Shown here in pieces: positions 1 through 64,000 of a stretch of 64,000 nt of DNA (positions are counted from its first letter, which is position 1; every line of letters begins with the position of its first letter). The position numbers were made by a program, and so were the translations under genes. Origin of the DNA: Oscillospiraceae bacterium (GTDB lineage Bacteria > Bacillota > Clostridia > Oscillospirales > Acutalibacteraceae); contig SVPF01000001.1 of the NCBI GenBank assembly GCA_015066005.1, positions 44,997 to 108,996 on the forward strand, in the 5' to 3' direction. The notes beneath the pieces were generated by a model. That model ran no database searches. It saw only the letters and a program-made list of their open reading frames with translations, and was not told the origin of the DNA.

Positions 1-784
1 CGGTTATATTTTCAAGCATATCGCTGCCGCCAACACCCGAAAATGTAAATACACCTTCACCCTTCGAAGCAATAGCAGTTATTTGTTTAAATACATTGCC
101 ATATCCGGCCTTACAAATAAAATCAAACCCGCAATTTGTAAAGCCTTCAACCGATATTCTTGCAAAAGCACAATTAGAAGTGCCGTATCCGTCAGTAGAA
201 TCCGAATAAACCGCAGTGCCCACGTTTTTAAATGCCGCATCCTTAATGCCACCACCCGGGCCAAAGCCTATAGCGGCGCCGCAGCTTACTGCTACCCTTT
301 CGCCACGCTTTTCGCTACCTGTTATAAGTTTATCAGAATAACCAACCGTCATATCAGAAAGTGTAGAGCTTCCGCCCAAATAAAACATAGGCTTAGTGGC
401 ATCTGTCATAACACTTACAATTTGGGTTGCGTTAACACCGTCACCAAAAAAGTTTTGGTCATTAAAAGGAAGCGGACGTGATACGATATATTTACCCGCA
501 GGCACATATACGGCAATATTCTTTTTTATTGCAGCTTCAAAAGCTGCCGTATCATCGCCATTGTCACCGGGCTTGGCGCCGTAATCCAAAACATTGGCAT
601 AGCCTGCAATTTTTTCGCCGTCCGTCAAATCAGAAGGGTCGGCAAGTTCGCCATAGCCTAAGGTGTCAACAGTGCCGTTATTACTTCCGTTACCCATAAA
701 AACTATTGCTATAACGCTGGTGGCAACCGAAACAACCAAGGCAACCGAAGCAATTATCAATACAATTTTTAAAGACCTTTTCAC
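1..784 (-). CDS. Pectate-lyase-superfamily (right-handed beta-helix) protein with N-terminal signal/anchor; truncated by the window start
   Basis: Not in the ORF track because it has no stop inside the window. Manual translation from GTG at 784: VKRSLKIVLIIASVALVVSVATSVIAIVFMGN...YANVLDYGAKPGDNGDDTAAFEAAIKKNIAVYVPAGKYIVSRPL... The 'V(L)DYGAKxGDNGDDTAAFxxAI' block is typical of Pectate_lyase_3. Confidence 0.85.
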   Translation of the reverse strand, partial: MKRSLKIVLIIASVALVVSVATSVIAIVFMGNGSNNGTVDTLGYGELADPSDLTDGEKIAGYANVLDYGAKPGDNGDDTAAFEAAIKKNIAVYVPAGKYIVSRPLPFNDQNFFGDGVNATQIVSVMTDATKPMFYLGGSSTLSDMTVGYSDKLITGSEKRGERVAVSCGAAIGFGPGGGIKDAAFKNVGTAVYSDSTDGYGTSNCAFARISVEGFTNCGFDFICKAGYGNVFKQITAIASKGEGVFTFSGVGGSDMLENIT

Positions 785-785
785 A

Positions 786-2138
786 TCAGTTCACCTTACT
801 CCAAGTCTTTCCGTCCCATAACAAGCTCTGACCAAGCGTGGTGTCATAATATTTGGTATAGCCCGCACACAAACGCTTTGTCGGTCTTTCAGCCGTTGTA
901 CCGCCCGCGGGAAGCTCACCAATCTTTTTAAAGGTTATAGTTTGAGTATCACTAACAAAGTCTTCATACTGTTCGCGGTCATTTTGGAAGGTAAAGGGTG
1001 CATAATTATTGATAGTAACAAAGTACTGATTTTTACATTCAGCACTCCTACGCATAAACTTAAAGCTTGCGCCTATACCATTGGCAATACCCCTGACAAC
1101 CGTCTTTATTTCGCCCTCACTGCCTTCAGCGGAGGCGGGGTCGTTAATACCTCTAACATGAATAGTTTCAATTTCAAGCTCGTTTGAAGCGGCATCGGCA
1201 TCACCAAGTGAAATAATGCTTGCATTTTTATTGTATACGCGTGACCAAAGCACAGTAATAGCACCTATTTTACCGCTAGTATTTGAAATATTCATATAAC
1301 CGCAGTCATCCAAGGCGGTGCTTACGCCTTCAATATGTAATGTGGTAATATTCAAATTATCACAATTTTCAAAAACTATAGGTCTTTTTACATGGATATG
1401 CTCAACATTAAGCTGCTTGATGGTTGTATTATTACAGTTTTTAAGATAAAACGCGCTGTCAGCAGGCTGAATGTTATCGTAAGCATACTTTGCTTCAAAA
1501 TTAAAGGTGTTTTTAACAACATTAGTTACATAGTCTATATAAATGTTGCTGAAATAATTGTTATTGCAGTTTTTAGCGCGAATATCAATACCTCTGAAAA
1601 GACCCATTGCACGAATGTTTTCAACCGTCATACCGCAAACCGCCGAATCAACATCAGCAGGTGCATAAATACATGTTCCGGTGTCTGAAAAAGAAACGCT
1701 ATCTATAACAGTACCTTCTGTAACGGTGCCCTTTTCGTTCGAAAGCCAAATACCAACATATTCGCCTTCATTAACATCCAAAGCTTCACAGCAGCTGTAA
1801 AGCTGAGTATGGGTGACACTGCATTTACCCGATATTTTCAATATCGGTGCCTTTTCTGTCCCGACATATCGGATTTTGCCGCCAAAAATATTTTGATTAT
1901 TGACTATAAGCGGCTTGCTTATTGAAATATCACAATCGGTAAGGTCAAGGCTTTTTCCGTCATCCAACTGACCTTGAACTATTTTATAAGTCTCATCGGC
2001 AGAAGTTACACCGTCTAATAAATACTTCATCCTCAAAAAACCTCTTTCAGAAAGCTTAGCTTTACTATTGCCACCACAACCCGAAGCAAATAATATAATA
2101 CAGAGAATTAAAGGAATTATTTTTCTAAAAATTTTCAT
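786..2138 (-). CDS. Beta-helix lipoprotein related to the flanking beta-helix proteins
   Basis: Lipobox-like ASGC; shares the 'RLCAGYTKYYDTTLGQSLLWDGKTW' C-terminus with the upstream paralog; ATG at 2138 has an upstream GGGGAGG. Confidence 0.75.
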   Translation of the reverse strand: MKIFRKIIPLILCIILFASGCGGNSKAKLSERGFLRMKYLLDGVTSADETYKIVQGQLDDGKSLDLTDCDISISKPLIVNNQNIFGGKIRYVGTEKAPILKISGKCSVTHTQLYSCCEALDVNEGEYVGIWLSNEKGTVTEGTVIDSVSFSDTGTCIYAPADVDSAVCGMTVENIRAMGLFRGIDIRAKNCNNNYFSNIYIDYVTNVVKNTFNFEAKYAYDNIQPADSAFYLKNCNNTTIKQLNVEHIHVKRPIVFENCDNLNITTLHIEGVSTALDDCGYMNISNTSGKIGAITVLWSRVYNKNASIISLGDADAASNELEIETIHVRGINDPASAEGSEGEIKTVVRGIANGIGASFKFMRRSAECKNQYFVTINNYAPFTFQNDREQYEDFVSDTQTITFKKIGELPAGGTTAERPTKRLCAGYTKYYDTTLGQSLLWDGKTWSKVN

Positions 2139-3466
2139 TTCCATTCCTCCCCTGTCCAAACAACTGTTTTACCAAGCGTTGTATCCTTATATTCGGTATA
2201 GAAAGGGCATAAACGAACACTCGGTCTTAAAGCAGTTGAGCCTTCGGTAGAAATTTGTCCCTTTTTAGTATAAATAAGATTTTTATCTGATGTAGGGAAG
2301 CTTCTGAACACCTCACGCTCAATAAGGTCAGCATCGTAATAATATTCATTCACCGTTACATAAAACGGTGTGGTTTCCCCAGCCGAACGTCTGAAATATG
2401 TAAAATTGTTAGCATAAGTCATATTTCTGACTGCCGACAATGTAAATCGCTCTATTCGCAAGTACTGCATATAGTTGTATCCGCCCGTATGCAGCCTTGA
2501 AGAATCAATTTCAAACAAGGTTTGAAGACTTTCTACCTGCATTTGATTAATCGAAAAATGACCTATTTTCCCCGAAGATTCATTCCAATAAACATAGGCG
2601 CTCTTCTTTTTATCTATAAGCGAAACGTTTCTTAGTGCCAGTGCATCAATATCCAATGCATTTGCCGCTTCAAATACCACAGGTGTAACAGCGCGAGTAT
2701 CGGCAACGGTTAAAAGGCTGATTGATGTTTCAGATTCGCCGCCCTTAAACACAAATGCAGATTCACAAGCATATTTGTCCGAAGATAAATAAATGTTATC
2801 GAAAACGTTACCTGTTCTTGAATGTGTGGTGAAGTCTATACCCGCAAAAGAAAAATTGTCAACCACAATATTTTCAAAAGCAGCCGAATAACATACCGCC
2901 GAAAGCTCCTTATCCTCCTCAGTACCCGCCTGTTCAATCCCGAGCTGACTGCTAAGAATGTCGCCGGGAGAATAAAAGCCTGTTCCCACGTTTGTGAGCT
3001 TAACGTTTTTAATTGACGCACCTTTTTGCAAGGTCATTGTATTTCCGGTAAATATTCCGACGCGCTCACCGCGATTTTCTTTACCGGTAACCAAACCGTC
3101 TTTATATCTAAGCTGAATATTTGATATTGAGGTTTTGTACCCCGCAAGCACAATTGGTTGCTTAGGGTCTTCAAAATCAGCAATAATAACTGTTTTATCC
3201 ATACCGGCACCCACCAAATTACCACTGTTCAAAACAATGGGTTCGGTTATAACATAGGTTCCGGCAGGAATGTAAATATGACCAACCGATGCCTTAATTG
3301 CCGCATCGGTACTGCCGTGTGAAAGCGACAAAATTTGCATATTATCCATTTCCTGATACCTGCCGTATCGGTCATCACCGGCGGCGCTTGCACAAATCAG
3401 CGATGTATTAACCGCTGTCAGCAAGCAAAGAAAACACGAAACTGCGCAAATAATGCTTTTTTTCAT
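2135..3466 (-). CDS. Secreted beta-helix (pectate-lyase-like) protein
   Basis: Signal peptide; 'IYIPAGTYVITEPIVLNSGNLVGAGMDKTVII' beta-helix N-terminus; C-terminal 'RLCPFYTEYKDTTLGKTVVWTGEEW'. Confidence 0.75.
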   Translation of the reverse strand: MKKSIICAVSCFLCLLTAVNTSLICASAAGDDRYGRYQEMDNMQILSLSHGSTDAAIKASVGHIYIPAGTYVITEPIVLNSGNLVGAGMDKTVIIADFEDPKQPIVLAGYKTSISNIQLRYKDGLVTGKENRGERVGIFTGNTMTLQKGASIKNVKLTNVGTGFYSPGDILSSQLGIEQAGTEEDKELSAVCYSAAFENIVVDNFSFAGIDFTTHSRTGNVFDNIYLSSDKYACESAFVFKGGESETSISLLTVADTRAVTPVVFEAANALDIDALALRNVSLIDKKKSAYVYWNESSGKIGHFSINQMQVESLQTLFEIDSSRLHTGGYNYMQYLRIERFTLSAVRNMTYANNFTYFRRSAGETTPFYVTVNEYYYDADLIEREVFRSFPTSDKNLIYTKKGQISTEGSTALRPSVRLCPFYTEYKDTTLGKTVVWTGEEWK

Positions 3467-3478
3467 ATTATCCACTCC

Positions 3479-4468
3479 TTATCCTACTAAACCTGTTCTG
3501 TCAATGCTTTCGGTAAACTGCTTTTGAAGAACCATATACACAATAAGCATTGGCGTAATTACAAGAAGACATCCCGCTTGCATACGGGTGACAACAAGGT
3601 ATGGGTCCTCCCAAGAATTAAGACCGTTACTTCTTAGTGTGTCAGTAAGTGCCGCAAGCGCACCATTTAGTGAAAATGTGTCGGTAAAGAACAAATTAGT
3701 TGTATAATAATCGTTCCAATACCAAACGAATGAAAACAACACACAAGAGATTATTGCGGATTTTGCATTTGGCACCATAACCGATATAAATGTTTTTGGA
3801 ATGGAACAGCCGTCAATATTTGCAGCCTCCTCCAATTCGCGTGGAATGCCCCTGAAAAACTGTTGAAAAATGTAAATAAACAAGCCCGAACGCAAGCCCT
3901 GACCTAACGCAGCAGGTATCAGCATAGTACCGTATGTATCAAGTAAGTTGACAGTTAAATTTTTTCCGGTTATAAGCCCAATAAGTGAGCCAATACCCAA
4001 AAAGTCAAAATTGCGGAACTGTAAATATAGCGGCGTTGATATACATTGCACGGGTACAATGATTGTAAAAATACAAAGGAAAAAGATTAGCTTATTGATT
4101 TTAAATTCAAACCTTGCCAGGCCGTATGCCGTACAGGCACAAACCGATACATTAAGTAAAGTACCTAACAAGGACATTGAAAGCGTATTAAAAAACACCT
4201 TGGGGTAGTGCATAAGCTCAAATACATCTTTAAAATTCTCAAGCGTAAAATGCATTGGTATCCAAATTACTGTGGGATTGTGCAAATCCTCAGAAGTTCT
4301 TAAAGCCATACTTACCATATATAGTATGGGATATAGCACAACAAAGCACATACAAATTAGGAACACGGCTTTAAAAAACGAAATCACAAGCTTAAGAGCT
4401 TTCCCTCCGTCCAATGCACCAATATTCAATTTTCGTTTATTATCTAGCGATAACCTCATCATAATCAA
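3479..4468 (-). CDS. Carbohydrate ABC transporter permease (MalG-like)
   Basis: Multi-TM; EAA-type loop 'EEAANIDGCSIPKTFISVMVPNAKS'. Confidence 0.92.
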   Translation of the reverse strand: MIMMRLSLDNKRKLNIGALDGGKALKLVISFFKAVFLICMCFVVLYPILYMVSMALRTSEDLHNPTVIWIPMHFTLENFKDVFELMHYPKVFFNTLSMSLLGTLLNVSVCACTAYGLARFEFKINKLIFFLCIFTIIVPVQCISTPLYLQFRNFDFLGIGSLIGLITGKNLTVNLLDTYGTMLIPAALGQGLRSGLFIYIFQQFFRGIPRELEEAANIDGCSIPKTFISVMVPNAKSAIISCVLFSFVWYWNDYYTTNLFFTDTFSLNGALAALTDTLRSNGLNSWEDPYLVVTRMQAGCLLVITPMLIVYMVLQKQFTESIDRTGLVG

Positions 4469-5367
4469 TTCACCGTATAAACGACAACGCGGTCAACAAT
4501 AAAGTACACAACCGAAACGACTATTAAAACCACAAGAAAATAAATAAACGAAATAGCCGAGCTGTATGAGTATTCAAACTGACCGATAAGCGTCATAATA
4601 TATTGAATAACATTGTTCGAATAGTCGGAAAGAAAATCTATTATTGTATAAATAAGATTAACTATCAAAATTGGTGTTATAAGTGGAAAGGTAATATTCC
4701 AAAAGCCTTCCCAAGCGGTAGCACCTTCGACACGGGCCGCCTCGTAAAGCTGAGGAGAAATGTTTTGTAAGGCAGCAATGAACAGCACAATTTGTAAGCC
4801 CGACTGCCATGTAAGCTCAAAAATCCCACTTACAATACCCATATAAATGTCAATTACCTCATTTGACACGCCCGATTCAAGTAAAACCTGCTGAAAGGAA
4901 AAAGATTGAAACAGCATACCTGTACGACCGCCCGACATTATCGATTCGGACATTACATCGCCGTTCATAATGCTCATAACAATACCGCCCGATCCCGCGA
5001 TAACAGGAATAAAAAATATTGCACGTACAATCGTTCTTCCGTGAAACCTGTTGTTAAGCAAAATAGCAATAAACAAGCTAAAGGCTATAATTACAGGAAT
5101 TCGGTACAGCATTTCGGTTAACTGCGTATAAAGCATGGGTAAAAACTTTTCATCAGATATGAAAATGTTTTTATAATGCTCGAATCCCGTAAATTTCATA
5201 TCAAGGTGCCCAATTTCGACCCTTAACGTAGAAACCGAGTACATAAAAAGCTCTGCTAAAGGTCTGAAGAAAAATGCCAAAAAACCTATTATCCACGGAA
5301 GCGTAAACAACAAACCCGCCAAAGCACGCTTATTTTTGTAGGAAAGGCCTTGTTTTTTATTATTCAT
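4465..5367 (-). CDS. Sugar ABC transporter permease (MalF-like)
   Basis: Multi-TM; EAA loop 'YEAARVEGATAWEGFWNITFPLITP'; 4-bp overlap with the next permease. Confidence 0.92.
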   Translation of the reverse strand: MNNKKQGLSYKNKRALAGLLFTLPWIIGFLAFFFRPLAELFMYSVSTLRVEIGHLDMKFTGFEHYKNIFISDEKFLPMLYTQLTEMLYRIPVIIAFSLFIAILLNNRFHGRTIVRAIFFIPVIAGSGGIVMSIMNGDVMSESIMSGGRTGMLFQSFSFQQVLLESGVSNEVIDIYMGIVSGIFELTWQSGLQIVLFIAALQNISPQLYEAARVEGATAWEGFWNITFPLITPILIVNLIYTIIDFLSDYSNNVIQYIMTLIGQFEYSYSSAISFIYFLVVLIVVSVVYFIVDRVVVYTVN

Positions 5368-7600
5368 TGACGCTTCCCTCCGCTTCACAAATCAAATATC
5401 CCATTGAAGCTATACTTATACCCAGGCCTTCATTTTCAAAAGCAGAATCAGTATAGTTAACATAAACCTTTGCACCGTTTTCGTAAGTGGTGCAAGCAAC
5501 GCCATTTTCGATTATGTTGTGTTTTATCATTCGGCTACCCTTTGTTGCGGCATATAACTGCCTTATAACTTCAAAATTGCTGATTAAAGCATCTTTGTTG
5601 TTTTCAAAATCGGCACCGTATAACCAGTCCAAATCGGTACCGTTAATTAGGGTGTTATCCTCAGTTATAAAGCTATAATGAAGCATACTTCCGGTTTCCA
5701 GGCTTTCAAGCAAATACTGCTTAGTGTCACCCTGAAGGTTTATTGGTTCAGCACAATAAGCGAATAAGCCTGATATCACTAACTGATAAAAGGGCACGCT
5801 TGTGTCGGTAACGCTGTAGCCGTTTGACTTTGTGGGAACATTAACAGCAAAATTAACTGAAGATAAAATGTAATCCGCAGGGTTTACGGCAGCTATTTTT
5901 TTTGACCCGCTTACATCACCGATTACGCTAGAAAGCTGATTCATAGAGGCTGTTCGTGAAACGGTTTGCTTTGCATAGTCAGTATAAATTCCCAACGAAT
6001 TTAACATCAACCCTTCAATACCGTATTTATCACTCTTTTTAACAATCTTGGATAAAAGTGATTTTTGTGTTGAAACCCTCAAGAAATACCTTTTGGGTGA
6101 GTTCATATCCTTTATAAGTGTATTGCGCTTAAAGGTATAATTACCCGCCGGCATATTAGATAAATTGCGTATTGTATCACGGTATACCGAATAACCGCTG
6201 CCCGACTTAGCAGCCGACTGGAAAATAACCGACGGATAACACATACCGCCCTGCTTTTTAATTTGATTTATAAGGGCGCTAAATTCCTTTTTGCTTCCTA
6301 AGCCACCAATAAGTGATAGCTTGGAATCAGCCTTTTTGGCCAATTGCTGCTTTGTCCATTCCTGCAGTATTAACTGAATATCACTTACACCATCATCATT
6401 AAGGCTGTCAACTATTTTTGAAATATCAGATATTTCGGACAGCTTTTGTGTGGCAGTGTAGGGTATTCCAAGAAAGCTTTTCTTTTTCTTTACTGCGCCG
6501 TAGAATTCAAGGCAAACAGTCGGTTTTATATTATTTCTGTATTCAAGACCGTATTTATTTTCAAGATATTCGCGGTATACCTTAGCCATAGTGTTATAGT
6601 CCGCCTTATCATCAGCCACTAAAACATAGCGAATATCAATTCCGTCAATTGAAATATCATCCTCTTGATACATTAAATAGCTTTGCGCGCTTCCTGTATT
6701 TTCACCCAAAACAACCGTGTCGGTACCACGCAAAGAAAATTCGGGATAAGCAATTGCATATGGGGTATTTTTTTCATTAGGAACGGCATTTATTGCAGCC
6801 TGTGCCGCACCCTTTTCAATAATTGCCAAGGCAATACCATTCTGGTTTTTAAAGCCAAAAACAGGCATATTCGCATTTTTACTTTCCTGTGGTTTGGTTA
6901 CGGCCGAGCTTAATGCGTCGCGGCCGTATATTTGCACACGGTAATCAGCAGCGGTTGTACGATGATTGTTAAAATGCATTAAACTGCCTGACCCGTCAGG
7001 CAACAAAATATAGCCTTCTTCGTCGGGATAACCTGCCGAAAAATACGGCAAAACCGACAAATCGAACAAGTCTGAATTTTCTTTAATTTTTTCAACCAAA
7101 ACACGCGCACTAAAGCCATTTTGATTAAGTGTAATTTGCAAAGGTATTTCAATATTTAAAGAAGAAAAATTATAAACAATTTCAAAGCCGTTTTTAATTT
7201 TTCTAAAGGTTGTGCCATTCTTTCTTACAGATGCCGCTTCCGAGCTGCTTTTTGTAAGAATATTTGAAGTCTCATCATAGCTGTTTATAAGTAACAACGA
7301 GCTTTGCTCCATTTTAAAAACAGCCGAGGTTGTATCATCTTCGTTAATGGCAGGATTGCTGTACCAACGAACCTTTGTGGCTTTATCCGCCACAAAGAAT
7401 TGACCGCTTACTTTATTGGCAAATAACGAAAATTTATCATTTTCAGCAATAAATTCGTACCCGCCATCTATATTAGCTTCACTTAACAACGGCTTTACTG
7501 CATCAGTCGATTTTGCTGCAATATTAAACGGAAATAAAGCTGACAAACCGATAAATACGGCCAAAATAACTGAGAATATTTTTTTATAATTATTCAGCAA
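5360..7600 (-). CDS. DUF5696-like secreted protein
   Basis: Signal peptide; large extracytoplasmic protein encoded between ABC permease genes; family assignment from recall. Start likely TTG at 7600 after AAGGAGGG. Confidence 0.65.
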   Translation of the reverse strand: MLNNYKKIFSVILAVFIGLSALFPFNIAAKSTDAVKPLLSEANIDGGYEFIAENDKFSLFANKVSGQFFVADKATKVRWYSNPAINEDDTTSAVFKMEQSSLLLINSYDETSNILTKSSSEAASVRKNGTTFRKIKNGFEIVYNFSSLNIEIPLQITLNQNGFSARVLVEKIKENSDLFDLSVLPYFSAGYPDEEGYILLPDGSGSLMHFNNHRTTAADYRVQIYGRDALSSAVTKPQESKNANMPVFGFKNQNGIALAIIEKGAAQAAINAVPNEKNTPYAIAYPEFSLRGTDTVVLGENTGSAQSYLMYQEDDISIDGIDIRYVLVADDKADYNTMAKVYREYLENKYGLEYRNNIKPTVCLEFYGAVKKKKSFLGIPYTATQKLSEISDISKIVDSLNDDGVSDIQLILQEWTKQQLAKKADSKLSLIGGLGSKKEFSALINQIKKQGGMCYPSVIFQSAAKSGSGYSVYRDTIRNLSNMPAGNYTFKRNTLIKDMNSPKRYFLRVSTQKSLLSKIVKKSDKYGIEGLMLNSLGIYTDYAKQTVSRTASMNQLSSVIGDVSGSKKIAAVNPADYILSSVNFAVNVPTKSNGYSVTDTSVPFYQLVISGLFAYCAEPINLQGDTKQYLLESLETGSMLHYSFITEDNTLINGTDLDWLYGADFENNKDALISNFEVIRQLYAATKGSRMIKHNIIENGVACTTYENGAKVYVNYTDSAFENEGLGISIASMGYLICEAEGSVNE

Positions 7601-7613
7601 AACCGAACCCTCC

Positions 7614-9659
7614 TTATCTTCGATACATAAGCTCATTAAATATTGAACCGATAAAAGAAATTAATTGTTCAATTAACGAAATGAACAACATGCATATAAA
7701 TATAACAAACGCCATTCCCAAAACGGTAAGTATTAAAGATTTAAACACCTTACCGTATGTATATTCGTGAATTTCCTTCAAAACGGAAACTAAAACAAAC
7801 AATGTCCAAATAAGACCAAAGGCTTCAATAATTGTAAGAAAAGCAGCCTCATCTGCAACGGTGAAATGGCTTAAAAACACCGATAAAAATACCGACACTG
7901 TGTACGGGAACAATGCATAAGCCGCCGAGCAGTAAATTTCCTTCATTTTACCTTTGCCGGCAAGCAATGTTGTAACTGCCCAATTTATAGCCACAAAAAG
8001 CAAGAACAAGCCAATTGTAGCAATTAAAATTACCAAAACATTAAATTTTTCGGGGTCGTTATAATTAAATATGAAAGCAGTCAGTCTGTTTTTAAACAGC
8101 ATTGCAACAAACCATAATGCTAATAAACCGCTAGAAAGGTAGAAATTCCACTCTTTTTTATACTTAATCTCACCAATTTCATCAGAAGGGTGACTTAAAA
8201 CCCTGAAAAAAGCCTTAATATCCTTTGGTATTCTATTGGCCTTATTGCTTTTACCAAACCTTGCCCTTAAGCGTGAAAGCGCGAACAAAATAACAGCTAC
8301 AATAACGATTGCTGTAATTACATAAGGAAAAACCTGTTTAATTTTAATGTTGCGGTACTGCTTAAAGCTTTCGGAATATTCCTCGCGGTTATTCGCAAGC
8401 TTGAAGCAACGCATCGCTTCAAAATAATTTTCGTCAGCGAATTCAGCTTTTCCTATACCGTTATATGCCAGCTCACAGTTAGCATTTTTATCTAAAACCG
8501 ATTTCCAAATATCGCGTGACTGAGCATAAAGACCCTTGTTAAACAAGACTGTCCCCTCACGCAATAAGGCGCCGTATTCGGTAGGCTTTAAAACAGTTAG
8601 GCTTGCGCGTTCATTATCAATAACAAGCAGATCGTCGCCTTGTTCATCAATAGCGCAGGGGGAAGCAAATAAACCCGTACCGTCGCCCTTACCGCCGCAA
8701 ATGGTAATTAGGGTGCCGTCCTTATCGTACTGAAAAATTCTGCCACGGGTAGAGTCAACCGCCGATATAAAACCGTTAGCATCCACACAGATATCAACAA
8801 ACGCCGTATCCTCTACCCTGCCCAAAATAAATGCGCTTTGCAAATCGCCCATATTACCCTTTTCAGAAAGAACGTTATCACCCAATGTGTTAATTTTTCT
8901 TATTTCCTGTGAAAGAGCATTTGAGGTGCAGGTAAAAACAAAATTGTTTTTATCAATATCAAACCCGTCATACTGAACGGGCACATATCTGGAAAGTTTG
9001 CTTTTTTGTTCCTCGGTCATAAGCTTACGGAACAGGCGATTTGCAACCATTTTAGCGGTAACCTTAACCTCGTTACTGCCGAAAAAGGTTAAAAATTCAC
9101 CGCTTTGCTTATATACAATTGCGCCCAAATAAAAGCCCTTTACCATAACAAACACAGTACCGCTATCGCTAACAAGCACTCGAGACGGCTTGAACTCGAA
9201 TGTATCCTGCAGCAAATCACTTTCGGGACGTTCATATTTAGAAACCACATTCCCGTTACTGTCCGCCTTGACAACAAGTCCCATTTCCTTAAGACAAATG
9301 TACATATTGCCGGTTTCATCAACAAAAATGCCTTCGGGTGTTTGTAATTTTAAAGCATTTTTGCCGTCGTTAAGCTGTGTTACAACCTTTATAAGCCTAT
9401 ATTTTTCATCAAGACAAATTACACGGTTATTACCCGAATCGCAAATATACACTAACCCATCCGCCGCTACAAAAACATCGGTTGGATTTTTCATGGCACC
9501 TATTCCAAAATCATCACCAAAATAAGTTGCTGCTACCCTATAGCCGTCGGGTGTGGAAACGGTATTACCCCAATAATCGTATGTATATGTTTCAGCTGAT
9601 ACGGACATAGTGCCTAAGATCATTATCAATGAAAGTAGAATAATTAAAAACCGTTTCAC
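7614..9659 (-). CDS. NHL-repeat extracellular domain with TPR-like segment and Yip1-like C-terminal membrane domain
   Basis: Signal peptide; 'GIGAMKNPTDVFVAADGLVYICDSGNNRVICLD' NHL repeat; one central TM and a multi-TM C-terminus. Confidence 0.75.
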   Translation of the reverse strand: MKRFLIILLSLIMILGTMSVSAETYTYDYWGNTVSTPDGYRVAATYFGDDFGIGAMKNPTDVFVAADGLVYICDSGNNRVICLDEKYRLIKVVTQLNDGKNALKLQTPEGIFVDETGNMYICLKEMGLVVKADSNGNVVSKYERPESDLLQDTFEFKPSRVLVSDSGTVFVMVKGFYLGAIVYKQSGEFLTFFGSNEVKVTAKMVANRLFRKLMTEEQKSKLSRYVPVQYDGFDIDKNNFVFTCTSNALSQEIRKINTLGDNVLSEKGNMGDLQSAFILGRVEDTAFVDICVDANGFISAVDSTRGRIFQYDKDGTLITICGGKGDGTGLFASPCAIDEQGDDLLVIDNERASLTVLKPTEYGALLREGTVLFNKGLYAQSRDIWKSVLDKNANCELAYNGIGKAEFADENYFEAMRCFKLANNREEYSESFKQYRNIKIKQVFPYVITAIVIVAVILFALSRLRARFGKSNKANRIPKDIKAFFRVLSHPSDEIGEIKYKKEWNFYLSSGLLALWFVAMLFKNRLTAFIFNYNDPEKFNVLVILIATIGLFLLFVAINWAVTTLLAGKGKMKEIYCSAAYALFPYTVSVFLSVFLSHFTVADEAAFLTIIEAFGLIWTLFVLVSVLKEIHEYTYGKVFKSLILTVLGMAFVIFICMLFISLIEQLISFIGSIFNELMYRR

Positions 9660-9665
9660 CTTTCA

Positions 9666-10577
9666 CTACTCCTTAATCGCAGCACTGGCCATTGTTTCCA
9701 TTACGCCGCTTTGTGTAAATATAAACAAAACAATTGGCGGCACCATTAAAAACACAGTTGCGGCAGAACCCGCACCTGCTCTTGCAATGCCGTTACCTGT
9801 AACTATTTGGCCAATCATTGTAGGCAGCGGACGCAAATCCTCGCGGAAAATTAATATACCGCTTTGCGCATTCCAAATTGCCTGAAATGCAAAAATAATT
9901 AGTGTTAGCCAAGCGGGCTTAACATTTGGAATAATGATATTAAAAAACACCTTAAATTCATTACATCCGTCAATTCTTGCCGCTTCAATTATCGCTTGCG
10001 GAATTTGTTCCATAAACTGCTTCATCAAAAAAACAGACATTGTGCCACCAAGTGGCGGTAAAATCATAGCCCAATAGCTATCAATAAGTTCCATTTCAGA
10101 AAGAATAATATATATGGGCAATTGTGTTACGGTTGTAGTGAACAGCAACGATGTTACTATAACCTTAAAGTATAATGCTCGGCCCGGAAAATCAATTTTG
10201 GCAAGCGGGTAAGCAGCTGCTGATGAAAATAACACCTGAAGCACCGTATAGCAAACCGAAATGAATATACTGTTAAACAAATATTTAGTAAACGGCACCC
10301 TGCCGTTAGCACACAAATCTATCAAATCCACAAAATTATCTAATGTGGGATTTCTAACAAAAAACCTTGGCGGAAAAATAAACAATTCGTCAATTGGCTT
10401 AAGTGCCGTTATAACCGCATAAACAAGTGGTAGCGCCAAAAACGAACCGACAAGCGCAAGAATAACACCAACCAAAATATTGCCGCCAAGCGAACGAATT
10501 TGTTTTTTGGCGCCTGCAGATGCACGCATATGACGAATTTTTTTGTTAGAATTTATTTCCTTATTTTTTCGTTTCAA
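9666..10577 (-). CDS. Carbohydrate ABC transporter permease (MalG-like), second pair
   Basis: EAA loop 'IEAARIDGCNEFKVFFNIIIPNVKP'; possible TTG start at 10577 after AAAGGAG. Confidence 0.92.
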   Translation of the reverse strand: MKRKNKEINSNKKIRHMRASAGAKKQIRSLGGNILVGVILALVGSFLALPLVYAVITALKPIDELFIFPPRFFVRNPTLDNFVDLIDLCANGRVPFTKYLFNSIFISVCYTVLQVLFSSAAAYPLAKIDFPGRALYFKVIVTSLLFTTTVTQLPIYIILSEMELIDSYWAMILPPLGGTMSVFLMKQFMEQIPQAIIEAARIDGCNEFKVFFNIIIPNVKPAWLTLIIFAFQAIWNAQSGILIFREDLRPLPTMIGQIVTGNGIARAGAGSAATVFLMVPPIVLFIFTQSGVMETMASAAIKE

Positions 10578-10590
10578 TAGTGCATCTCCT

Positions 10591-11493
10591 TTAAGTGCCA
10601 ACACGCTCAAGAAGCATCATAATAAGCTTTTTGGCAAAATACATAAACAGGAACAACACGGTTGCCAATGCACAACCATAACCCATTTCATACCTAACAT
10701 TGCTGACGTCAACAATATGTGACAATAAAGTTTGTGTTGCATACTGTGCATTTGAAGAGCCTAAAATGGTAAACGAAGTCACTATTTGCATAACTGCACC
10801 GAACACAAGCTGTGGCTTCATACTTGGCAAAGTGATATACCATGCCTCTTGCAATCTGTTTTCAATACCATCAATCATACCTGCTTCAAACAAGGATGAA
10901 TCAACGCATTTAAAACCAGCCAAGAAGGACAAAAATCCCGTACCTAAGCTTGCCCAAAATATTTTAATTATCATAACCAGCATTGCATAGTCCGTATCGG
11001 TAGACCATGCAATTGGAGAACTTATAACGCCAAAGCTTATGAGGACGTTATTTATAAAACCGTACGAGTCACTGCTGAACAAATAGTCCCAAATAACACT
11101 TGCCTGACCCGAAAGCACCGGTGCATAAAACACAACCGTTGTAAAGGTTCTTACGGGCTTTGGCAAATCATTTATAAGCCATGCGAAAATATAACACAGC
11201 AAATAGCTTGCAGGACCCGTCACAAATGCAACGATGAGGGTATTTTTTATTGATTTAATAAAAATATCGTCATCGGTAAACATTCTTAAATAGTTTTGCC
11301 AACCAATAAATTTAGGTGGCGTAAGCATATTAAAATAAGTAAAGCTTAAAACCACCGCAACAACAAGCGGCAAAAGAGTAAAAAGGAAAAAGCAAATTGT
11401 ATATGGAGTAAGTAAAACATAAGACTGCCAATTGCGCTTTATTCTTGAAGCTAACGAATATTCCTGCGCCTTATTTCGTTTCAAATTACTCAT
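10591..11493 (-). CDS. Sugar ABC transporter permease (MalF-like), second pair
   Basis: Multi-TM; 'LLTPYTICFFLFTLLPL' start; EAA-like loop 'FEAGMIDGIENRLQEAWYITLPSMKP'. Confidence 0.92.
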   Translation of the reverse strand: MSNLKRNKAQEYSLASRIKRNWQSYVLLTPYTICFFLFTLLPLVVAVVLSFTYFNMLTPPKFIGWQNYLRMFTDDDIFIKSIKNTLIVAFVTGPASYLLCYIFAWLINDLPKPVRTFTTVVFYAPVLSGQASVIWDYLFSSDSYGFINNVLISFGVISSPIAWSTDTDYAMLVMIIKIFWASLGTGFLSFLAGFKCVDSSLFEAGMIDGIENRLQEAWYITLPSMKPQLVFGAVMQIVTSFTILGSSNAQYATQTLLSHIVDVSNVRYEMGYGCALATVLFLFMYFAKKLIMMLLERVGT

Positions 11494-14290
11494 CTCCTAT
11501 ACCAAATTCCTCACAACGCCTTGCTATTTCATTATCGGTTTGTCGCATCCAATACTTTAGTGCCTCTCTTGGATTTTTACCGTTATATAAAACCGATTCA
11601 AAGGCATTTGTAATATTACGGGAAACATAATATTCACCCGGCACCGTTGCCAGTGAAATTGATTTGTCGCGCTGCTTTGTGAGAGCATTCAGCTCCTCGC
11701 CCGACCACGCAACCTGCATATATGCATCCTTATTTGCGGGAGAATATCTGCCCGCAATGCCAAACACCGACTCCAGCTTTCTGCTGTAAATGCTTTGAGT
11801 TTGACCACTGCTCCACCACTTTAGGAATTCCCAAGCGGCCTTTTTGTTTTGCGCCTTACTCAAGATACATGCGCAGGTGGAAGTGATTATCGCGGTGTTG
11901 TTTCCTTCTTCTACAGAAGGAATTTGTGTCATTTTCCACAAATTCCTAATTTCAGGCGCAGAAGCCTGAAGCTTGTAATAAAAATCGTAAGTGATTATTG
12001 TCAGCGGCAATTCACCCGTTCTGAAACGGTTATAATCGTCCTTTACAATAGGTGCGCCGTATTGACTGTAAAAATCAGTCCACATTTCAAAGGCTTTATT
12101 TGCAACCGATGATGTAAGCTCTGTAGAGGTTAAGCTATCGTTATAAATTTTGCCGCCCATTTGCAGTACCAAAACGCTGAACATATCAGCAGGAAGGCCT
12201 ATGTTCATATTGTTTCTTTGCAAAACCTCTGCAACATCATACATTTCATCCCAGGTTTTCGGGGGTGCTAAGCCTAAATTATCAAAAATATCCGTGCGAT
12301 AGAACATCATATCAAAATTCACGGTTTCAGGTAATGCATAACAATGCCCTTTTATTGAAAAAGCATCTAAAATAGTGTCGGGATAATTACCTACTACAGA
12401 TTCAAAATCCGAAAATTCATCAAGCGGCACCACCGCATTTCTTAGTGCCAACGAAACAGGACTTAAACCACCCAAGGAAACATCGGGTCCTCTACCTGAA
12501 AGCACAGCAGTTTCCAATGTTCCCTGTACCAACTGCAAATTAACCCTTACATCACTTTGGGTTACAAATTCGGAATCAATCATTTCCTTTATAATGTCCG
12601 CCTGGTCTCTACCCGCAGCCGACCAAACCGTTATTACTGTTCCGTCCTTAGAATCGTAAGTATTACCAACTGTGGAATAATCCTCCAAAAAAGCGCCAAA
12701 AAAGGCCTTGATATGAAAGACCATCTTTTCCAAAAAAGAAGCCTTGGTTTCGGGCATAGCTTCATTTTCGGGCACTAAATAAAGCTTATCGAGCGAAAGC
12801 GCCTGTGACTGTAAATTAAGTGACCAGGAAGAAAGAGAGGATAGATTCGACCTGAAGCTTTCAAGCTGTTCTGAAATCGCATCCTGACTTTTTATAAACT
12901 TTTTAAGCTGCTTGCAAATACGGTCTATAAGTGATGCTTCCGAGCCCTTTGTTCCGGTAAGCTTATACATATCGTCAGAAATGCTTGACAATTCCTTATA
13001 AACCGACTTAAAGTCATCCTTTAATTCGGGTATTGATTCGTGCAAATAGTAATTTCGCCACATATCAGGTGTTGTACCCGTTATGGAAACTATTTTTGAA
13101 TAATCGTTATTAAGTGTGTCAACACATTCATTTGTTCGAAGCACAATATCCGAAAGAACACTGAGTGTAGGCACAAGCGTTAATGTATGCCTGCCATTAG
13201 AAAGCCAAACGGTATATTCTCCCGTATCCTTGGCCTTCCAAGAGGAAGTGTACGGAAAAGCAACAGCTGAAAGCTCTTTATAAGGAATTTCGCCGTCTAT
13301 TTTAACCTCACGATAGGTTGATAACCCACGCAAAAAATTTTGCTTATAACGAAAGCCAAGCTTATAAAAGCCGTCTTTTTCCACATCAAATTCCCAAGTA
13401 ATTTCTTCAATTCGGTTGTCCCAATTGCCACCGCCGATATTATTAAGACGGGTTTTTATCGGATGCGAAGGTGTTGTGGCGGGGTCCGACCTGTCAGCAT
13501 TAGGATAAAGCATTTGTGATGTTTTTGAAAACGGCTTTTCAGCCTCAAAAACTATAAGCTCGCCCTTGCCAGATTTGTTTGAATTCTCACTCATATATTG
13601 CTCATATGTAAGCAATTCTTCGGGATTATAAAGCACTAACTTGCCAATAACTATAGGGTCTCTTAGTGCTTTAAGCGTAATTGTATGCTCGCCCGCCGTC
13701 AGATAAAATGCATAGGGCTCACAATAAATACCCTCATCATCCTGAACTGAATATTCCATCCACTGCGGAACAGAAATATGCTCAGGTCTTATTTGGTTAT
13801 TATTGTTGTCGTATAAAAATTCTTCATTTTCATATTCATAAATTCGGGGAAAGGATATGCTTGCGCACTGATTAAATGGAATTTCACCGTCAATAGCCAG
13901 GGCATATTCAAGAGTTGCTCCCTTGCCTTCAACCGAAAAATATTGAAGCTTTATGCAATAAAGACTGTCATTTGGAACATTAAATTTAAAGGTAACCTCG
14001 CCTTCGCCATTTTCCCAAACAATGCAATTACTTTTATTTTCATAATCAGCAATCTTGGCTACTGCTTCTTCAGAAATATAAGCGTTGCTGTAGTCAAGTT
14101 CAATTTGATTATCAGGGCGTGGCGTACTGCTGTAAGCCTTGCTGTAAGCATCGTAAGACAATTTTCCCGATGCTTCAGCCATACCATCTGTCGCAGTTAA
14201 TGCATTTTCAGCGGCGACATTCATTGTGGCTACTATAGCAAACGCCAAAGTAATTGCAAAAGCCTTTTGGCACAAACGGTAAAATTTCAC
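11486..14290 (-). CDS. Extracellular solute-binding protein with about 450-aa N-terminal CBM-like region
   Basis: C-terminal half resembles family-1 SBPs ('LGLAPPKTWDEMYDVAEVLQRNN', 'KKAAWEFLKWWSSGQTQ'); N-terminal half has two beta-sandwich-like repeats ('ITWEFDVEKDGFYKLGFRYKQ...YREVKIDGEIPY'). Confidence 0.8.
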   Translation of the reverse strand: MKFYRLCQKAFAITLAFAIVATMNVAAENALTATDGMAEASGKLSYDAYSKAYSSTPRPDNQIELDYSNAYISEEAVAKIADYENKSNCIVWENGEGEVTFKFNVPNDSLYCIKLQYFSVEGKGATLEYALAIDGEIPFNQCASISFPRIYEYENEEFLYDNNNNQIRPEHISVPQWMEYSVQDDEGIYCEPYAFYLTAGEHTITLKALRDPIVIGKLVLYNPEELLTYEQYMSENSNKSGKGELIVFEAEKPFSKTSQMLYPNADRSDPATTPSHPIKTRLNNIGGGNWDNRIEEITWEFDVEKDGFYKLGFRYKQNFLRGLSTYREVKIDGEIPYKELSAVAFPYTSSWKAKDTGEYTVWLSNGRHTLTLVPTLSVLSDIVLRTNECVDTLNNDYSKIVSITGTTPDMWRNYYLHESIPELKDDFKSVYKELSSISDDMYKLTGTKGSEASLIDRICKQLKKFIKSQDAISEQLESFRSNLSSLSSWSLNLQSQALSLDKLYLVPENEAMPETKASFLEKMVFHIKAFFGAFLEDYSTVGNTYDSKDGTVITVWSAAGRDQADIIKEMIDSEFVTQSDVRVNLQLVQGTLETAVLSGRGPDVSLGGLSPVSLALRNAVVPLDEFSDFESVVGNYPDTILDAFSIKGHCYALPETVNFDMMFYRTDIFDNLGLAPPKTWDEMYDVAEVLQRNNMNIGLPADMFSVLVLQMGGKIYNDSLTSTELTSSVANKAFEMWTDFYSQYGAPIVKDDYNRFRTGELPLTIITYDFYYKLQASAPEIRNLWKMTQIPSVEEGNNTAIITSTCACILSKAQNKKAAWEFLKWWSSGQTQSIYSRKLESVFGIAGRYSPANKDAYMQVAWSGEELNALTKQRDKSISLATVPGEYYVSRNITNAFESVLYNGKNPREALKYWMRQTDNEIARRCEEFGIGDE

Positions 14291-14324
14291 GCATATCCTC
14301 CTTTCCGAGATTTACAAGACTGTT

Positions 14325-15641
14325 TTAATATTCGTTTTCTGTGGCAAGCTTTTTGTTGATAGAATCAATTTGTGCCTGCAAAATGGGGTATGTTGTTTCA
14401 ACATTGGTTGACCACGGTGTGCCCCAGTCAACAGTGCTGTTAAACATTGTAAATATTTCTGTTTGACCAAAATTCCCCACACCTGCAACACGGCCTAAAA
14501 CTGCGGTTTGATTTTTGCCGCTTTCACACCATTCGGTAACCTCTTCAACATCAGCGGGATAATCATAAAGGTCTTTATACTCCTGATAAACCTTTCGTCC
14601 GTCCTCAGTATCCTGAAGCCATCTGCTTACGGCAGCCCACGCAAGTGCGCCTCCCGGATTTTTAGCGCCCTTTGAAAGCCATAAGCCCGAATAGTTTGCA
14701 AGTGTATACCACTTATCTGCACCGTCCATCTTAGGTGCAGGAGCGACGCCTATAACACCGTCTGTAAACTTATCAACATAAGAAGAAACCTGCCAGCTGG
14801 AATCAACAAGCATTGCACAATTGCCCTTCCAAATATCACCGCCGGAGCAACCAAGCTTGTTGATATTGAAAAGCACGTCCATAAACTTTGCAATTTGGGG
14901 ACTGCGAATATTGTTTTCAAAGGTGCCGTCTTGATTTACTTTTACGAAATCCTCACCGCAGGACATATAAGCATCAATTGCGGTTACCGTACCGCCGTAA
15001 ATATCGACCGTACCGTCACGGTTAGTGTCCTGAGTTAATTCCTTGGATAATTCAAGAAATTTGCTCCAAGTCCACTGATCCTTTTTGAAAAGCTCGTAAG
15101 GTGTTTCTAAACCGGCATTTTCAAACATCTTGCGATTATAGTATGTACGACCTGCCGATGTAGTTCTTACATAGCAGTTATAATTTACTCCGCGGTACTT
15201 TAGGGGATTTTCATCTAAATAATCCCAAAAAGGATCAGAGGTGTCAATGTGCTTTGAAACATCATCAACCAAGCCGTTCAATATAAAGTTGGGAAAATCA
15301 GCCATCTTAAAGAAAACCATATCAGGCGCCTGGTCAGAAAGTATAAGCTGAATAGCCTTGCTAGTAAGCTCCTGATAAGTAGTTCTTACAACCTCTACCC
15401 TGCAGCCGTATTTTTCCTGCAATTGCTTATTTATAAAGCCTAAAGCAGTAGTAGGGTCGTCAAGCACTTCTTGTGAATCCCAGCAAAGCCACTTTACTGT
15501 ATCCGATTTAATTTCAAGCTCAGGCAAGCTGGTGTTTGCCCTGTTCCCCGAACCCGAACCGCCGCCGGATTTGCCGCATGCCGAAAAGCAGCAAGCTACC
15601 ATAACCAGCGCTGTAAAAATACAAACTAATCTTTTAAACAT
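14325..15641 (-). CDS. Extracellular solute-binding lipoprotein
   Basis: Lipobox 'CCFSACG'; SBP features 'ILSDQAPDMVFFKMADFPNFILNGLVDDVSKHID', 'YYNRKMFENAGLETPYELFKKDQWTWSKFLEL'. Confidence 0.9.
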   Translation of the reverse strand: MFKRLVCIFTALVMVACCFSACGKSGGGSGSGNRANTSLPELEIKSDTVKWLCWDSQEVLDDPTTALGFINKQLQEKYGCRVEVVRTTYQELTSKAIQLILSDQAPDMVFFKMADFPNFILNGLVDDVSKHIDTSDPFWDYLDENPLKYRGVNYNCYVRTTSAGRTYYNRKMFENAGLETPYELFKKDQWTWSKFLELSKELTQDTNRDGTVDIYGGTVTAIDAYMSCGEDFVKVNQDGTFENNIRSPQIAKFMDVLFNINKLGCSGGDIWKGNCAMLVDSSWQVSSYVDKFTDGVIGVAPAPKMDGADKWYTLANYSGLWLSKGAKNPGGALAWAAVSRWLQDTEDGRKVYQEYKDLYDYPADVEEVTEWCESGKNQTAVLGRVAGVGNFGQTEIFTMFNSTVDWGTPWSTNVETTYPILQAQIDSINKKLATENEY

Positions 15642-15780
15642 ATTCTTACCTCCAACAATTTATAAAAAGGTCAACTTTACATTGGCCGATTTTACCACTA
15701 ACCTAAAATAACCATTGCAATTATTTTTTCTTTGTCATATAATTCACTTGAGATTCCCAAAAACTTTTGAGGTGCCCAAA

Positions 15781-16665
15781 ATGATAACTAAACTTCCTTC
15801 AAATAAGCTAATTGAATCTTTAACCGAATTCCACTTTGAAAAGCTTTATGAGCTTTCCAGTTTTAACAGCATAGATTTGTTGCAATATTCAGATGTGCAA
15901 TATAATCACTCATCTGCCATACCGCCGCAGCACCGCCAATGGTGTGATGAAATCACCTATGTTTACGGTGGGCAGGGTACCATCTTACACAATGGCAAAA
16001 CCTACGAAATCTCAAGCGGTCAAATTCATCTTTGTTGCAAAGAGGATATGCACCAAATTTTTAACAACAAGGGCGGAACCTTGCGTTTTTATTGCATTGG
16101 GTATGATGTACACCCTGAAAATCCGCTTTACAAGCTGGTGCAGGAAATTCGCAAAAAGGTTAGCCAAAGTGAAAGTCCGATTATAAACGATTCGTGGGAA
16201 TTGCGATCAGCTTTTGAGCACACACTTTTTACACTTTATAATCAGGAAAATCCTCAGCTTTCCAAGCATATAGCCGCTTGCAGTCTTAACTATATCCTTT
16301 CGGTAATATTAAACGGATACCTTCAAAAAAATACACCAAAAATCAAAAAAAGTATACCTAAGGAAAACATGCTGTTTCAAATAATGGGTTACTTAAAAAG
16401 TAACGTTTATGACATAAACGCGCTTAAAAAAATGCCTACTGAGCTTGGGTACAGCTATTCACACCTTTCGCACTTTTTCTCAGACACAACCGGAAAAAAC
16501 TTAAAAGAATATTTTCTCAGCTTGAGAATGGAAACCGCGCATTCGCATTTAAAGGAAAATGTACCGGTAACTACAGTTGCAGAATTGCTTGGTTATTCTT
16601 CCATTCACACATTTTCACGCGCTTACAAAGCATATTTTCAAAATTCGCCCAGTGACCACAAATAA
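15781..16665 (+). CDS. AraC family transcriptional regulator
   Basis: C-terminal HTH 'LGYSYSHLSHFFSDTTGKNLKEYFLSLRMETAHSHLKE...VAELLGYSSIHTFSRAYKAYFQNSPSDH'; divergent from the SBP operon. Confidence 0.9.
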   Translation: MITKLPSNKLIESLTEFHFEKLYELSSFNSIDLLQYSDVQYNHSSAIPPQHRQWCDEITYVYGGQGTILHNGKTYEISSGQIHLCCKEDMHQIFNNKGGTLRFYCIGYDVHPENPLYKLVQEIRKKVSQSESPIINDSWELRSAFEHTLFTLYNQENPQLSKHIAACSLNYILSVILNGYLQKNTPKIKKSIPKENMLFQIMGYLKSNVYDINALKKMPTELGYSYSHLSHFFSDTTGKNLKEYFLSLRMETAHSHLKENVPVTTVAELLGYSSIHTFSRAYKAYFQNSPSDHK

Positions 16666-16980
16666 ATTATACAGCCAATACCTAATTTTGTCTTTATCAT
16701 ATATTGGATTATATTTTATCATTTCTTGCAATAAATTTCATTCTTGATTTTTGAACTCTTCCGTTTATTTACAGTAAATGAATTTTTTGTAAATTCTTCA
16801 TTTTTCGGCGAAATAATATATATATGTTACAATTATACCAATTTCTTTTAGTAATTTTGCCGCTTTAGCGATTCTTATTTTTTGTCATTTCGTTTTTTTA
16901 AAAATGGGGTTTTGCTAACGTTGCGCACTTTTCAATTGTGCATTTTTGTCTTTTTTAAACCATTATTGCGAGGTGTTTTT

Positions 16981-17805
16981 ATGATAATAAAATTCCTTGG
17001 CACTGCCGCAGCAGAAGGAATCCCTGCTTTATTTTGCCGTTGCAACACCTGTTTAGAAGCCCGAAAAACAGGCGGAAAAGAGCTTAGAACCCGTTCTCAA
17101 ACCATAGTTGACGGAAAACTGATGATAGATTTTCCTGCCGAAACCTATGCGCATTCACTGCAACACAATATACAACTAAGTCAAGTGAAGCATTACTTAA
17201 TAACCCATTCACACGACGACCACTTTTACCCGCAGGACATTGCAATGCTTGCAAAAATGTTTTCAGGTATATCTGAAAACACCGAAAAATTCTATTTTTA
17301 CGGCAGTGATGATGTAGCGCTTCTTGCGAAACCGTTTATAGAAAAAACATTCGGTACTGCTGATTTTATAACGCTTGAACCCTTTAAAACATATACAATT
17401 GCAAGTTATTCGGTAACACCGCTTAAAGCAACGCACAACACAAAAACTCCCTTTATTTACATAATTAGCGATGGTACAAAGCAAATGCTTTATGCACACG
17501 ATACAGGGCTGTTTTGCAAAGAAACCGAAGACTATTTATATAATGAAAAGCCTTATTTTGATTTAATTTCCTTTGATTGCTGCTGCGGTACATGGCCTGA
17601 TGTTAACCATGGTACGCACTTGTCCCTTGGAAACATTAAAACAATTTGTGAAAAGATGCAAAAATATGGCATAATCGATAAGCACACCAAGCTTTGCTGT
17701 AACCATTTTTCACACAACGCATCAAATGTTTTATATAATAATCATAAAATATATGAGGATGAAGGCTTTATTATGACATATGACGGACTGGAAATTGAAT
17801 TTTAG
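16981..17805 (+). CDS. MBL-fold metallo-hydrolase (PhnP-like)
   Basis: 'MIIKFLGTAAAEGIPALFCRCNTCLEAR...LITHSHDDHFYPQD'; ATG at 16981 follows GAGGTG. Confidence 0.85.
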   Translation: MIIKFLGTAAAEGIPALFCRCNTCLEARKTGGKELRTRSQTIVDGKLMIDFPAETYAHSLQHNIQLSQVKHYLITHSHDDHFYPQDIAMLAKMFSGISENTEKFYFYGSDDVALLAKPFIEKTFGTADFITLEPFKTYTIASYSVTPLKATHNTKTPFIYIISDGTKQMLYAHDTGLFCKETEDYLYNEKPYFDLISFDCCCGTWPDVNHGTHLSLGNIKTICEKMQKYGIIDKHTKLCCNHFSHNASNVLYNNHKIYEDEGFIMTYDGLEIEF

Positions 17806-17810
17806 GCGCA

Positions 17811-17842
17811 AAAAAACCAACACATTATTGTGTTGGTTTTTC
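17811..17842. terminator. Bidirectional intrinsic terminator
   Basis: AAAAACCAACACA-ttat-TGTGTTGGTTTTT between convergent genes. Confidence 0.85.
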
Positions 17843-18733
17843 CATATATGCACTTTCGGTTTCTATACTTTTACGATAATCAGTTGGACTTTTGCCAAAT
17901 TTGTTTTTAAATGCCCTGCTGAATGTATATATTGAAGAATACTTTAAAAGCTCAGAAATTTCTCCTATTGATAGTCTGTTTTCCTTTATAAGCATCGCCG
18001 AAACATCCAACCGCCTTAAAGTATAATATTGCATTAGCGTTTCACCTGTGGTTTTACGAAAAACATCCGAAATATAACTATAGCTATAACCAAAATATTC
18101 GGAAAGCGACCTGAGATTATCAATAGCATAAATATGTGTGCTAATGTAATTCATAATCTGATAGCAAAGTTCCTGTGAAGAATCAACATTTAGCTTAGGT
18201 TTGTCGTATTTGTTTTCAAAATCCCTTATCAAATACCTTGTTATCTGATTAAGCGTGCAAATAAGTATATCATCAGAATAATCATCATTAAACAATGTTT
18301 CCGATATGCTGTTTCCTATTAAATATTCTATATCCTTATTAGTAAAGATTCTTTTTGTTGGGTCACTGTTATAAAACATTATTTCGTCCAGCTTAGACAG
18401 CAATTTTTCGTCATTGGGCCAAAAGGAAAGAAAATTATACTTTAACGGGTCGTTTTTATCGGTATCAATTGCATGTATATCACCCGGGAAGGAAACATAA
18501 ATTTCCCCCTCTTTAATGGGCACGCAAACACCATTTGTATATATATAACCCTTGCCGTCAAAAATTTGTGTCAGTTCAAACCAATTTCTATGAATATGAG
18601 TTTCAATAAAAGAATCGTTCTTGCAATGTGTCCTGCCGATTTGAAAAAGCTGTATATTGCCAAGCTGCAGTGGGTTTTCAACATAATATTTTTCTATATG
18701 AAATTTTCGAACCAAATTAATTTCATTTTCCAT
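17825..18733 (-). CDS. AraC family transcriptional regulator
   Basis: Cupin-like N-terminus and AraC HTH 'ISELLKYSSIYTFSRAFKNKFGKSPTDYRK'. Confidence 0.9.
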   Translation of the reverse strand: MENEINLVRKFHIEKYYVENPLQLGNIQLFQIGRTHCKNDSFIETHIHRNWFELTQIFDGKGYIYTNGVCVPIKEGEIYVSFPGDIHAIDTDKNDPLKYNFLSFWPNDEKLLSKLDEIMFYNSDPTKRIFTNKDIEYLIGNSISETLFNDDYSDDILICTLNQITRYLIRDFENKYDKPKLNVDSSQELCYQIMNYISTHIYAIDNLRSLSEYFGYSYSYISDVFRKTTGETLMQYYTLRRLDVSAMLIKENRLSIGEISELLKYSSIYTFSRAFKNKFGKSPTDYRKSIETESAYMEKPTQ

Positions 18734-18824
18734 ATTATCACCACAAACGATTATACACCATATATTTAGCAATGTAAATAAAATGTATAAAAATCAGCCA
18801 CTAAAAACTTGCTTTTTAGCTAAA

Positions 18825-18850
18825 ATCTAAAAAAATGCTAAATTTTAGAT
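18825..18850. promoter_or_regulatory. Candidate operator: ATCTAAAA-N10-TTTTAGAT
   Basis: Perfect 8-bp inverted repeat between divergent araC-type and Gfo/Idh/MocA genes, overlapping two direct 'GCTAAA' repeats. Confidence 0.4.
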
Positions 18851-18921
18851 AAAAAAAAGACATTTAATTTTTTGCAAACGGATTATATAATATATTTACA
18901 AAGCTATTTGGAGGTATTCCT

Positions 18922-19983
18922 ATGAAGAAAAAGATTATTGCAGTAATTGGCTGCGGAAGAATTGCTCATAATGCACATATGCCCGCCTTTTCAAAAATGG
19001 ATAATATTCGCGTAAAATATGCCTGCGACATCATTTTAGAGAAAGCAAAAAAAATGATGGATGAATTCCCCATTATTGAATCTGTTATAGAAGATTATAA
19101 GATTGCAATTAACGACCCCGAGGTTGATGCAATTTTTATTTTAACACCCAACTACGCTCACTATACCATAACTATGGATGCTTTGCGTGCCGGTAAGCAT
19201 GTTTTTTGCGAAAAGCCTATTACTGTTAATTACGAGCTTTCCTGCAAAATGGCTGAAGAAGCAAATAAGCAAAACAAAATTTTAAATATTGGTGTTTGCA
19301 ACAGATATCAAAAATCGGTTGAAATGTTAGAACAAATGAACCGCGAAGGTAAATTCGGTAATATTTACCATGTTTACTGCTCCTTCCGTTCCTTCCGTTC
19401 AATCCCGGGTCTTGGCGGTGCATTTACCACTAAAGAACAGTCAGGCGGCGGCGTACTTATTGACTGGGGTATACACTTCCTTGACTTGATTTTATACATT
19501 TTAGGCGGTGCAAAGCTAAACAATGTAACCTGTGATGCTTACTGTGAAATGGCAAAGGATATGTCATCTTATAAATACAAGTTTATGTGGGCCGAAGATA
19601 CTGCTGATATTAAAAACGGCACTAACGATGTTGATGACTTTATCAGCGGATACATTCGCACTGACAAGGCAAGCATTTCGTTTAACGGTGCTTGGGCACA
19701 AAACATTGATAAAGATGAAATGTTTATAGATTTTCTTGGCGACAAGTGCGGCGCACGCCTTACATATTGCGGAAAATTTGAACTATATGACGGTTCCACA
19801 CTTGAAACCATTAACCCCGAATATGACATTCCTGATATGTACCTTTGCGAAGATGAGGCATTTATTGAATCTATCACCACAGGTGAAAAGAACCGCAACC
19901 ATATTGACAACATTCTTGAAAGCGCGAAGCTTCTTGATGCACTTTATGCATCATCTGAGAAGAAGGGAGAAGTTGTGTTTTAA
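18922..19983 (+). CDS. Gfo/Idh/MocA family oxidoreductase
   Basis: Rossmann start 'VIGCGRIAHNAHMPAF'; 'GKHVFCEKPITVN'. Confidence 0.93.
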   Translation: MKKKIIAVIGCGRIAHNAHMPAFSKMDNIRVKYACDIILEKAKKMMDEFPIIESVIEDYKIAINDPEVDAIFILTPNYAHYTITMDALRAGKHVFCEKPITVNYELSCKMAEEANKQNKILNIGVCNRYQKSVEMLEQMNREGKFGNIYHVYCSFRSFRSIPGLGGAFTTKEQSGGGVLIDWGIHFLDLILYILGGAKLNNVTCDAYCEMAKDMSSYKYKFMWAEDTADIKNGTNDVDDFISGYIRTDKASISFNGAWAQNIDKDEMFIDFLGDKCGARLTYCGKFELYDGSTLETINPEYDIPDMYLCEDEAFIESITTGEKNRNHIDNILESAKLLDALYASSEKKGEVVF

Positions 19984-19985
19984 TT

Positions 19986-20837
19986 ATGAAAACTATAGGT
20001 TTTGTTGATTATTACTTAAGCGAGTGGCATGCAAACAATTATCCTGCGTGGATAAAACAAGCAAATTCTGAGCTCGCAACCGATTATCAGGTTAAATATG
20101 CTTGGGCAGAAAAAGATATTTCACCTGTAGATGGCGTTAGTACTGATGAATGGTGCAAAAATATGGGCACAATTCGTTGTGAATCTATTGAAGAGCTTTG
20201 TGAAAAATGCGATACAATAGTAATTTTGTCACCCTCTAACCCTGAAAAACATTTAGAATATGCAAAAAAGGTCTTACCCTTCAAAAAGCCAACTTATATA
20301 GACAAGCCCTTTGCCGACACGAAGGAAAGCGCAAACGAAATATTTGCAATTGCCGAAAAATACGGCACCCCTTTCTTCAGCACTTCAGCACTTCGCTACG
20401 CAACCGAATTAGATTTCATAAAAGAATGTACCGCAATTACAACCTTGGGCGGCGGTTCAAATTTAGAAGAATATATAATCCATCAAGCAGAAATGGTTGT
20501 CAAAAAACTTGGTATTGGTGCAAAATGCATTAAAGCGCAGGCAATTAGCCAATCACAGTATTTTTTCACAATAAAATACACCGATAACCGCATGGCAGGT
20601 ATGCACTTTGTCAAAGGCGGTGCCCCATTTGTAATTACTCTTTCTCCCGACGATACAAGCGACGCCCTTCACAAAAATATTACATCCGACTTCTTCTACA
20701 TTTTAATAAAGGATATTATTAAATTCTTTGAAGAAAAGATGCCAAGCTTTAACACACAGGAAACCTTGGAAGTAAATAAAATTCTTGTATCAGCGGTTAA
20801 GGCTAAATCCGCCTTAGATGAGTGGATAGAAATTTAA
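19986..20837 (+). CDS. Gfo/Idh/MocA-like protein
   Basis: 'CDTIVILSPSNPEKHLEYAKKVLPFKKPTYIDKPFADT' resembles a Gfo/Idh N-terminal domain. Confidence 0.75.
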   Translation: MKTIGFVDYYLSEWHANNYPAWIKQANSELATDYQVKYAWAEKDISPVDGVSTDEWCKNMGTIRCESIEELCEKCDTIVILSPSNPEKHLEYAKKVLPFKKPTYIDKPFADTKESANEIFAIAEKYGTPFFSTSALRYATELDFIKECTAITTLGGGSNLEEYIIHQAEMVVKKLGIGAKCIKAQAISQSQYFFTIKYTDNRMAGMHFVKGGAPFVITLSPDDTSDALHKNITSDFFYILIKDIIKFFEEKMPSFNTQETLEVNKILVSAVKAKSALDEWIEI

Positions 20838-20848
20838 AATAGTATAGT

Positions 20849-20904
20849 AAAAACTCGGCCAAAATGCGATTTAATCGCGCTTTAGCCGAGTTTAATTTTT
20901 TTGT
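20849..20904 (+). terminator. Intrinsic terminator
   Basis: AACTCGGC...GCCGAGTT followed by taattttttt. Confidence 0.75.
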
Positions 20905-20934
20905 ATGCTTCCGTTTTTATACCGAAAGGTCAAT

Positions 20935-21417
20935 TATATCGTTTATAAAAATACCTGTAAATTTTTTCTACACCAAAACGCTTGGCGAACATATCACACT
21001 TGCACAAAAATAAATAATAAATATTTTTTCCGCAGTGGTGCAGGGTTTCAAAATTTCCCCCTGCCCTTTTGATATTATTAAATCCGCACTATCGATTAAA
21101 ATTTTCGCATCATTTGAAATTTTATTCAAAGCCGTTCCCGCAACCGAAGTACCGTTATGTGTTACTGTTACCAATTTATCCAATCCCACCTGCTCGGCAT
21201 CATTCATTGTGCAATCATTAAGTACAGGCTTACCGCGTACAATAACATTGATTTTGGCCTTATTATTAAGCTTTAAAATTTGTTTTATAAGCAATTTATC
21301 AAGCACAATTTCAGGCGCGCTCATACTTATATTGGCATTTCCGATAATTTTCAATATTCCCTGTACATATTCTAACCTTTTATCGTAAGAAAGGTCGTTT
21401 GGAATATTTTTTAAAAT
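20935..21417 (-). pseudogene. DUF89/ARMT1-like phosphatase remnant with internal deletion and frameshift
   Basis: 'LEYVQGILKIIGNANISMSAPEIVLDKLLIKQIL...VRGKPVLNDCTMNDAEQVGL...ADLIISKGQG' then stops. The adjacent frame continues as 'GNFETLHHCGKNIYYLFLCKCDMFAKRFGVEK'. Confidence 0.8.
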
Positions 21418-21425
21418 GCTTATTT

Positions 21426-21488
21426 AAAAGAAAATACGGTGTCACCCCGAAGGAATTCAGAAAAAGGAATAATGGTGATAATTTGTAA
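21426..21488 (+). pseudogene. C-terminal fragment of an AraC-family regulator
   Basis: Translation in one frame: FKRKYGVTPKEFRKRNNGDNL*; no HTH-encoding ORF upstream. Confidence 0.6.
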
Positions 21489-21703
21489 AATGAGATTTTT
21501 TTACACCCTTAATATGTCAACCGCAATAAAGTATAAGTTACATTAAAAAAGCCGTCTTTCTGTTTTTATGCATTTGAACATTCAAAACAAACAAAAACAA
21601 TATTTAATTACTTGTACAAAAGTATCGTTTGTGATATAATTAAAATTTAGTGAAATATTTATTTGAAATACATTTAGTTTTAACAATAAAGGAGAAGTAA
21701 AAA

Positions 21704-22804
21704 ATGAAACTAGGTATGGTAGGTTTGCCAAACGTTGGTAAATCAACACTTTTTAATGCAATTACAAACGCAGGTGCGCAATCAGCCAACTACCCCTTCT
21801 GCACTATTGAGCCAAACGTTGGTATGGTTAGCGTGCCCGATGAACGTCTTGAAAAATTGGCCGAAATTTATAAACCTAACAAATTCACCCCCGCTGTTAT
21901 TGAATTTGTTGACATTGCGGGTCTTGTAAAGGGCGCTTCAAAGGGTGAGGGCCTTGGCAACAAATTTCTTTCAAACATTCGTGAGGTTGATGCCATTGTT
22001 CACGTTGTTCGTTGCTTTGAAAGCGATGATATTATTCACGTTGAAGGATCTGTCAACCCCGCGCGCGACATTGAAACCATTAATTTAGAGCTTGTTTTTT
22101 CCGATATAGAAATGGTTACCCGCCGTTTAGATAAAGCCACAAAGGCTTTAAAGGGTGACAAAAAAATGCAGGGCGAGGTTGACTTTTTAAAGCGCCTTTT
22201 AGAGCATTTGGAAAACGGACAGCCTGCAAGAAGCATTGAAATTACTGACGAAAGCGAACAGGAAATTATTAACACAACTGCGCTTTTATCGGCAAAGCCC
22301 GTTATCTACGCCTGCAACATGAGCGAGGATGATTTCATAAACGGAATTGACAGTAATAAAAATTACCAAACGGTAAAAACTATTGCTGAAAGCGAAAAGG
22401 CTGAAATTTTACCCATTTGCGCCGCCCTTGAAGCCGAAATTTCGGGTCTTTCTGACGAAGAAAAGGTAATGTTTTTGGAGGAGCTTGGACTCGAGCGCAG
22501 CGGTCTTGACCGTATGATTCAAAAATGCTATGCTCTTTTAGGTCTTATTTCCTACCTTACCGCCGGCAAGGATGAGGTTCGTGCCTGGACAATTACCGTC
22601 GGTACTAAAGCGCCTCAGGCCGCAGGTAAAATTCATACCGACTTTGAACGCGGCTTTATTCGTGCCGAGGTTATTAACTTTACCGAATTTATGGAATGTA
22701 ATGGTAATATGGTTACAGCCAAAGAAAAAGGCTTGGTTAGAAGTGAAGGCAAGGAATATATAATGAAAGATGGCGACATTGTTCTTTTCCGCTTTAATGT
22801 TTAA
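21704..22804 (+). CDS. ychF: Redox-regulated ATPase YchF (Obg-like GTPase)
   Basis: '[42 protein letters not shown]'. Confidence 0.98.
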
Positions 22805-22818
22805 TTCAGGAGAAAATT

Positions 22819-23511
22819 ATGCTTTTTTACTATGGCTTGGACTATTATTATTTAGTTTTGGTTTTACCCGCAATTTTGCTTATGACAATTGCGCAAATCA
22901 GGGTTAAAACCACATTTTCAAAATATTCAAATGTGCTTTGTAACATAAGCGGTGCCGAAGCCGCCCGCCGTGTGCTTAACGCCAACGGTGTAAGCGGTGT
23001 CAAAATCGAACGTGTGTCAGGCAATTTAACCGACCATTTCGACCCCAAGACCAACGTTATACGACTTTCTGATGCGGTTTATGACAGCCGCACGGTTGCT
23101 GCCGCAGGTGTTGCCGCCCACGAAGCAGGTCACGCTGTGCAGTACGCTTTGGGTTATGCGCCGATAAAAATTCGCGGCGCAATTTACCCCGTTTGCAACA
23201 TCGGTTCAAAATTGGCAATTCCCCTTGTTATGTTTGGCTTTTTGTTTAGCTTTTATTATTTGATTGATTTAGGCATCATATTTTTTGCTTTAGCGCTTTT
23301 GTTTCAGCTTGTTACTCTGCCTGTTGAATTTAACGCTTCCCGCAGGGCAATTTCGGCCTTGTCCGAATTTGGAATTTTAGCAAATGAGGATGAGGTTAAG
23401 GGTGCTAAAAAGGTGCTTTTTGCAGCTGCTATGACCTATGTAACCTCGTTTTTGGTGTCTTTAGCACAGCTTTTAAGGCTTTTGGCGCTTGCCAACCGCA
23501 GAAGAAGATAA
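22819..23511 (+). CDS. Zinc metallopeptidase (YugP-like)
   Basis: 'AAAGVAAHEAGHAVQYALGYAPIKIRGAIYPV' HEXXH-type motif and TM segments. Confidence 0.92.
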   Translation: MLFYYGLDYYYLVLVLPAILLMTIAQIRVKTTFSKYSNVLCNISGAEAARRVLNANGVSGVKIERVSGNLTDHFDPKTNVIRLSDAVYDSRTVAAAGVAAHEAGHAVQYALGYAPIKIRGAIYPVCNIGSKLAIPLVMFGFLFSFYYLIDLGIIFFALALLFQLVTLPVEFNASRRAISALSEFGILANEDEVKGAKKVLFAAAMTYVTSFLVSLAQLLRLLALANRRRR

Positions 23512-23559
23512 AATTAAAGCGTGACGGTTTTTCCGCCACACTTTTTTGTTTACCGGTTC

Positions 23560-23753
23560 AAATTGTAGTTTATCGCTTAGCCAAATTGGTTACACCTTGT
23601 AGGGACAATTCACGAATTGTCCGTAAATTACAGCTATGTACAGGCGGGCGATTCGTGAATCGCCCCTACAGATACACAATTTAATTTGTACAGTAATTAC
23701 GAATTACGCATTACAAATTACGCATTGGCCTTCGGCCCTATAAACCCCAATTT
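23560..23753. repeat. Intergenic MITE-like element 1 of the TIR-sharing family
   Basis: Left end AAATTGTAGTTTATCGC; right end reverse complement AAATTGGGGTTTATAGG. Internal inverted hairpins (GGACAATTCACGAATTGTCC, GGCGATTCGTGAATCGCC). Confidence 0.65.
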
Positions 23754-23769
23754 AATCATCTATAATTTA

Positions 23770-23803
23770 AACAAAAACGCGCCCTGTTGGGCGCGTTTTT
23801 GCT
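23770..23803. terminator. Intrinsic terminator
   Basis: AAAAACGCGCCC-tgtt-GGGCGCGTTTTT. Confidence 0.85.
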
Positions 23804-24446
23804 ATTCAAATTTATTTAAATTCTTATCGTAAATCATTACACGGGTAACATCGTAAAAATCGGGGGCACGACCGCAAAAATCATAAAATGCAGCCATTAC
23901 AAGCGAAGGATTTAAATTGTTTTCGTTACCTGCAGTTAAAATTAAAGTAAGTTCATTGCCACAAAGCTCTGCCTTTTTAATAAGGGGTGCTATGTCAATA
24001 TCTTTAATACCGCCCTTTTTGGTTTTCTTTTTGGTAATTATTGACTGCTGTGCAAAAAAGTCATTAACCTTTTGGGTGTCAATACTGTCAAAAGAAAGCT
24101 TAAATTCGGCAAAGGCAATTTCCTTTGTGTGCATAACACTTTCACTTGCTTTTACAAAGTGTATATCGGGTGTGGAAACGGCGTTTAAATCCTCCACAAG
24201 CTTTTCAAGTGAATAACTGTCATCGGTGATTTTAACATCAACCACTTCATAAAGTCCCACATAACCGAGAGAAAGCGGCACGGCAAAATTCATATAGGCA
24301 TGCTGATTAAAGCCTTCGGTAAACCAAACGGGAATTTTCGATTTTGCAATAAGGCGGGACATAAAACGGTTCATATCAAGGTGAGAAACAAACTTCATTC
24401 TGCCCTTTTTCTCGTAAAAAATTCTAACGCTTCTCAAAGCAGACAC
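23802..24446 (-). CDS. TIGR03936-like radical SAM-associated protein (DUF2344)
   Basis: 'VRIFYEKKGRMKFVSHLDMNRFMSRLIAKSKIPVWFTEGFNQHAYMNFAVPLSLG'; overlaps the upstream radical SAM gene. Confidence 0.88.
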   Translation of the reverse strand: MSALRSVRIFYEKKGRMKFVSHLDMNRFMSRLIAKSKIPVWFTEGFNQHAYMNFAVPLSLGYVGLYEVVDVKITDDSYSLEKLVEDLNAVSTPDIHFVKASESVMHTKEIAFAEFKLSFDSIDTQKVNDFFAQQSIITKKKTKKGGIKDIDIAPLIKKAELCGNELTLILTAGNENNLNPSLVMAAFYDFCGRAPDFYDVTRVMIYDKNLNKFE

Positions 24447-26268
24447 CCTCCCCATAGCAATTTGCCCCACAAGCCGAGCATTTTTCACGGCAGTTGGGTG
24501 TGGTTTTTTCATTTAGCGCGGTTTGATGCTCGCGCACTAAAAATCCCTTTGAAACGGCATAATCAAGGTGATCCCAAGGGTTGATTTCATCATAAGCACG
24601 AAGACGGGAAGAATAAAAATCGGGGTCGAGGTTACACTCATTAAACGCTTCGTTCCATTTTTCTAAATCAAAGCATTCGCTCCAGCTATCAAACTTACAG
24701 CCTTTTTTAAAGGCGGCCTCAAGCACAGCGCCTAAACGGCGGTCACCTCTGGCAAAAGCGCCTTCCAAAAAGCTTGTTGAAGAATCGTGCATGCTCAAAT
24801 CAATTTTGCGGGTTGTAATGCAGGATTTTAAGAATGCCTGCTTTCTTTCCATTTCCTCTTTACTGATTTGCGGCTCAAACTGAAAAGGTGTAAAGGGCTT
24901 TGGCACAAAAACCGCAACACTTAAGGATACCGAAACCGACTTACCCTTGGGTCTATTTGGCATAGCATAATACATATCCACAATTTTTTGACCCAAGTCG
25001 GCAATTCCCTTTAAGTCCTCATCCGTTTCGGTGGGAAGACCCATCATAAAGTAAAGCTTAACAGAGGTATGTCCACCCGCAAAGGCAATTTTACAGGTAG
25101 ACAAAATTTCTTCTTCGGTAACGTTTTTGTTTATAACGTCACGAAGGCGCTGTGTACCTGCTTCGGGCGCAAAGGTTAAACCGCTTTTACGAATGTGACT
25201 GATTTTTTCAAGCAATTCTTCCGAAAAATTATCAATACGAAGCGATGGCAAAGCAAGGCTTATGTGGTTTTGCTGTGTCCAGTCAAGCATTTCATTTAAC
25301 AGTGGCTCGAGTTCGGTATAGTCACTGCTGCTGAGCGATGAAATTGAAATTTCGTCGTAACCAGTATTCTCGCAAAGGCAATTTGCCTGACGGTTTATAA
25401 CCTCGGCTGATTTTTCACGCACAGGGCGGTAAATAAAGCCTGCCTGACAAAAACGGCAGCCACGAATACAACCGCGGAAAATTTCCTGCACGGCACGGTC
25501 GTGCACAATTTGAATAAAGGGTACAACAAAATTTTCGGGGTAGTGACAAGTGTTTAAATCCTTAATAATACGCTTTTTAATTACTGCAGGGGCATTTCCC
25601 TTAGGAGTAACCGCCTTAACGGTACCGTCAGCATTATATGAAACATCGTAAAGCGAAGGCACATAAACACCTTCAATTTGAGCTGCTTCCTTCAAAAATT
25701 CGGTTTTAGTGCTGCCAAAGGCTTTATGCTTTTTATAAAGGTCAATAACCTCTAAATCGACCTCTTCACCCTCGCCTAAAAAGAAAATATCTACAAAATC
25801 GGCCAAGGGTTCGGCGTTACAAACGCAAGGACCGCCTGCAACCACCAAGGGCGATAAATCCTTACGGTCGGCGCTTTTTAAGGGCACACCTGCCAAATCA
25901 AGCATATTAAGCACATTTGTGTAAGACATTTCGTACTGAAGCGTAAAACCGATAAAATCAAAATCTTTAATAGGGTCGCGGCTTTCAAGGGCAAAAAGCG
26001 GAATATTATTTTCACGCATAACCTCTTCAAAATCAAGCCATGGCGCAAAAACACGCTCGCACCAAATATCTTCCCTTGCGTTAAACTGCGAATATAAAAT
26101 TTTCATACCAAGGTGTGACATACCGATTTCGTAAGTATCGGGAAAGCAAAACGCAAAACGCACGTCCACCTTATTTTTATCCTTAATAACGCTGTTTATT
26201 TCCCCGCCCGAATATCTACCGGGCTTTTGAACGGTTAAAAGCAGTCTTTCAAATTCCTTATTATTCAT
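24424..26268 (-). CDS. TIGR03960-like B12-binding-domain radical SAM protein
   Basis: 'RGCIRGCRFCQAGFIYRPVREKS' radical SAM motif; adjacent to its DUF2344 partner. Confidence 0.92.
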   Translation of the reverse strand: MNNKEFERLLLTVQKPGRYSGGEINSVIKDKNKVDVRFAFCFPDTYEIGMSHLGMKILYSQFNAREDIWCERVFAPWLDFEEVMRENNIPLFALESRDPIKDFDFIGFTLQYEMSYTNVLNMLDLAGVPLKSADRKDLSPLVVAGGPCVCNAEPLADFVDIFFLGEGEEVDLEVIDLYKKHKAFGSTKTEFLKEAAQIEGVYVPSLYDVSYNADGTVKAVTPKGNAPAVIKKRIIKDLNTCHYPENFVVPFIQIVHDRAVQEIFRGCIRGCRFCQAGFIYRPVREKSAEVINRQANCLCENTGYDEISISSLSSSDYTELEPLLNEMLDWTQQNHISLALPSLRIDNFSEELLEKISHIRKSGLTFAPEAGTQRLRDVINKNVTEEEILSTCKIAFAGGHTSVKLYFMMGLPTETDEDLKGIADLGQKIVDMYYAMPNRPKGKSVSVSLSVAVFVPKPFTPFQFEPQISKEEMERKQAFLKSCITTRKIDLSMHDSSTSFLEGAFARGDRRLGAVLEAAFKKGCKFDSWSECFDLEKWNEAFNECNLDPDFYSSRLRAYDEINPWDHLDYAVSKGFLVREHQTALNEKTTPNCREKCSACGANCYGEGVCFEKR

Positions 26269-26326
26269 TAAATCTACTCCAATAGGTTAATAAATCTATG
26301 ATACAATAATTTTCCTTTTCTTTCAA

Positions 26327-26920
26327 CTAAAATTTCATTAAAGCCATTACAAAAAGGTAAATTGCCACAATAAAAAATGAAATATTAAATTTATGGCGAA
26401 ACGCCAAGGTTACTGCCACAAAAATTACCGCTACCGCCAAAATTAAGGTGATTAACCGCATAATAAGCGCGGCCTTGTCCTCGCCCCAAAATTTACAAAT
26501 TAAGGTATATAAAATCGTACCGCCGTCAAGTCCCCTAACGGGCAACAAATTAAAGCACCCGATTATTAGATTCAAAAGTGAATAATACAGCACTGTTAAA
26601 TTTCCAAAAGCGGCATAATTAAAATAAAGGCAGGCCGAAAGTATTAAATTTGCCGCAGGGCCCGCTACCGCAATTAAAACATCGTTTTTAGGTGAAAAAG
26701 AAAACCTTTTGTTTATTTGAACGCTTGCGGGTATTAGCCGAATGGACAATGGAGCCGAGTCCTGTACCCACATAACAAATAGATGCGCCGCTTCGTGTAC
26801 TATAACTGCAAAAAGGGTTGGTAGCATATAGCCTGTACGGTCGGTTGCGAGCATTAAGGTTATTGCCGCCATAAAGAAAAAAGAAATATATATTTTAGTA
26901 CCCAAAAAATTAAATTTCAC
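26327..26920 (-). CDS. Site-2 protease family protein, SpoIVFB-like
   Basis: 'VIVHEAAHLFVMW' HExxH and 'NLLPVRGLDGGTIL'; multi-TM. Confidence 0.9.
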   Translation of the reverse strand: MKFNFLGTKIYISFFFMAAITLMLATDRTGYMLPTLFAVIVHEAAHLFVMWVQDSAPLSIRLIPASVQINKRFSFSPKNDVLIAVAGPAANLILSACLYFNYAAFGNLTVLYYSLLNLIIGCFNLLPVRGLDGGTILYTLICKFWGEDKAALIMRLITLILAVAVIFVAVTLAFRHKFNISFFIVAIYLFVMALMKF

Positions 26921-27093
26921 TTTATCACCTCGTAAATGCTAGTGTCAGTCATTACATTTTCAAAATACCAATTTGAAAACTGCTTATAGGCTTTCCCAAA
27001 CCCGAACTTTAAAACCAAAACACTTATTAAGACAATTAAAGACACTATGCCTTGAATTATTAACACCTTTATAAAGCTGTCCCAAAATTTCAA
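26917..27093 (-). CDS. 58-aa single-TM protein translationally coupled to the SpoIVFB-like protease
   Basis: Manual translation from TTG at 27093: LKFWDSFIKVLIIQGIVSLIVLISVLVLKFGFGKAYKQFSNWYFENVMTDTSIYEVIK*. AAGGTGA 5 nt upstream; stop overlaps the protease GTG (aaGTGAaa). Confidence 0.65.
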   Translation of the reverse strand: MKFWDSFIKVLIIQGIVSLIVLISVLVLKFGFGKAYKQFSNWYFENVMTDTSIYEVIK

Positions 27094-27166
27094 TTAAATC
27101 ACCTTGTGGAAATTGGTTTTGTATGTTATACTCTTAATAAAGTATAGAAAGCCGAGGGGGGATATT

Positions 27167-29032
27167 ATGCCTTTTTTACCAATAACCGTTAAAGAAATGA
27201 ACCAGCGTGGTTGGAATCAGGCTGATTTTGTAATTGTAACGGGTGATGCTTATGTTGACCACCCATCCTTTGGCACGGCTATAATATCGCGTGTGCTTGA
27301 AAATGCCGGGTACAAGGTGTGTATTATTCCCCAACCAAGAAGTGAAAGTGATTATAAGCGCTTTGGCGCACCGCGCCTTGCATTTTTAGTAAACGGCGGT
27401 AATATTGATTCAATGGTGGCGCATTATACCGCCGCTAAAAAGCGCCGCAGTGATGATGCTTATACACCCGGTGGTAAAGCAGGCGCGCGACCCGACCGCG
27501 CAACCATTGTTTATTGCAAAAAATTGCGTGAGCTTTTTGGGGATGTTCCAATTGCTATTGGCGGGGTTGAGGCTTCGCTTCGCCGTTTTGCCCATTACGA
27601 TTATTGGGACGATGCCGTACGCCCTTCAATTTTAATTGACAGCGGTGCCGACCTACTTATGTACGGTATGGGTGAAAAGCATATTGTTGAAATTGCAAAC
27701 CGACTAAACGGCGGCGAAAGCGTTTCTTCCCTTACCGATATTTTGGGCACCTGCTATTCAATAAAAGCAAGTGATTTTACACACATTTCGGGCAGTCGCG
27801 AATGCCCAAGCTTTGAAGCAGTAAGGGAAAACACCGAAAACGGCAAAAAGCAATATGCAATAAGCTGTAAAATTCAGCAGGATGAAATGGATGCAGTAAG
27901 GGGTAAAACCCTTATTCAAAAGCACGGCGACACGCTGGTTATTCAAAACCCGCCAATGCCCCCTTTAAACGAAGCCGAAATGGACAAGGTTTATGCCCTG
28001 CCCTTTATGCGCGACTATCACCCGTCTTATGAAAATCAAGGCGGTGTTGATGCTATTAAAGAGGTTAAATTTTCAATTATTCACAACCGTGGCTGCTTTG
28101 GTAACTGTAACTTTTGCTCACTTGCCTTTCATCAAGGCAGGGTTGTTACCTCGCGAAGTCACGAATCGGTTATAAAAGAAGCTAAAGAAATCACACAAAT
28201 GGATGATTTTAAGGGTTATATTCACGATGTGGGCGGTCCTACCGCCAATTTTAGAAAACCCGCCTGCAAGGGTCAGCTCAAAAGGGGTGCCTGTGCTGAC
28301 AAAAAATGCCTTGCACCCACAATGTGCCCTGCGGTTGAGGTTGACCACAGTGATTATTTAAGACTTTTGCGTGAGCTTAGGGCTTTGCCAAAGGTTAAAA
28401 AGGTGTTTATTCGTTCAGGCATTCGTTTTGACTATTTGATAGCCGACAAAAATGAAGAATTTTTCAAAGAGCTTATAAACCACCACGTAAGCGGTCAGCT
28501 TAAGGTTGCGCCCGAGCATTGCTCAAACAATGTTTTAAAATATATGGGCAAACCACCGATTGAGGTTTACAACCGCTTTGAAAAACGCTTTTACGAGCTT
28601 ACAAAATCGGCAAACAAAAAGCAGTATTTGGTACCCTACTTAATGTCATCCCACCCGGGAAGCACCATGAAGGACGCAATTGAGCTTGCGGTATTTTTAA
28701 AGCGTAACAATATGCACCCCGAGCAAGTGCAGGACTATTACCCCACCCCGGGCACAATTTCGACCTGTATGTTCTACACAGGTATTGACCCCAACACTAT
28801 GAAGCCCGTATATGTTCCCAAAACTGCAAAAGAAAAGGCCGAACAGCGTGCGTTGCTTCAGTACTTCAAGCCTGAAAACCGTCAGCTTGTGCTGTCAGCC
28901 CTTAAAAAAGCGGGTAGGTACGACCTTATCGGCACAGGCAAAAACTGCCTTATCGCACCCGACCGTAACGATAAATCTACCCCACAGAAAAAGAAAAAAA
29001 CCATTCGCAATATTCATAAAAAGAAGAAGTAA
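27167..29032 (+). CDS. YgiQ family radical SAM protein
   Basis: '[36 protein letters not shown]', '[18 protein letters not shown]'. Confidence 0.95.
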
Positions 29033-29277
29033 ATTGGGGTTTATCGGGCTAACGCCCAAAAGAAAAAAGAATAAAGAAAAAATAATAAATAATAAAAAAT
29101 GTGTGCCTACGGCACAATATATAAATCCGTCGGCAAAGCCGACACCGATTTTATTCTTTTACACGCTATGCGTGGCAAGGTTTTGGGGCACCCTTTCAAA
29201 ATCTCTGATTTTGTCAAAGGGTCAAGTTCTTATTCTTTCTTATTTATTATTTAATCGCGCAGCGATAAACTATAATT
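29031..29277. repeat. Intergenic MITE-like element 2 of the TIR-sharing family
   Basis: Left end AAATTGGGGTTTATCGGGC (begins within the ygiQ-like stop codon); right end reverse complement AATTATAGTTTATCGCTGC; several internal hairpins. Confidence 0.6.
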
Positions 29278-29296
29278 CGAATAATTTTCAATAAAA

Positions 29297-29324
29297 AATC
29301 CGTCACGGCTGTGACGGATTTTTA
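29297..29324. terminator. Intrinsic terminator
   Basis: AAAAATCCGTCAC-ggct-GTGACGGATTTTT. Confidence 0.85.
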
Positions 29325-29327
29325 AAA

Positions 29328-29951
29328 TTAATCATCAATTTTAAAGGATAAACGCATTAAGCTATCGCTAAAATGCATATTTTGTACTACCACATCGGGA
29401 TGATTCATCGCAATATCGTAATGACTGAAGTTCCAAAAGGCCTTAACACCAAGCTTTATAAGCTGTGTGGAAATACCCTCGGCCGCTTCCTTTGGTATGC
29501 ACAAAATTGCAACCTGAGGCAAATTTTCACGACAAAATTCATCCAAAGTGTTAATGCTGCGGATAGGCTGATTGCGAACAACCTGACCCACAAGTGATTC
29601 CTTAGAATCAAAAAGGCCGATAAGATGAAAGCCCTTGGATTCAAAATTCATATGCATTGCAACCGCACGTCCCATATTACCCATACCTATAAGTATGGTA
29701 TTTTTGGGTCTGTCAAGCTTTAAAATTTGACCAATTTCAGACTGTAAAACCTCAATATTATACCCATAGCCCTGCTGACCGAAGCCACCAAAGCAGTTAA
29801 GGTCTTGCCTTATTTGGCTTGCTGTAAGCCCCATTCTTTCAGAAAGCTCACGTGAAGAGATGCGTTCCCTTCCCTGTGCTTTAAGCTCACCTAAAAACCT
29901 GTAATATCTCGGTAAACGCTTAATTACCGATTCAGAAATAATACCACTCAT
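29328..29951 (-). CDS. rex: Redox-sensing transcriptional repressor Rex
   Basis: 'VIKRLPRYYRFLGELKAQGRERISSRELSERMGLTASQIRQDLNCFGGFGQQGYGY'; 'ILIGMGNMGRAV'. Confidence 0.97.
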   Translation of the reverse strand: MSGIISESVIKRLPRYYRFLGELKAQGRERISSRELSERMGLTASQIRQDLNCFGGFGQQGYGYNIEVLQSEIGQILKLDRPKNTILIGMGNMGRAVAMHMNFESKGFHLIGLFDSKESLVGQVVRNQPIRSINTLDEFCRENLPQVAILCIPKEAAEGISTQLIKLGVKAFWNFSHYDIAMNHPDVVVQNMHFSDSLMRLSFKIDD

Positions 29952-30049
29952 TTTAAACCTCTAATTATAAAAGTTTTCACATATAAATAATAATTGAATT
30001 TCATACCTTTGTCAAGTTGAAATATTTTTTAAAAAATATTAAAAAACTA

Positions 30050-30096
30050 TTGACAAATTGAAAAAAATCAGTATAATAAAATAGTAATCATTACTG
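30050..30096 (+). promoter_or_regulatory. Promoter with overlapping Fur/PerR-type operator
   Basis: TTGACA-N16-TATAAT followed by perfect palindrome AGTAAT-C-ATTACT (30083-30095), immediately upstream of a Fur-family gene. Confidence 0.75.
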
Positions 30097-30111
30097 ATTT
30101 GGGTGAAAAAT

Positions 30112-30489
30112 ATGAGAAACTATTCAAAACAGCGTGAAGCAATTCTAACTGTTTTGCGCGAAACAGATACTCACCCTACAGCAAATTGGATTTACGCAAA
30201 AGTTCGGGAAACAATACCAAATATAAGCCTTGGTACCGTTTACCGAAACCTTTCGGAGTTAAGCCAAAACGGTGAAATTATAAGTCTTAACGTCGGCGAC
30301 GGGTATGAGCATTTTGATTATGACACTACCCCACACGCCCACCTGCACTGTAAAAAGTGCGGCTGTATTCACGACGCAAGGCTTGAATATGACCCTTTAG
30401 CAGAGCTTTCGGAAAAAATGGGCTTTACGCCTGACACTACCATTTATGTAGCATACGGTATCTGTCAAAACTGTAAAACAACAAATTAA
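30112..30489 (+). CDS. Fur family transcriptional regulator, PerR-like
   Basis: '[46 protein letters not shown]', CxxC metal-binding pairs. Confidence 0.92.
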
Positions 30490-30508
30490 ACTTTTGGAGG
30501 AAATTATT

Positions 30509-31051
30509 ATGAAAAAATATGTATGTCTTATCTGCGGTTATACCCACGAAGGTGACGCTGCTCCCAATGAGTGCCCCATCTGCCACGCTCCCGCTTCTAA
30601 GTTCCAGGAACAGTCTGCTGAAAAAAGCTGGGCTGCTGAACACGTTGTAGGTGTTGCACAGGGCGTTGACCAAAGAATTATTGACGGTCTTCGTGAAAAC
30701 TTTAACGGCGAATGCTGTGAAGTAGGTATGTATCTTGCAATGGCACGCGTTGCACACCGCGAAGGCTACCCCGAAATCGGTCTTTATTGGGAAAAGGCTG
30801 CTTATGAAGAAGCTGAACACGCAGCAAAATTTGCTGAGCTTTTAGGCGAAGTTGTAACCGATTCCACCAAGAAAAACCTTGAAATGCGCGTAGACGCTGA
30901 AAACGGCGCTACTCTCGGTAAGTTTGAGCTTGCAAAGCTTGCTAAGGAGCTTGGTCTTGATGCTATTCACGACACCGTTCACGAAATGGCTCGCGATGAG
31001 GCTCGTCACGGTAAGGCTTTCGAAGGTTTACTCGGCCGTTATTTTAAGTAA
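30509..31051 (+). CDS. Rubrerythrin with N-terminal rubredoxin domain (reverse-type)
   Basis: '[31 protein letters not shown]' followed by a ferritin-like diiron domain. Confidence 0.95.
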
Positions 31052-31073
31052 TATCTGATTGAAAATCCCTCAA

Positions 31074-31110
31074 AGATGTGCTATCATAACGGTAGCACAT
31101 CTTTTGTTTT
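31074..31110 (+). terminator. Intrinsic terminator after rubrerythrin
   Basis: AAAGATGTGCTA...TAGCACATCTTTTGTTTTG. Confidence 0.85.
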
Positions 31111-31121
31111 GAGGTTATTTA

Positions 31122-31553
31122 ATGAAAAAATTTAAAAAGTTTATTTATCCATTTATTTTTTCAATCTGTTTTTTCGTGACCTACATAATTTTACTAATCG
31201 TGCTTGAAATAGTTTTACCTTCTGGAGATTATGCGGGTCTCGCATATGCATTTATTGCTTTACTGATATGGATTTTTATTGTAATGCCTTTTTATTGTTT
31301 TAAATATAGTAAACTTATTTATGAGGAAAAGTGGAAATTCCTATTTATTATATATAATCCACTTATTATTTCTCTTTGTCACACTGGACCTTTTTTAATA
31401 TCTGCCATATCTAGTAATGATGCTGACATAATTATTAAGATTACTCTCGGCCTTTTCGGTTGGTTAGCACTTTGTACATATGTTTCATATCTTATACGAA
31501 TAAATACCATCAAAGAACCAGACGAAAACAATTCCAGTGTAGCAGAGGAATAG
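31122..31553 (+). CDS. Hypothetical multi-TM membrane protein
   Basis: 143-aa ORF, about four hydrophobic segments, ATG after gaggttatt; codon style differs from its neighbours. Confidence 0.65.
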   Translation: MKKFKKFIYPFIFSICFFVTYIILLIVLEIVLPSGDYAGLAYAFIALLIWIFIVMPFYCFKYSKLIYEEKWKFLFIIYNPLIISLCHTGPFLISAISSNDADIIIKITLGLFGWLALCTYVSYLIRINTIKEPDENNSSVAEE

Positions 31554-31630
31554 TGTGACAAAAGTGGGATTTTTTAAAATTAAATAACAAAACCCTTTAT
31601 TTAAGCGGTTTTGGGGCGTGGTTTCAAGAC

Positions 31631-31680
31631 GAGGCTCGTCACGGTAAGGCTTTCGAAGGTTTACTCGGCCGTTATTTTAA
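31631..31680 (+). repeat. Second copy of 50 bp from the rubrerythrin 3' end (first copy 30998-31047)
   Basis: Identical 50-mer GAGGCTCGTCACGGTAAGGCTTTCGAAGGTTTACTCGGCCGTTATTTTAA. Confidence 0.97.
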
Positions 31681-31693
31681 ATAATTTAGTGAT

Positions 31694-31727
31694 TTAAGGG
31701 GAGCGCATAACCGCTCCCCTTTTTTAA
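31694..31727 (+). terminator. Intrinsic terminator downstream of the duplicated rubrerythrin 3' end
   Basis: AGGGGAGCG-cataac-CGCTCCCCTTTTTT. Confidence 0.8.
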
Positions 31728-31753
31728 TACAATTACACAGGAGGAAAGAAAAA

Positions 31754-32152
31754 ATGAAAAAATTTTCTGCATTACTTTTAACCGCTGTATTATTGTTTTC
31801 GCTTTCCGCCTGCGATAATTATGCAGGCGAAGCTGATAAAAACAGCACACCCGCACCCCAAAGTACCCCGTCTGACATTCAAACGGATAATAACAACCCA
31901 TCCGCCCCAACCCCGTCCTCTCCATCGATAAGCGAGGCCAAAATCACCCGCGACAGAGCAATCGAAATAGCTTTAGAAAAAGCCAAGCTTCAAAAGGCGG
32001 ATATTCGCGACCTTGAAGCCGAGCTTGATTATGAAAAGGGCATTTTGGTTTGGGAGGTTGACTTTGATTATCAAAACCTTGATTATTCCTATGACATCAA
32101 CGCCGATACGGGCGCTGTAATATTAGAGGAAATTGAAAAAGACGACAAATAA
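31754..32152 (+). CDS. PepSY-domain lipoprotein
   Basis: Lipobox 'LSACD'; 'ITRDRAIEIALEKAKLQKADIRDLEAELDYEKGILVWEVDF...YDINADTGAVI'. Confidence 0.88.
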   Translation: MKKFSALLLTAVLLFSLSACDNYAGEADKNSTPAPQSTPSDIQTDNNNPSAPTPSSPSISEAKITRDRAIEIALEKAKLQKADIRDLEAELDYEKGILVWEVDFDYQNLDYSYDINADTGAVILEEIEKDDK

Positions 32153-32156
32153 TCAT

Positions 32157-32369
32157 TACCGGCTTAGCCGGTAGTTTGCTCTACGGCTATAAGCCGCTGT
32201 TACTGGCGGGACTGAAAGTCCATCGAATAATCTACCTTTTGCAAAGTTGCCCTACTGCCGTATATACGGCAGTCAGCCTCCATCTGATGAGGGAGGTGTC
32301 TTTTTGCCATAAGGCGAAAAGACGGAGGGAGAGAAAAATACTCTCAAACTACCCCTCAGTCAACATCGT
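32157..32369. repeat. Multi-hairpin dispersed repeat, copy 1 (may extend to about 32455)
   Basis: Matches 63788-64000 with about 6 substitutions and no indels over 213 bp by eye. Confidence 0.95.
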
Positions 32370-32473
32370 TGACAGCTCCCCTGACAAGTAGAGCCGACCG
32401 CTGCGGCGGTATCACTCATCGGCAGAGCCTCTTTAGAACCACACGCTAAGCGTGTGGTTTTCGTTATACAAAA

Positions 32474-32512
32474 AAGCACGGTAGAGCATTTACTCTACCG
32501 TGTTTTACTATT
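32474..32512 (-). terminator. Intrinsic terminator
   Basis: AGCACGGTAGAG-catttа-like loop-CTCTACCGTGTTTT hairpin. Confidence 0.7.
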
Positions 32513-32840
32513 TGTTTTCATCATCCTGTCCGACCAGACCTGCCGCCGCAGATACGGGAAGACTAAAGACAATACCCTTGGTTTTCTTTGACATTTCAAG
32601 CTTGTCGTAAACCGCATTTAAAACGTTATTTTTAATGTTTTTTTCAACAACCATCATTAAAATTTCCTTTTCGGAATGAATGCTTATGCCGAAAAATGCG
32701 GCCGCCTCTTCATTAGTAACACCGCGGGCAGTTAAAATTGTGCCGCCGCGCACACCGCATTCACGCGCAACGTCCATAACGTCATCAGCCATACCTTCAT
32801 TAACAATGGCAAGAATAAGCTCATATTTATTGCTTGGCAT
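32508..32840 (-). CDS. PII-like (P-II family) protein
   Basis: 'YELILAIVNEGMADDVMDVARECGVRGGTILTARG' PII-like fold signature; adjacent to a DUF1538 gene. Confidence 0.85.
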   Translation of the reverse strand: MPSNKYELILAIVNEGMADDVMDVARECGVRGGTILTARGVTNEEAAAFFGISIHSEKEILMMVVEKNIKNNVLNAVYDKLEMSKKTKGIVFSLPVSAAAGLVGQDDENK

Positions 32841-32846
32841 AAAAAA

Positions 32847-33212
32847 TCATTCCTTTCCTAAACGGTTGTCAGATAAAAACTGGTAAACATTTATACCGAT
32901 AATGCTTGACATCGGCACACAAAACGCAATTCCCTTACCCTTTTTAACCGTTTCAAATTTTTCCTGTAAAACCTTAATCGCCGCCAAGGCAGTATCCTTT
33001 TTAACAATACTTATAATTACGGATTTTTGTTTGTTAAGGCCCAAAAGCTCCTGAAATTCGTTTGTCGCAGTACCAAGGCCCGACACTACAAACTGGCTGT
33101 TTATTTTAAACTGCGACAGCACATCAATATAAAATTCAGTTTTAGAACGGTCAACAACCGTAAAAAGCAGCTCAAGCTTTTTTATTGACTGTTCGTTGAC
33201 AACATTGCTCAT
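32847..33212 (-). CDS. PII-like protein, second paralog
   Basis: 'KLELLFTVVDRSKTEFYIDVLSQFKINSQFVVSGLGTA'; part of the three-gene DUF1538 cluster. Confidence 0.75.
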   Translation of the reverse strand: MSNVVNEQSIKKLELLFTVVDRSKTEFYIDVLSQFKINSQFVVSGLGTATNEFQELLGLNKQKSVIISIVKKDTALAAIKVLQEKFETVKKGKGIAFCVPMSSIIGINVYQFLSDNRLGKE

Positions 33213-33222
33213 AGTGCCCTCC

Positions 33223-34755
33223 TTACATAAAATTGATAATTTGCTTATCGTCAGCAGTAATAATGCGGCGCATTGCGCGGCGTTCCTTAATAAATTCGCT
33301 TACAATTGAACGGAAGCCAAGAAGCTGAATTGTAATAAGCGGTGACAATGCAACCAAGGCAACAACACCAAAGGCGTCATTTAAAACCGCCTCCTGACCT
33401 TGAAGCATTACACAAACACCTGTTGCAAAGGGCAAAATAAAGCCCGAGGTCATAGGACCGCTTGCCACACCGCCCGAGTCAAACGCAATGGCTGTATAAA
33501 CAGGCGGCACCACAAGGGATAGTAAAAGCGAAATAAAATAACCGGGGATAAGGTAATAAACAATTGAAAAATCAAAAATAATGCGAATAATTGAGAGCGC
33601 AATTGCACCGCCAACACCGATGCAAAGCCCCGTAATCATTGACCTTTTGGTTATTGCGCCGCCCGTAATTTCCTCAACCTGAGAATTCAGCACGTGAATT
33701 GCAGGCTCGGCCAAGACAACCAGCACACCAACCGCTAGACCGAACAGGGTTAAAAACACCTTATTGGTTTTTGCAAGCTCGTACCCGATTTGATAGCCTA
33801 TTGGCATAAAGCCAACATTAACACCCGTTAGGAAAATTACAAGCCCGATATATGTAAACACAACACCTACACCAATTTTTTGAAGCTGTCGCTTTGAAAG
33901 CTGAAGAAAAATAAAATTACAAGCAAGGAAGAAGGCCACAATCATTAAAAGGGCAATTCCAACCTCCTTAGCGGTGTGCGCCAAATTGTTTAAAAATGCA
34001 TTTAAAACATCGTTTGAAACATTATAATCGGGCACATCGTAAACCATCTTGTTTTTAGAAAAAATACCAAGAAGCATAACAGCAATTATAGGCCCTACCG
34101 AGCAAAGCGCCACCAGACCGAAGCTGTTTTCTTTGGATTTTCTGTCACCCAAAACGCTTGCCACACCAACACCAAGCGCCATTATAAAGGGCACGGTTAT
34201 AGGGCCTGTGGTAACGCCGCCCGAATCAAACGACAAGGGCAAAAGACTTATATTACCGCTGACCGACAGCATTAAGGCCAAGGCAAAAACAAGCATATAG
34301 CAAAGTGCTAAAATAAGGGAAAGCGGCCTTTTAAAGATAATGCGCAAAATTGCCGCCATTAAAAACATACCAACACCAATGCCAACGGTGTAAATCAGCA
34401 AAGTGCCGTTCATAACAGCGCCGACCTGTTTTGCAAGCACCTGTAAATCAGGCTCGGCAACGGTTATAAGTACACCCATTAAAAAGCAAACAGCCAACAA
34501 AAGCCACAGCTTTTTTTGGCGCGAAAGCCCCGCGCCCACCTGAACGCCCATAGGTGTCATGGCAATATCGGCACCAAGGTTAAAAAAGCCTATACCTAAA
34601 ATCAGCATTACTGCACCGATTGTAAAGGTGATAAGCTCGTATTTTGAAAAATTAAAAAACGGAGTTAACGCAAGAATGTAAACAATTGCGGTTATTGGCA
34701 ACGCCGAAAGCAGCGCTTCCTTAATTTTACCCCAAAGCTGATTCACCCTTTTCAC
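33223..34755 (-). CDS. DUF1538-family membrane protein
   Basis: Two tandem membrane halves, each with an 'FDSGGV(T/A)(T/S)GP(I/M)T' motif. Confidence 0.9.
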   Translation of the reverse strand: MKRVNQLWGKIKEALLSALPITAIVYILALTPFFNFSKYELITFTIGAVMLILGIGFFNLGADIAMTPMGVQVGAGLSRQKKLWLLLAVCFLMGVLITVAEPDLQVLAKQVGAVMNGTLLIYTVGIGVGMFLMAAILRIIFKRPLSLILALCYMLVFALALMLSVSGNISLLPLSFDSGGVTTGPITVPFIMALGVGVASVLGDRKSKENSFGLVALCSVGPIIAVMLLGIFSKNKMVYDVPDYNVSNDVLNAFLNNLAHTAKEVGIALLMIVAFFLACNFIFLQLSKRQLQKIGVGVVFTYIGLVIFLTGVNVGFMPIGYQIGYELAKTNKVFLTLFGLAVGVLVVLAEPAIHVLNSQVEEITGGAITKRSMITGLCIGVGGAIALSIIRIIFDFSIVYYLIPGYFISLLLSLVVPPVYTAIAFDSGGVASGPMTSGFILPFATGVCVMLQGQEAVLNDAFGVVALVALSPLITIQLLGFRSIVSEFIKERRAMRRIITADDKQIINFM

Positions 34756-34833
34756 CTCCGATACAGTATTTATTATATTATATCAAATTGCATTATTTAA
34801 AACAACCCTTCGATTGTAAAAGATTTGTAAAAT

Positions 34834-34993
34834 AAATTGGGGGTTATCTGTGCCTTCTCCTGCGGGAGAAGGGGGACCGCTTTAGCGGTGGATGAGGAGT
34901 TTTGTAAGTACAAACTGTTCTTTACACCTCATCCGTCAGGCTTCGCCTACCACCTTCCCCTCAAGGTGAAGGATTGCCGATAAACTATAATTT
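34834..34993. repeat. Intergenic MITE-like element 3 of the TIR-sharing family
   Basis: Left end AAATTGGGGGTTATCTG; right end reverse complement AAATTATAGTTTATCGG; internal hairpins CCTTCTCC-tgc-GGGAGAAGG, ACCGC-ttta-GCGGT. Confidence 0.65.
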
Positions 34994-35006
34994 AAATACA
35001 ACAACA

Positions 35007-35046
35007 AAAAAGTCTGAACCTTAAGTTTAAGGTTCAGACTTTTAAT
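35007..35046. terminator. Intrinsic terminator
   Basis: AAAAGTCTGAACCTTAA-gt-TTAAGGTTCAGACTTTT. Confidence 0.9.
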
Positions 35047-35878
35047 TATTTAAATCCTTTTCAATTTGGGCTTTTAATTCTTCAAGTGAATTAAACTTAA
35101 TTTCATCCCTTAAAAATTTTATAGGAACAATTGTAACTTCCTTACCGTATAAATCACCCGAAAAATTCTTTATAAAGGTTTCGCTTATAACATAATCGGT
35201 TTCATAGGTTGGGCGGACACCTATATCGGTTATACCGTCAAATTCCTTCCCTTTAACTACAACCTTTGTTTTATAAACCCCAAAGCGAAGCTTTACAAGG
35301 CTTTCGGGATATTTTTGGTTAATTGTGGGGAAGCCGATTGTTCTACCCCTTTGGTCACCCTTGTTTACCGTTGCGGTGAAGCTGAAGGGTTTATATAAAT
35401 ATTTATTGGCTTCTTCAATTTCGCCGTTTTTTAAAAGCGAGCGAATATACGATGATGAAAGTGCGTTGCCGTCAGGCAATAAGTACGGACTGGAAACACA
35501 AAGCTCTATACCGTTTTTATTACAAAAGTCCGAAAGCATTGCCGTGTTCCCTGCACCGCCTTTGCCAAAGCGGTAATTAAAGCCGCAGGTAATGTAATTT
35601 GCACCGATTTCATCCTTTAAATATACTAAAAATTCTTCAGGGGAAGCGTTTTTAACCTCTTCAAAATCAAGCGCGATAATTTCATCAACGCCAATCTCTT
35701 TCAAAAAACAGCACTTTTCATCAAAGCTTAAAAGCATTTCACTTTGCCCAAAAACCAGCATTTTAGGTGGCATTTTAAAGGTTACCGCCACCTTTTTATA
35801 GCCATCGGGCAATGTTAAAACCTTACGGTGAGCATTATGAAGCCCATCAAAAGTGCCTAGCGCTATCGCGGTTTTCAT
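35042..35878 (-). CDS. ribF: Bifunctional riboflavin kinase/FAD synthetase
   Basis: 'ALGTFDGLHNAHRKVL', 'GDQRGRTIGFPTIN'; downstream of truB. Confidence 0.96.
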   Translation of the reverse strand: MKTAIALGTFDGLHNAHRKVLTLPDGYKKVAVTFKMPPKMLVFGQSEMLLSFDEKCCFLKEIGVDEIIALDFEEVKNASPEEFLVYLKDEIGANYITCGFNYRFGKGGAGNTAMLSDFCNKNGIELCVSSPYLLPDGNALSSSYIRSLLKNGEIEEANKYLYKPFSFTATVNKGDQRGRTIGFPTINQKYPESLVKLRFGVYKTKVVVKGKEFDGITDIGVRPTYETDYVISETFIKNFSGDLYGKEVTIVPIKFLRDEIKFNSLEELKAQIEKDLNN

Positions 35879-36777
35879 AACTGACTCACCTCGGGATAAT
35901 TTATTATACATTTTATTGCCACCTGCTGTTTTTCACAGTCAGCAATACCAATGCCCAAAAACTGATTTTTATACTTTATTCTAAAAAGCTCGTTATCGTT
36001 AAAATCGGTTATGTTAAGACGTTCAAAAGCAAGCTGTCCGCCGTTGCAAAAGCGAACCGCTTGGTTTTTAGTAACACTTAACGCGCGCAAATGCTTAACG
36101 GCTGTTTCCTCATTAAGTAAATAGCCGTTAATGCTTTCCTCATCAATTTTATCTAAATCAACACACTGCGAAATATCAATACCCGCCGTTTCAACACGCT
36201 GTAAAGCCGTAAGGGTTGCGCCACAGCCGAGCGCTTCACCGATATCACGCGCGAGTGACCGTATATAAGTGCCCTTTGAAACATGGCAGGAAAGGGTAAA
36301 ACGGTTATTTTCATCAATCGGCCTTAAAACCTCTAAAGCCAAAACCTCAATTTCGCGAGGCTCAATTTCAACCGTTTTGCCTTGACGCGCCAAATCGTAA
36401 AGCCTTACGCCATCCTTTTTTAAGGCGCTGTACATTGGTGGCACTTGGCTAATTTTACCCTTAAAGCCCGCAAGTACCCTTTCAATGTCATTTTCATTAA
36501 CATTTACATTGTTTTGTTGTAAAACCTCACCCGTGATATCGCAGGTATCGGTAGTAATGCCAAGCTGAATTTCAGCAATATATTTTTTGTCGGCATCAAG
36601 CATAAGAGATGAAAGCATAGTTGCCCTACCCAAAAACACAGGCAAAACACCCGTTGCCATTGGGTCAAGCGTGCCTGTATGTCCCACACGCTTTTCGTGT
36701 GCGGCGCGCTTAACCGCAGAAACTGCCGAAAAGCTTGTAATACCCTTAGGCTTATTTATTAACAGAAGTCCCTGCAT
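35875..36777 (-). CDS. truB: tRNA pseudouridine(55) synthase TruB
   Basis: 'MQGLLLINKPKGITSFSAVSAVKR...KRVGHTGTLDPMATGVLPV'. Confidence 0.97.
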   Translation of the reverse strand: MQGLLLINKPKGITSFSAVSAVKRAAHEKRVGHTGTLDPMATGVLPVFLGRATMLSSLMLDADKKYIAEIQLGITTDTCDITGEVLQQNNVNVNENDIERVLAGFKGKISQVPPMYSALKKDGVRLYDLARQGKTVEIEPREIEVLALEVLRPIDENNRFTLSCHVSKGTYIRSLARDIGEALGCGATLTALQRVETAGIDISQCVDLDKIDEESINGYLLNEETAVKHLRALSVTKNQAVRFCNGGQLAFERLNITDFNDNELFRIKYKNQFLGIGIADCEKQQVAIKCIINYPEVSQL

Positions 36778-37756
36778 TGCAGTCCTCCATACATTTGCCG
36801 ACAACCTCTAAAATTTGGGCCTTGACCGATGCTAAATCGCCCTTAAGCACGGCAGCCGCAGCCGATTTGTGACCGCCGCCGCCAAACTGCTTTGCAATTT
36901 CGGCCGAATTGAGCTTTTCAAAGGTGCGGAAGGAAACCTTAAATTGCTCCTTGTCAATCTGCTTTACGGTAATACCGATGTCAATACCCTCAACACTGCG
37001 GGAAATAAGTGCAATGCCCTCCAAATCCGAGCCGTAACAGCCCGTAATGTCCTGCATTTCACTTGTAACGCTTAAAATAATGCACTTGTCATTAAAGTGA
37101 TATTCGGCACCCTCTAAAACGCGGCGCTCCAGATCCAAAAGATTTTTGGACTTTGTATCAAACATCAGGCGGTTAATTTCGCCGGTATTTATGTTATAAT
37201 CGTAAAGCATTGCCGCAATTATATGAGTTTTTGCAGTAACATTTGAATATTTAAAGCAGCCAGTGTCGGTAGCTATGCCTGCATAAAGCGCACGGGCGGT
37301 AACATCGTTAATGTTAACGCGCATAACGGTTAACAGCTCGAAAACACTTTCCGCTGTAGCAGAGGCATTAGTGTCAAGATATAAATTCTTGGCATAATGA
37401 CTGTTGGTAATGTGATGGTCGATGCACAAATCCACAATATCGCCAAATTCCTCTGTCAAAGCGCCTAAAAGCTTTTTATCAGCAATATCAACCGCAATTA
37501 CGGTAGCGTTTTCACGGTGAACATGGTTTGTGGGACGAACAAAAAAGTCATACTTATTTGGAATAACATCCGGACACAAAACACACGCCGTTTTACCGAT
37601 TTCGTTAAGACCGTAATAAAGCGCATAAGCCGAACCCAAGGTATCACCGTCGGGTGAGGTATGGGTAAGAATTATATAGTTGTCGTGCTTTTTTAAATAC
37701 CTTGCCGTTTGCTTAAGTGTAAGCTCACGGCACGAGATATTGTCTTTATTTTTCAT
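36752..37756 (-). CDS. DHH-family phosphoesterase (NrnA-like)
   Basis: 'ILTHTSPDGDTLGSAYAL', 'IDHHITN', 'GGGGHKSAA'. Confidence 0.93.
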   Translation of the reverse strand: MKNKDNISCRELTLKQTARYLKKHDNYIILTHTSPDGDTLGSAYALYYGLNEIGKTACVLCPDVIPNKYDFFVRPTNHVHRENATVIAVDIADKKLLGALTEEFGDIVDLCIDHHITNSHYAKNLYLDTNASATAESVFELLTVMRVNINDVTARALYAGIATDTGCFKYSNVTAKTHIIAAMLYDYNINTGEINRLMFDTKSKNLLDLERRVLEGAEYHFNDKCIILSVTSEMQDITGCYGSDLEGIALISRSVEGIDIGITVKQIDKEQFKVSFRTFEKLNSAEIAKQFGGGGHKSAAAAVLKGDLASVKAQILEVVGKCMEDCNAGTSVNK

Positions 37757-38105
37757 TATTACTTTCCTCTTTAAAAGATTCAATAATTTGGGAAATATGT
37801 GCACTATGAGCAATAGAATCATCTGCTATAAAGCGAAGCTCGGGCACCTTGCGAAGCTTAAGCCTTGCGCCCATTTCACGCCGCAAATAGCCTGCAGCAC
37901 CCTTAAGGGCCTTAACCGAAGCAACGGTTGCTTCGTAACCCTCAATAGCGCTTACATAAACGGTAGCGTAGGAAAGGTCCCCTGTAACATCAACCTTTAC
38001 AATACTTAAAAGCTTGCTTACCCTGGGGTCCTTAACCTCGCGCAATAATTCAGACAGGCACACCCTTATATCAGATGTTATACGGTTAATTTTAAATCCT
38101 GCCAT
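37746..38105 (-). CDS. rbfA: 30S ribosome-binding factor RbfA
   Basis: 'RITSDIRVCLSELLREVKDPRVSKLLSIVKVDVTGDLSYATVYVS'. Confidence 0.96.
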   Translation of the reverse strand: MAGFKINRITSDIRVCLSELLREVKDPRVSKLLSIVKVDVTGDLSYATVYVSAIEGYEATVASVKALKGAAGYLRREMGARLKLRKVPELRFIADDSIAHSAHISQIIESFKEESNNEK

Positions 38106-40705
38106 TAGTCTCTATACTCCTCCATAACAAAGGCTTCAAAAATATCGCCTTCCTTAATGTCGGCAAATTTTTCAAGGCCTATACCGCATTCATAGCCCTG
38201 AGCAACCTCCTTAACGTCATCCTTAAAGCGACGCAAAGAATCAATCTTATCCTCGCAAATAACGATGCCGTCACGAACAAGGCGAAGCTGAGCTGAACGG
38301 GCAACCTTACCGTTAGTAATGTAGCAGCCTGCAATTGTACCAACATTGGAAATTTTATAAACACTTCTAACTTCGGCCGTACCGATAATATTTTCACGGT
38401 ACTTGGGTGCCAGCATACCCTTCATAGCGGCTTCAATTTCTTCAATGCAGTCATAAATAATGCGGTACATACGCATATCTACACCCTCACGCTCGGCAGT
38501 TTCCTTAGCCACTGTGTCGGGGCGGACATTAAAGCCTACGATAATTGCGCCTGAAGCCTGAGCTAAAGTAACGTCAGATTCATTAACAGCGCCAACGCCG
38601 CCGTGAATTACACACACCTTAACCTCATCGTTAGAAAGCTTAACAAGGCTTTCGCGAACAGCCTCAACCGAGCCCTGAACGTCAGCCTTAACGATAATGT
38701 TAAGCTCCTTAAGGTCGCCTGCTGAAAGGTTATCAAACAGATTATCAAGTGTAACCTTTTGCTTAGCATTGTTAAGGTCATCCTTAGCCTTTTGCTTTCT
38801 TTGTTCAACAAGCTGACGGGCAAGGCGTTCATCAGATACGGCGTCAAACACATCACCGGCATTTGGTGTTTCGGCAAGACCTGTAATTTCAACAGGAACC
38901 GACGGGCCTGCTTCCTTAAGCTCAATGCCCTTTTCGTTAGTCATTACACGAACACGGCCAACGGCTGTGCCCGCAACGATAATATCACCTGTTCTAAGTG
39001 TGCCGTTTTGAACGAGAAGGGATGCAACAGGGCCGCGACCCTTATCAAGACGGGCTTCAATAACAATACCCTTTGCACGACGGTCGGGATTAGCCTTAAG
39101 CTCTTGCATTTCAGCAACCAAGAGAATGTTTTCCAAAAGGTTGTCAATACCCATATGGGTTTTAGCCGAAACGGGAACACAAATAATATCGCCGCCCCAT
39201 TCTTCAGGAACAAGCTCGTGCTCGGTAAGCTGCTGCATAATACGATCGGGATTAGCTTCGGGCTTATCCATTTTGTTAATAGCAACAATTATTTGAACCT
39301 TGGCAGCTTTTGCATGGTTAATAGCTTCAATTGTCTGAGGCATAATACCGTCATCAGCCGCAACAACAAGCACCGCAATATCGGTAGCCATTGCGCCGCG
39401 CTGACGCATTGCGGTAAAGGCTGCGTGACCGGGGGTATCAAGGAAGGTAATATCCTCACCGTTACAGTTTACGCGGTACGCACCAATATGCTGTGTAATA
39501 CCGCCTGCTTCGGTTGAAGTAACCGCAGTATCACGAATAGCGTCGAGAAGTGAAGTCTTACCGTGGTCAACGTGACCCATAACAACAACAACGGGGCTAC
39601 GGGGCTTTAGATTTTCAGCAGTGTCCTCGGTATCGTCCATAATTTTTTCTTCAATTGTAACAACAACAGCCTTTTGAATTTTTGCGCCCATTTCGGTAAC
39701 AACAATTTCTGCTGTGTCATAGTCGATAACTTGGTTAACGGTAGCCATCATACCAAGCTTTAAAAGCTCTTTAATAACCTCGGCAGCGGTTTTCTTCATA
39801 GCGGCTGCAAGCTCGCCCACAGTAATTTCGTCCCCAATAGTAACGGTAATGGGGGTTTTTTTAATGCGTTCAAGCTGCATTCTGCGCATCTTATCGGCCT
39901 CGGTCTCACGCTTGGCACCCTGCGGGCGCTTATAATCCTTAGATTTTTGCTTAATCTTTTGCTTGCGTGAATAATTATCCTGCATAGAGTTTGCAGGTGC
40001 AATTGTTTCGTACTTTTCGTTATATTTGTCGATATTCACATTAGAAGTACGTGTATCAACGCGGCGGATTTCGGCTGGGCCACGGTTAGGTGTATCGCCT
40101 GCAACCTTATCCTTTTTCTTGGAAACGAAAGGCTGTGGGTCAGAAGGCTTATGTTCCTTTTTCGGCTCATCCTTAGGTGCTTCAGGCTTTTTCGCCTCAG
40201 GCTTCTTGGACTCCTCCTTCTTGATTTCAGGCTTTTTCACTTCAGCCTTGGGGGCTTCCTTCTTAATTTCAGCCTTCTTAGGTTCTTCCTTCTTGGGCTC
40301 AGCCTTAGCTTCAGCCTTTTTAGGCTCTTCCTTCTTAATATCGGGCTTCTTGGGCTCCTCCTTTTTAGGCTCAGCCTTAGGTGCCTTTGCAGCATCCTGC
40401 GCAGCAGCTGCTGCCTTAAGCTGCTCCAAAATAGCCATTTGCTCTAAAAGCTTTTTGTTCTTTTCTTCTTCACGAGCCTTTTTAGCCTTTTCACGAGCTT
40501 CAGCACCTGTTGCAAAGTAAGCTGTGAAATCCTTCACTGCATTATCCTTAGTAATTTTATTGAAAAAACGACCGATTTCCTCTTCGTTAAGGGTTGCGCT
40601 TGATTTCTTTTCACTACCTACAGCAGCAGTAGCAATAACCGCAACATCCTTAGAACTCATATTAAGGTCCTTAGCAAGATCACTGACTTTATATTTATTG
40701 GTCAT
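38105..40705 (-). CDS. infB: Translation initiation factor IF-2
   Basis: '[21 protein letters not shown]', '[16 protein letters not shown]'; Lys/Glu/Pro-rich N-terminal linker. Confidence 0.98.
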
Positions 40706-41015
40706 TAGCATATCCTCCTTTAATTGCTTCGGCGAACGATTTATCATTTACCGAAAGAATACCGCATTTGCGGCCAACCGCCTTACCGACGGCTTCGATG
40801 CTTACATCATCTAAAACGATAAACGGAACATTCTTATTATTTGTGTGAAAGGTAATTTCCTTTTTGCTTTTTTCAGAAATATCGCAGGCGGCTACAACTA
40901 AAAAGCTTTTGCCTTTTTTAATTGCCAGCTGTGACATATCCATACCGTAGGACAGCTTACCCGCCTTTGCAGCAAAGCCCAAAAGGGTTAATAATTTATT
41001 ATTCACCGTTTTCAA
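40695..41015 (-). CDS. L7Ae-like ribosomal protein (YlxQ family)
   Basis: '[45 protein letters not shown]'; position between ylxR and infB. Start uncertain. Confidence 0.88.
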
Positions 41016-41268
41016 TAGACCTCCTGAGGTCTTCATAAATTTCATCGGTTATCTGGCATTCAAACGCGCGGGAAAGTGCCTTTTGCTTTTGCGCCTTCAA
41101 AAGACATTCAGCACTTTTGCAAAGGTAAGCGCCCCTGCCGTTAAGCTTGCCCGTGAAATCAACCTTTATTTCACCCTCGGGGGTTTTTACAACCCTTATA
41201 AGCTCCTTTTTGGGCTTCATTTCGTGACAGCCTGTGCACATACGCATAGGGATTTTTTTAACACTCAT
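40999..41268 (-). CDS. YlxR/RnpM family protein
   Basis: 'KKIPMRMCTGCHEMKPKKELIRVVKTPEGEIKVDFTGKLNGRGAYLC'. Confidence 0.95.
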   Translation of the reverse strand: MSVKKIPMRMCTGCHEMKPKKELIRVVKTPEGEIKVDFTGKLNGRGAYLCKSAECLLKAQKQKALSRAFECQITDEIYEDLRRSIENGE

Positions 41269-41293
41269 AATAAAAGTTCCTCTTAAAATTTAA

Positions 41294-42379
41294 TTATTCG
41301 CCGTAGTAGCCGCTTTCGGGATGAATATCAATCTTCCAGCCGGTAAGCTTTGCAGCGAGGCGTACATTTTGACCCTTATTGCCAATTGCAAGTGATAACT
41401 GTGCATCGGGTACCTTAACCTTGCATGCCTTGGGGTCTTCGGATAAAATTTCAACCGAAGTAACCTTAGCGGGTGACAATGCTTCGGAAACAAATGCAAC
41501 GGGGTCTTCGCTGTATTTAACAATATCAATCTTTTCGCCGGCAAGCTCTTCAACAATTTTGTTTACACGCTCGCCTCTGGGGCCGATACAAGCACCGATT
41601 GGGTCAATTTCAGGATTAGCTGAATAAACCGCAATCTTTGTACGTGAGCCGGCTTGGCGCGAAACCGACTTAATTTCAATGGTACCGTCAAAAATTTCGG
41701 GTACTTCGGTTTCAAAAAGGCGCTTAACAAGGCCGGGATGTGTACGGGAAAGCATTACGCGTGCGCCGCGTTCGGTTTCCTTAACATCAACAACATAAAC
41801 CTTAATGTGATCACCCTCTGAAAGAACCTCGTCGGGTACCTGTTCTGCCTTGGGAAGTGTTGCATCACTATGGCCAATGGTCAAAATTGCATTGCCTGTA
41901 CGGGGGTCAATTTTCTGAACAACCGCTGTTAAAAGCTCGCGGGTGTGGCTTTGGAATTCAGCCAAGGTGTGTCCTCTTTCAGCTTCACGAACACCCTGAC
42001 GGAAGTTATTCTTTGAATTTTGTGCAACCACACGACCAAACTTTCTGGGGTCAAGCTTAATATCAACAAAGCCGTTTTCAATTGAATTTGTATCAATTGC
42101 GGCGGCATCAGCTTTAGAAATTTCGGTATAAGGGTCCATAACCTCATCAACAACGGTTTTGCGTACTGATACAACAAAAATTTCCTTTTCAACATCAATT
42201 GTACAGGTAACTATTTCGTTTCCGCCATAGTCCTTACGGGCAGCAACAACGATAGCATCTGCAATTTTTTCAGCAATAAATTCCTTGGGAATTCCTCTTT
42301 CCTCTTCCATAAGCTTTAATGCTTCAAAAAATTCAGCATAATTTACTTCATCTTTTTTAACCTTTTTTGCTCTTGCCAT
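41294..42379 (-). CDS. nusA: Transcription termination/antitermination protein NusA
   Basis: S1/KH signatures 'VKVYVVDVKETERGARVMLSRTHPGLVKRLFETEVPEI', 'DPIGACIGPRGERVNKIVEELAGEKIDIVKYSEDP'. Confidence 0.97.
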   Translation of the reverse strand: MARAKKVKKDEVNYAEFFEALKLMEEERGIPKEFIAEKIADAIVVAARKDYGGNEIVTCTIDVEKEIFVVSVRKTVVDEVMDPYTEISKADAAAIDTNSIENGFVDIKLDPRKFGRVVAQNSKNNFRQGVREAERGHTLAEFQSHTRELLTAVVQKIDPRTGNAILTIGHSDATLPKAEQVPDEVLSEGDHIKVYVVDVKETERGARVMLSRTHPGLVKRLFETEVPEIFDGTIEIKSVSRQAGSRTKIAVYSANPEIDPIGACIGPRGERVNKIVEELAGEKIDIVKYSEDPVAFVSEALSPAKVTSVEILSEDPKACKVKVPDAQLSLAIGNKGQNVRLAAKLTGWKIDIHPESGYYGE

Positions 42380-42415
42380 TTTTCCAAATTCCTCCATTAA
42401 AATATTTTAAGCTTT

Positions 42416-42868
42416 TTAATCAAAATAACATACGTTTGCCTTGGAAATTTCTTTAAGCGTAAATTCATAAAGCTTGCCGTCAACGTCCAAAACCACATTT
42501 TCGTCAAAGTCTTGCAGTATTCCCACAAATTCCTTAACGCCGTCCAATGCCTTGTAAAGCTTTACCTTAATTTTTTCACCCTGCATTGCTTTAAAGTGAA
42601 CGGGGCGGGTAAGCTCGCGTTCAAACCCGCAGGAGCATACCTCAAGATAATAGGACTTATCGATTGGGTCGGCCTCATCAATAACGGGGTCAATAGCGTG
42701 GGAAACATTAGTGCAGTCATCAATATTGATGCCGCCCTGCTTGTCAATAAAAACCCTTAAATACCAGGATGCGCCCTCCTTTAAAAAGCGAACATCCCAA
42801 AGGGTTACTCCCTGAGCCTCAACCGTGTCTTTAATAAGGTCGTAAACTCTTTCAGCAGCACTTGCCAT
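42416..42868 (-). CDS. rimP: Ribosome maturation factor RimP
   Basis: 'LRVFIDKQGGINIDDCTNVSHAIDPVIDEADPIDKSYYLEVCSCGFERELTRP'. Confidence 0.95.
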   Translation of the reverse strand: MASAAERVYDLIKDTVEAQGVTLWDVRFLKEGASWYLRVFIDKQGGINIDDCTNVSHAIDPVIDEADPIDKSYYLEVCSCGFERELTRPVHFKAMQGEKIKVKLYKALDGVKEFVGILQDFDENVVLDVDGKLYEFTLKEISKANVCYFD

Positions 42869-42890
42869 AAATTCATCTCCTTGCAAAACA

Positions 42891-42927
42891 AAAGTGAGCG
42901 GCTGTCAGCCACTCACCTTTCTTTAAG
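42891..42927 (-). terminator. Possible intrinsic terminator upstream of rimP
   Basis: Hairpin GTGAGCGGCTG/CAGCCACTCAC between the rimP start and the pseudokinase stop; direction not certain. Confidence 0.5.
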
Positions 42928-42977
42928 ATATTACAAACGAATTATAACACAAACTTTTAATAAAATCAAGTATTATT

Positions 42978-44624
42978 TTAATAATAATAGTCATCGCCCT
43001 CGTAGGTGTTTATATAAATCTTTATACCGATTTCGGCATTAACCTTTTCACCTGCAGCGGGATACTGTTCAATAATTTGCTCGGGTGCAAAATCCTCATC
43101 ATACTTTTCAAGCACCTCAATATTTGCATACAGGAAGCCCGCCTTTAAAAGCTCAAGCTTAGCCTCCTGCTCGGTCATATTAAGAACGCTCGGCATTTTG
43201 AAATCCTTAGGGCCAAGGCTTATAACAATTTCAATTTCAGTATCCTTCTTAACGCTTGAGCCCTTGATAACCGACTGACTGCAAACCGTGCCGCGTGGCT
43301 GTGTTGAATATTCCTTACCCTTAATTACGAAAACAAAGTGCTCGTTTTCTTCATTTTCAATAATGGAAGAATAATATTCGCCAACATAGTCAGGCACAAG
43401 GTAAAGCTTTTCGGGGTCAACGTCCCCGCTGGTATTTTCGCTCGAATTGTCAATGACAGGTGTGCTGGTTGAGGAATTATCCGGCTGGGGATTTTTATTA
43501 CCGAAAATATCATCACGGAAAACGGTAAATATTAAAATTATAGCCAAAAGCAGCATAAAAATTGCGGTAACAATTGTTGTGACAAGCACAACCTTGCCGC
43601 TACCCGATTTTTTCTTTTCAGCAGTCTTACCTTTTTTGTCAGCCACAACAACAGCCGCACCGGGAATTTCACCGTAAACCAACTGGTTTTTAAGTGCTTC
43701 CATATCGGGTGTTCGGTCCTGCGGTCTTACCTGCAAAGCATTAGCTAAAGAGGAAAGCACCTGACGGGGCAGTTCTTCAGCAAACTTTGAGGGAATTGAC
43801 ATAGCATCATTTTCAAGGCGTGCGGTTGCTTTTGCGGGAAGTGTACCGATAAGAACATTGAAAAGTGTTGCACAAAAACCGTAAACGTCGGTATGTGGAC
43901 CAACACGAAACTCCTCTTCGGTTTTATACTGCTCTGCAGCGGCAAAGCCGTCTAAAACCTCATACTGAATTTCATCATTTTCAAAGCGAAGCTTGTTTAT
44001 AGAATAGCCTGTTAAACGAAGCTTACCGTCGCGGCCAACTATAACCGTATCGGTAGAGATTCCTTTATGGACAATGCCAAGGTCATGCATACCCTTAATA
44101 GTGTCAATAAGCGGCAAGAACAAGGCGCGTGCCTGCTCCCACTTTAATGTGCCGCCGTTGCGGGACAAAAATGTGCTTAAGGTAATGCCCTGAACATTTT
44201 GCATAACCGAAAAGGCTGTGCCGTTTTCTTCAAAAACCTCAACTACAGGAATTAAGGAAGGAAGGTCACTGCCCTTAATGGCCTTATTGATTTCCAAAAA
44301 TTCCAAAAGGCCTTCATTAAAGGTGTATTCCTTACCCTTAAGCATTGAAACGGTTTTATCGGGATTACGCTTTGCAACACCCGCAGGAAAATATTCACGA
44401 ATTTGAACAATTGCATCGTTTGCGGTATCCCAGCCGATATAGTCAATGCCTTCACCGTTAGAAGAAAGTACCCTTCCCACAACAAAACGGTCACCAAGCA
44501 TTGTTTTAATCGGAACTGCATTTTTCGGGTTTTTGGTCTTAGAATCGAAACCGCAGATCGGGCAAACCTGCTCGCCGCCGTTATCATTCATACAGCCCAT
44601 ACAAAGTCTGTCGGTGCTTATCAT
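42978..44624 (-). CDS. Zinc-ribbon protein-kinase-like protein with PASTA domains; predicted pseudokinase
   Basis: 'CMGCMNDNGGEQVCPICG' zinc ribbon; kinase-like fold with degenerate catalytic motifs; TM; C-terminal PASTA-like repeats 'MPSVLNMTEQEAKLELLKAGF'. Confidence 0.88.
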   Translation of the reverse strand: MISTDRLCMGCMNDNGGEQVCPICGFDSKTKNPKNAVPIKTMLGDRFVVGRVLSSNGEGIDYIGWDTANDAIVQIREYFPAGVAKRNPDKTVSMLKGKEYTFNEGLLEFLEINKAIKGSDLPSLIPVVEVFEENGTAFSVMQNVQGITLSTFLSRNGGTLKWEQARALFLPLIDTIKGMHDLGIVHKGISTDTVIVGRDGKLRLTGYSINKLRFENDEIQYEVLDGFAAAEQYKTEEEFRVGPHTDVYGFCATLFNVLIGTLPAKATARLENDAMSIPSKFAEELPRQVLSSLANALQVRPQDRTPDMEALKNQLVYGEIPGAAVVVADKKGKTAEKKKSGSGKVVLVTTIVTAIFMLLLAIILIFTVFRDDIFGNKNPQPDNSSTSTPVIDNSSENTSGDVDPEKLYLVPDYVGEYYSSIIENEENEHFVFVIKGKEYSTQPRGTVCSQSVIKGSSVKKDTEIEIVISLGPKDFKMPSVLNMTEQEAKLELLKAGFLYANIEVLEKYDEDFAPEQIIEQYPAAGEKVNAEIGIKIYINTYEGDDYYY

Positions 44625-44678
44625 AAACAACCTCCGGAAAAATAAAATTTATTAACTCTTTTTATTATAACATATTTG

Positions 44679-45389
44679 TCAAGTCGTGGCATCATTTTCG
44701 ACCTTTTTACTGCCGGGAGGTATTGCAAGCATACCCCTGAAAACACAGGTGTGGTGGGGTGTAATTACCCTATCCTCGTGAAGTGAGCCGAAATACCAAT
44801 GCTTAAACTGACAAGCCGAGCCGATTTCCTGAAAATAGCCGTTAAGCTTATTGATACGGTCAGTATTACCGTGCCGCAAAAGAATTGCGCTTTTAACAAG
44901 TGCGGGGGGCTCGTGGGTTATAAAATAGTCAACCTTACAGCCAACCTCATCCAAAGCCCTGGCGCCCTGCGCCATTTCCAAAGCGGTAGGCTCCTCATCG
45001 CTCCACCACATACCCTGCTCGCGTCGCATTTCACGGTCGGTGCTCTCCCCTCCTCCAAAGGTGAAGAAGGTGTTGCCCTCTAAATTAAAAATCTGGCCGC
45101 GCATAAGGTGAATTAAATTGCCTTTTATACGGTGCACCATACCGCCGTGCCAATAGGTTACACGGGAACGGTTAATGCGATCAAGGTTGTCGTGTGTGCC
45201 GTCAATAAAAGCGGTTACAAAACGTCGTGAGGCAAGGTAGTCAATAACCTCGCGTTCGGTCTTGTCGCCCGAAAATATGTAGCCAAAATCACCGCAAACC
45301 AAAAGCACGTCACCGCTTTTCAGCTTCCTGAAATTTTTGTCATAAAGGCGTTCAAGCTCGCCGTGCATATCCCCCGTCACATAAACCAT
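44679..45389 (-). CDS. Calcineurin-like metallophosphoesterase
   Basis: 'MVYVTGDMHGELERL', 'LLVCGDFGYIF', 'FITHEPP'. Confidence 0.9.
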   Translation of the reverse strand: MVYVTGDMHGELERLYDKNFRKLKSGDVLLVCGDFGYIFSGDKTEREVIDYLASRRFVTAFIDGTHDNLDRINRSRVTYWHGGMVHRIKGNLIHLMRGQIFNLEGNTFFTFGGGESTDREMRREQGMWWSDEEPTALEMAQGARALDEVGCKVDYFITHEPPALVKSAILLRHGNTDRINKLNGYFQEIGSACQFKHWYFGSLHEDRVITPHHTCVFRGMLAIPPGSKKVENDATT

Positions 45390-45493
45390 ACCGTATCACC
45401 TCTTTTTTAAAAATAACACTTTATTTTTAGCGAAAATATTGGTATAATGAATTTATACATAAAACATTATACAACATTACGAGGTAAATTTCT

Positions 45494-46837
45494 ATGCCTA
45501 AAAAGCTTTTTTCCATATTTTTTATATGTTTTTTAATAATAACATCGGTTTTTGTGCCTATTTCAGCCTCGGCTTATGAGGTTACCAGCTTTGAAATTAC
45601 CGCAGAAGCAGGTATGCTGATTTCGCTTGACACGGGTGAGGTGCTTTGGGAAAAGAACCCTGACAAAAAAATGTACCCTGCATCCATTACCAAAATTATG
45701 ACCGCCATTTTAATGGTTGAAAGTGATTTGTGGAACCCTGAAGCCAAGGTTACCCTTACAAAAGCCGCACTTGATAAAACCCTTGGTACAGGCCTTGCGG
45801 TTTCGCTTTTAAAAGAGGGGGAGGAATTTACCCAGCTTGACCTGTTATATATGGTGCTTTTATCATCCTTTGGTGACTGCGCATATCTTGCGGCCGACGT
45901 TTACGGAGGAAGCCTTGAGGGCTTTGTTGAAATGATGAACGAAAAGGCGAAGGAGCTTGGTCTTAACGGCACCCATTACTCTAACCCCGTTGGTCTTCAC
46001 GAGGAGGAAACCTACACCACCGCACGCGACACATATAATCTTTGTGTTTACGCAAAAAAACACGATATTATAACCGAAATATGCGGTAAATCACGCTATA
46101 AGCTGGTTACCACCAAGGGTACCACCCGCACCCTTTCAACCACTAATTTCTTATTGGACCAAACAACAAATTATTACTATCAATACGCATCGGGCTTTAA
46201 AACAGGCTACACAGGTGCCGCGGGCCGTTGCCTTGTAAGTACAGCCAGCCACAATGGCTACAATTATATGTGCATTTTACTTAAATGCCCAAACAGGCCA
46301 AATATAAAGCGTTACGAATTTGTTGAAAGCCGTGAATTATACCGTTGGGCATTTAACAACTTTTCGTTTAGGGAAATTGCAAAATCCAATGAGCCGGTTT
46401 GCGAAATACCTGTAGAAATGTCCCTTGAAACCGACTTTTTACCACTTTATTTTGAAAAGCCTTTTATTTCGGTTTTACCAAACGAAGCCGATGATTCAAC
46501 CATAATTATTAAAACCTACTTTGAAAACGAAACCGCCGTTGCACCGATTAAAAAAGGTGATGTGCTGGGCTATGCAGAGGTTGTGTATGCCGAAAAGGTT
46601 ATTGGCACGGTGGATTTAATTGCAGGTCAGGATGTTAAGGTTAGCGGACTTTTACAGTTTTGGGAGCTTGTAAAGGATATTTTTACAAGCAAATATATGA
46701 AGGCTGTTTACATTATTATTGCCGCTGTTATAGTGGGCTTTATCTTGGTTATGATAAAGCTTAACTGGCCCCGCAAAAGAAGAAAAGTAAAATATATTCC
46801 CTATAAGGAAAGAGATTTAAATAATGACAAGGATTAA
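45494..46837 (+). CDS. D-alanyl-D-alanine carboxypeptidase (serine-type)
   Basis: 'ASITKIMTAILMVE' SxxK; 'KTGYTGAAGRCLV' KTG motif; C-terminal TM. Confidence 0.95.
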   Translation: MPKKLFSIFFICFLIITSVFVPISASAYEVTSFEITAEAGMLISLDTGEVLWEKNPDKKMYPASITKIMTAILMVESDLWNPEAKVTLTKAALDKTLGTGLAVSLLKEGEEFTQLDLLYMVLLSSFGDCAYLAADVYGGSLEGFVEMMNEKAKELGLNGTHYSNPVGLHEEETYTTARDTYNLCVYAKKHDIITEICGKSRYKLVTTKGTTRTLSTTNFLLDQTTNYYYQYASGFKTGYTGAAGRCLVSTASHNGYNYMCILLKCPNRPNIKRYEFVESRELYRWAFNNFSFREIAKSNEPVCEIPVEMSLETDFLPLYFEKPFISVLPNEADDSTIIIKTYFENETAVAPIKKGDVLGYAEVVYAEKVIGTVDLIAGQDVKVSGLLQFWELVKDIFTSKYMKAVYIIIAAVIVGFILVMIKLNWPRKRRKVKYIPYKERDLNNDKD

Positions 46838-47423
46838 ATTTTTAGCATTTTTAATTTGTAGTTGTTTGCTTTTTAGTCTTTGTGGCTGCAAAAGCGGACT
46901 TCCCTATGAAAAAGATGAAAAGCTTTACGGCACTCATACCGCCGTTATGACCGTTAAGGACTTTGGCGAGGTTAAAATTGAGCTTTACGGCGATATTGCA
47001 CCCGTAACGGTTGCAAATTTTGTAAGGCTTGTAAAGGACGGCTTTTATAACGGCTTAACCTTTCACCGCGCAATTGAAGGGTATATGATACAAGGCGGCG
47101 ACCCCAACGGTGACGGCACAGGCAACAGTAATCCCCGCATTTACGGTGAATTTAAAAGCAACCGCTTTGAAAATACCCTTTCCCACACCCGCGGTGTTAT
47201 ATCAATGGCGCGCTCGCGTGATTATAACAGCGCTTCCTGTCAGTTTTTTATAATGGTGGGTGATGAAACCCGCCTTGACGGCGACTATGCCGCTTTCGGT
47301 AAGGTTATTGAGGGTATGGATGTAATTGATGCTGCCTTGGCTTCAATTAAAACCGTTGGTTCAAACGGTGAGGTTGCCCCAAAGGACCAACCCGTTATTG
47401 AAAAAATTGAAATGTCAGAATAA
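46824..47423 (+). CDS. Cyclophilin-type peptidyl-prolyl isomerase lipoprotein
   Basis: Lipobox 'LCGCK'; 'VANFVRLVKDGFYNGLTFHRAIEGYMIQGGDPNGDGTG'. Confidence 0.96.
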   Translation: MTRIKFLAFLICSCLLFSLCGCKSGLPYEKDEKLYGTHTAVMTVKDFGEVKIELYGDIAPVTVANFVRLVKDGFYNGLTFHRAIEGYMIQGGDPNGDGTGNSNPRIYGEFKSNRFENTLSHTRGVISMARSRDYNSASCQFFIMVGDETRLDGDYAAFGKVIEGMDVIDAALASIKTVGSNGEVAPKDQPVIEKIEMSE

Positions 47424-47427
47424 AGTT

Positions 47428-47460
47428 AAAGACCAACCAAAACGGTTGGTCTTTAGTTTT
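47428..47460. terminator. Bidirectional intrinsic terminator
   Basis: AAAGACCAACC-aaaac-GGTTGGTCTTT. Confidence 0.85.
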
Positions 47461-47698
47461 ATAATTCCTTAATGCTTACGCTGTTTGTTAAAAGGTCGGT
47501 ATATTGAAGTGTATAGCTTTTCGGGTTTTCTACACCAAATTCCTCCACCCTGAAAACATGCGGATAAACACCCCTTATAATTGCGGGCGTGTCGCTTAAA
47601 TAAATGCGAGGGTGCGAAAGGGTAATGGTAATGTGAATTTGGTGGTTTTCTTTAAAAAGCTGGTTAATGCGAGCCTTTATTTTTTCAATTGCGGTCAT
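47459..47698 (-). CDS. Veg family protein
   Basis: 'RGVYPHVFRVEEFGVENPKSYTLQYTDLLTNSVSIKEL' resembles the C-terminal half of Veg. Confidence 0.8.
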   Translation of the reverse strand: MTAIEKIKARINQLFKENHQIHITITLSHPRIYLSDTPAIIRGVYPHVFRVEEFGVENPKSYTLQYTDLLTNSVSIKEL

Positions 47699-47830
47699 AA
47701 AAAATATCCTCCGGTTTATGTTTTGACAGAGAGATGTCCAAACGCTAACCGTTACTTAAGGATATAGCCTTTATGTTATATCCGCTTCGAAGCACTCCCG
47801 TGGCAGTCACCTGACTACATACCAATTATA
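47699..47830 (-). promoter_or_regulatory. Promoter and structured 5' leader of the veg-like gene
   Basis: Extended -10 TGCTATAAT just upstream of ATGTAGTCAGGTGACTGCCACGGGAGTGCTTCGAAGC...GGATATAACATAAAGGCTATATCC, with several consecutive hairpins before the SD (CCGGAGG). Confidence 0.5.
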
Positions 47831-47943
47831 GCATAAATTTTTAAAAAAATCACGCAAAAATTTTCATAAATATTTAGTTAAATTATATCCGTGCCGCAGG
47901 CACACCTCACCTTTTCACTCTTCACTATTACTTTTTACTTAAA

Positions 47944-47974
47944 ACAAAAAGCACCCCGAAAGGTGCTTTTTCGT
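47944..47974 (-). terminator. Intrinsic terminator of thrS
   Basis: AAAAAGCACC-ccgaaa-GGTGCTTTTT. Confidence 0.85.
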
Positions 47975-49917
47975 TATTTAATTACCTTTGTTTCAATGTC
48001 GTTTACTGCCATTTCAATAAACTGTGCTAAAGGCATTGCGCCAAGGTCGCCGTTTTCGCCACGCTGGCGAACAGCAACTGCGCCTGCTTCTACCTCGCTG
48101 TCACCGATGACAAGCATATAAGGTACCTTTTGAAGTCTTGCTTCACGAATCTTATAACCGATTTTTTCGTTTCTGTCGTCAAGCTCTACACGCATACCCT
48201 TTGCTTCAAGCTGTTTTTTAACATCGTAAGCGTAATCAAAATGTCTGTCAGCAATGGGTAAAATTTTAACCTGTGTGGGAGCAAGCCACATTGGGAATGC
48301 ACCCGCATATTTTTCAATAAGAAGAGCAAGTGTTCTTTCATAGCAACCGATAGAGGTGCGGTGAATGATATAAGGATTCTTCTTTTGGCCGTCACGGTCA
48401 ACGTATTCCATACCAAATTTTTCAGCAAGCATTTGGTCAATTTGAATGGTGATAAGAGTATCTTCCTTACCGTAAACATTCTTAATTTGAATATCAAGCT
48501 TAGGACCGTAGAATGCGGCCTCGCCAATACCCACCTTGTAAGGAATTTCGAGGTGGTCAAGAATTTTACCCATCATATCCTGTGCTTCGGCCCATTGCTC
48601 AGGTGTGCCGATATATTTTTCCTTATCATTGGGGTCCCACTGTGAGAAGCGGTAAGAAACATCCTCATAAAGACCTAAGGTCTTAAGCATATAAATTGCA
48701 AGCTCCAAGCTGCCACGGAATTCGTCCTCTAACTGTTCGGGGGTGCAGATTAAATGACCTTCGGAAATGGTAAACTGACGAACGCGGATAAGGCCATGCA
48801 TTTCGCCCGATTCTTCATTTCTGAAAAGTGTTGAGGTTTCACCATAACGCAAGGGCAAATCACGGTAAGAACGCGCGCGGTTTAAATATGCTTGGTATTG
48901 GAAGGGGCAGGTCATAGGACGAAGCGCAAAGCATTCCTTGGTTTCATCAGTCGGGTCGCCCAAAACAAACATACCGTCTAAATAATGGTCCCAGTGGCCT
49001 GAAATTTTGTAAAGGTCGCTCTTAGCCATAAGCGGAGTTTTAGTTCTAAGCCAGCCTCTTCTTTCTTCCTCATCCTCAACAAAGCGCTGTAAAATTTGAA
49101 GAATTTTTGTGCCCTTTGGAAGCATTATGGGAAGACCCTGACCAATGCAGTCAACAGTTGTAAAAATTTCAAGCTCGCGACCTAATTTATTGTGATCACG
49201 CTTTTTAGCCTCTTCAAGCATTGTAAGGTGTGCTTCCAATTCACTTGCCTTCGGGAAAGCGGTACCGTAAACACGGCAAAGCATCTTTTTAGAGGAGTCA
49301 CCTCTCCAATAAGCGCCGGTAGCTGAAGTGAGCTTAAACGCCTTAACAGCACCTGTGCTCATAAGATGAGCACCTGCGCATAAATCAGTAAAATCACCCT
49401 GCGCATAAAAGCTGATTTCCTCACCGTCGGGAATACCCTCTGCCAATTCCACCTTATAAGGCTCACCTTCAGCAGTAAATTTCGCAACTGCTTCGGCTTT
49501 GGGAAGCGCAAAACGGGTAAGCTCCAAATCCTCCTTAACGATTTTTTTCATTTCCTCTTCAATTTTCTTTAAATCGTCGGGGGTAAACTTTTCATCAATG
49601 TCAAAATCATAATAAAAGCCGTCATCAACTGCAGGACCAATAGCAAGCTTCGCAGCGGGATAAAGGCGCTTTACAGCCTGCGCCATAATATGAGAAGCGG
49701 TATGACGGAAGGTCCAGCGACCGTATTCATCCTCGAAGGTGAGAAGCTCAAGTGTGTCGCCATCCTTCAAAACGGTGCGTAAATCGCAGTTTTCACCGTT
49801 AATTCTGGCAGCGCAAACATTCTTGTAAAAGCCGCCCCCAAAGGACTTTGCCACTTCAAAAGCGTTAATACCGTCGTTAAATTCCTTAACAGTATCCCTT
49901 AAAGTAACCTTAATCAT
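47974..49917 (-). CDS. thrS: Threonine--tRNA ligase
   Basis: 'MIKVTLRDTVKEF', 'RHTASHIMAQAVKRLYPAAKLAIGPAVDDGFYYDFD'; T-box upstream. Confidence 0.99.
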   Translation of the reverse strand: MIKVTLRDTVKEFNDGINAFEVAKSFGGGFYKNVCAARINGENCDLRTVLKDGDTLELLTFEDEYGRWTFRHTASHIMAQAVKRLYPAAKLAIGPAVDDGFYYDFDIDEKFTPDDLKKIEEEMKKIVKEDLELTRFALPKAEAVAKFTAEGEPYKVELAEGIPDGEEISFYAQGDFTDLCAGAHLMSTGAVKAFKLTSATGAYWRGDSSKKMLCRVYGTAFPKASELEAHLTMLEEAKKRDHNKLGRELEIFTTVDCIGQGLPIMLPKGTKILQILQRFVEDEEERRGWLRTKTPLMAKSDLYKISGHWDHYLDGMFVLGDPTDETKECFALRPMTCPFQYQAYLNRARSYRDLPLRYGETSTLFRNEESGEMHGLIRVRQFTISEGHLICTPEQLEDEFRGSLELAIYMLKTLGLYEDVSYRFSQWDPNDKEKYIGTPEQWAEAQDMMGKILDHLEIPYKVGIGEAAFYGPKLDIQIKNVYGKEDTLITIQIDQMLAEKFGMEYVDRDGQKKNPYIIHRTSIGCYERTLALLIEKYAGAFPMWLAPTQVKILPIADRHFDYAYDVKKQLEAKGMRVELDDRNEKIGYKIREARLQKVPYMLVIGDSEVEAGAVAVRQRGENGDLGAMPLAQFIEMAVNDIETKVIK

Positions 49918-49929
49918 TTTAATTCCTCC

Positions 49930-50173
49930 TAAAAAACAAAAAAACTCCGTCCCTAATAAAAGGGACGAAGCATAATTTCTCCGCGGTTCCACCCAAATTC
50001 CGAAAAATCGGCACTTAAAATACCCTTAACGCAGGCTAAACGGTACGGGTTTTTGACCCCCGCACAGCTCAAAGGCGGTTTCACTTAAAGTCGGTTTAGT
50101 GGGCTTGCAGCCGGTGACCCACATTCTCTTAAAACTTCACATTTAAGCTAATGTCCTTATCAATGCTTTTCTA
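49930..50173 (-). ncRNA. T-box leader of thrS
   Basis: Minus strand contains TGGGTGGAACCGCGG (49981-49995) followed by terminator CGTCCC-ttttatta-GGGACG-GAGTTTTTTT (49941-49967). Confidence 0.95.
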
Positions 50174-50179
50174 AAAGTA

Positions 50180-50208
50180 ATAATACAACTTTATTTTATA
50201 TGTGTCAA
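50180..50208 (-). promoter_or_regulatory. SigA-type promoter of the thrS T-box transcript
   Basis: TTGACA-N17-TATTAT on the minus strand. Confidence 0.85.
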
Positions 50209-50263
50209 GTGTTTTTTGCTTGAATATAAGGCATATATATGTTAAAATACTGTCGGTGATTAA

Positions 50264-50854
50264 ATGATTTTTTCTAAAAAACCCACTTTCCAGTGGCTTG
50301 TGGTTGGCCTTGGTAACCCGGGGCTTCAGTATGAATGCACCCGCCACAATGTAGGCTTTATGACTGCCGACCTTTTTATGAAGGAAAACGGCGGTAACTT
50401 TAATAAGCACAAGTTTGATGCCGTTTTTGGTGAATGCAGTATTGGCAAAAGCCGTGTGCTTGTTGCAAAGCCCCAAACCTATATGAACAATTCGGGCCGT
50501 GCTGTTACCCAAATTGCCGCTTTTTACAAAATTCCGCTTGATAAAATTATTATTATTTTTGACGATATTTCGCTTGATGTCGGCAAAATTAGAATGAGGC
50601 GGAACGGCAGTCACGGCGGTCACAACGGTATGAAGGATATTATTGAGCTTTTCGGCAACAGTAATATTGCCCGAATTAAAATTGGCGTTGGGCAAAAGCC
50701 CCACCCCGATTATAATTTGGCCGACTGGGTGCTTTCAAAATTTCCTGACAGCGATAAGGAAAATCTTGAAGCCGCCCTGCTTAAAGCCACCAAAGCCGCT
50801 AAAGAAATTATTACAAAGGGTATTGATTCAGCAATGAATAAATACAACAACTGA
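50264..50854 (+). CDS. pth: Peptidyl-tRNA hydrolase
   Basis: 'LVVGLGNPGLQYECTRHNVGFM', 'KPQTYMNNSGRAV'. Confidence 0.97.
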   Translation: MIFSKKPTFQWLVVGLGNPGLQYECTRHNVGFMTADLFMKENGGNFNKHKFDAVFGECSIGKSRVLVAKPQTYMNNSGRAVTQIAAFYKIPLDKIIIIFDDISLDVGKIRMRRNGSHGGHNGMKDIIELFGNSNIARIKIGVGQKPHPDYNLADWVLSKFPDSDKENLEAALLKATKAAKEIITKGIDSAMNKYNN

Positions 50855-50856
50855 AA

Positions 50857-53800
50857 ATGAAATTTATAAGCGATGTTCTTAAAAATGACAGCGATTATAA
50901 AAGCCTTTTAAACGACTGCGAAAAGGGGCGCCTTCCCACCCTTTGCACAGGGCTTTCAAATGTGCACAAGGCGGCAATTATTGCGGCACTTTACGGTCAT
51001 TTAAACAAAAGAATTGCTGTTATTACCCCCGATGAAGCCACAGCCGATGCATTACAGAACGACCTTACTTCACTTAATGTAAACGCTGTAAACTTTCCGT
51101 CAAGGGATTATTGCCTTTGCAATATGCAGGGCTATTCAAAAGAATATGAGCAAAAACGCACCGACACCCTGTCTAAGCTTTTAGGCGGGGGTTTTGGCGT
51201 GCTTACATTGTCGTTAGATGCGGCACTGCAATACACCCTTCCACCCCAAAAATTAAAGGCCGCAAACTTCACTTTAAAGGGCGGCGACTGTATAGAAATC
51301 AGCTCCCTTTGTGACAAGCTTTTAAACAGCGGCTATGTTAGAAGTGAATTGTGCGAGGGCATTGGTCAGTTTTCGGTGCGCGGCGGTATTTTTGACATTT
51401 TTCCCGTAAACCAAAAGGACCCCGTAAGAATTGAATTTTGGGGCGATGAAATTGACAGCATATCATTTTTCGACCCCGAAACACAGCGCCGCACCGACAA
51501 TGTGGATTATATTGATATTACCCCCGCTTGCGAGGTGCTTTTTAATAGCGATGAGCTTTTATCAATCCTTTCAAAGCTTTTAAAAAGCAAAAGCATTACC
51601 GAAAATCAGGCAAAACAAATTGAAAAGGATATAAACTCCCTTGAAAACGGTATTTCAATTCAGCCCGACCGTTATATTCCCCTGCTTTTTGATACAACCG
51701 TTTTTGATTATTTAGATGATACGCTTATCATTTTGTCCGACAGTATAAATATTTCCGAAAGACTTAAAAGCACCGCTTCCCAAAATGAAATGGATGTTGA
51801 AAATCTTTTACAGGAAGGCTTTTTAAATAAGAAAACCGCAAAGCTGTGGCTTACAAAAACGGAATTTTACGAAAAATGCGAAGCCGCTGTTATTATGGAT
51901 AATTTCAGCCGCAACAGCTATGAATTAAAGGTAAAAAACATTATTAACTTTAATTTAAAACGCTCTACCGCATGGGGCGGTGATATTGGCGTTTTGCTTG
52001 AGGATATTTCCTACACCTTAGAAAACAAGGGTACAGCGGTTATTCTTGCGGGCGAAAGCCGTGCCGCAAGGGTGCTTACCGCTTCACTTCAGGAAAAAGG
52101 CATTAACGCACTTTTAAGTGATAACCCCGAAATAAAGGCAGGGGCGGTTTATGTTACAACAGGCGGTCTTTCCGACGGGTTTGAAATTCCGTCACAAAAA
52201 TTTATACTTATAACCCACCGATATATTGCCGCTGACAGAAAACGGCTTAAAAAGAAGGCCAAAAAGGGGCAGGAAATTGGTTCACTTGATGAGCTTAAAA
52301 AAGGTGATTATGTTGTTCACGAAGCCCACGGTATCGGTATTTTTGACGGCATTAACCGCATTACAAACGGCGGTGTTACTAAGGATTATATTAAAATTAA
52401 ATACGCTAAAAGTGATGTTTTGTATGTGCCGGTTACACAGCTTGATTTAGTTTCGCGCTATATCGGTGCCGCTACCGAGGATTCACAGATAAAAATTAAC
52501 CGCCTGGGCGGCAGCGAATGGCAAAAAACCCGAAGGCGTGTTAAAGCGGCAGTTAAAGATATGGCAAAGCAGCTTACTGCACTTTACGCCAAACGAATGG
52601 CAATTAAGGGCTATGCCTTTTCACCCGACACCGATTTGCAAAACGATTTTGAACGTAGGTTTGAATATGATGAAACCGATGACCAGCTTAGGTGTATTAA
52701 CGAAATTAAGGCCGATATGGAGCGGGATGTGCCAATGGACCGTCTTTTGTGCGGGGATGTTGGCTTTGGCAAAACCGAGGTCGCCCTTCGCGCCGCCTTT
52801 AAATGTATAAGCGAAGGCAAGCAATGTGCCCTTTTGGTGCCAACCACAATTTTGGCGCTTCAGCATTACAATACCATTGTGCGCCGTTTTGGTGAAATGC
52901 CGGTAACGGTTAAGCTTTTGAACCGCTTTGTAACACCCAAACAGCAGCAAAAAATTATATCTGACCTTAAATGCGGCAGGCTTGATATGGTTGTGGGCAC
53001 ACACCGCCTGATTTCAAAGGATGTAAGCTTTAAGGATTTAGGACTTGTTATTATAGATGAGGAGCAGCGCTTTGGCGTGGCACAAAAGGAACGTTTTAAG
53101 GAGCTTTACCCGTCGGTCGATATACTAACCCTTTCAGCCACCCCCATTCCGAGAACGCTTAATATGGCAATGTCAGGCCTTCGTGATATGTCAAGCCTTG
53201 ATGAAGCACCGGGTGACCGTCATCCTGTGCAAACCTATGTGCTCGAACAAAATATGGGCATTTTAGTTGATGCCATAAGAAAGGAAATTCGCCGCGGAGG
53301 TCAGGTTTATTACCTGCACAACACCATTGATACCATTGAACGCTGTGCCGCACGCCTTAAGGCAAAGCTACCCGAAATTAACATTGGTATAGCTCACGGA
53401 AGAATGAGCGAGGATGAGCTTTCGAATGTGTGGAAGCAGCTATTAGAGCACGAAATAGACCTGCTTGTATGCACCACAATTATTGAAACGGGTGTAGATG
53501 TACCCAACGCCAACACCCTAATTATTGAAAACGCCGACCGAATGGGGCTTTCACAGCTTCACCAGCTTCGTGGCCGTGTCGGCCGTTCGCCGCGTCGCGC
53601 TTATGCTTATTTTTGCTTTACACCCAACAAGCAGTTAAGTGATATTGCGTCAAAACGGCTTGAAGCAATAAGGGAATATACCGAATTCGGCTCGGGCTTT
53701 AAAATTGCAATGCGTGACCTTGAAATTAGAGGGGCGGGCAGTATTTTAGGCGGTGAACAGCACGGTAATATGGAATCGGTTGGGTATGATATGTACCTGA

Positions 53801-54276
53801 AGCTTTTAAGCGATGCTGTTAATGAGGAAAACGGTGTTATTCCCGATGATGATATTCCCTGTACGGTTGACCTTAACGTTTCGGCGCATATACCCGAAGG
53901 CTATATTTCTTCCCTTCCTGCAAGGCTTGGAATTTATAAGCGTATTGCCGCAATAAGAAGCGATGAGGATGCCAGCGATGTTATTGATGAGCTTTGTGAC
54001 CGCTTCGGTGAGCCGCCAAGGGCTGTAATGGGACTTATTGATATTGCAATTTTGCGCAATAAGGCGGCCGACAATAAAATTGCAGAAATTACCGCAAACG
54101 GAAATATGGCAATTTTAAAAATAAATTCCATTCAGGCCGATACCGTGCATAAGCTTTCCGAAAAATACGGCAACCGCTTTATGCTTAACGTTACCGAGAA
54201 GCCAATTTATACAATTAGGCTTTTAAAGAACCAAAATTTGTCTGATTTTGTGGGCGAGCTTATAAATGCCTTATAA
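50857..54276 (+). CDS. mfd: Transcription-repair coupling factor
   Basis: 'DRLLCGDVGFGKTEVALRAAFKCISEGKQCALLVPTTILA', 'DEEQRFGVAQKE'. Confidence 0.98.
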   Translation: MKFISDVLKNDSDYKSLLNDCEKGRLPTLCTGLSNVHKAAIIAALYGHLNKRIAVITPDEATADALQNDLTSLNVNAVNFPSRDYCLCNMQGYSKEYEQKRTDTLSKLLGGGFGVLTLSLDAALQYTLPPQKLKAANFTLKGGDCIEISSLCDKLLNSGYVRSELCEGIGQFSVRGGIFDIFPVNQKDPVRIEFWGDEIDSISFFDPETQRRTDNVDYIDITPACEVLFNSDELLSILSKLLKSKSITENQAKQIEKDINSLENGISIQPDRYIPLLFDTTVFDYLDDTLIILSDSINISERLKSTASQNEMDVENLLQEGFLNKKTAKLWLTKTEFYEKCEAAVIMDNFSRNSYELKVKNIINFNLKRSTAWGGDIGVLLEDISYTLENKGTAVILAGESRAARVLTASLQEKGINALLSDNPEIKAGAVYVTTGGLSDGFEIPSQKFILITHRYIAADRKRLKKKAKKGQEIGSLDELKKGDYVVHEAHGIGIFDGINRITNGGVTKDYIKIKYAKSDVLYVPVTQLDLVSRYIGAATEDSQIKINRLGGSEWQKTRRRVKAAVKDMAKQLTALYAKRMAIKGYAFSPDTDLQNDFERRFEYDETDDQLRCINEIKADMERDVPMDRLLCGDVGFGKTEVALRAAFKCISEGKQCALLVPTTILALQHYNTIVRRFGEMPVTVKLLNRFVTPKQQQKIISDLKCGRLDMVVGTHRLISKDVSFKDLGLVIIDEEQRFGVAQKERFKELYPSVDILTLSATPIPRTLNMAMSGLRDMSSLDEAPGDRHPVQTYVLEQNMGILVDAIRKEIRRGGQVYYLHNTIDTIERCAARLKAKLPEINIGIAHGRMSEDELSNVWKQLLEHEIDLLVCTTIIETGVDVPNANTLIIENADRMGLSQLHQLRGRVGRSPRRAYAYFCFTPNKQLSDIASKRLEAIREYTEFGSGFKIAMRDLEIRGAGSILGGEQHGNMESVGYDMYLKLLSDAVNEENGVIPDDDIPCTVDLNVSAHIPEGYISSLPARLGIYKRIAAIRSDEDASDVIDELCDRFGEPPRAVMGLIDIAILRNKAADNKIAEITANGNMAILKINSIQADTVHKLSEKYGNRFMLNVTEKPIYTIRLLKNQNLSDFVGELINAL

Positions 54277-54353
54277 TTAGAAAATTTTTGTGGACTTTTC
54301 GTTTAAGTTATTATATAATATGTATATTGTACAAAATCTTCGGAGGATTAAAA

Positions 54354-55460
54354 ATGAAGTTAATGAAAAAAATCGTTGCTGCAGTTATCGTTTTAATTTT
54401 AGCTTTATCGATAACCGGCTGCCACAAGAAAAATGAAATTGCCGTTACAGTTAACGGCTTCGAGTATACCTCGGCTTACTATATGTGCGCTCTTATTAAC
54501 GCATACAGAGAAGGTCAAAGCGAGGTTCAAACCGCTTTGGGTGACAAGTTCACATCCGATACCGATTACTTTAAGCAAAAAATTGGCGACAAAAAATTTG
54601 ATGCTTGGGTAAAGGATCGCGCTATTGATATTCTTGAAGAAATAGGCACTTACCAAAAGCTTTGTAAGGATGCCAAAATTGAGCTTAGCGACGAACAAAT
54701 GAACGAAGCACAAAATATGGCTTACTACACCTGGTATTATTACGGCTACGGTCAAATGTTTGAGCCAAACGGTGTAAGCTGGAACACCTACTTACAGTTT
54801 AATGTTGACAGCGCTTATGCTAACCTTTACTTTGAACACCTTTACGGTGAGAAGGGCGAAAAGGAAATTCCCGCCGCTGATGTTGAAGCAAAGCTTTATA
54901 AGGACTTTATTATTGCTGATTTGATTGATGTTACCTTCAGCAGTGAAAAGGACACTGAAAAGGCTGAAATTAAAACCAAGCTTGACGGTTACCTTAAAGA
55001 CCTTAAGGAAGGCAAAAAGACCTTTGAAGAGGTTTATAACGATTATAACGATATAAAGCCTGAAGAAGAAAAAGAAGAGGAAAAGGAAGAAGCCGACAAG
55101 GAAGAAAGCACGGAAGAGAAGGAAGAGCTTAAGCCAATTGACGAATATGCTCAAATCCTCGGCGCTAAGGACAGCGGCTACGACCACGACTACTTTGATG
55201 AAATTTCAAAAATGGCAACTAACGAAGTTAAAATCATTGAAAAGAAGGAAAAGGCCGGTTATATTTTAGTTGTTAAGAAGGATATTAAGGCTGACCCCTA
55301 CTATCGTGAAAATATGGATATAACCATTCGCCATCTTTTAAAGGATGATGAATTTAATAAGGATATGGACAAAATTTTCAAGACCGCTAAGGCTGATGTA
55401 AACAGCTTTGCAGTTGATCGCTTTAAGGTAAAGAAAATTAAAGAACCGTCTTATCAATAA
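54354..55460 (+). CDS. SurA/PrsA-like N-terminal-domain lipoprotein (foldase-like)
   Basis: Lipobox 'SITGCH'; Glu/Lys-rich linker; C-terminal 'YILVVKKDIKADPYYRENMDITIRHLL'. Confidence 0.65.
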   Translation: MKLMKKIVAAVIVLILALSITGCHKKNEIAVTVNGFEYTSAYYMCALINAYREGQSEVQTALGDKFTSDTDYFKQKIGDKKFDAWVKDRAIDILEEIGTYQKLCKDAKIELSDEQMNEAQNMAYYTWYYYGYGQMFEPNGVSWNTYLQFNVDSAYANLYFEHLYGEKGEKEIPAADVEAKLYKDFIIADLIDVTFSSEKDTEKAEIKTKLDGYLKDLKEGKKTFEEVYNDYNDIKPEEEKEEEKEEADKEESTEEKEELKPIDEYAQILGAKDSGYDHDYFDEISKMATNEVKIIEKKEKAGYILVVKKDIKADPYYRENMDITIRHLLKDDEFNKDMDKIFKTAKADVNSFAVDRFKVKKIKEPSYQ

Positions 55461-55485
55461 TAAGTGTTAAGCATCTGCTAAAGAG

Positions 55486-55516
55486 GCACCTCCCTTACGG
55501 AAGGTGCCTCATTTAT
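55486..55516 (+). terminator. Intrinsic terminator
   Basis: GAGGCACCT-cccttacgga-AGGTGCCTC followed by a T-rich stretch. Confidence 0.75.
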
Positions 55517-55569
55517 TGGGAGAAACTTCTTTATGAAGTGTATGCCAAAAGCGGATGCTTTTTTATTCC

Positions 55570-55620
55570 AAATAAAAACCGACTGCGTAAACAAAACTTT
55601 TTACACAGTCGGTTAAATTA
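55570..55620 (-). terminator. Intrinsic terminator ending the minus-strand small-ORF unit
   Basis: Minus strand AACCGACTGTGT...ACGCAGTCGGTTTTTATTT. Confidence 0.7.
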
Positions 55621-55639
55621 TTTCAATATTCATTTTTTA

Positions 55640-56262
55640 AAAATTCTTCTTTCGTTTTTCCGTTTTTAATGCCTTACGCGGCACCTGCATATCAAGGGGC
55701 GTTCCCCTAGTTAAATTATTATTTTACGGAGCAAAACCTTTTTTTAAAGTTAAATAGTACATTGGACTCACCCTTACAGTTTATTTAATGGAATAAATTC
55801 TTATTTTCATTAAAATCACCGAACTTTTAATATATGTTATCTTTTAAGATTAACATTTAACTGTACATTGGTCTCACCTTATCAATTTATTTTTTGATAA
55901 AATAAATTTCTACTTTCATAAAGCATCACCGGGGGTTTATATATTCTGTCAAATCCTATTGGAAAAAACTTAAACTAAATGAAAACTCTTCCCGCCTTTA
56001 TTTAAAACTTTATTAAATTTATTTTCAAGACCATTTTAACCTTATATTATATAAAGTCCCTTTCGGGCCCGCTTAAATATCAAAACCAAAATTTACACTT
56101 TTAAACCAGGTTATTTTCAAAACCCTTTTTTAAAGATTTAAAAGCCCACAAACTTAAAATTTTGTTATTTAAGTGTTCTTACTTCATTGGAATCACGCCT
56201 TTCTTTTTTATTTAAGAAACCTTTCAGGTGGAGTTAAGTCTTTCATTTTTTTGCTCCTCCTT
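55640..56262 (-). other. Transcribed unit with degenerate ~110-bp modules and tiny ORFs; no long ORF
   Basis: Module starts at 56246, 56120, 56028, 55919 and 55810. Tiny ORFs MKDLTPPERFLK, MKVEIYFIKK, MYS, MKIRIYSIK, MYYLTLKKGFAP. Confidence 0.5.
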
Positions 56263-56277
56263 TCTCTTTCTGTCTTT

Positions 56278-56307
56278 ATTGTAATGTATAATGCACAAAA
56301 AGTCAAG
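56278..56307 (-). promoter_or_regulatory. Strong SigA-type promoter for the minus-strand small-ORF unit
   Basis: TTGACT-N17-TACAAT on the minus strand, then AAAGGAGGAG SD and ATG at 56246. Confidence 0.75.
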
Positions 56308-56468
56308 TAAAAGTTGATAACTTTTGTTACTTTTTACAAATTGTTCAAAAAATCTATTATTTTTTAGTCACTTATGATAAAATAGAATACACCAAAGGGA
56401 TAAATTTACACCCTTTTGAATTTTTAAAACCAAAAAACATACAATACTATTTAAGGAGAATTTATAAA

Positions 56469-56774
56469 ATGGCTGAAATGGAAAAGGACTATAACCCCGA
56501 CTTAATAACCCTTTCGGATGATGACGGCAAGGAATACACCTTTGAAGTGCTTGACGCAATCGAAACCGACGAAGCAAGATATTTGGCACTTCTGCCTACC
56601 TATGACGACCCCAAGAAGATGCTTGAGGAAAGCGGTGAATTGGTAATTGTTAAGGTTGGCGAAGAAAACGGCGAAGAATATTTTTACGAAATTGAAGACG
56701 ATGATGAGTATGAAACTATTGCCGATGCCTTCATCGACCGTTTGGAAGACTTTTTTGAAATTGATAATAAATAA
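56469..56774 (+). CDS. DUF1292 domain-containing protein
   Basis: 'LITLSDDDGKEYTFEVLDAIETDEARYLALLP', acidic small protein. Confidence 0.92.
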   Translation: MAEMEKDYNPDLITLSDDDGKEYTFEVLDAIETDEARYLALLPTYDDPKKMLEESGELVIVKVGEENGEEYFYEIEDDDEYETIADAFIDRLEDFFEIDNK

Positions 56775-56869
56775 TACTGTTTTTGCATTTTTAGGATGTC
56801 GCAACGCCGAAGACGTACAGTAAGTACTTCGAGGCGTTAAGACAAACTTAAAATCAAAAAGATTATTTA

Positions 56870-57066
56870 AGGTCCTGTTTTGTTCGCGGACCGTTGCTTA
56901 TATAACCCTACACTTTTAATTTTTGGGGCAATACTCTCGCGTAATGGGAATGCAGACCTCCCGCGGCTGTGCCGAGTTCGGAAGAAGGGAGCTCGAAGTT
57001 ACGCGGTGTGCACCCACCTGCTGTACTGCAGGTTATCATTAAGCACATTACGGCAAAACGGGATCT
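56870..57066 (+). ncRNA. 6S-like RNA candidate (SsrS)
   Basis: ~195-nt rod-like fold: GGTCCTGTTTTG (5') pairs with CAAAACGGGATC (3'). Inner pairings GCTTA/TAAGC, ATAACC/GGTTAT, CGCGTAA/TTACGCG, CTCCC/GGGAG; side hairpin CCTGC-tgtact-GCAGG. Plausible promoter upstream, terminator downstream. Confidence 0.5.
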
Positions 57067-57082
57067 TTTAGGTTAAATTAAA

Positions 57083-57119
57083 CGCCTAACCAGACTTATG
57101 TATGGTTAGGCGGTTTTAT
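57083..57119 (+). terminator. Intrinsic terminator downstream of the 6S-like RNA
   Basis: CGCCTAACCA-gacttatgta-TGGTTAGGCGGTTTT. Confidence 0.75.
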
Positions 57120-57133
57120 TAGGTATAAAAATA

Positions 57134-57164
57134 ACGGAGAAGTGTAGCACTTCTCCGTTTAAAA
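57134..57164 (-). terminator. Intrinsic terminator of rplKA
   Basis: ACGGAGAAGTG-tag-CACTTCTCCGTTT hairpin downstream of rplA. Confidence 0.8.
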
Positions 57165-57175
57165 ATTACTTTTTA

Positions 57176-57871
57176 TTAGTTGCCAAACTTAGCAACGTTG
57201 AGCTTCACGCCGGGGCCCATGGTAGTTGCGAGAACGCAAGACTTAACATACTGACCCTTTGTAGCAGCGGGCTTAGCCTTAATGATTGCACCCATAAGAG
57301 CGTCAAAGTTTTCCTGAATCTTTTCAGCACCGAAGGAAACCTTGCCGATGGGGCAGTGAATAATGTTGGTTTTGTCAAGACGGTATTCAATTTTACCTGC
57401 CTTTGCTTCGGTAACAGCCTTAGCAACATCAGGAGTAACGGTACCTGCCTTGGGGCTGGGCATTAAGCCACGGGGACCTAAAACCTTACCAAGACGACCA
57501 ACAAGACCCATCATATCGGGAGTAGCGATTACTACGTCGAAATCGAGCCAGTTTTCGTTCTGAATCTTAGCGATCATTTCCTCAGCACCAACAAAGTCAG
57601 CGCCTGCAGCTTCAGCAGCTGCTGCCTTGTCGCCCTTAGCAATAACTAAGGTTCTAACAGTTTTACCTGTACCGTTGGGAAGAACAACAGCGCCACGAAC
57701 CTGCTGGTCAGCGTGACGAGAGTCAACACCCAAACGAACGTGAATTTCAACCGTTTCATCGAATTTTGCAGTAGCGGTCTTTACAACCAATTCTGCAGCT
57801 TCGTTAACATCGTAAAGCTTACCGGTTTCAATAAGCTTTGCGCTTTCACTATATTTTTTACCGTGTTTCAT
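57176..57871 (-). CDS. rplA: 50S ribosomal protein L1
   Basis: '[50 protein letters not shown]'. Confidence 0.99.
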
Positions 57872-57919
57872 TTTTTACCTCCAAGTGGTTAATCGGAATT
57901 TTCCTCCCACGAGAGAGAA

Positions 57920-58345
57920 TTAATCTACAACCTCAATACCCATGCTACGTGCTGTACCGGCGATCATGCTCATAGCAGATTCGATAGAAGCAGCGTTCAA
58001 GTCGGGCATTTTGGTTTCAGCGATTTTTTGTACTTGCTCTCTTGTGATTTTGGCAACCTTGTTTTTGTTAGGTGTGCCTGATGCGCTTTCAATACCGCAA
58101 GCCTTCTTAATAAGAACAGCTGCAGGGGGAGTCTTTGTGATGAAGCTGAAAGAACGGTCAGCATAAACTGTAATTACAACAGGAATGATAAGACCAACAT
58201 CGTTCTTAGTTCTTTCGTTAAACTCCTTAGTGAAAGCCATGATGTTAACACCATGCTGACCGAGAGCCGGGCCTACAGGGGGAGCTGGTGTTGCCTTACC
58301 TGCAGGGATTTGTAACTTAATGTAGCCTGTAATTTTTTGAGCCAT
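57920..58345 (-). CDS. rplK: 50S ribosomal protein L11
   Basis: '[44 protein letters not shown]'. Confidence 0.99.
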
Positions 58346-58479
58346 TTTTATTTGCACCTCCATAATTCGTGGTAACAGTATCTTATAGTCTGATACCTGG
58401 CGGGGCGGTCATATTCCGTCCCTCCCACCGTGACACGCTTTGTGTCGGGGTTTAATAAGCATTTCTGCGTATTAACTGA

Positions 58480-59007
58480 TTAGTTTTCAAGAGAAATTTG
58501 GTCAAGTTCTAATTCAACCGGAGTTTCTCTGCCAAACATTGAAAGAACAACACAAACACTGTTGTTTTCGGTATCAACCGTTTTAACAGTACCGGTATAT
58601 CCTTCAAGCGGACCGCTGATAATTTTAACAATATCGCCGTCCTTATAGCCAACCTCAACGCTGTGCTTTTCTACGCCAAGGGCTGCAACCTCTTCATCGG
58701 TTAGGGGAACGGGCTTAGAAGCCGGACCCACAAAGCCTGTACAGCCACGGATGTTTCTAACAACATACCAGCTGTCATCGGTTACAATCATTTTAATTAA
58801 CACATAACCGGGAAAAATTTTACGTTCAACCTCGCGAACCTTGTCTTCCTTAATTTCGGTTACGGTTTCCATTGGGATTTTAATATCTTGTATTAAATCC
58901 TGCATTCCACGACTTTCAACCATAGTTGCCAAGTCGTTAGCCACCTTGTTTTCATATCCTGAATAGGTATGCACAACATACCATCTTGCTTCTTGTGTTT
59001 CAGACAT
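58480..59007 (-). CDS. nusG: Transcription termination/antitermination protein NusG
   Basis: 'ARWYVVHTYSGYENKVANDL', KOW motif 'GDIVKIISGPLEGYTGTVKTV'. Confidence 0.98.
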   Translation of the reverse strand: MSETQEARWYVVHTYSGYENKVANDLATMVESRGMQDLIQDIKIPMETVTEIKEDKVREVERKIFPGYVLIKMIVTDDSWYVVRNIRGCTGFVGPASKPVPLTDEEVAALGVEKHSVEVGYKDGDIVKIISGPLEGYTGTVKTVDTENNSVCVVLSMFGRETPVELELDQISLEN

Positions 59008-59023
59008 GATTTACCTCCAAGGA

Positions 59024-59725
59024 TTATTTAACGCTTTTTAAGATCCATTCGATAAGCTGACCTAAACCAAAGTCAACAAGCCAAATAAGTGCACCTACAA
59101 CTGCGCACATAATTAAAACTATACCTGTGTTTTTAACAACATCTTTAAAGCTTGGCCAAACAATCTTTTTGATTTCGCTCTTATAATCTCTGAAGAAGAG
59201 AACAACACGCTGAGCGATTGTTTTTCCATTGGTTGCTTTTGCTTCAATATAATCATCAATAAACAAGTGAGCAATTGCAAATGCTGCAAATAAGAACATT
59301 GCAACAACCATAATAATTGCAAACCAGGTGTAATGAATACTTGAAACAGGAGCAATGGGACGAACGTCAACAAACCTTGTAGGCTCAAGTGCAGTCATAC
59401 ATACCAATGTGTAAATGGCAGTGAAAAGACTTACGGCCGAAACAGTATAACGAATTCCCTTCTTGTTAACAAACAAGCCAACACCGTTTAATACAGCAGC
59501 AAATGCGGTAAGAATAAAGGTAAACAAAATTTTAGCAGAATATGCTAAACCAATGCTTTTACCTAAAAATTCAACCTTTGAACCAAATGCCCACTGAGCT
59601 GCGATGTAAGAGCCTGCCAACTCACCCTTTGAGAAAACATCCACAAAAGGAAGGAAAAACATTACAAGGGCACCCAGACCGAAAACAACGGCGGCAATTT
59701 GAAAAATTTTATTTAATATCTTCAT
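59024..59725 (-). CDS. secE: SecE with a long N-terminal multi-TM extension
   Basis: C-terminal 'VVLFFRDYKSEIKKIVWPSFKDVVKNTGIVLIMCAVVGALIWLVDFGLGQLI' is SecE; located rpmG-secE-nusG. About 165 aa of extra N-terminal sequence. Confidence 0.88.
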   Translation of the reverse strand: MKILNKIFQIAAVVFGLGALVMFFLPFVDVFSKGELAGSYIAAQWAFGSKVEFLGKSIGLAYSAKILFTFILTAFAAVLNGVGLFVNKKGIRYTVSAVSLFTAIYTLVCMTALEPTRFVDVRPIAPVSSIHYTWFAIIMVVAMFLFAAFAIAHLFIDDYIEAKATNGKTIAQRVVLFFRDYKSEIKKIVWPSFKDVVKNTGIVLIMCAVVGALIWLVDFGLGQLIEWILKSVK

Positions 59726-59734
59726 TTCTGCCTC

Positions 59735-59884
59735 CTACTTTGTTTCCTTGTGAAGGGTGTGCTTTTTGCAGAACCTGCAGTACTTGTTCATTTCAAGTCT
59801 GTCGGGGTCGTTCTTCTTGTTTTTCATTGTGTTGTAGTTGCGTTGTTTGCACTCTGTGCAAGCAAGTGTGATTTTAACTCTCAT
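59735..59884 (-). CDS. rpmG: 50S ribosomal protein L33
   Basis: '[49 protein letters not shown]'. Confidence 0.98.
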
Positions 59885-60136
59885 AACGGCACCTCCCGCT
59901 TTACGGAAATATTTTTTGCTTTTACTCTTGTAAAAGTAAACGCCTCCCTCGGTTAAAGCTGTCAATTCATCGCATCACACACCACATTTTGCGGTTTGTG
60001 AAAAGCACACTGCGATATGTTGAAAGCCCATAAAAACCGGTTCTTATTGCAAAAAAAAAGAACCTTTCAGAGGTAGTATGATTATACCATAAAATCCCTA
60101 AAAGGTCAAGCATTTTTTATTATATATTATATACTA

Positions 60137-60616
60137 TTATTTGTGGTAAGTCGAGCCTTCATTTATCTTAAATGCACGATAAACCTGTTCAAGCAGCATT
60201 ACACGGAAAAGCTGGTGCGGAAAGGTCATTTTTGAAAGCGAAAAACGCATTTTTGCGGTTGCTTTTACCGTTTCGCTTAACCCGTACGAGCTACCGATAA
60301 TAAAGACAATTCCCCTGCCCTGCTGTGATAAATCATCCACCTTTTCGGCAAATTCCTCACTTGAAAGCTGTTTGCCCTCGACACAAAGCGGATAAACGTC
60401 ACAATTTTTGGGAATTTTTTTAATTATCATTTCAGCTTCCCTTAAAAGCGCCGCATCAATTTGCGATTTTGAAGGCGAATCGGGTAGCTTTACGGGCTCA
60501 AGCTCAATAATTTCCAAATCGCAATACCTTGAAAGGCGTTTTGTATATTCTGAAACCGCTTCGCGCAAATATTTTTCCTTAAGCCTTCCCAAAGCTATAA
60601 GTGTAACCTTTATCAT
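60137..60616 (-). CDS. rlmH: 23S rRNA (pseudouridine(1915)-N(3))-methyltransferase RlmH
   Basis: 'MIKVTLIALGRLKEKYLREAVSEYTKRLSRYC', 'FIIGSSYGLS', 'KMTFPHQLFRVMLLEQVYRAFKI'. Confidence 0.97.
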   Translation of the reverse strand: MIKVTLIALGRLKEKYLREAVSEYTKRLSRYCDLEIIELEPVKLPDSPSKSQIDAALLREAEMIIKKIPKNCDVYPLCVEGKQLSSEEFAEKVDDLSQQGRGIVFIIGSSYGLSETVKATAKMRFSLSKMTFPHQLFRVMLLEQVYRAFKINEGSTYHK

Positions 60617-61401
60617 ATAACCGTCACCCCGTTATTTTGCGGTCGTGCAACCGTTAAAATATAGTCCCTTCCGTTTTGGGCGCCGTTTACCATTAAAGCC
60701 GCTTCAGCAGTGGCTTGGGCAAGCATTGGGGTATTATTATGCTGACTTAAATGGCCCAAAATAAGTCTGGTTGTGCCCGAGTTTAAAAGGGCATTTAATT
60801 CACCTGCGCAGGCATTGTTTGAAAGGTGACCCTTGTCCGATAAAATTCGCATTTTTAGGTGCGGCGGATAGGGTCCGCGCTTTAGCATTTCAATGTCGTG
60901 GTTTGATTCAAGCAGCACAAGATCGTTACCGATAAAAGCGCGACGCATACCGTCGGTAATAATACCGCTATCGGTACAAACGGCCACCCGTTTTTTATCG
61001 GGCAAAATAAAGCTATACCCGCTTGAGCCGTTGCAGTCGTGGCTGGTAGCAAAGCGGTCGGCAACAATACCGCCCACTTCAATTTTACTGTCAGTAATTA
61101 CACAAGCAGTTGTTTTGGCGGGAATTTTGTCAAGTCTCTCTAACGCTTCAAGGGTTGTTTGGCTCGCAAAAAGCATTGCATTTGTTTTATTTAAAAGGGT
61201 TTTAAGGCCTTTTATATGGTCATCGTGCTCGTGTGTGATAAACACCGCGGTGATTTCGTCAATACTTCCGCCTGCGCGCAAAAGTGCTTCGCAAATACCC
61301 TTAAAAGATGCCCCGGCATCAACTAAAATACCGCCGTTTTGCGTGCCGATATATGTACAATTACCACTTGAACTGCTGAAAAGCGGACAAATTTTTGACA
61401 A
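60613..61401 (-). CDS. MBL-fold metallo-hydrolase (YycJ/WalJ-like)
   Basis: 'LFSSSSGNCTYIGTQNGGILVDAGASFKGI', 'VFITHEHDDHIKGL'. Confidence 0.93.
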   Translation of the reverse strand: MSKICPLFSSSSGNCTYIGTQNGGILVDAGASFKGICEALLRAGGSIDEITAVFITHEHDDHIKGLKTLLNKTNAMLFASQTTLEALERLDKIPAKTTACVITDSKIEVGGIVADRFATSHDCNGSSGYSFILPDKKRVAVCTDSGIITDGMRRAFIGNDLVLLESNHDIEMLKRGPYPPHLKMRILSDKGHLSNNACAGELNALLNSGTTRLILGHLSQHNNTPMLAQATAEAALMVNGAQNGRDYILTVARPQNNGVTVI

Positions 61402-61459
61402 AAAATCACCTCCAAAATTACAAATAAACAGGCCAACCGCAGTTGACCTGTATTACTTT

Positions 61460-62746
61460 TTACGCTTGCTTTAAAATTTCAATACCGTCGGGAGAATAAA
61501 CGCGCTTAATATTAGCGCCAAGCCTTGTGAATTTTTCCACAACATCCTCATAACCACGGTCAATACGCTCGATTTCCTCAATAACGGTTTCACCGTCAGC
61601 CACAAGACCCGCAATAAGCATTGCGGCGCCTGCGCGTAAATCAACCGCCTTAACAGGAGCGGCAGAAAGACCCTTAACACCTGTAATAACAGCAGTTTTG
61701 CCGTCAACCTGAACATCGGCGCCCATAAGGGTAAGCTGGTCTAGATACCTGAAGCGGTTATCCCACACACCTTCGGTTACAATGCTTGTGCCCTCAGCAA
61801 TGGTAAGCACCGTTGCAATTTGGGGCTGCATATCGGTAGGGAAGCCCGGATGAGGCATTGTTTTTACATTACATTTGCGTGGGCGGCGATCCATAGTAAC
61901 ACGCACGGCCTCGTCATATTCGGTAATAACAGCGCCTGTTTCACGAAGCTTTGCAATTATAGATTCAAGGTGCTTAGGGGTAACATTATTTATAAGCACA
62001 TCACCCTGTGTTGCAACCGCGGCCGCCATATATGTGCCGGCTTCAATTTGGTCAGGAATAATGCTGTAGGTGGTGCCGTAAAGATTTTCCACACCGCGAA
62101 TTTTAATAACGCTTGTACCTGCGCCCATAATGTTAGCGCCCATAGAGTTTAAATAGTTTGCAAGGTCAACGATATGAGGCTCGCGTGCGGCATTTTCAAT
62201 AACGGTAAGCCCCGTTGCCTTTACTGCCGCAAGCATAATGTTAATTGTTGCGCCAACCGACACAACATCAAGATAAACACTGCTGCCGCGAAGCTCAGGA
62301 GCTCTGGCGTCAACCATACCCTTTTCAAATGAAACCTTTGCGCCAAGCATTTCAAAGCCCTTAATGTGCTGGTCAATAGGGCGAACGCCAAAATTACAGC
62401 CACCGGGTGGCGCAACACGGGCCTTTTTCATACGGCCTAAAAGCGCACCCAAAAAATAACTGGAAGCGCGCATACCCTCTGCCATTTTTTGAGAAACAAC
62501 AAAGGAATTTACATTAGTGGGGTCAATTTCAACTGTGGATTTATTTATAAGCCTAACCTTTGCGCCAAGCGCTGACAAAACATACAAAATGTTTGTAACG
62601 TCGGAAATGTTAGGAATGTTTTCAATTATTGAAGGACTGTCTGCAAGTAAAACTGCAGGGAGAATTGCGACCGCGGCATTTTTAGCACCGCTTATCCGAA
62701 CTTCACCGCAAAGACGATTACCGCCGGAAATCACAAATTTTTCCAT
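61460..62746 (-). CDS. murA: UDP-N-acetylglucosamine 1-carboxyvinyltransferase
   Basis: 'MEKFVISGGNRLCGEVRISGAKNAAVAILPAVLLAD', 'GGCNFGVRPIDQHIKGFEMLGA'. Confidence 0.97.
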   Translation of the reverse strand: MEKFVISGGNRLCGEVRISGAKNAAVAILPAVLLADSPSIIENIPNISDVTNILYVLSALGAKVRLINKSTVEIDPTNVNSFVVSQKMAEGMRASSYFLGALLGRMKKARVAPPGGCNFGVRPIDQHIKGFEMLGAKVSFEKGMVDARAPELRGSSVYLDVVSVGATINIMLAAVKATGLTVIENAAREPHIVDLANYLNSMGANIMGAGTSVIKIRGVENLYGTTYSIIPDQIEAGTYMAAAVATQGDVLINNVTPKHLESIIAKLRETGAVITEYDEAVRVTMDRRPRKCNVKTMPHPGFPTDMQPQIATVLTIAEGTSIVTEGVWDNRFRYLDQLTLMGADVQVDGKTAVITGVKGLSAAPVKAVDLRAGAAMLIAGLVADGETVIEEIERIDRGYEDVVEKFTRLGANIKRVYSPDGIEILKQA

Positions 62747-62918
62747 TTATGCCCCTCCTATTCCGTTTTTTTGCTTTAAAACAGCTGCACTTTTTTACAA
62801 AAGGGCACACCGCAACGAGTATATTATATACTATTTTAACCCAACTGTCAATTTTTTATTGATTATTGACAAAATTGTAATAAAAAAACCGATAAATAAA
62901 AATCCATCGGCTTTAAAA

Positions 62919-63725
62919 TTATTTATGTTTTTTCATTTGCATTTCATATTCATAATCTGCAATAAAGCGGCTTATATCAGTATAACTGTTATAATCCATA
63001 TCCAAATCACGAATTTCAACAATGGCCTTCATCATAAGTTGTTCACGAGTGCCAATAAAATTACAATCCTTTAAATGACGCAAATATTTTGAAACAGTAT
63101 ACTCACCGCCCAAAATAATTTCATCCCATTCTTCAGAGAAATGCTCTGTTATTTCATCGACCGTCGCCACCTTATAATCAATGGTACAGTATGAAAGGGT
63201 GTCGGCAATTTCCAAAACAGGCGGATGCGCAACGTCTCTTGCAGTAAAAATCGTGCCAACAAGGCAAATTATAAGACATAAGGTGGCGCCCACCTTTCTG
63301 CCAATTAAATAAAAGTGGCTGGGGGTTAAATCGTCAGCGTTGTTAACCCTAAAGCTTAAACTGATTTTTTCAAGCTCCCAGCTTATTTTCGGAATAAGTG
63401 CTTCAAGCGCACCGGCTATACCGAAAATTATAATATAAAACGGAAGCAATGAGCCCCTGTCCTTAAGCATAAGAACAAAGCCCAAAACCAATAAAAGCAA
63501 GGATAATACAATACAAGCAATACCGATAATTTTATCAAAAACCGAAACGTAAAGAGGATCGGTTTTGTTGTATAGTTTTTCGATATTGGCATCAATCTGC
63601 GATTCGATTGCTTTTTGCTGTTCAGCGTTGATTTCGTCTGATAATCTTTCGTTACAGTCAACACAAAACATACGCTCGTCAGAATTATATGCCCCGCATT
63701 TTCGGCATACTTTCATCTTATTCAC
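62919..63725 (-). CDS. Zinc-ribbon domain membrane protein
   Basis: N-terminal 'CRKCGAYNSDERMFCVDCNERL'; hydrophobic segments in the middle. Confidence 0.75.
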   Translation of the reverse strand: MNKMKVCRKCGAYNSDERMFCVDCNERLSDEINAEQQKAIESQIDANIEKLYNKTDPLYVSVFDKIIGIACIVLSLLLLVLGFVLMLKDRGSLLPFYIIIFGIAGALEALIPKISWELEKISLSFRVNNADDLTPSHFYLIGRKVGATLCLIICLVGTIFTARDVAHPPVLEIADTLSYCTIDYKVATVDEITEHFSEEWDEIILGGEYTVSKYLRHLKDCNFIGTREQLMMKAIVEIRDLDMDYNSYTDISRFIADYEYEMQMKKHK

Positions 63726-63787
63726 CTTCTCTTATAATCATTTTACCATACCAACACTCGAAATTCAATATTCAAAACAATCATGAC

Positions 63788-64000
63788 TACCGGCTTAGCC
63801 GGTAGTTTGCTCTACGGCTGTAAGCCGCTGTTACTGGCGGGACTGAAAGTCCATCGAATAATCTACCTTTTGCAAAGATGCCCTACTGCCGTATATACGG
63901 CAGTCAGCCTCCATCTGATGAGGGAGGTGGATTTTTGCCATAGGGCAAAAAGACGGAGGGAGAGAAAAATACTCTCAAACTACCCCTCAGTCAACATCGT
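63788..64000. repeat. Multi-hairpin dispersed repeat, copy 2 (runs off the window end)
   Basis: About 97% identical by eye to 32157-32369. Confidence 0.95.

Follow-up and report, generated by a model that had tools for sequence, protein, structure and literature searches.

A conserved array of micro-ORFs in gut Clostridia, a candidate translated RNA with repeated extended SD sites

On the minus strand of the window (the whole 64,000-nucleotide stretch of DNA analysed, from the metagenome-assembled gut Clostridia genome G000), positions 55570–56310 hold a predicted transcription unit with its own promoter and terminator, and a DUF1292 gene diverges from it. The parts of the unit, in the order of transcription, and the neighbouring gene are as follows (an asterisk in a peptide marks the stop).

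56309..56325, minus strand: A/T-rich UP-like element AAAAGTTATCAACTTTT, directly 5' of the -35 box; A-rich in all relatives, palindromic in only part of them
56301..56306, minus strand: -35 box TTGACT (TTGACA in most relatives)
56278..56283, minus strand: -10 box TACAAT, with a 17-nt spacer to the -35 box (TATAAT in most relatives)
56254..56263, minus strand: SD of ORF1, AAAGGAGGAG, predicted duplex with the 16S tail -16.4 kcal/mol
56208..56246, minus strand: ORF1, MKDLTPPERFLK*, with an xTPP motif that shows synonymous changes and an ATG, GTG or TTG start among relatives
56189..56203, minus strand: extended SD of ORF2, GAAAGGCGTGATTCC, -15.7 kcal/mol
56179..56187, minus strand: ORF2, ATG AAG TAA (MK*), behind GAAAGGCGTGATTCC
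56056..56072, minus strand: hairpin region GCGGGCCCGAAAGGGAC; L045 shows a compensated pair
55887..55919, minus strand: ORF4a, MKVEIYFIKK*, SD CGGTGATG
55857..55868, minus strand: ORF5a, MYS*, SD AAGGTGAGACC (55880-55870)
55781..55810, minus strand: ORF4b, MKIRIYSIK*, SD CGGTGATT
55724..55762, minus strand: ORF5b, MYYLTLKKGFAP*, SD AAGGGTGAGTCC (55775-55764)
55696..55707, minus strand: hairpin GGGGAACGCCCC; relatives have a different hairpin sequence at the same place
55613..55633, minus strand: ORF6, MNIEII*, whose stop codon abuts or runs into the terminator stem
55577..55614, minus strand: intrinsic terminator, 15 pairs and a T run
56469..56774, plus strand: divergent neighbouring gene, DUF1292 (PF06949); arrays also lie next to the homologous gene in other genera and in one further family

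When the strand was re-read and the sites were scored, the promoter (TTGACT-N17-TACAAT), the strong SD, MKDLTPPERFLK* at 56246-56208 and the terminator all lay where the initial annotation had placed them, and frames of at least 60 aa are absent inside the unit, in agreement with its description of a transcript lacking a long ORF. The starts it proposed at 55919 and 55810 are present and paired with MYS* (55868) and MYYLTLKKGFAP (55762), and the second mini-ORF that it reported in module 1 corresponds to MK (ATG AAG TAA, 56187-56179). There is no start codon at 56120 (TTGAAAATA), and the start near 56028 stands as a weak candidate with a modest SD, in the form of an ATGGTC at 56034 where close relatives read ATG GTC TTG/TTA TAA; the regular spacing of 126/92/109/109 therefore does not hold. 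Two conserved micro-ORFs, MK* as such (start 56187) and MNIEII*, had been overlooked. The micro-ORFs of the window array span 2 to 12 codons, the array is single-copy in its own genome (genome search), and GGTGAKWCCRATG occurs twice in the window, both times inside the unit, with 0 copies expected. The promoter pattern alone is not above chance in the window (6 found, 5.9 expected), and the match carries weight because it is conserved among relatives. Right after the terminator, a segment of about 53 nt (55515-55567, minus strand) has one further copy in the genome at 85% identity (G000:C20).

Micro-ORFs were counted where an ATG opened an ORF of 2–15 codons and the sequence before it paired with the 16S tail at -8.5 kcal/mol or better, the duplex energies being those of the canonical 16S tail, which may differ from the tail of this host. 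By this count the window array holds 6 SD+ATG micro-ORFs (0.47 ± 0.85 in dinucleotide shuffles), while 29 homologous loci hold 116 (6.5 ± 2.5, maximum 11, in the same kind of shuffle), figures that count sequences rather than events because close relatives are not independent. With -16.4 kcal/mol for ORF1 and -15.7 for MK* (canonical tail), the first two SDs rank among the strongest in the window, where the median of 45 ORFs is -10.4. Most other module SDs are no stronger than those of ordinary genes. Apart from one extra base, the modules resemble a sequence complementary to the whole 16S tail (AGAAAGGAGGTGATCC), and they carry CC(A/G/C) directly before the ATG, as do 0 of the 45 ordinary window ORFs. 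Most of the 71 distinct ATG modules (59) stop after one or two further codons, with all three stop codons in use, and 28 of the 71 do so after a single codon, the minigene layout of SD, ATG, one codon and stop that MK* at 56187-56179 shows. Start choice in S. aureus is governed by extended SD-16S pairing (PMC13009471), and the modules resemble those sites in pairing past the core SD toward the start codon; the S. aureus examples, however, are single sites in ordinary mRNAs, whereas the array has repeated sites, the extra base and CC beside the ATG.

In one subclade and some other genera, 25 modules have AAR instead of ATG and retain the SD half. These AAR modules (L013, L016-L018, L020, L026, L035 (modules), L021, L047, L115) read NTG-AGT-CCN-AAR-...-stop in frame (SPKV*, SPKNSLV*), with the third position varying. 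Initiation at the NTG of NTGAGTCC was considered and rejected; the SD would lie only 0-2 nt away and the frame breaks when an ATG is present, so that the ATG is the likely start. Two further structural readings were set aside: a hairpin formed by GG..NTGANNCC could pair in part of the modules only, and the TPP codons of ORF1, read as a strand sequestering the SD, allow a modelled pairing, yet this pairing is invariant, and the third base of the first Pro codon is A or G, never the T that could pair.

A DNA search matched the window array in its own genome and in 29 of 36 other genomes of the genus, and in 0 of 24 genomes of other families; on inspection of the loci, about 28 of the 37 genus genomes proved to have arrays, two weak matches that are not arrays (L030 and L033) being left out. 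The repeated layout of mini-ORFs behind a strong promoter, as first described, is borne out and conserved among relatives. The 5' order is constant, with an A-rich UP-like element, a near-consensus promoter, an SD and ORF1 with x-TPP-x, followed by a module GGTGA(N)TCC-N-ATG AAG TAA and then by further modules; the 3' order is likewise constant, with ORF4, a module ATG TAC… 18-19 nt further on, a hairpin, the last ORF and the terminator. A palindromic operator had been considered at AAAAGTTATCAACTTTT, and the palindrome is lost in several relatives, so the segment is read as an UP-like element. The gene downstream is not conserved, and behind the terminator lies a convergent gene in most arrays. 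Promoter, terminator and ORFs together point to a stand-alone layout with a conserved small ORF, as in dual-function sRNAs.

Several features suggest that the micro-ORFs are translated. The start codon of ORF1 is ATG, GTG or TTG according to species, and stop codons vary too; ORF4 keeps about nine codons (M-x-x-R-x-x-x-I-K), its length being maintained with indels of three. Codon changes in TPP are synonymous in 15 instances and not in 6 (9:18 expected per single step), and those in LD.K...K in 16 and 6 (5:31 expected), the preservation of xTPPx in ORF1 by synonymous changes constituting a coding signature. A read-through or frameshift joining ORF4 to ORF5 was rejected: the frame between the two is not constant (0 or +1, depending on the species), so that they are separate ORFs.

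Beyond the genus, GGTGAKWCCRATGTACARTTAA was found in 21 stretches of public genomes, all from uncultured gut Clostridia, and among 394 genomes of the order a looser MY* module pattern hit 16, which represent seven families, and the reversed pattern hit 0. A search by the DUF1292 neighbour recovered adjacent, divergent arrays of 0.8-1.45 kb in further genera, three from the family of the window and two from a second one. All of these have a promoter of the TTGACA/TATAAT type and GTGAGTCC modules, and most also carry a conserved micro-ORF of 17-20 residues. The presence of arrays beside DUF1292 in other genera and a second family indicates that the locus is old. No match was found in a phage collection, and the terminal ORF had 0 matches in a viral collection; two viral contigs with a single module in viral collections are probably chance.

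The unit is genuine, and it is not the product of gene decay. Decay of one ordinary gene or of a tandem gene family, both raised in the initial annotation, would agree with modules that are repeated and of unequal length; it is rejected as extremely improbable because relatives keep the same micro-ORFs with synonymous changes and swapped start and stop codons, and a longer gene at this place is absent from all of them. Retention throughout the genus, purifying selection on the micro-ORFs and the orthologous arrays beside DUF1292 in another family also speak against it.

A leader or attenuator, in which stalling at the Pro-Pro of ORF1 or in the last ORF would control read-through into a downstream gene, draws on the Pro-Pro motif near the start of ORF1 and on the stop of the last ORF inside the terminator stem. 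Its case also includes two loci, L034 and L052, in which a single module and a terminator stand between co-directional genes of mobile elements. There the module GGTGAGTCCAATGTACA(A/G)TTAA (MYN* or MYS*; L034 1993-2014, minus strand; L052 186 and 1066, minus strand) directly precedes the terminator, among genes that include a giant helicase/methylase protein and, downstream in L034, a SpoVG-domain gene; these look like micro-ORF attenuators using the same module type. In the window, however, the attenuation system suggested in the initial annotation is improbable, since the unit ends in its own terminator and most species have a convergent gene behind it; at the remaining loci of the array form (type A) the following gene is not conserved, and the neighbours of the shorter form described next vary.

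This shorter form (type B) is a predicted compact RNA with a promoter, a 5' MY(R/K/S), a structured core and a 3' MLD(I/T/N)K… that overlaps the terminator. At its 5' end, GACACAGAAAGGGTGATACCAATGTACAGGTAA encodes MYR*, MYK*, MYS*, MF* and similar peptides, and after a further 170-400 nt the 3' end, GAAAGAGAGGTTAAAnATG(ATG)TTAGATATCAAG…, encodes M(M/K)LD(I/T/N)Kxxx(K)*, its stop running into the terminator. Among the 394 genomes of the order, 41 gave matches to the type B last ORF, and these represent at least ten families (reversed pattern, 0); one of the matches, L144, is an ordinary gene, and the search pattern itself partly fixed the L and D, though not the K. A class-wide sample that included the order gave 4 of 291 genomes. 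Which stop codon the last ORF uses agrees with the 3' arm of its terminator, TAA going with TTA in 18 of 21 cases and TGA with TCA in 14 of 22; this agreement could partly reflect the A-tract and T-tract of a bidirectional terminator. In L116, from the family of the window, several modules are combined with a type B 3' end, and a nine-base terminator loop, GGUGAAAGA, recurs on changing stems in 4 type A terminators (the genus of the window) and 13 type B terminators. Judged by these two shared elements of sequence, array and shorter form are one family.

These data also bear on another reading, in which a structured regulatory RNA would bind 16S rRNA or a protein through its SD-like motifs and the ORFs would be incidental. 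A hairpin about 75 nt 5' of the type B last ORF covaries (0.361, compared with at most 0.177 when slid and 0 of 500 shuffles), the terminator loop is kept on changing stems, modules retain GTGAGTCC with AAR in place of ATG, and the unit has a fold z-score of -3.3. Covariation is nevertheless low in the close type A alignment, and the interchange of starts and stops and the synonymous bias are hard to explain without translation, which leaves this reading unlikely. Of the large structured RNA first suggested, the conserved hairpins hold, whereas the named families (OLE, ROOL, GOLLD, raiA) have no counterpart here, and no Rfam match was obtained in the loci of relatives. At the gathering thresholds Rfam returned in the window only a T-box leader at 49958-50172 (minus strand, 105 bits) and a 6S RNA at 56869-57068 (plus strand, 66.6 bits), both elsewhere than the unit; the 6S RNA directly follows the DUF1292 gene, and L013 likewise has one close to its array. 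With the cut-off relaxed to E up to 10, the best hit in the unit region was RsaD with 26.5 bits (gathering 50), on the other strand, and the joined micro-peptides gave no Pfam match. Measured against Rfam 15, Pfam and an open-access library, the RNA family is so far undescribed.

Known systems share parts of the layout. Leader peptides and regulatory uORFs (TnaC-/Erm-type, S. aureus rbfL, antibiotic-sensing uORFs) likewise have very short ORFs, strong SDs, possible pause codons, and RNA structure and a terminator nearby; the array differs in having several ORFs per RNA, its own terminator and no regulated gene after it. Dual-function sRNAs (SgrS/SgrT, SR1 and RNAIII type) are also stand-alone RNAs with promoter and terminator that encode a peptide, but they have one small ORF and an antisense region, whereas ORFs of mostly 2-20 codons fill much of the array RNA. 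The bar minigenes of phage lambda consist of ATG, one codon and a stop and cause peptidyl-tRNA drop-off; like MK*, they are two-codon ORFs behind an SD, yet the array is bacterial, conserved, repeated, provided with its own promoter and terminator and mixed with longer conserved ORFs. STAB-SD type stabilisers in Bacillus have an SD at the very 5' end of the RNA; the array shares the 5'-terminal SD, but its SD precedes a minimal ORF and is repeated downstream, and there is a second ORF at the 3' end. OLE, ROOL, GOLLD and raiA/ModT resemble the array as long stand-alone Firmicutes RNAs of unknown or partly known role, and differ in lacking a covariance-model match to it and in not being arrays of translated micro-ORFs.

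The reading we prefer, at a rough probability of 0.42, is a translated regulatory RNA that would dock ribosomes at repeated extended-SD sites; the RNA is probably transcribed, translated and abundant, and we propose the regulatory role as a hypothesis. The functional elements of this stand-alone, strongly promoted RNA would be ribosome-landing sites, each with a frame of mostly 2-20 codons. Extended SDs of the AAAGG-GTGA(N)TCC type would attract ribosomes to them by pairing with most of the 3' tail of 16S rRNA. The ribosomes may join a handful of residues, at some sites across slow codons (the PP motif of ORF1), and terminate almost immediately, including at the 3' end where the last ORF enters the terminator, so that occupancy of the sites could control the stability and structure of the RNA; if abundant, the RNA might hold small subunits and initiation factors and thereby report or dampen free translation capacity. 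We are more doubtful of the wider proposal of an order-wide family of stand-alone RNAs that, through arrayed extended-SD sites with minimal ORFs and a closing micro-ORF in the terminator, would chiefly engage ribosomes, as a sink for them or for initiation factors and as a translation-capacity sensor. Against docking count the ordinary strength of most module SDs other than those of ORF1 and MK*, and the behaviour of the AAR modules, which keep an in-frame stop without a good start, where pure docking needs none. Residues are conserved in ORF1, in ORF4 and in the last ORF, a sign that peptides matter too.

The main rival is a peptide array, in which the RNA would be a polycistronic message and the micro-peptides its products, acting inside the cell; candidates are xTPPx, MxxRxxxIK, MLDIKxExK and, in other genera, MDSESIARYHNGLCIVR-like peptides. 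Residues conserved through synonymous changes, lengths fixed with 3-nt indels and the retention of the 17-20 aa peptide in several genera speak for it. Half of the ORFs, however, encode only MK*, MYS* or MF*, whose length makes a role as effectors implausible, export signals are absent, peptide order and number vary and residues drift outside short motifs, and we regard the peptide array as improbable, if somewhat less so than the structured RNA with incidental ORFs.

Annotation assumes that a bacterial transcript is either protein-coding or non-coding, and the array RNA is apparently translated at many sites, a conserved predicted transcript of gut Clostridia that would yield mostly peptides of 2-20 residues. 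ORFs of two to nine codons, below the cut-off of gene finders, can thus be under selection. To our knowledge, almost nothing is known of RNA regulation in gut Clostridia, and ribosome engagement, if true, would be a new way to sense or buffer the translation capacity of a cell.

The question is now testable in a cultured carrier of the shorter form, Vescimonas fastidiosa MM35, a human gut isolate whose plasmid pMM35_01 holds an unannotated type B unit (MT* … MMLDIKSEG*; L150 2318-2600, at about 65,180-65,470 of NZ_AP023416.1) between a TetR-family gene and spoVAC. Type B units also occur in tandem, two or three in a row (L054, L060/L118, L131), and one genome, G289, has four. Upstream of type B units lies a divergent second promoter, TTGAC(A/T)-N17/18-TATACT, directly followed by (N)ATATGTTGGGC (L062, L063, L065-L067, L069, L073, L122, L123, L134, L135, L137-L139, L143, L043, L050, L054); the predicted divergent transcript of about 30-45 nt is conserved in 18 of 22 type B loci, and a hairpin with a T run was detected in 10.
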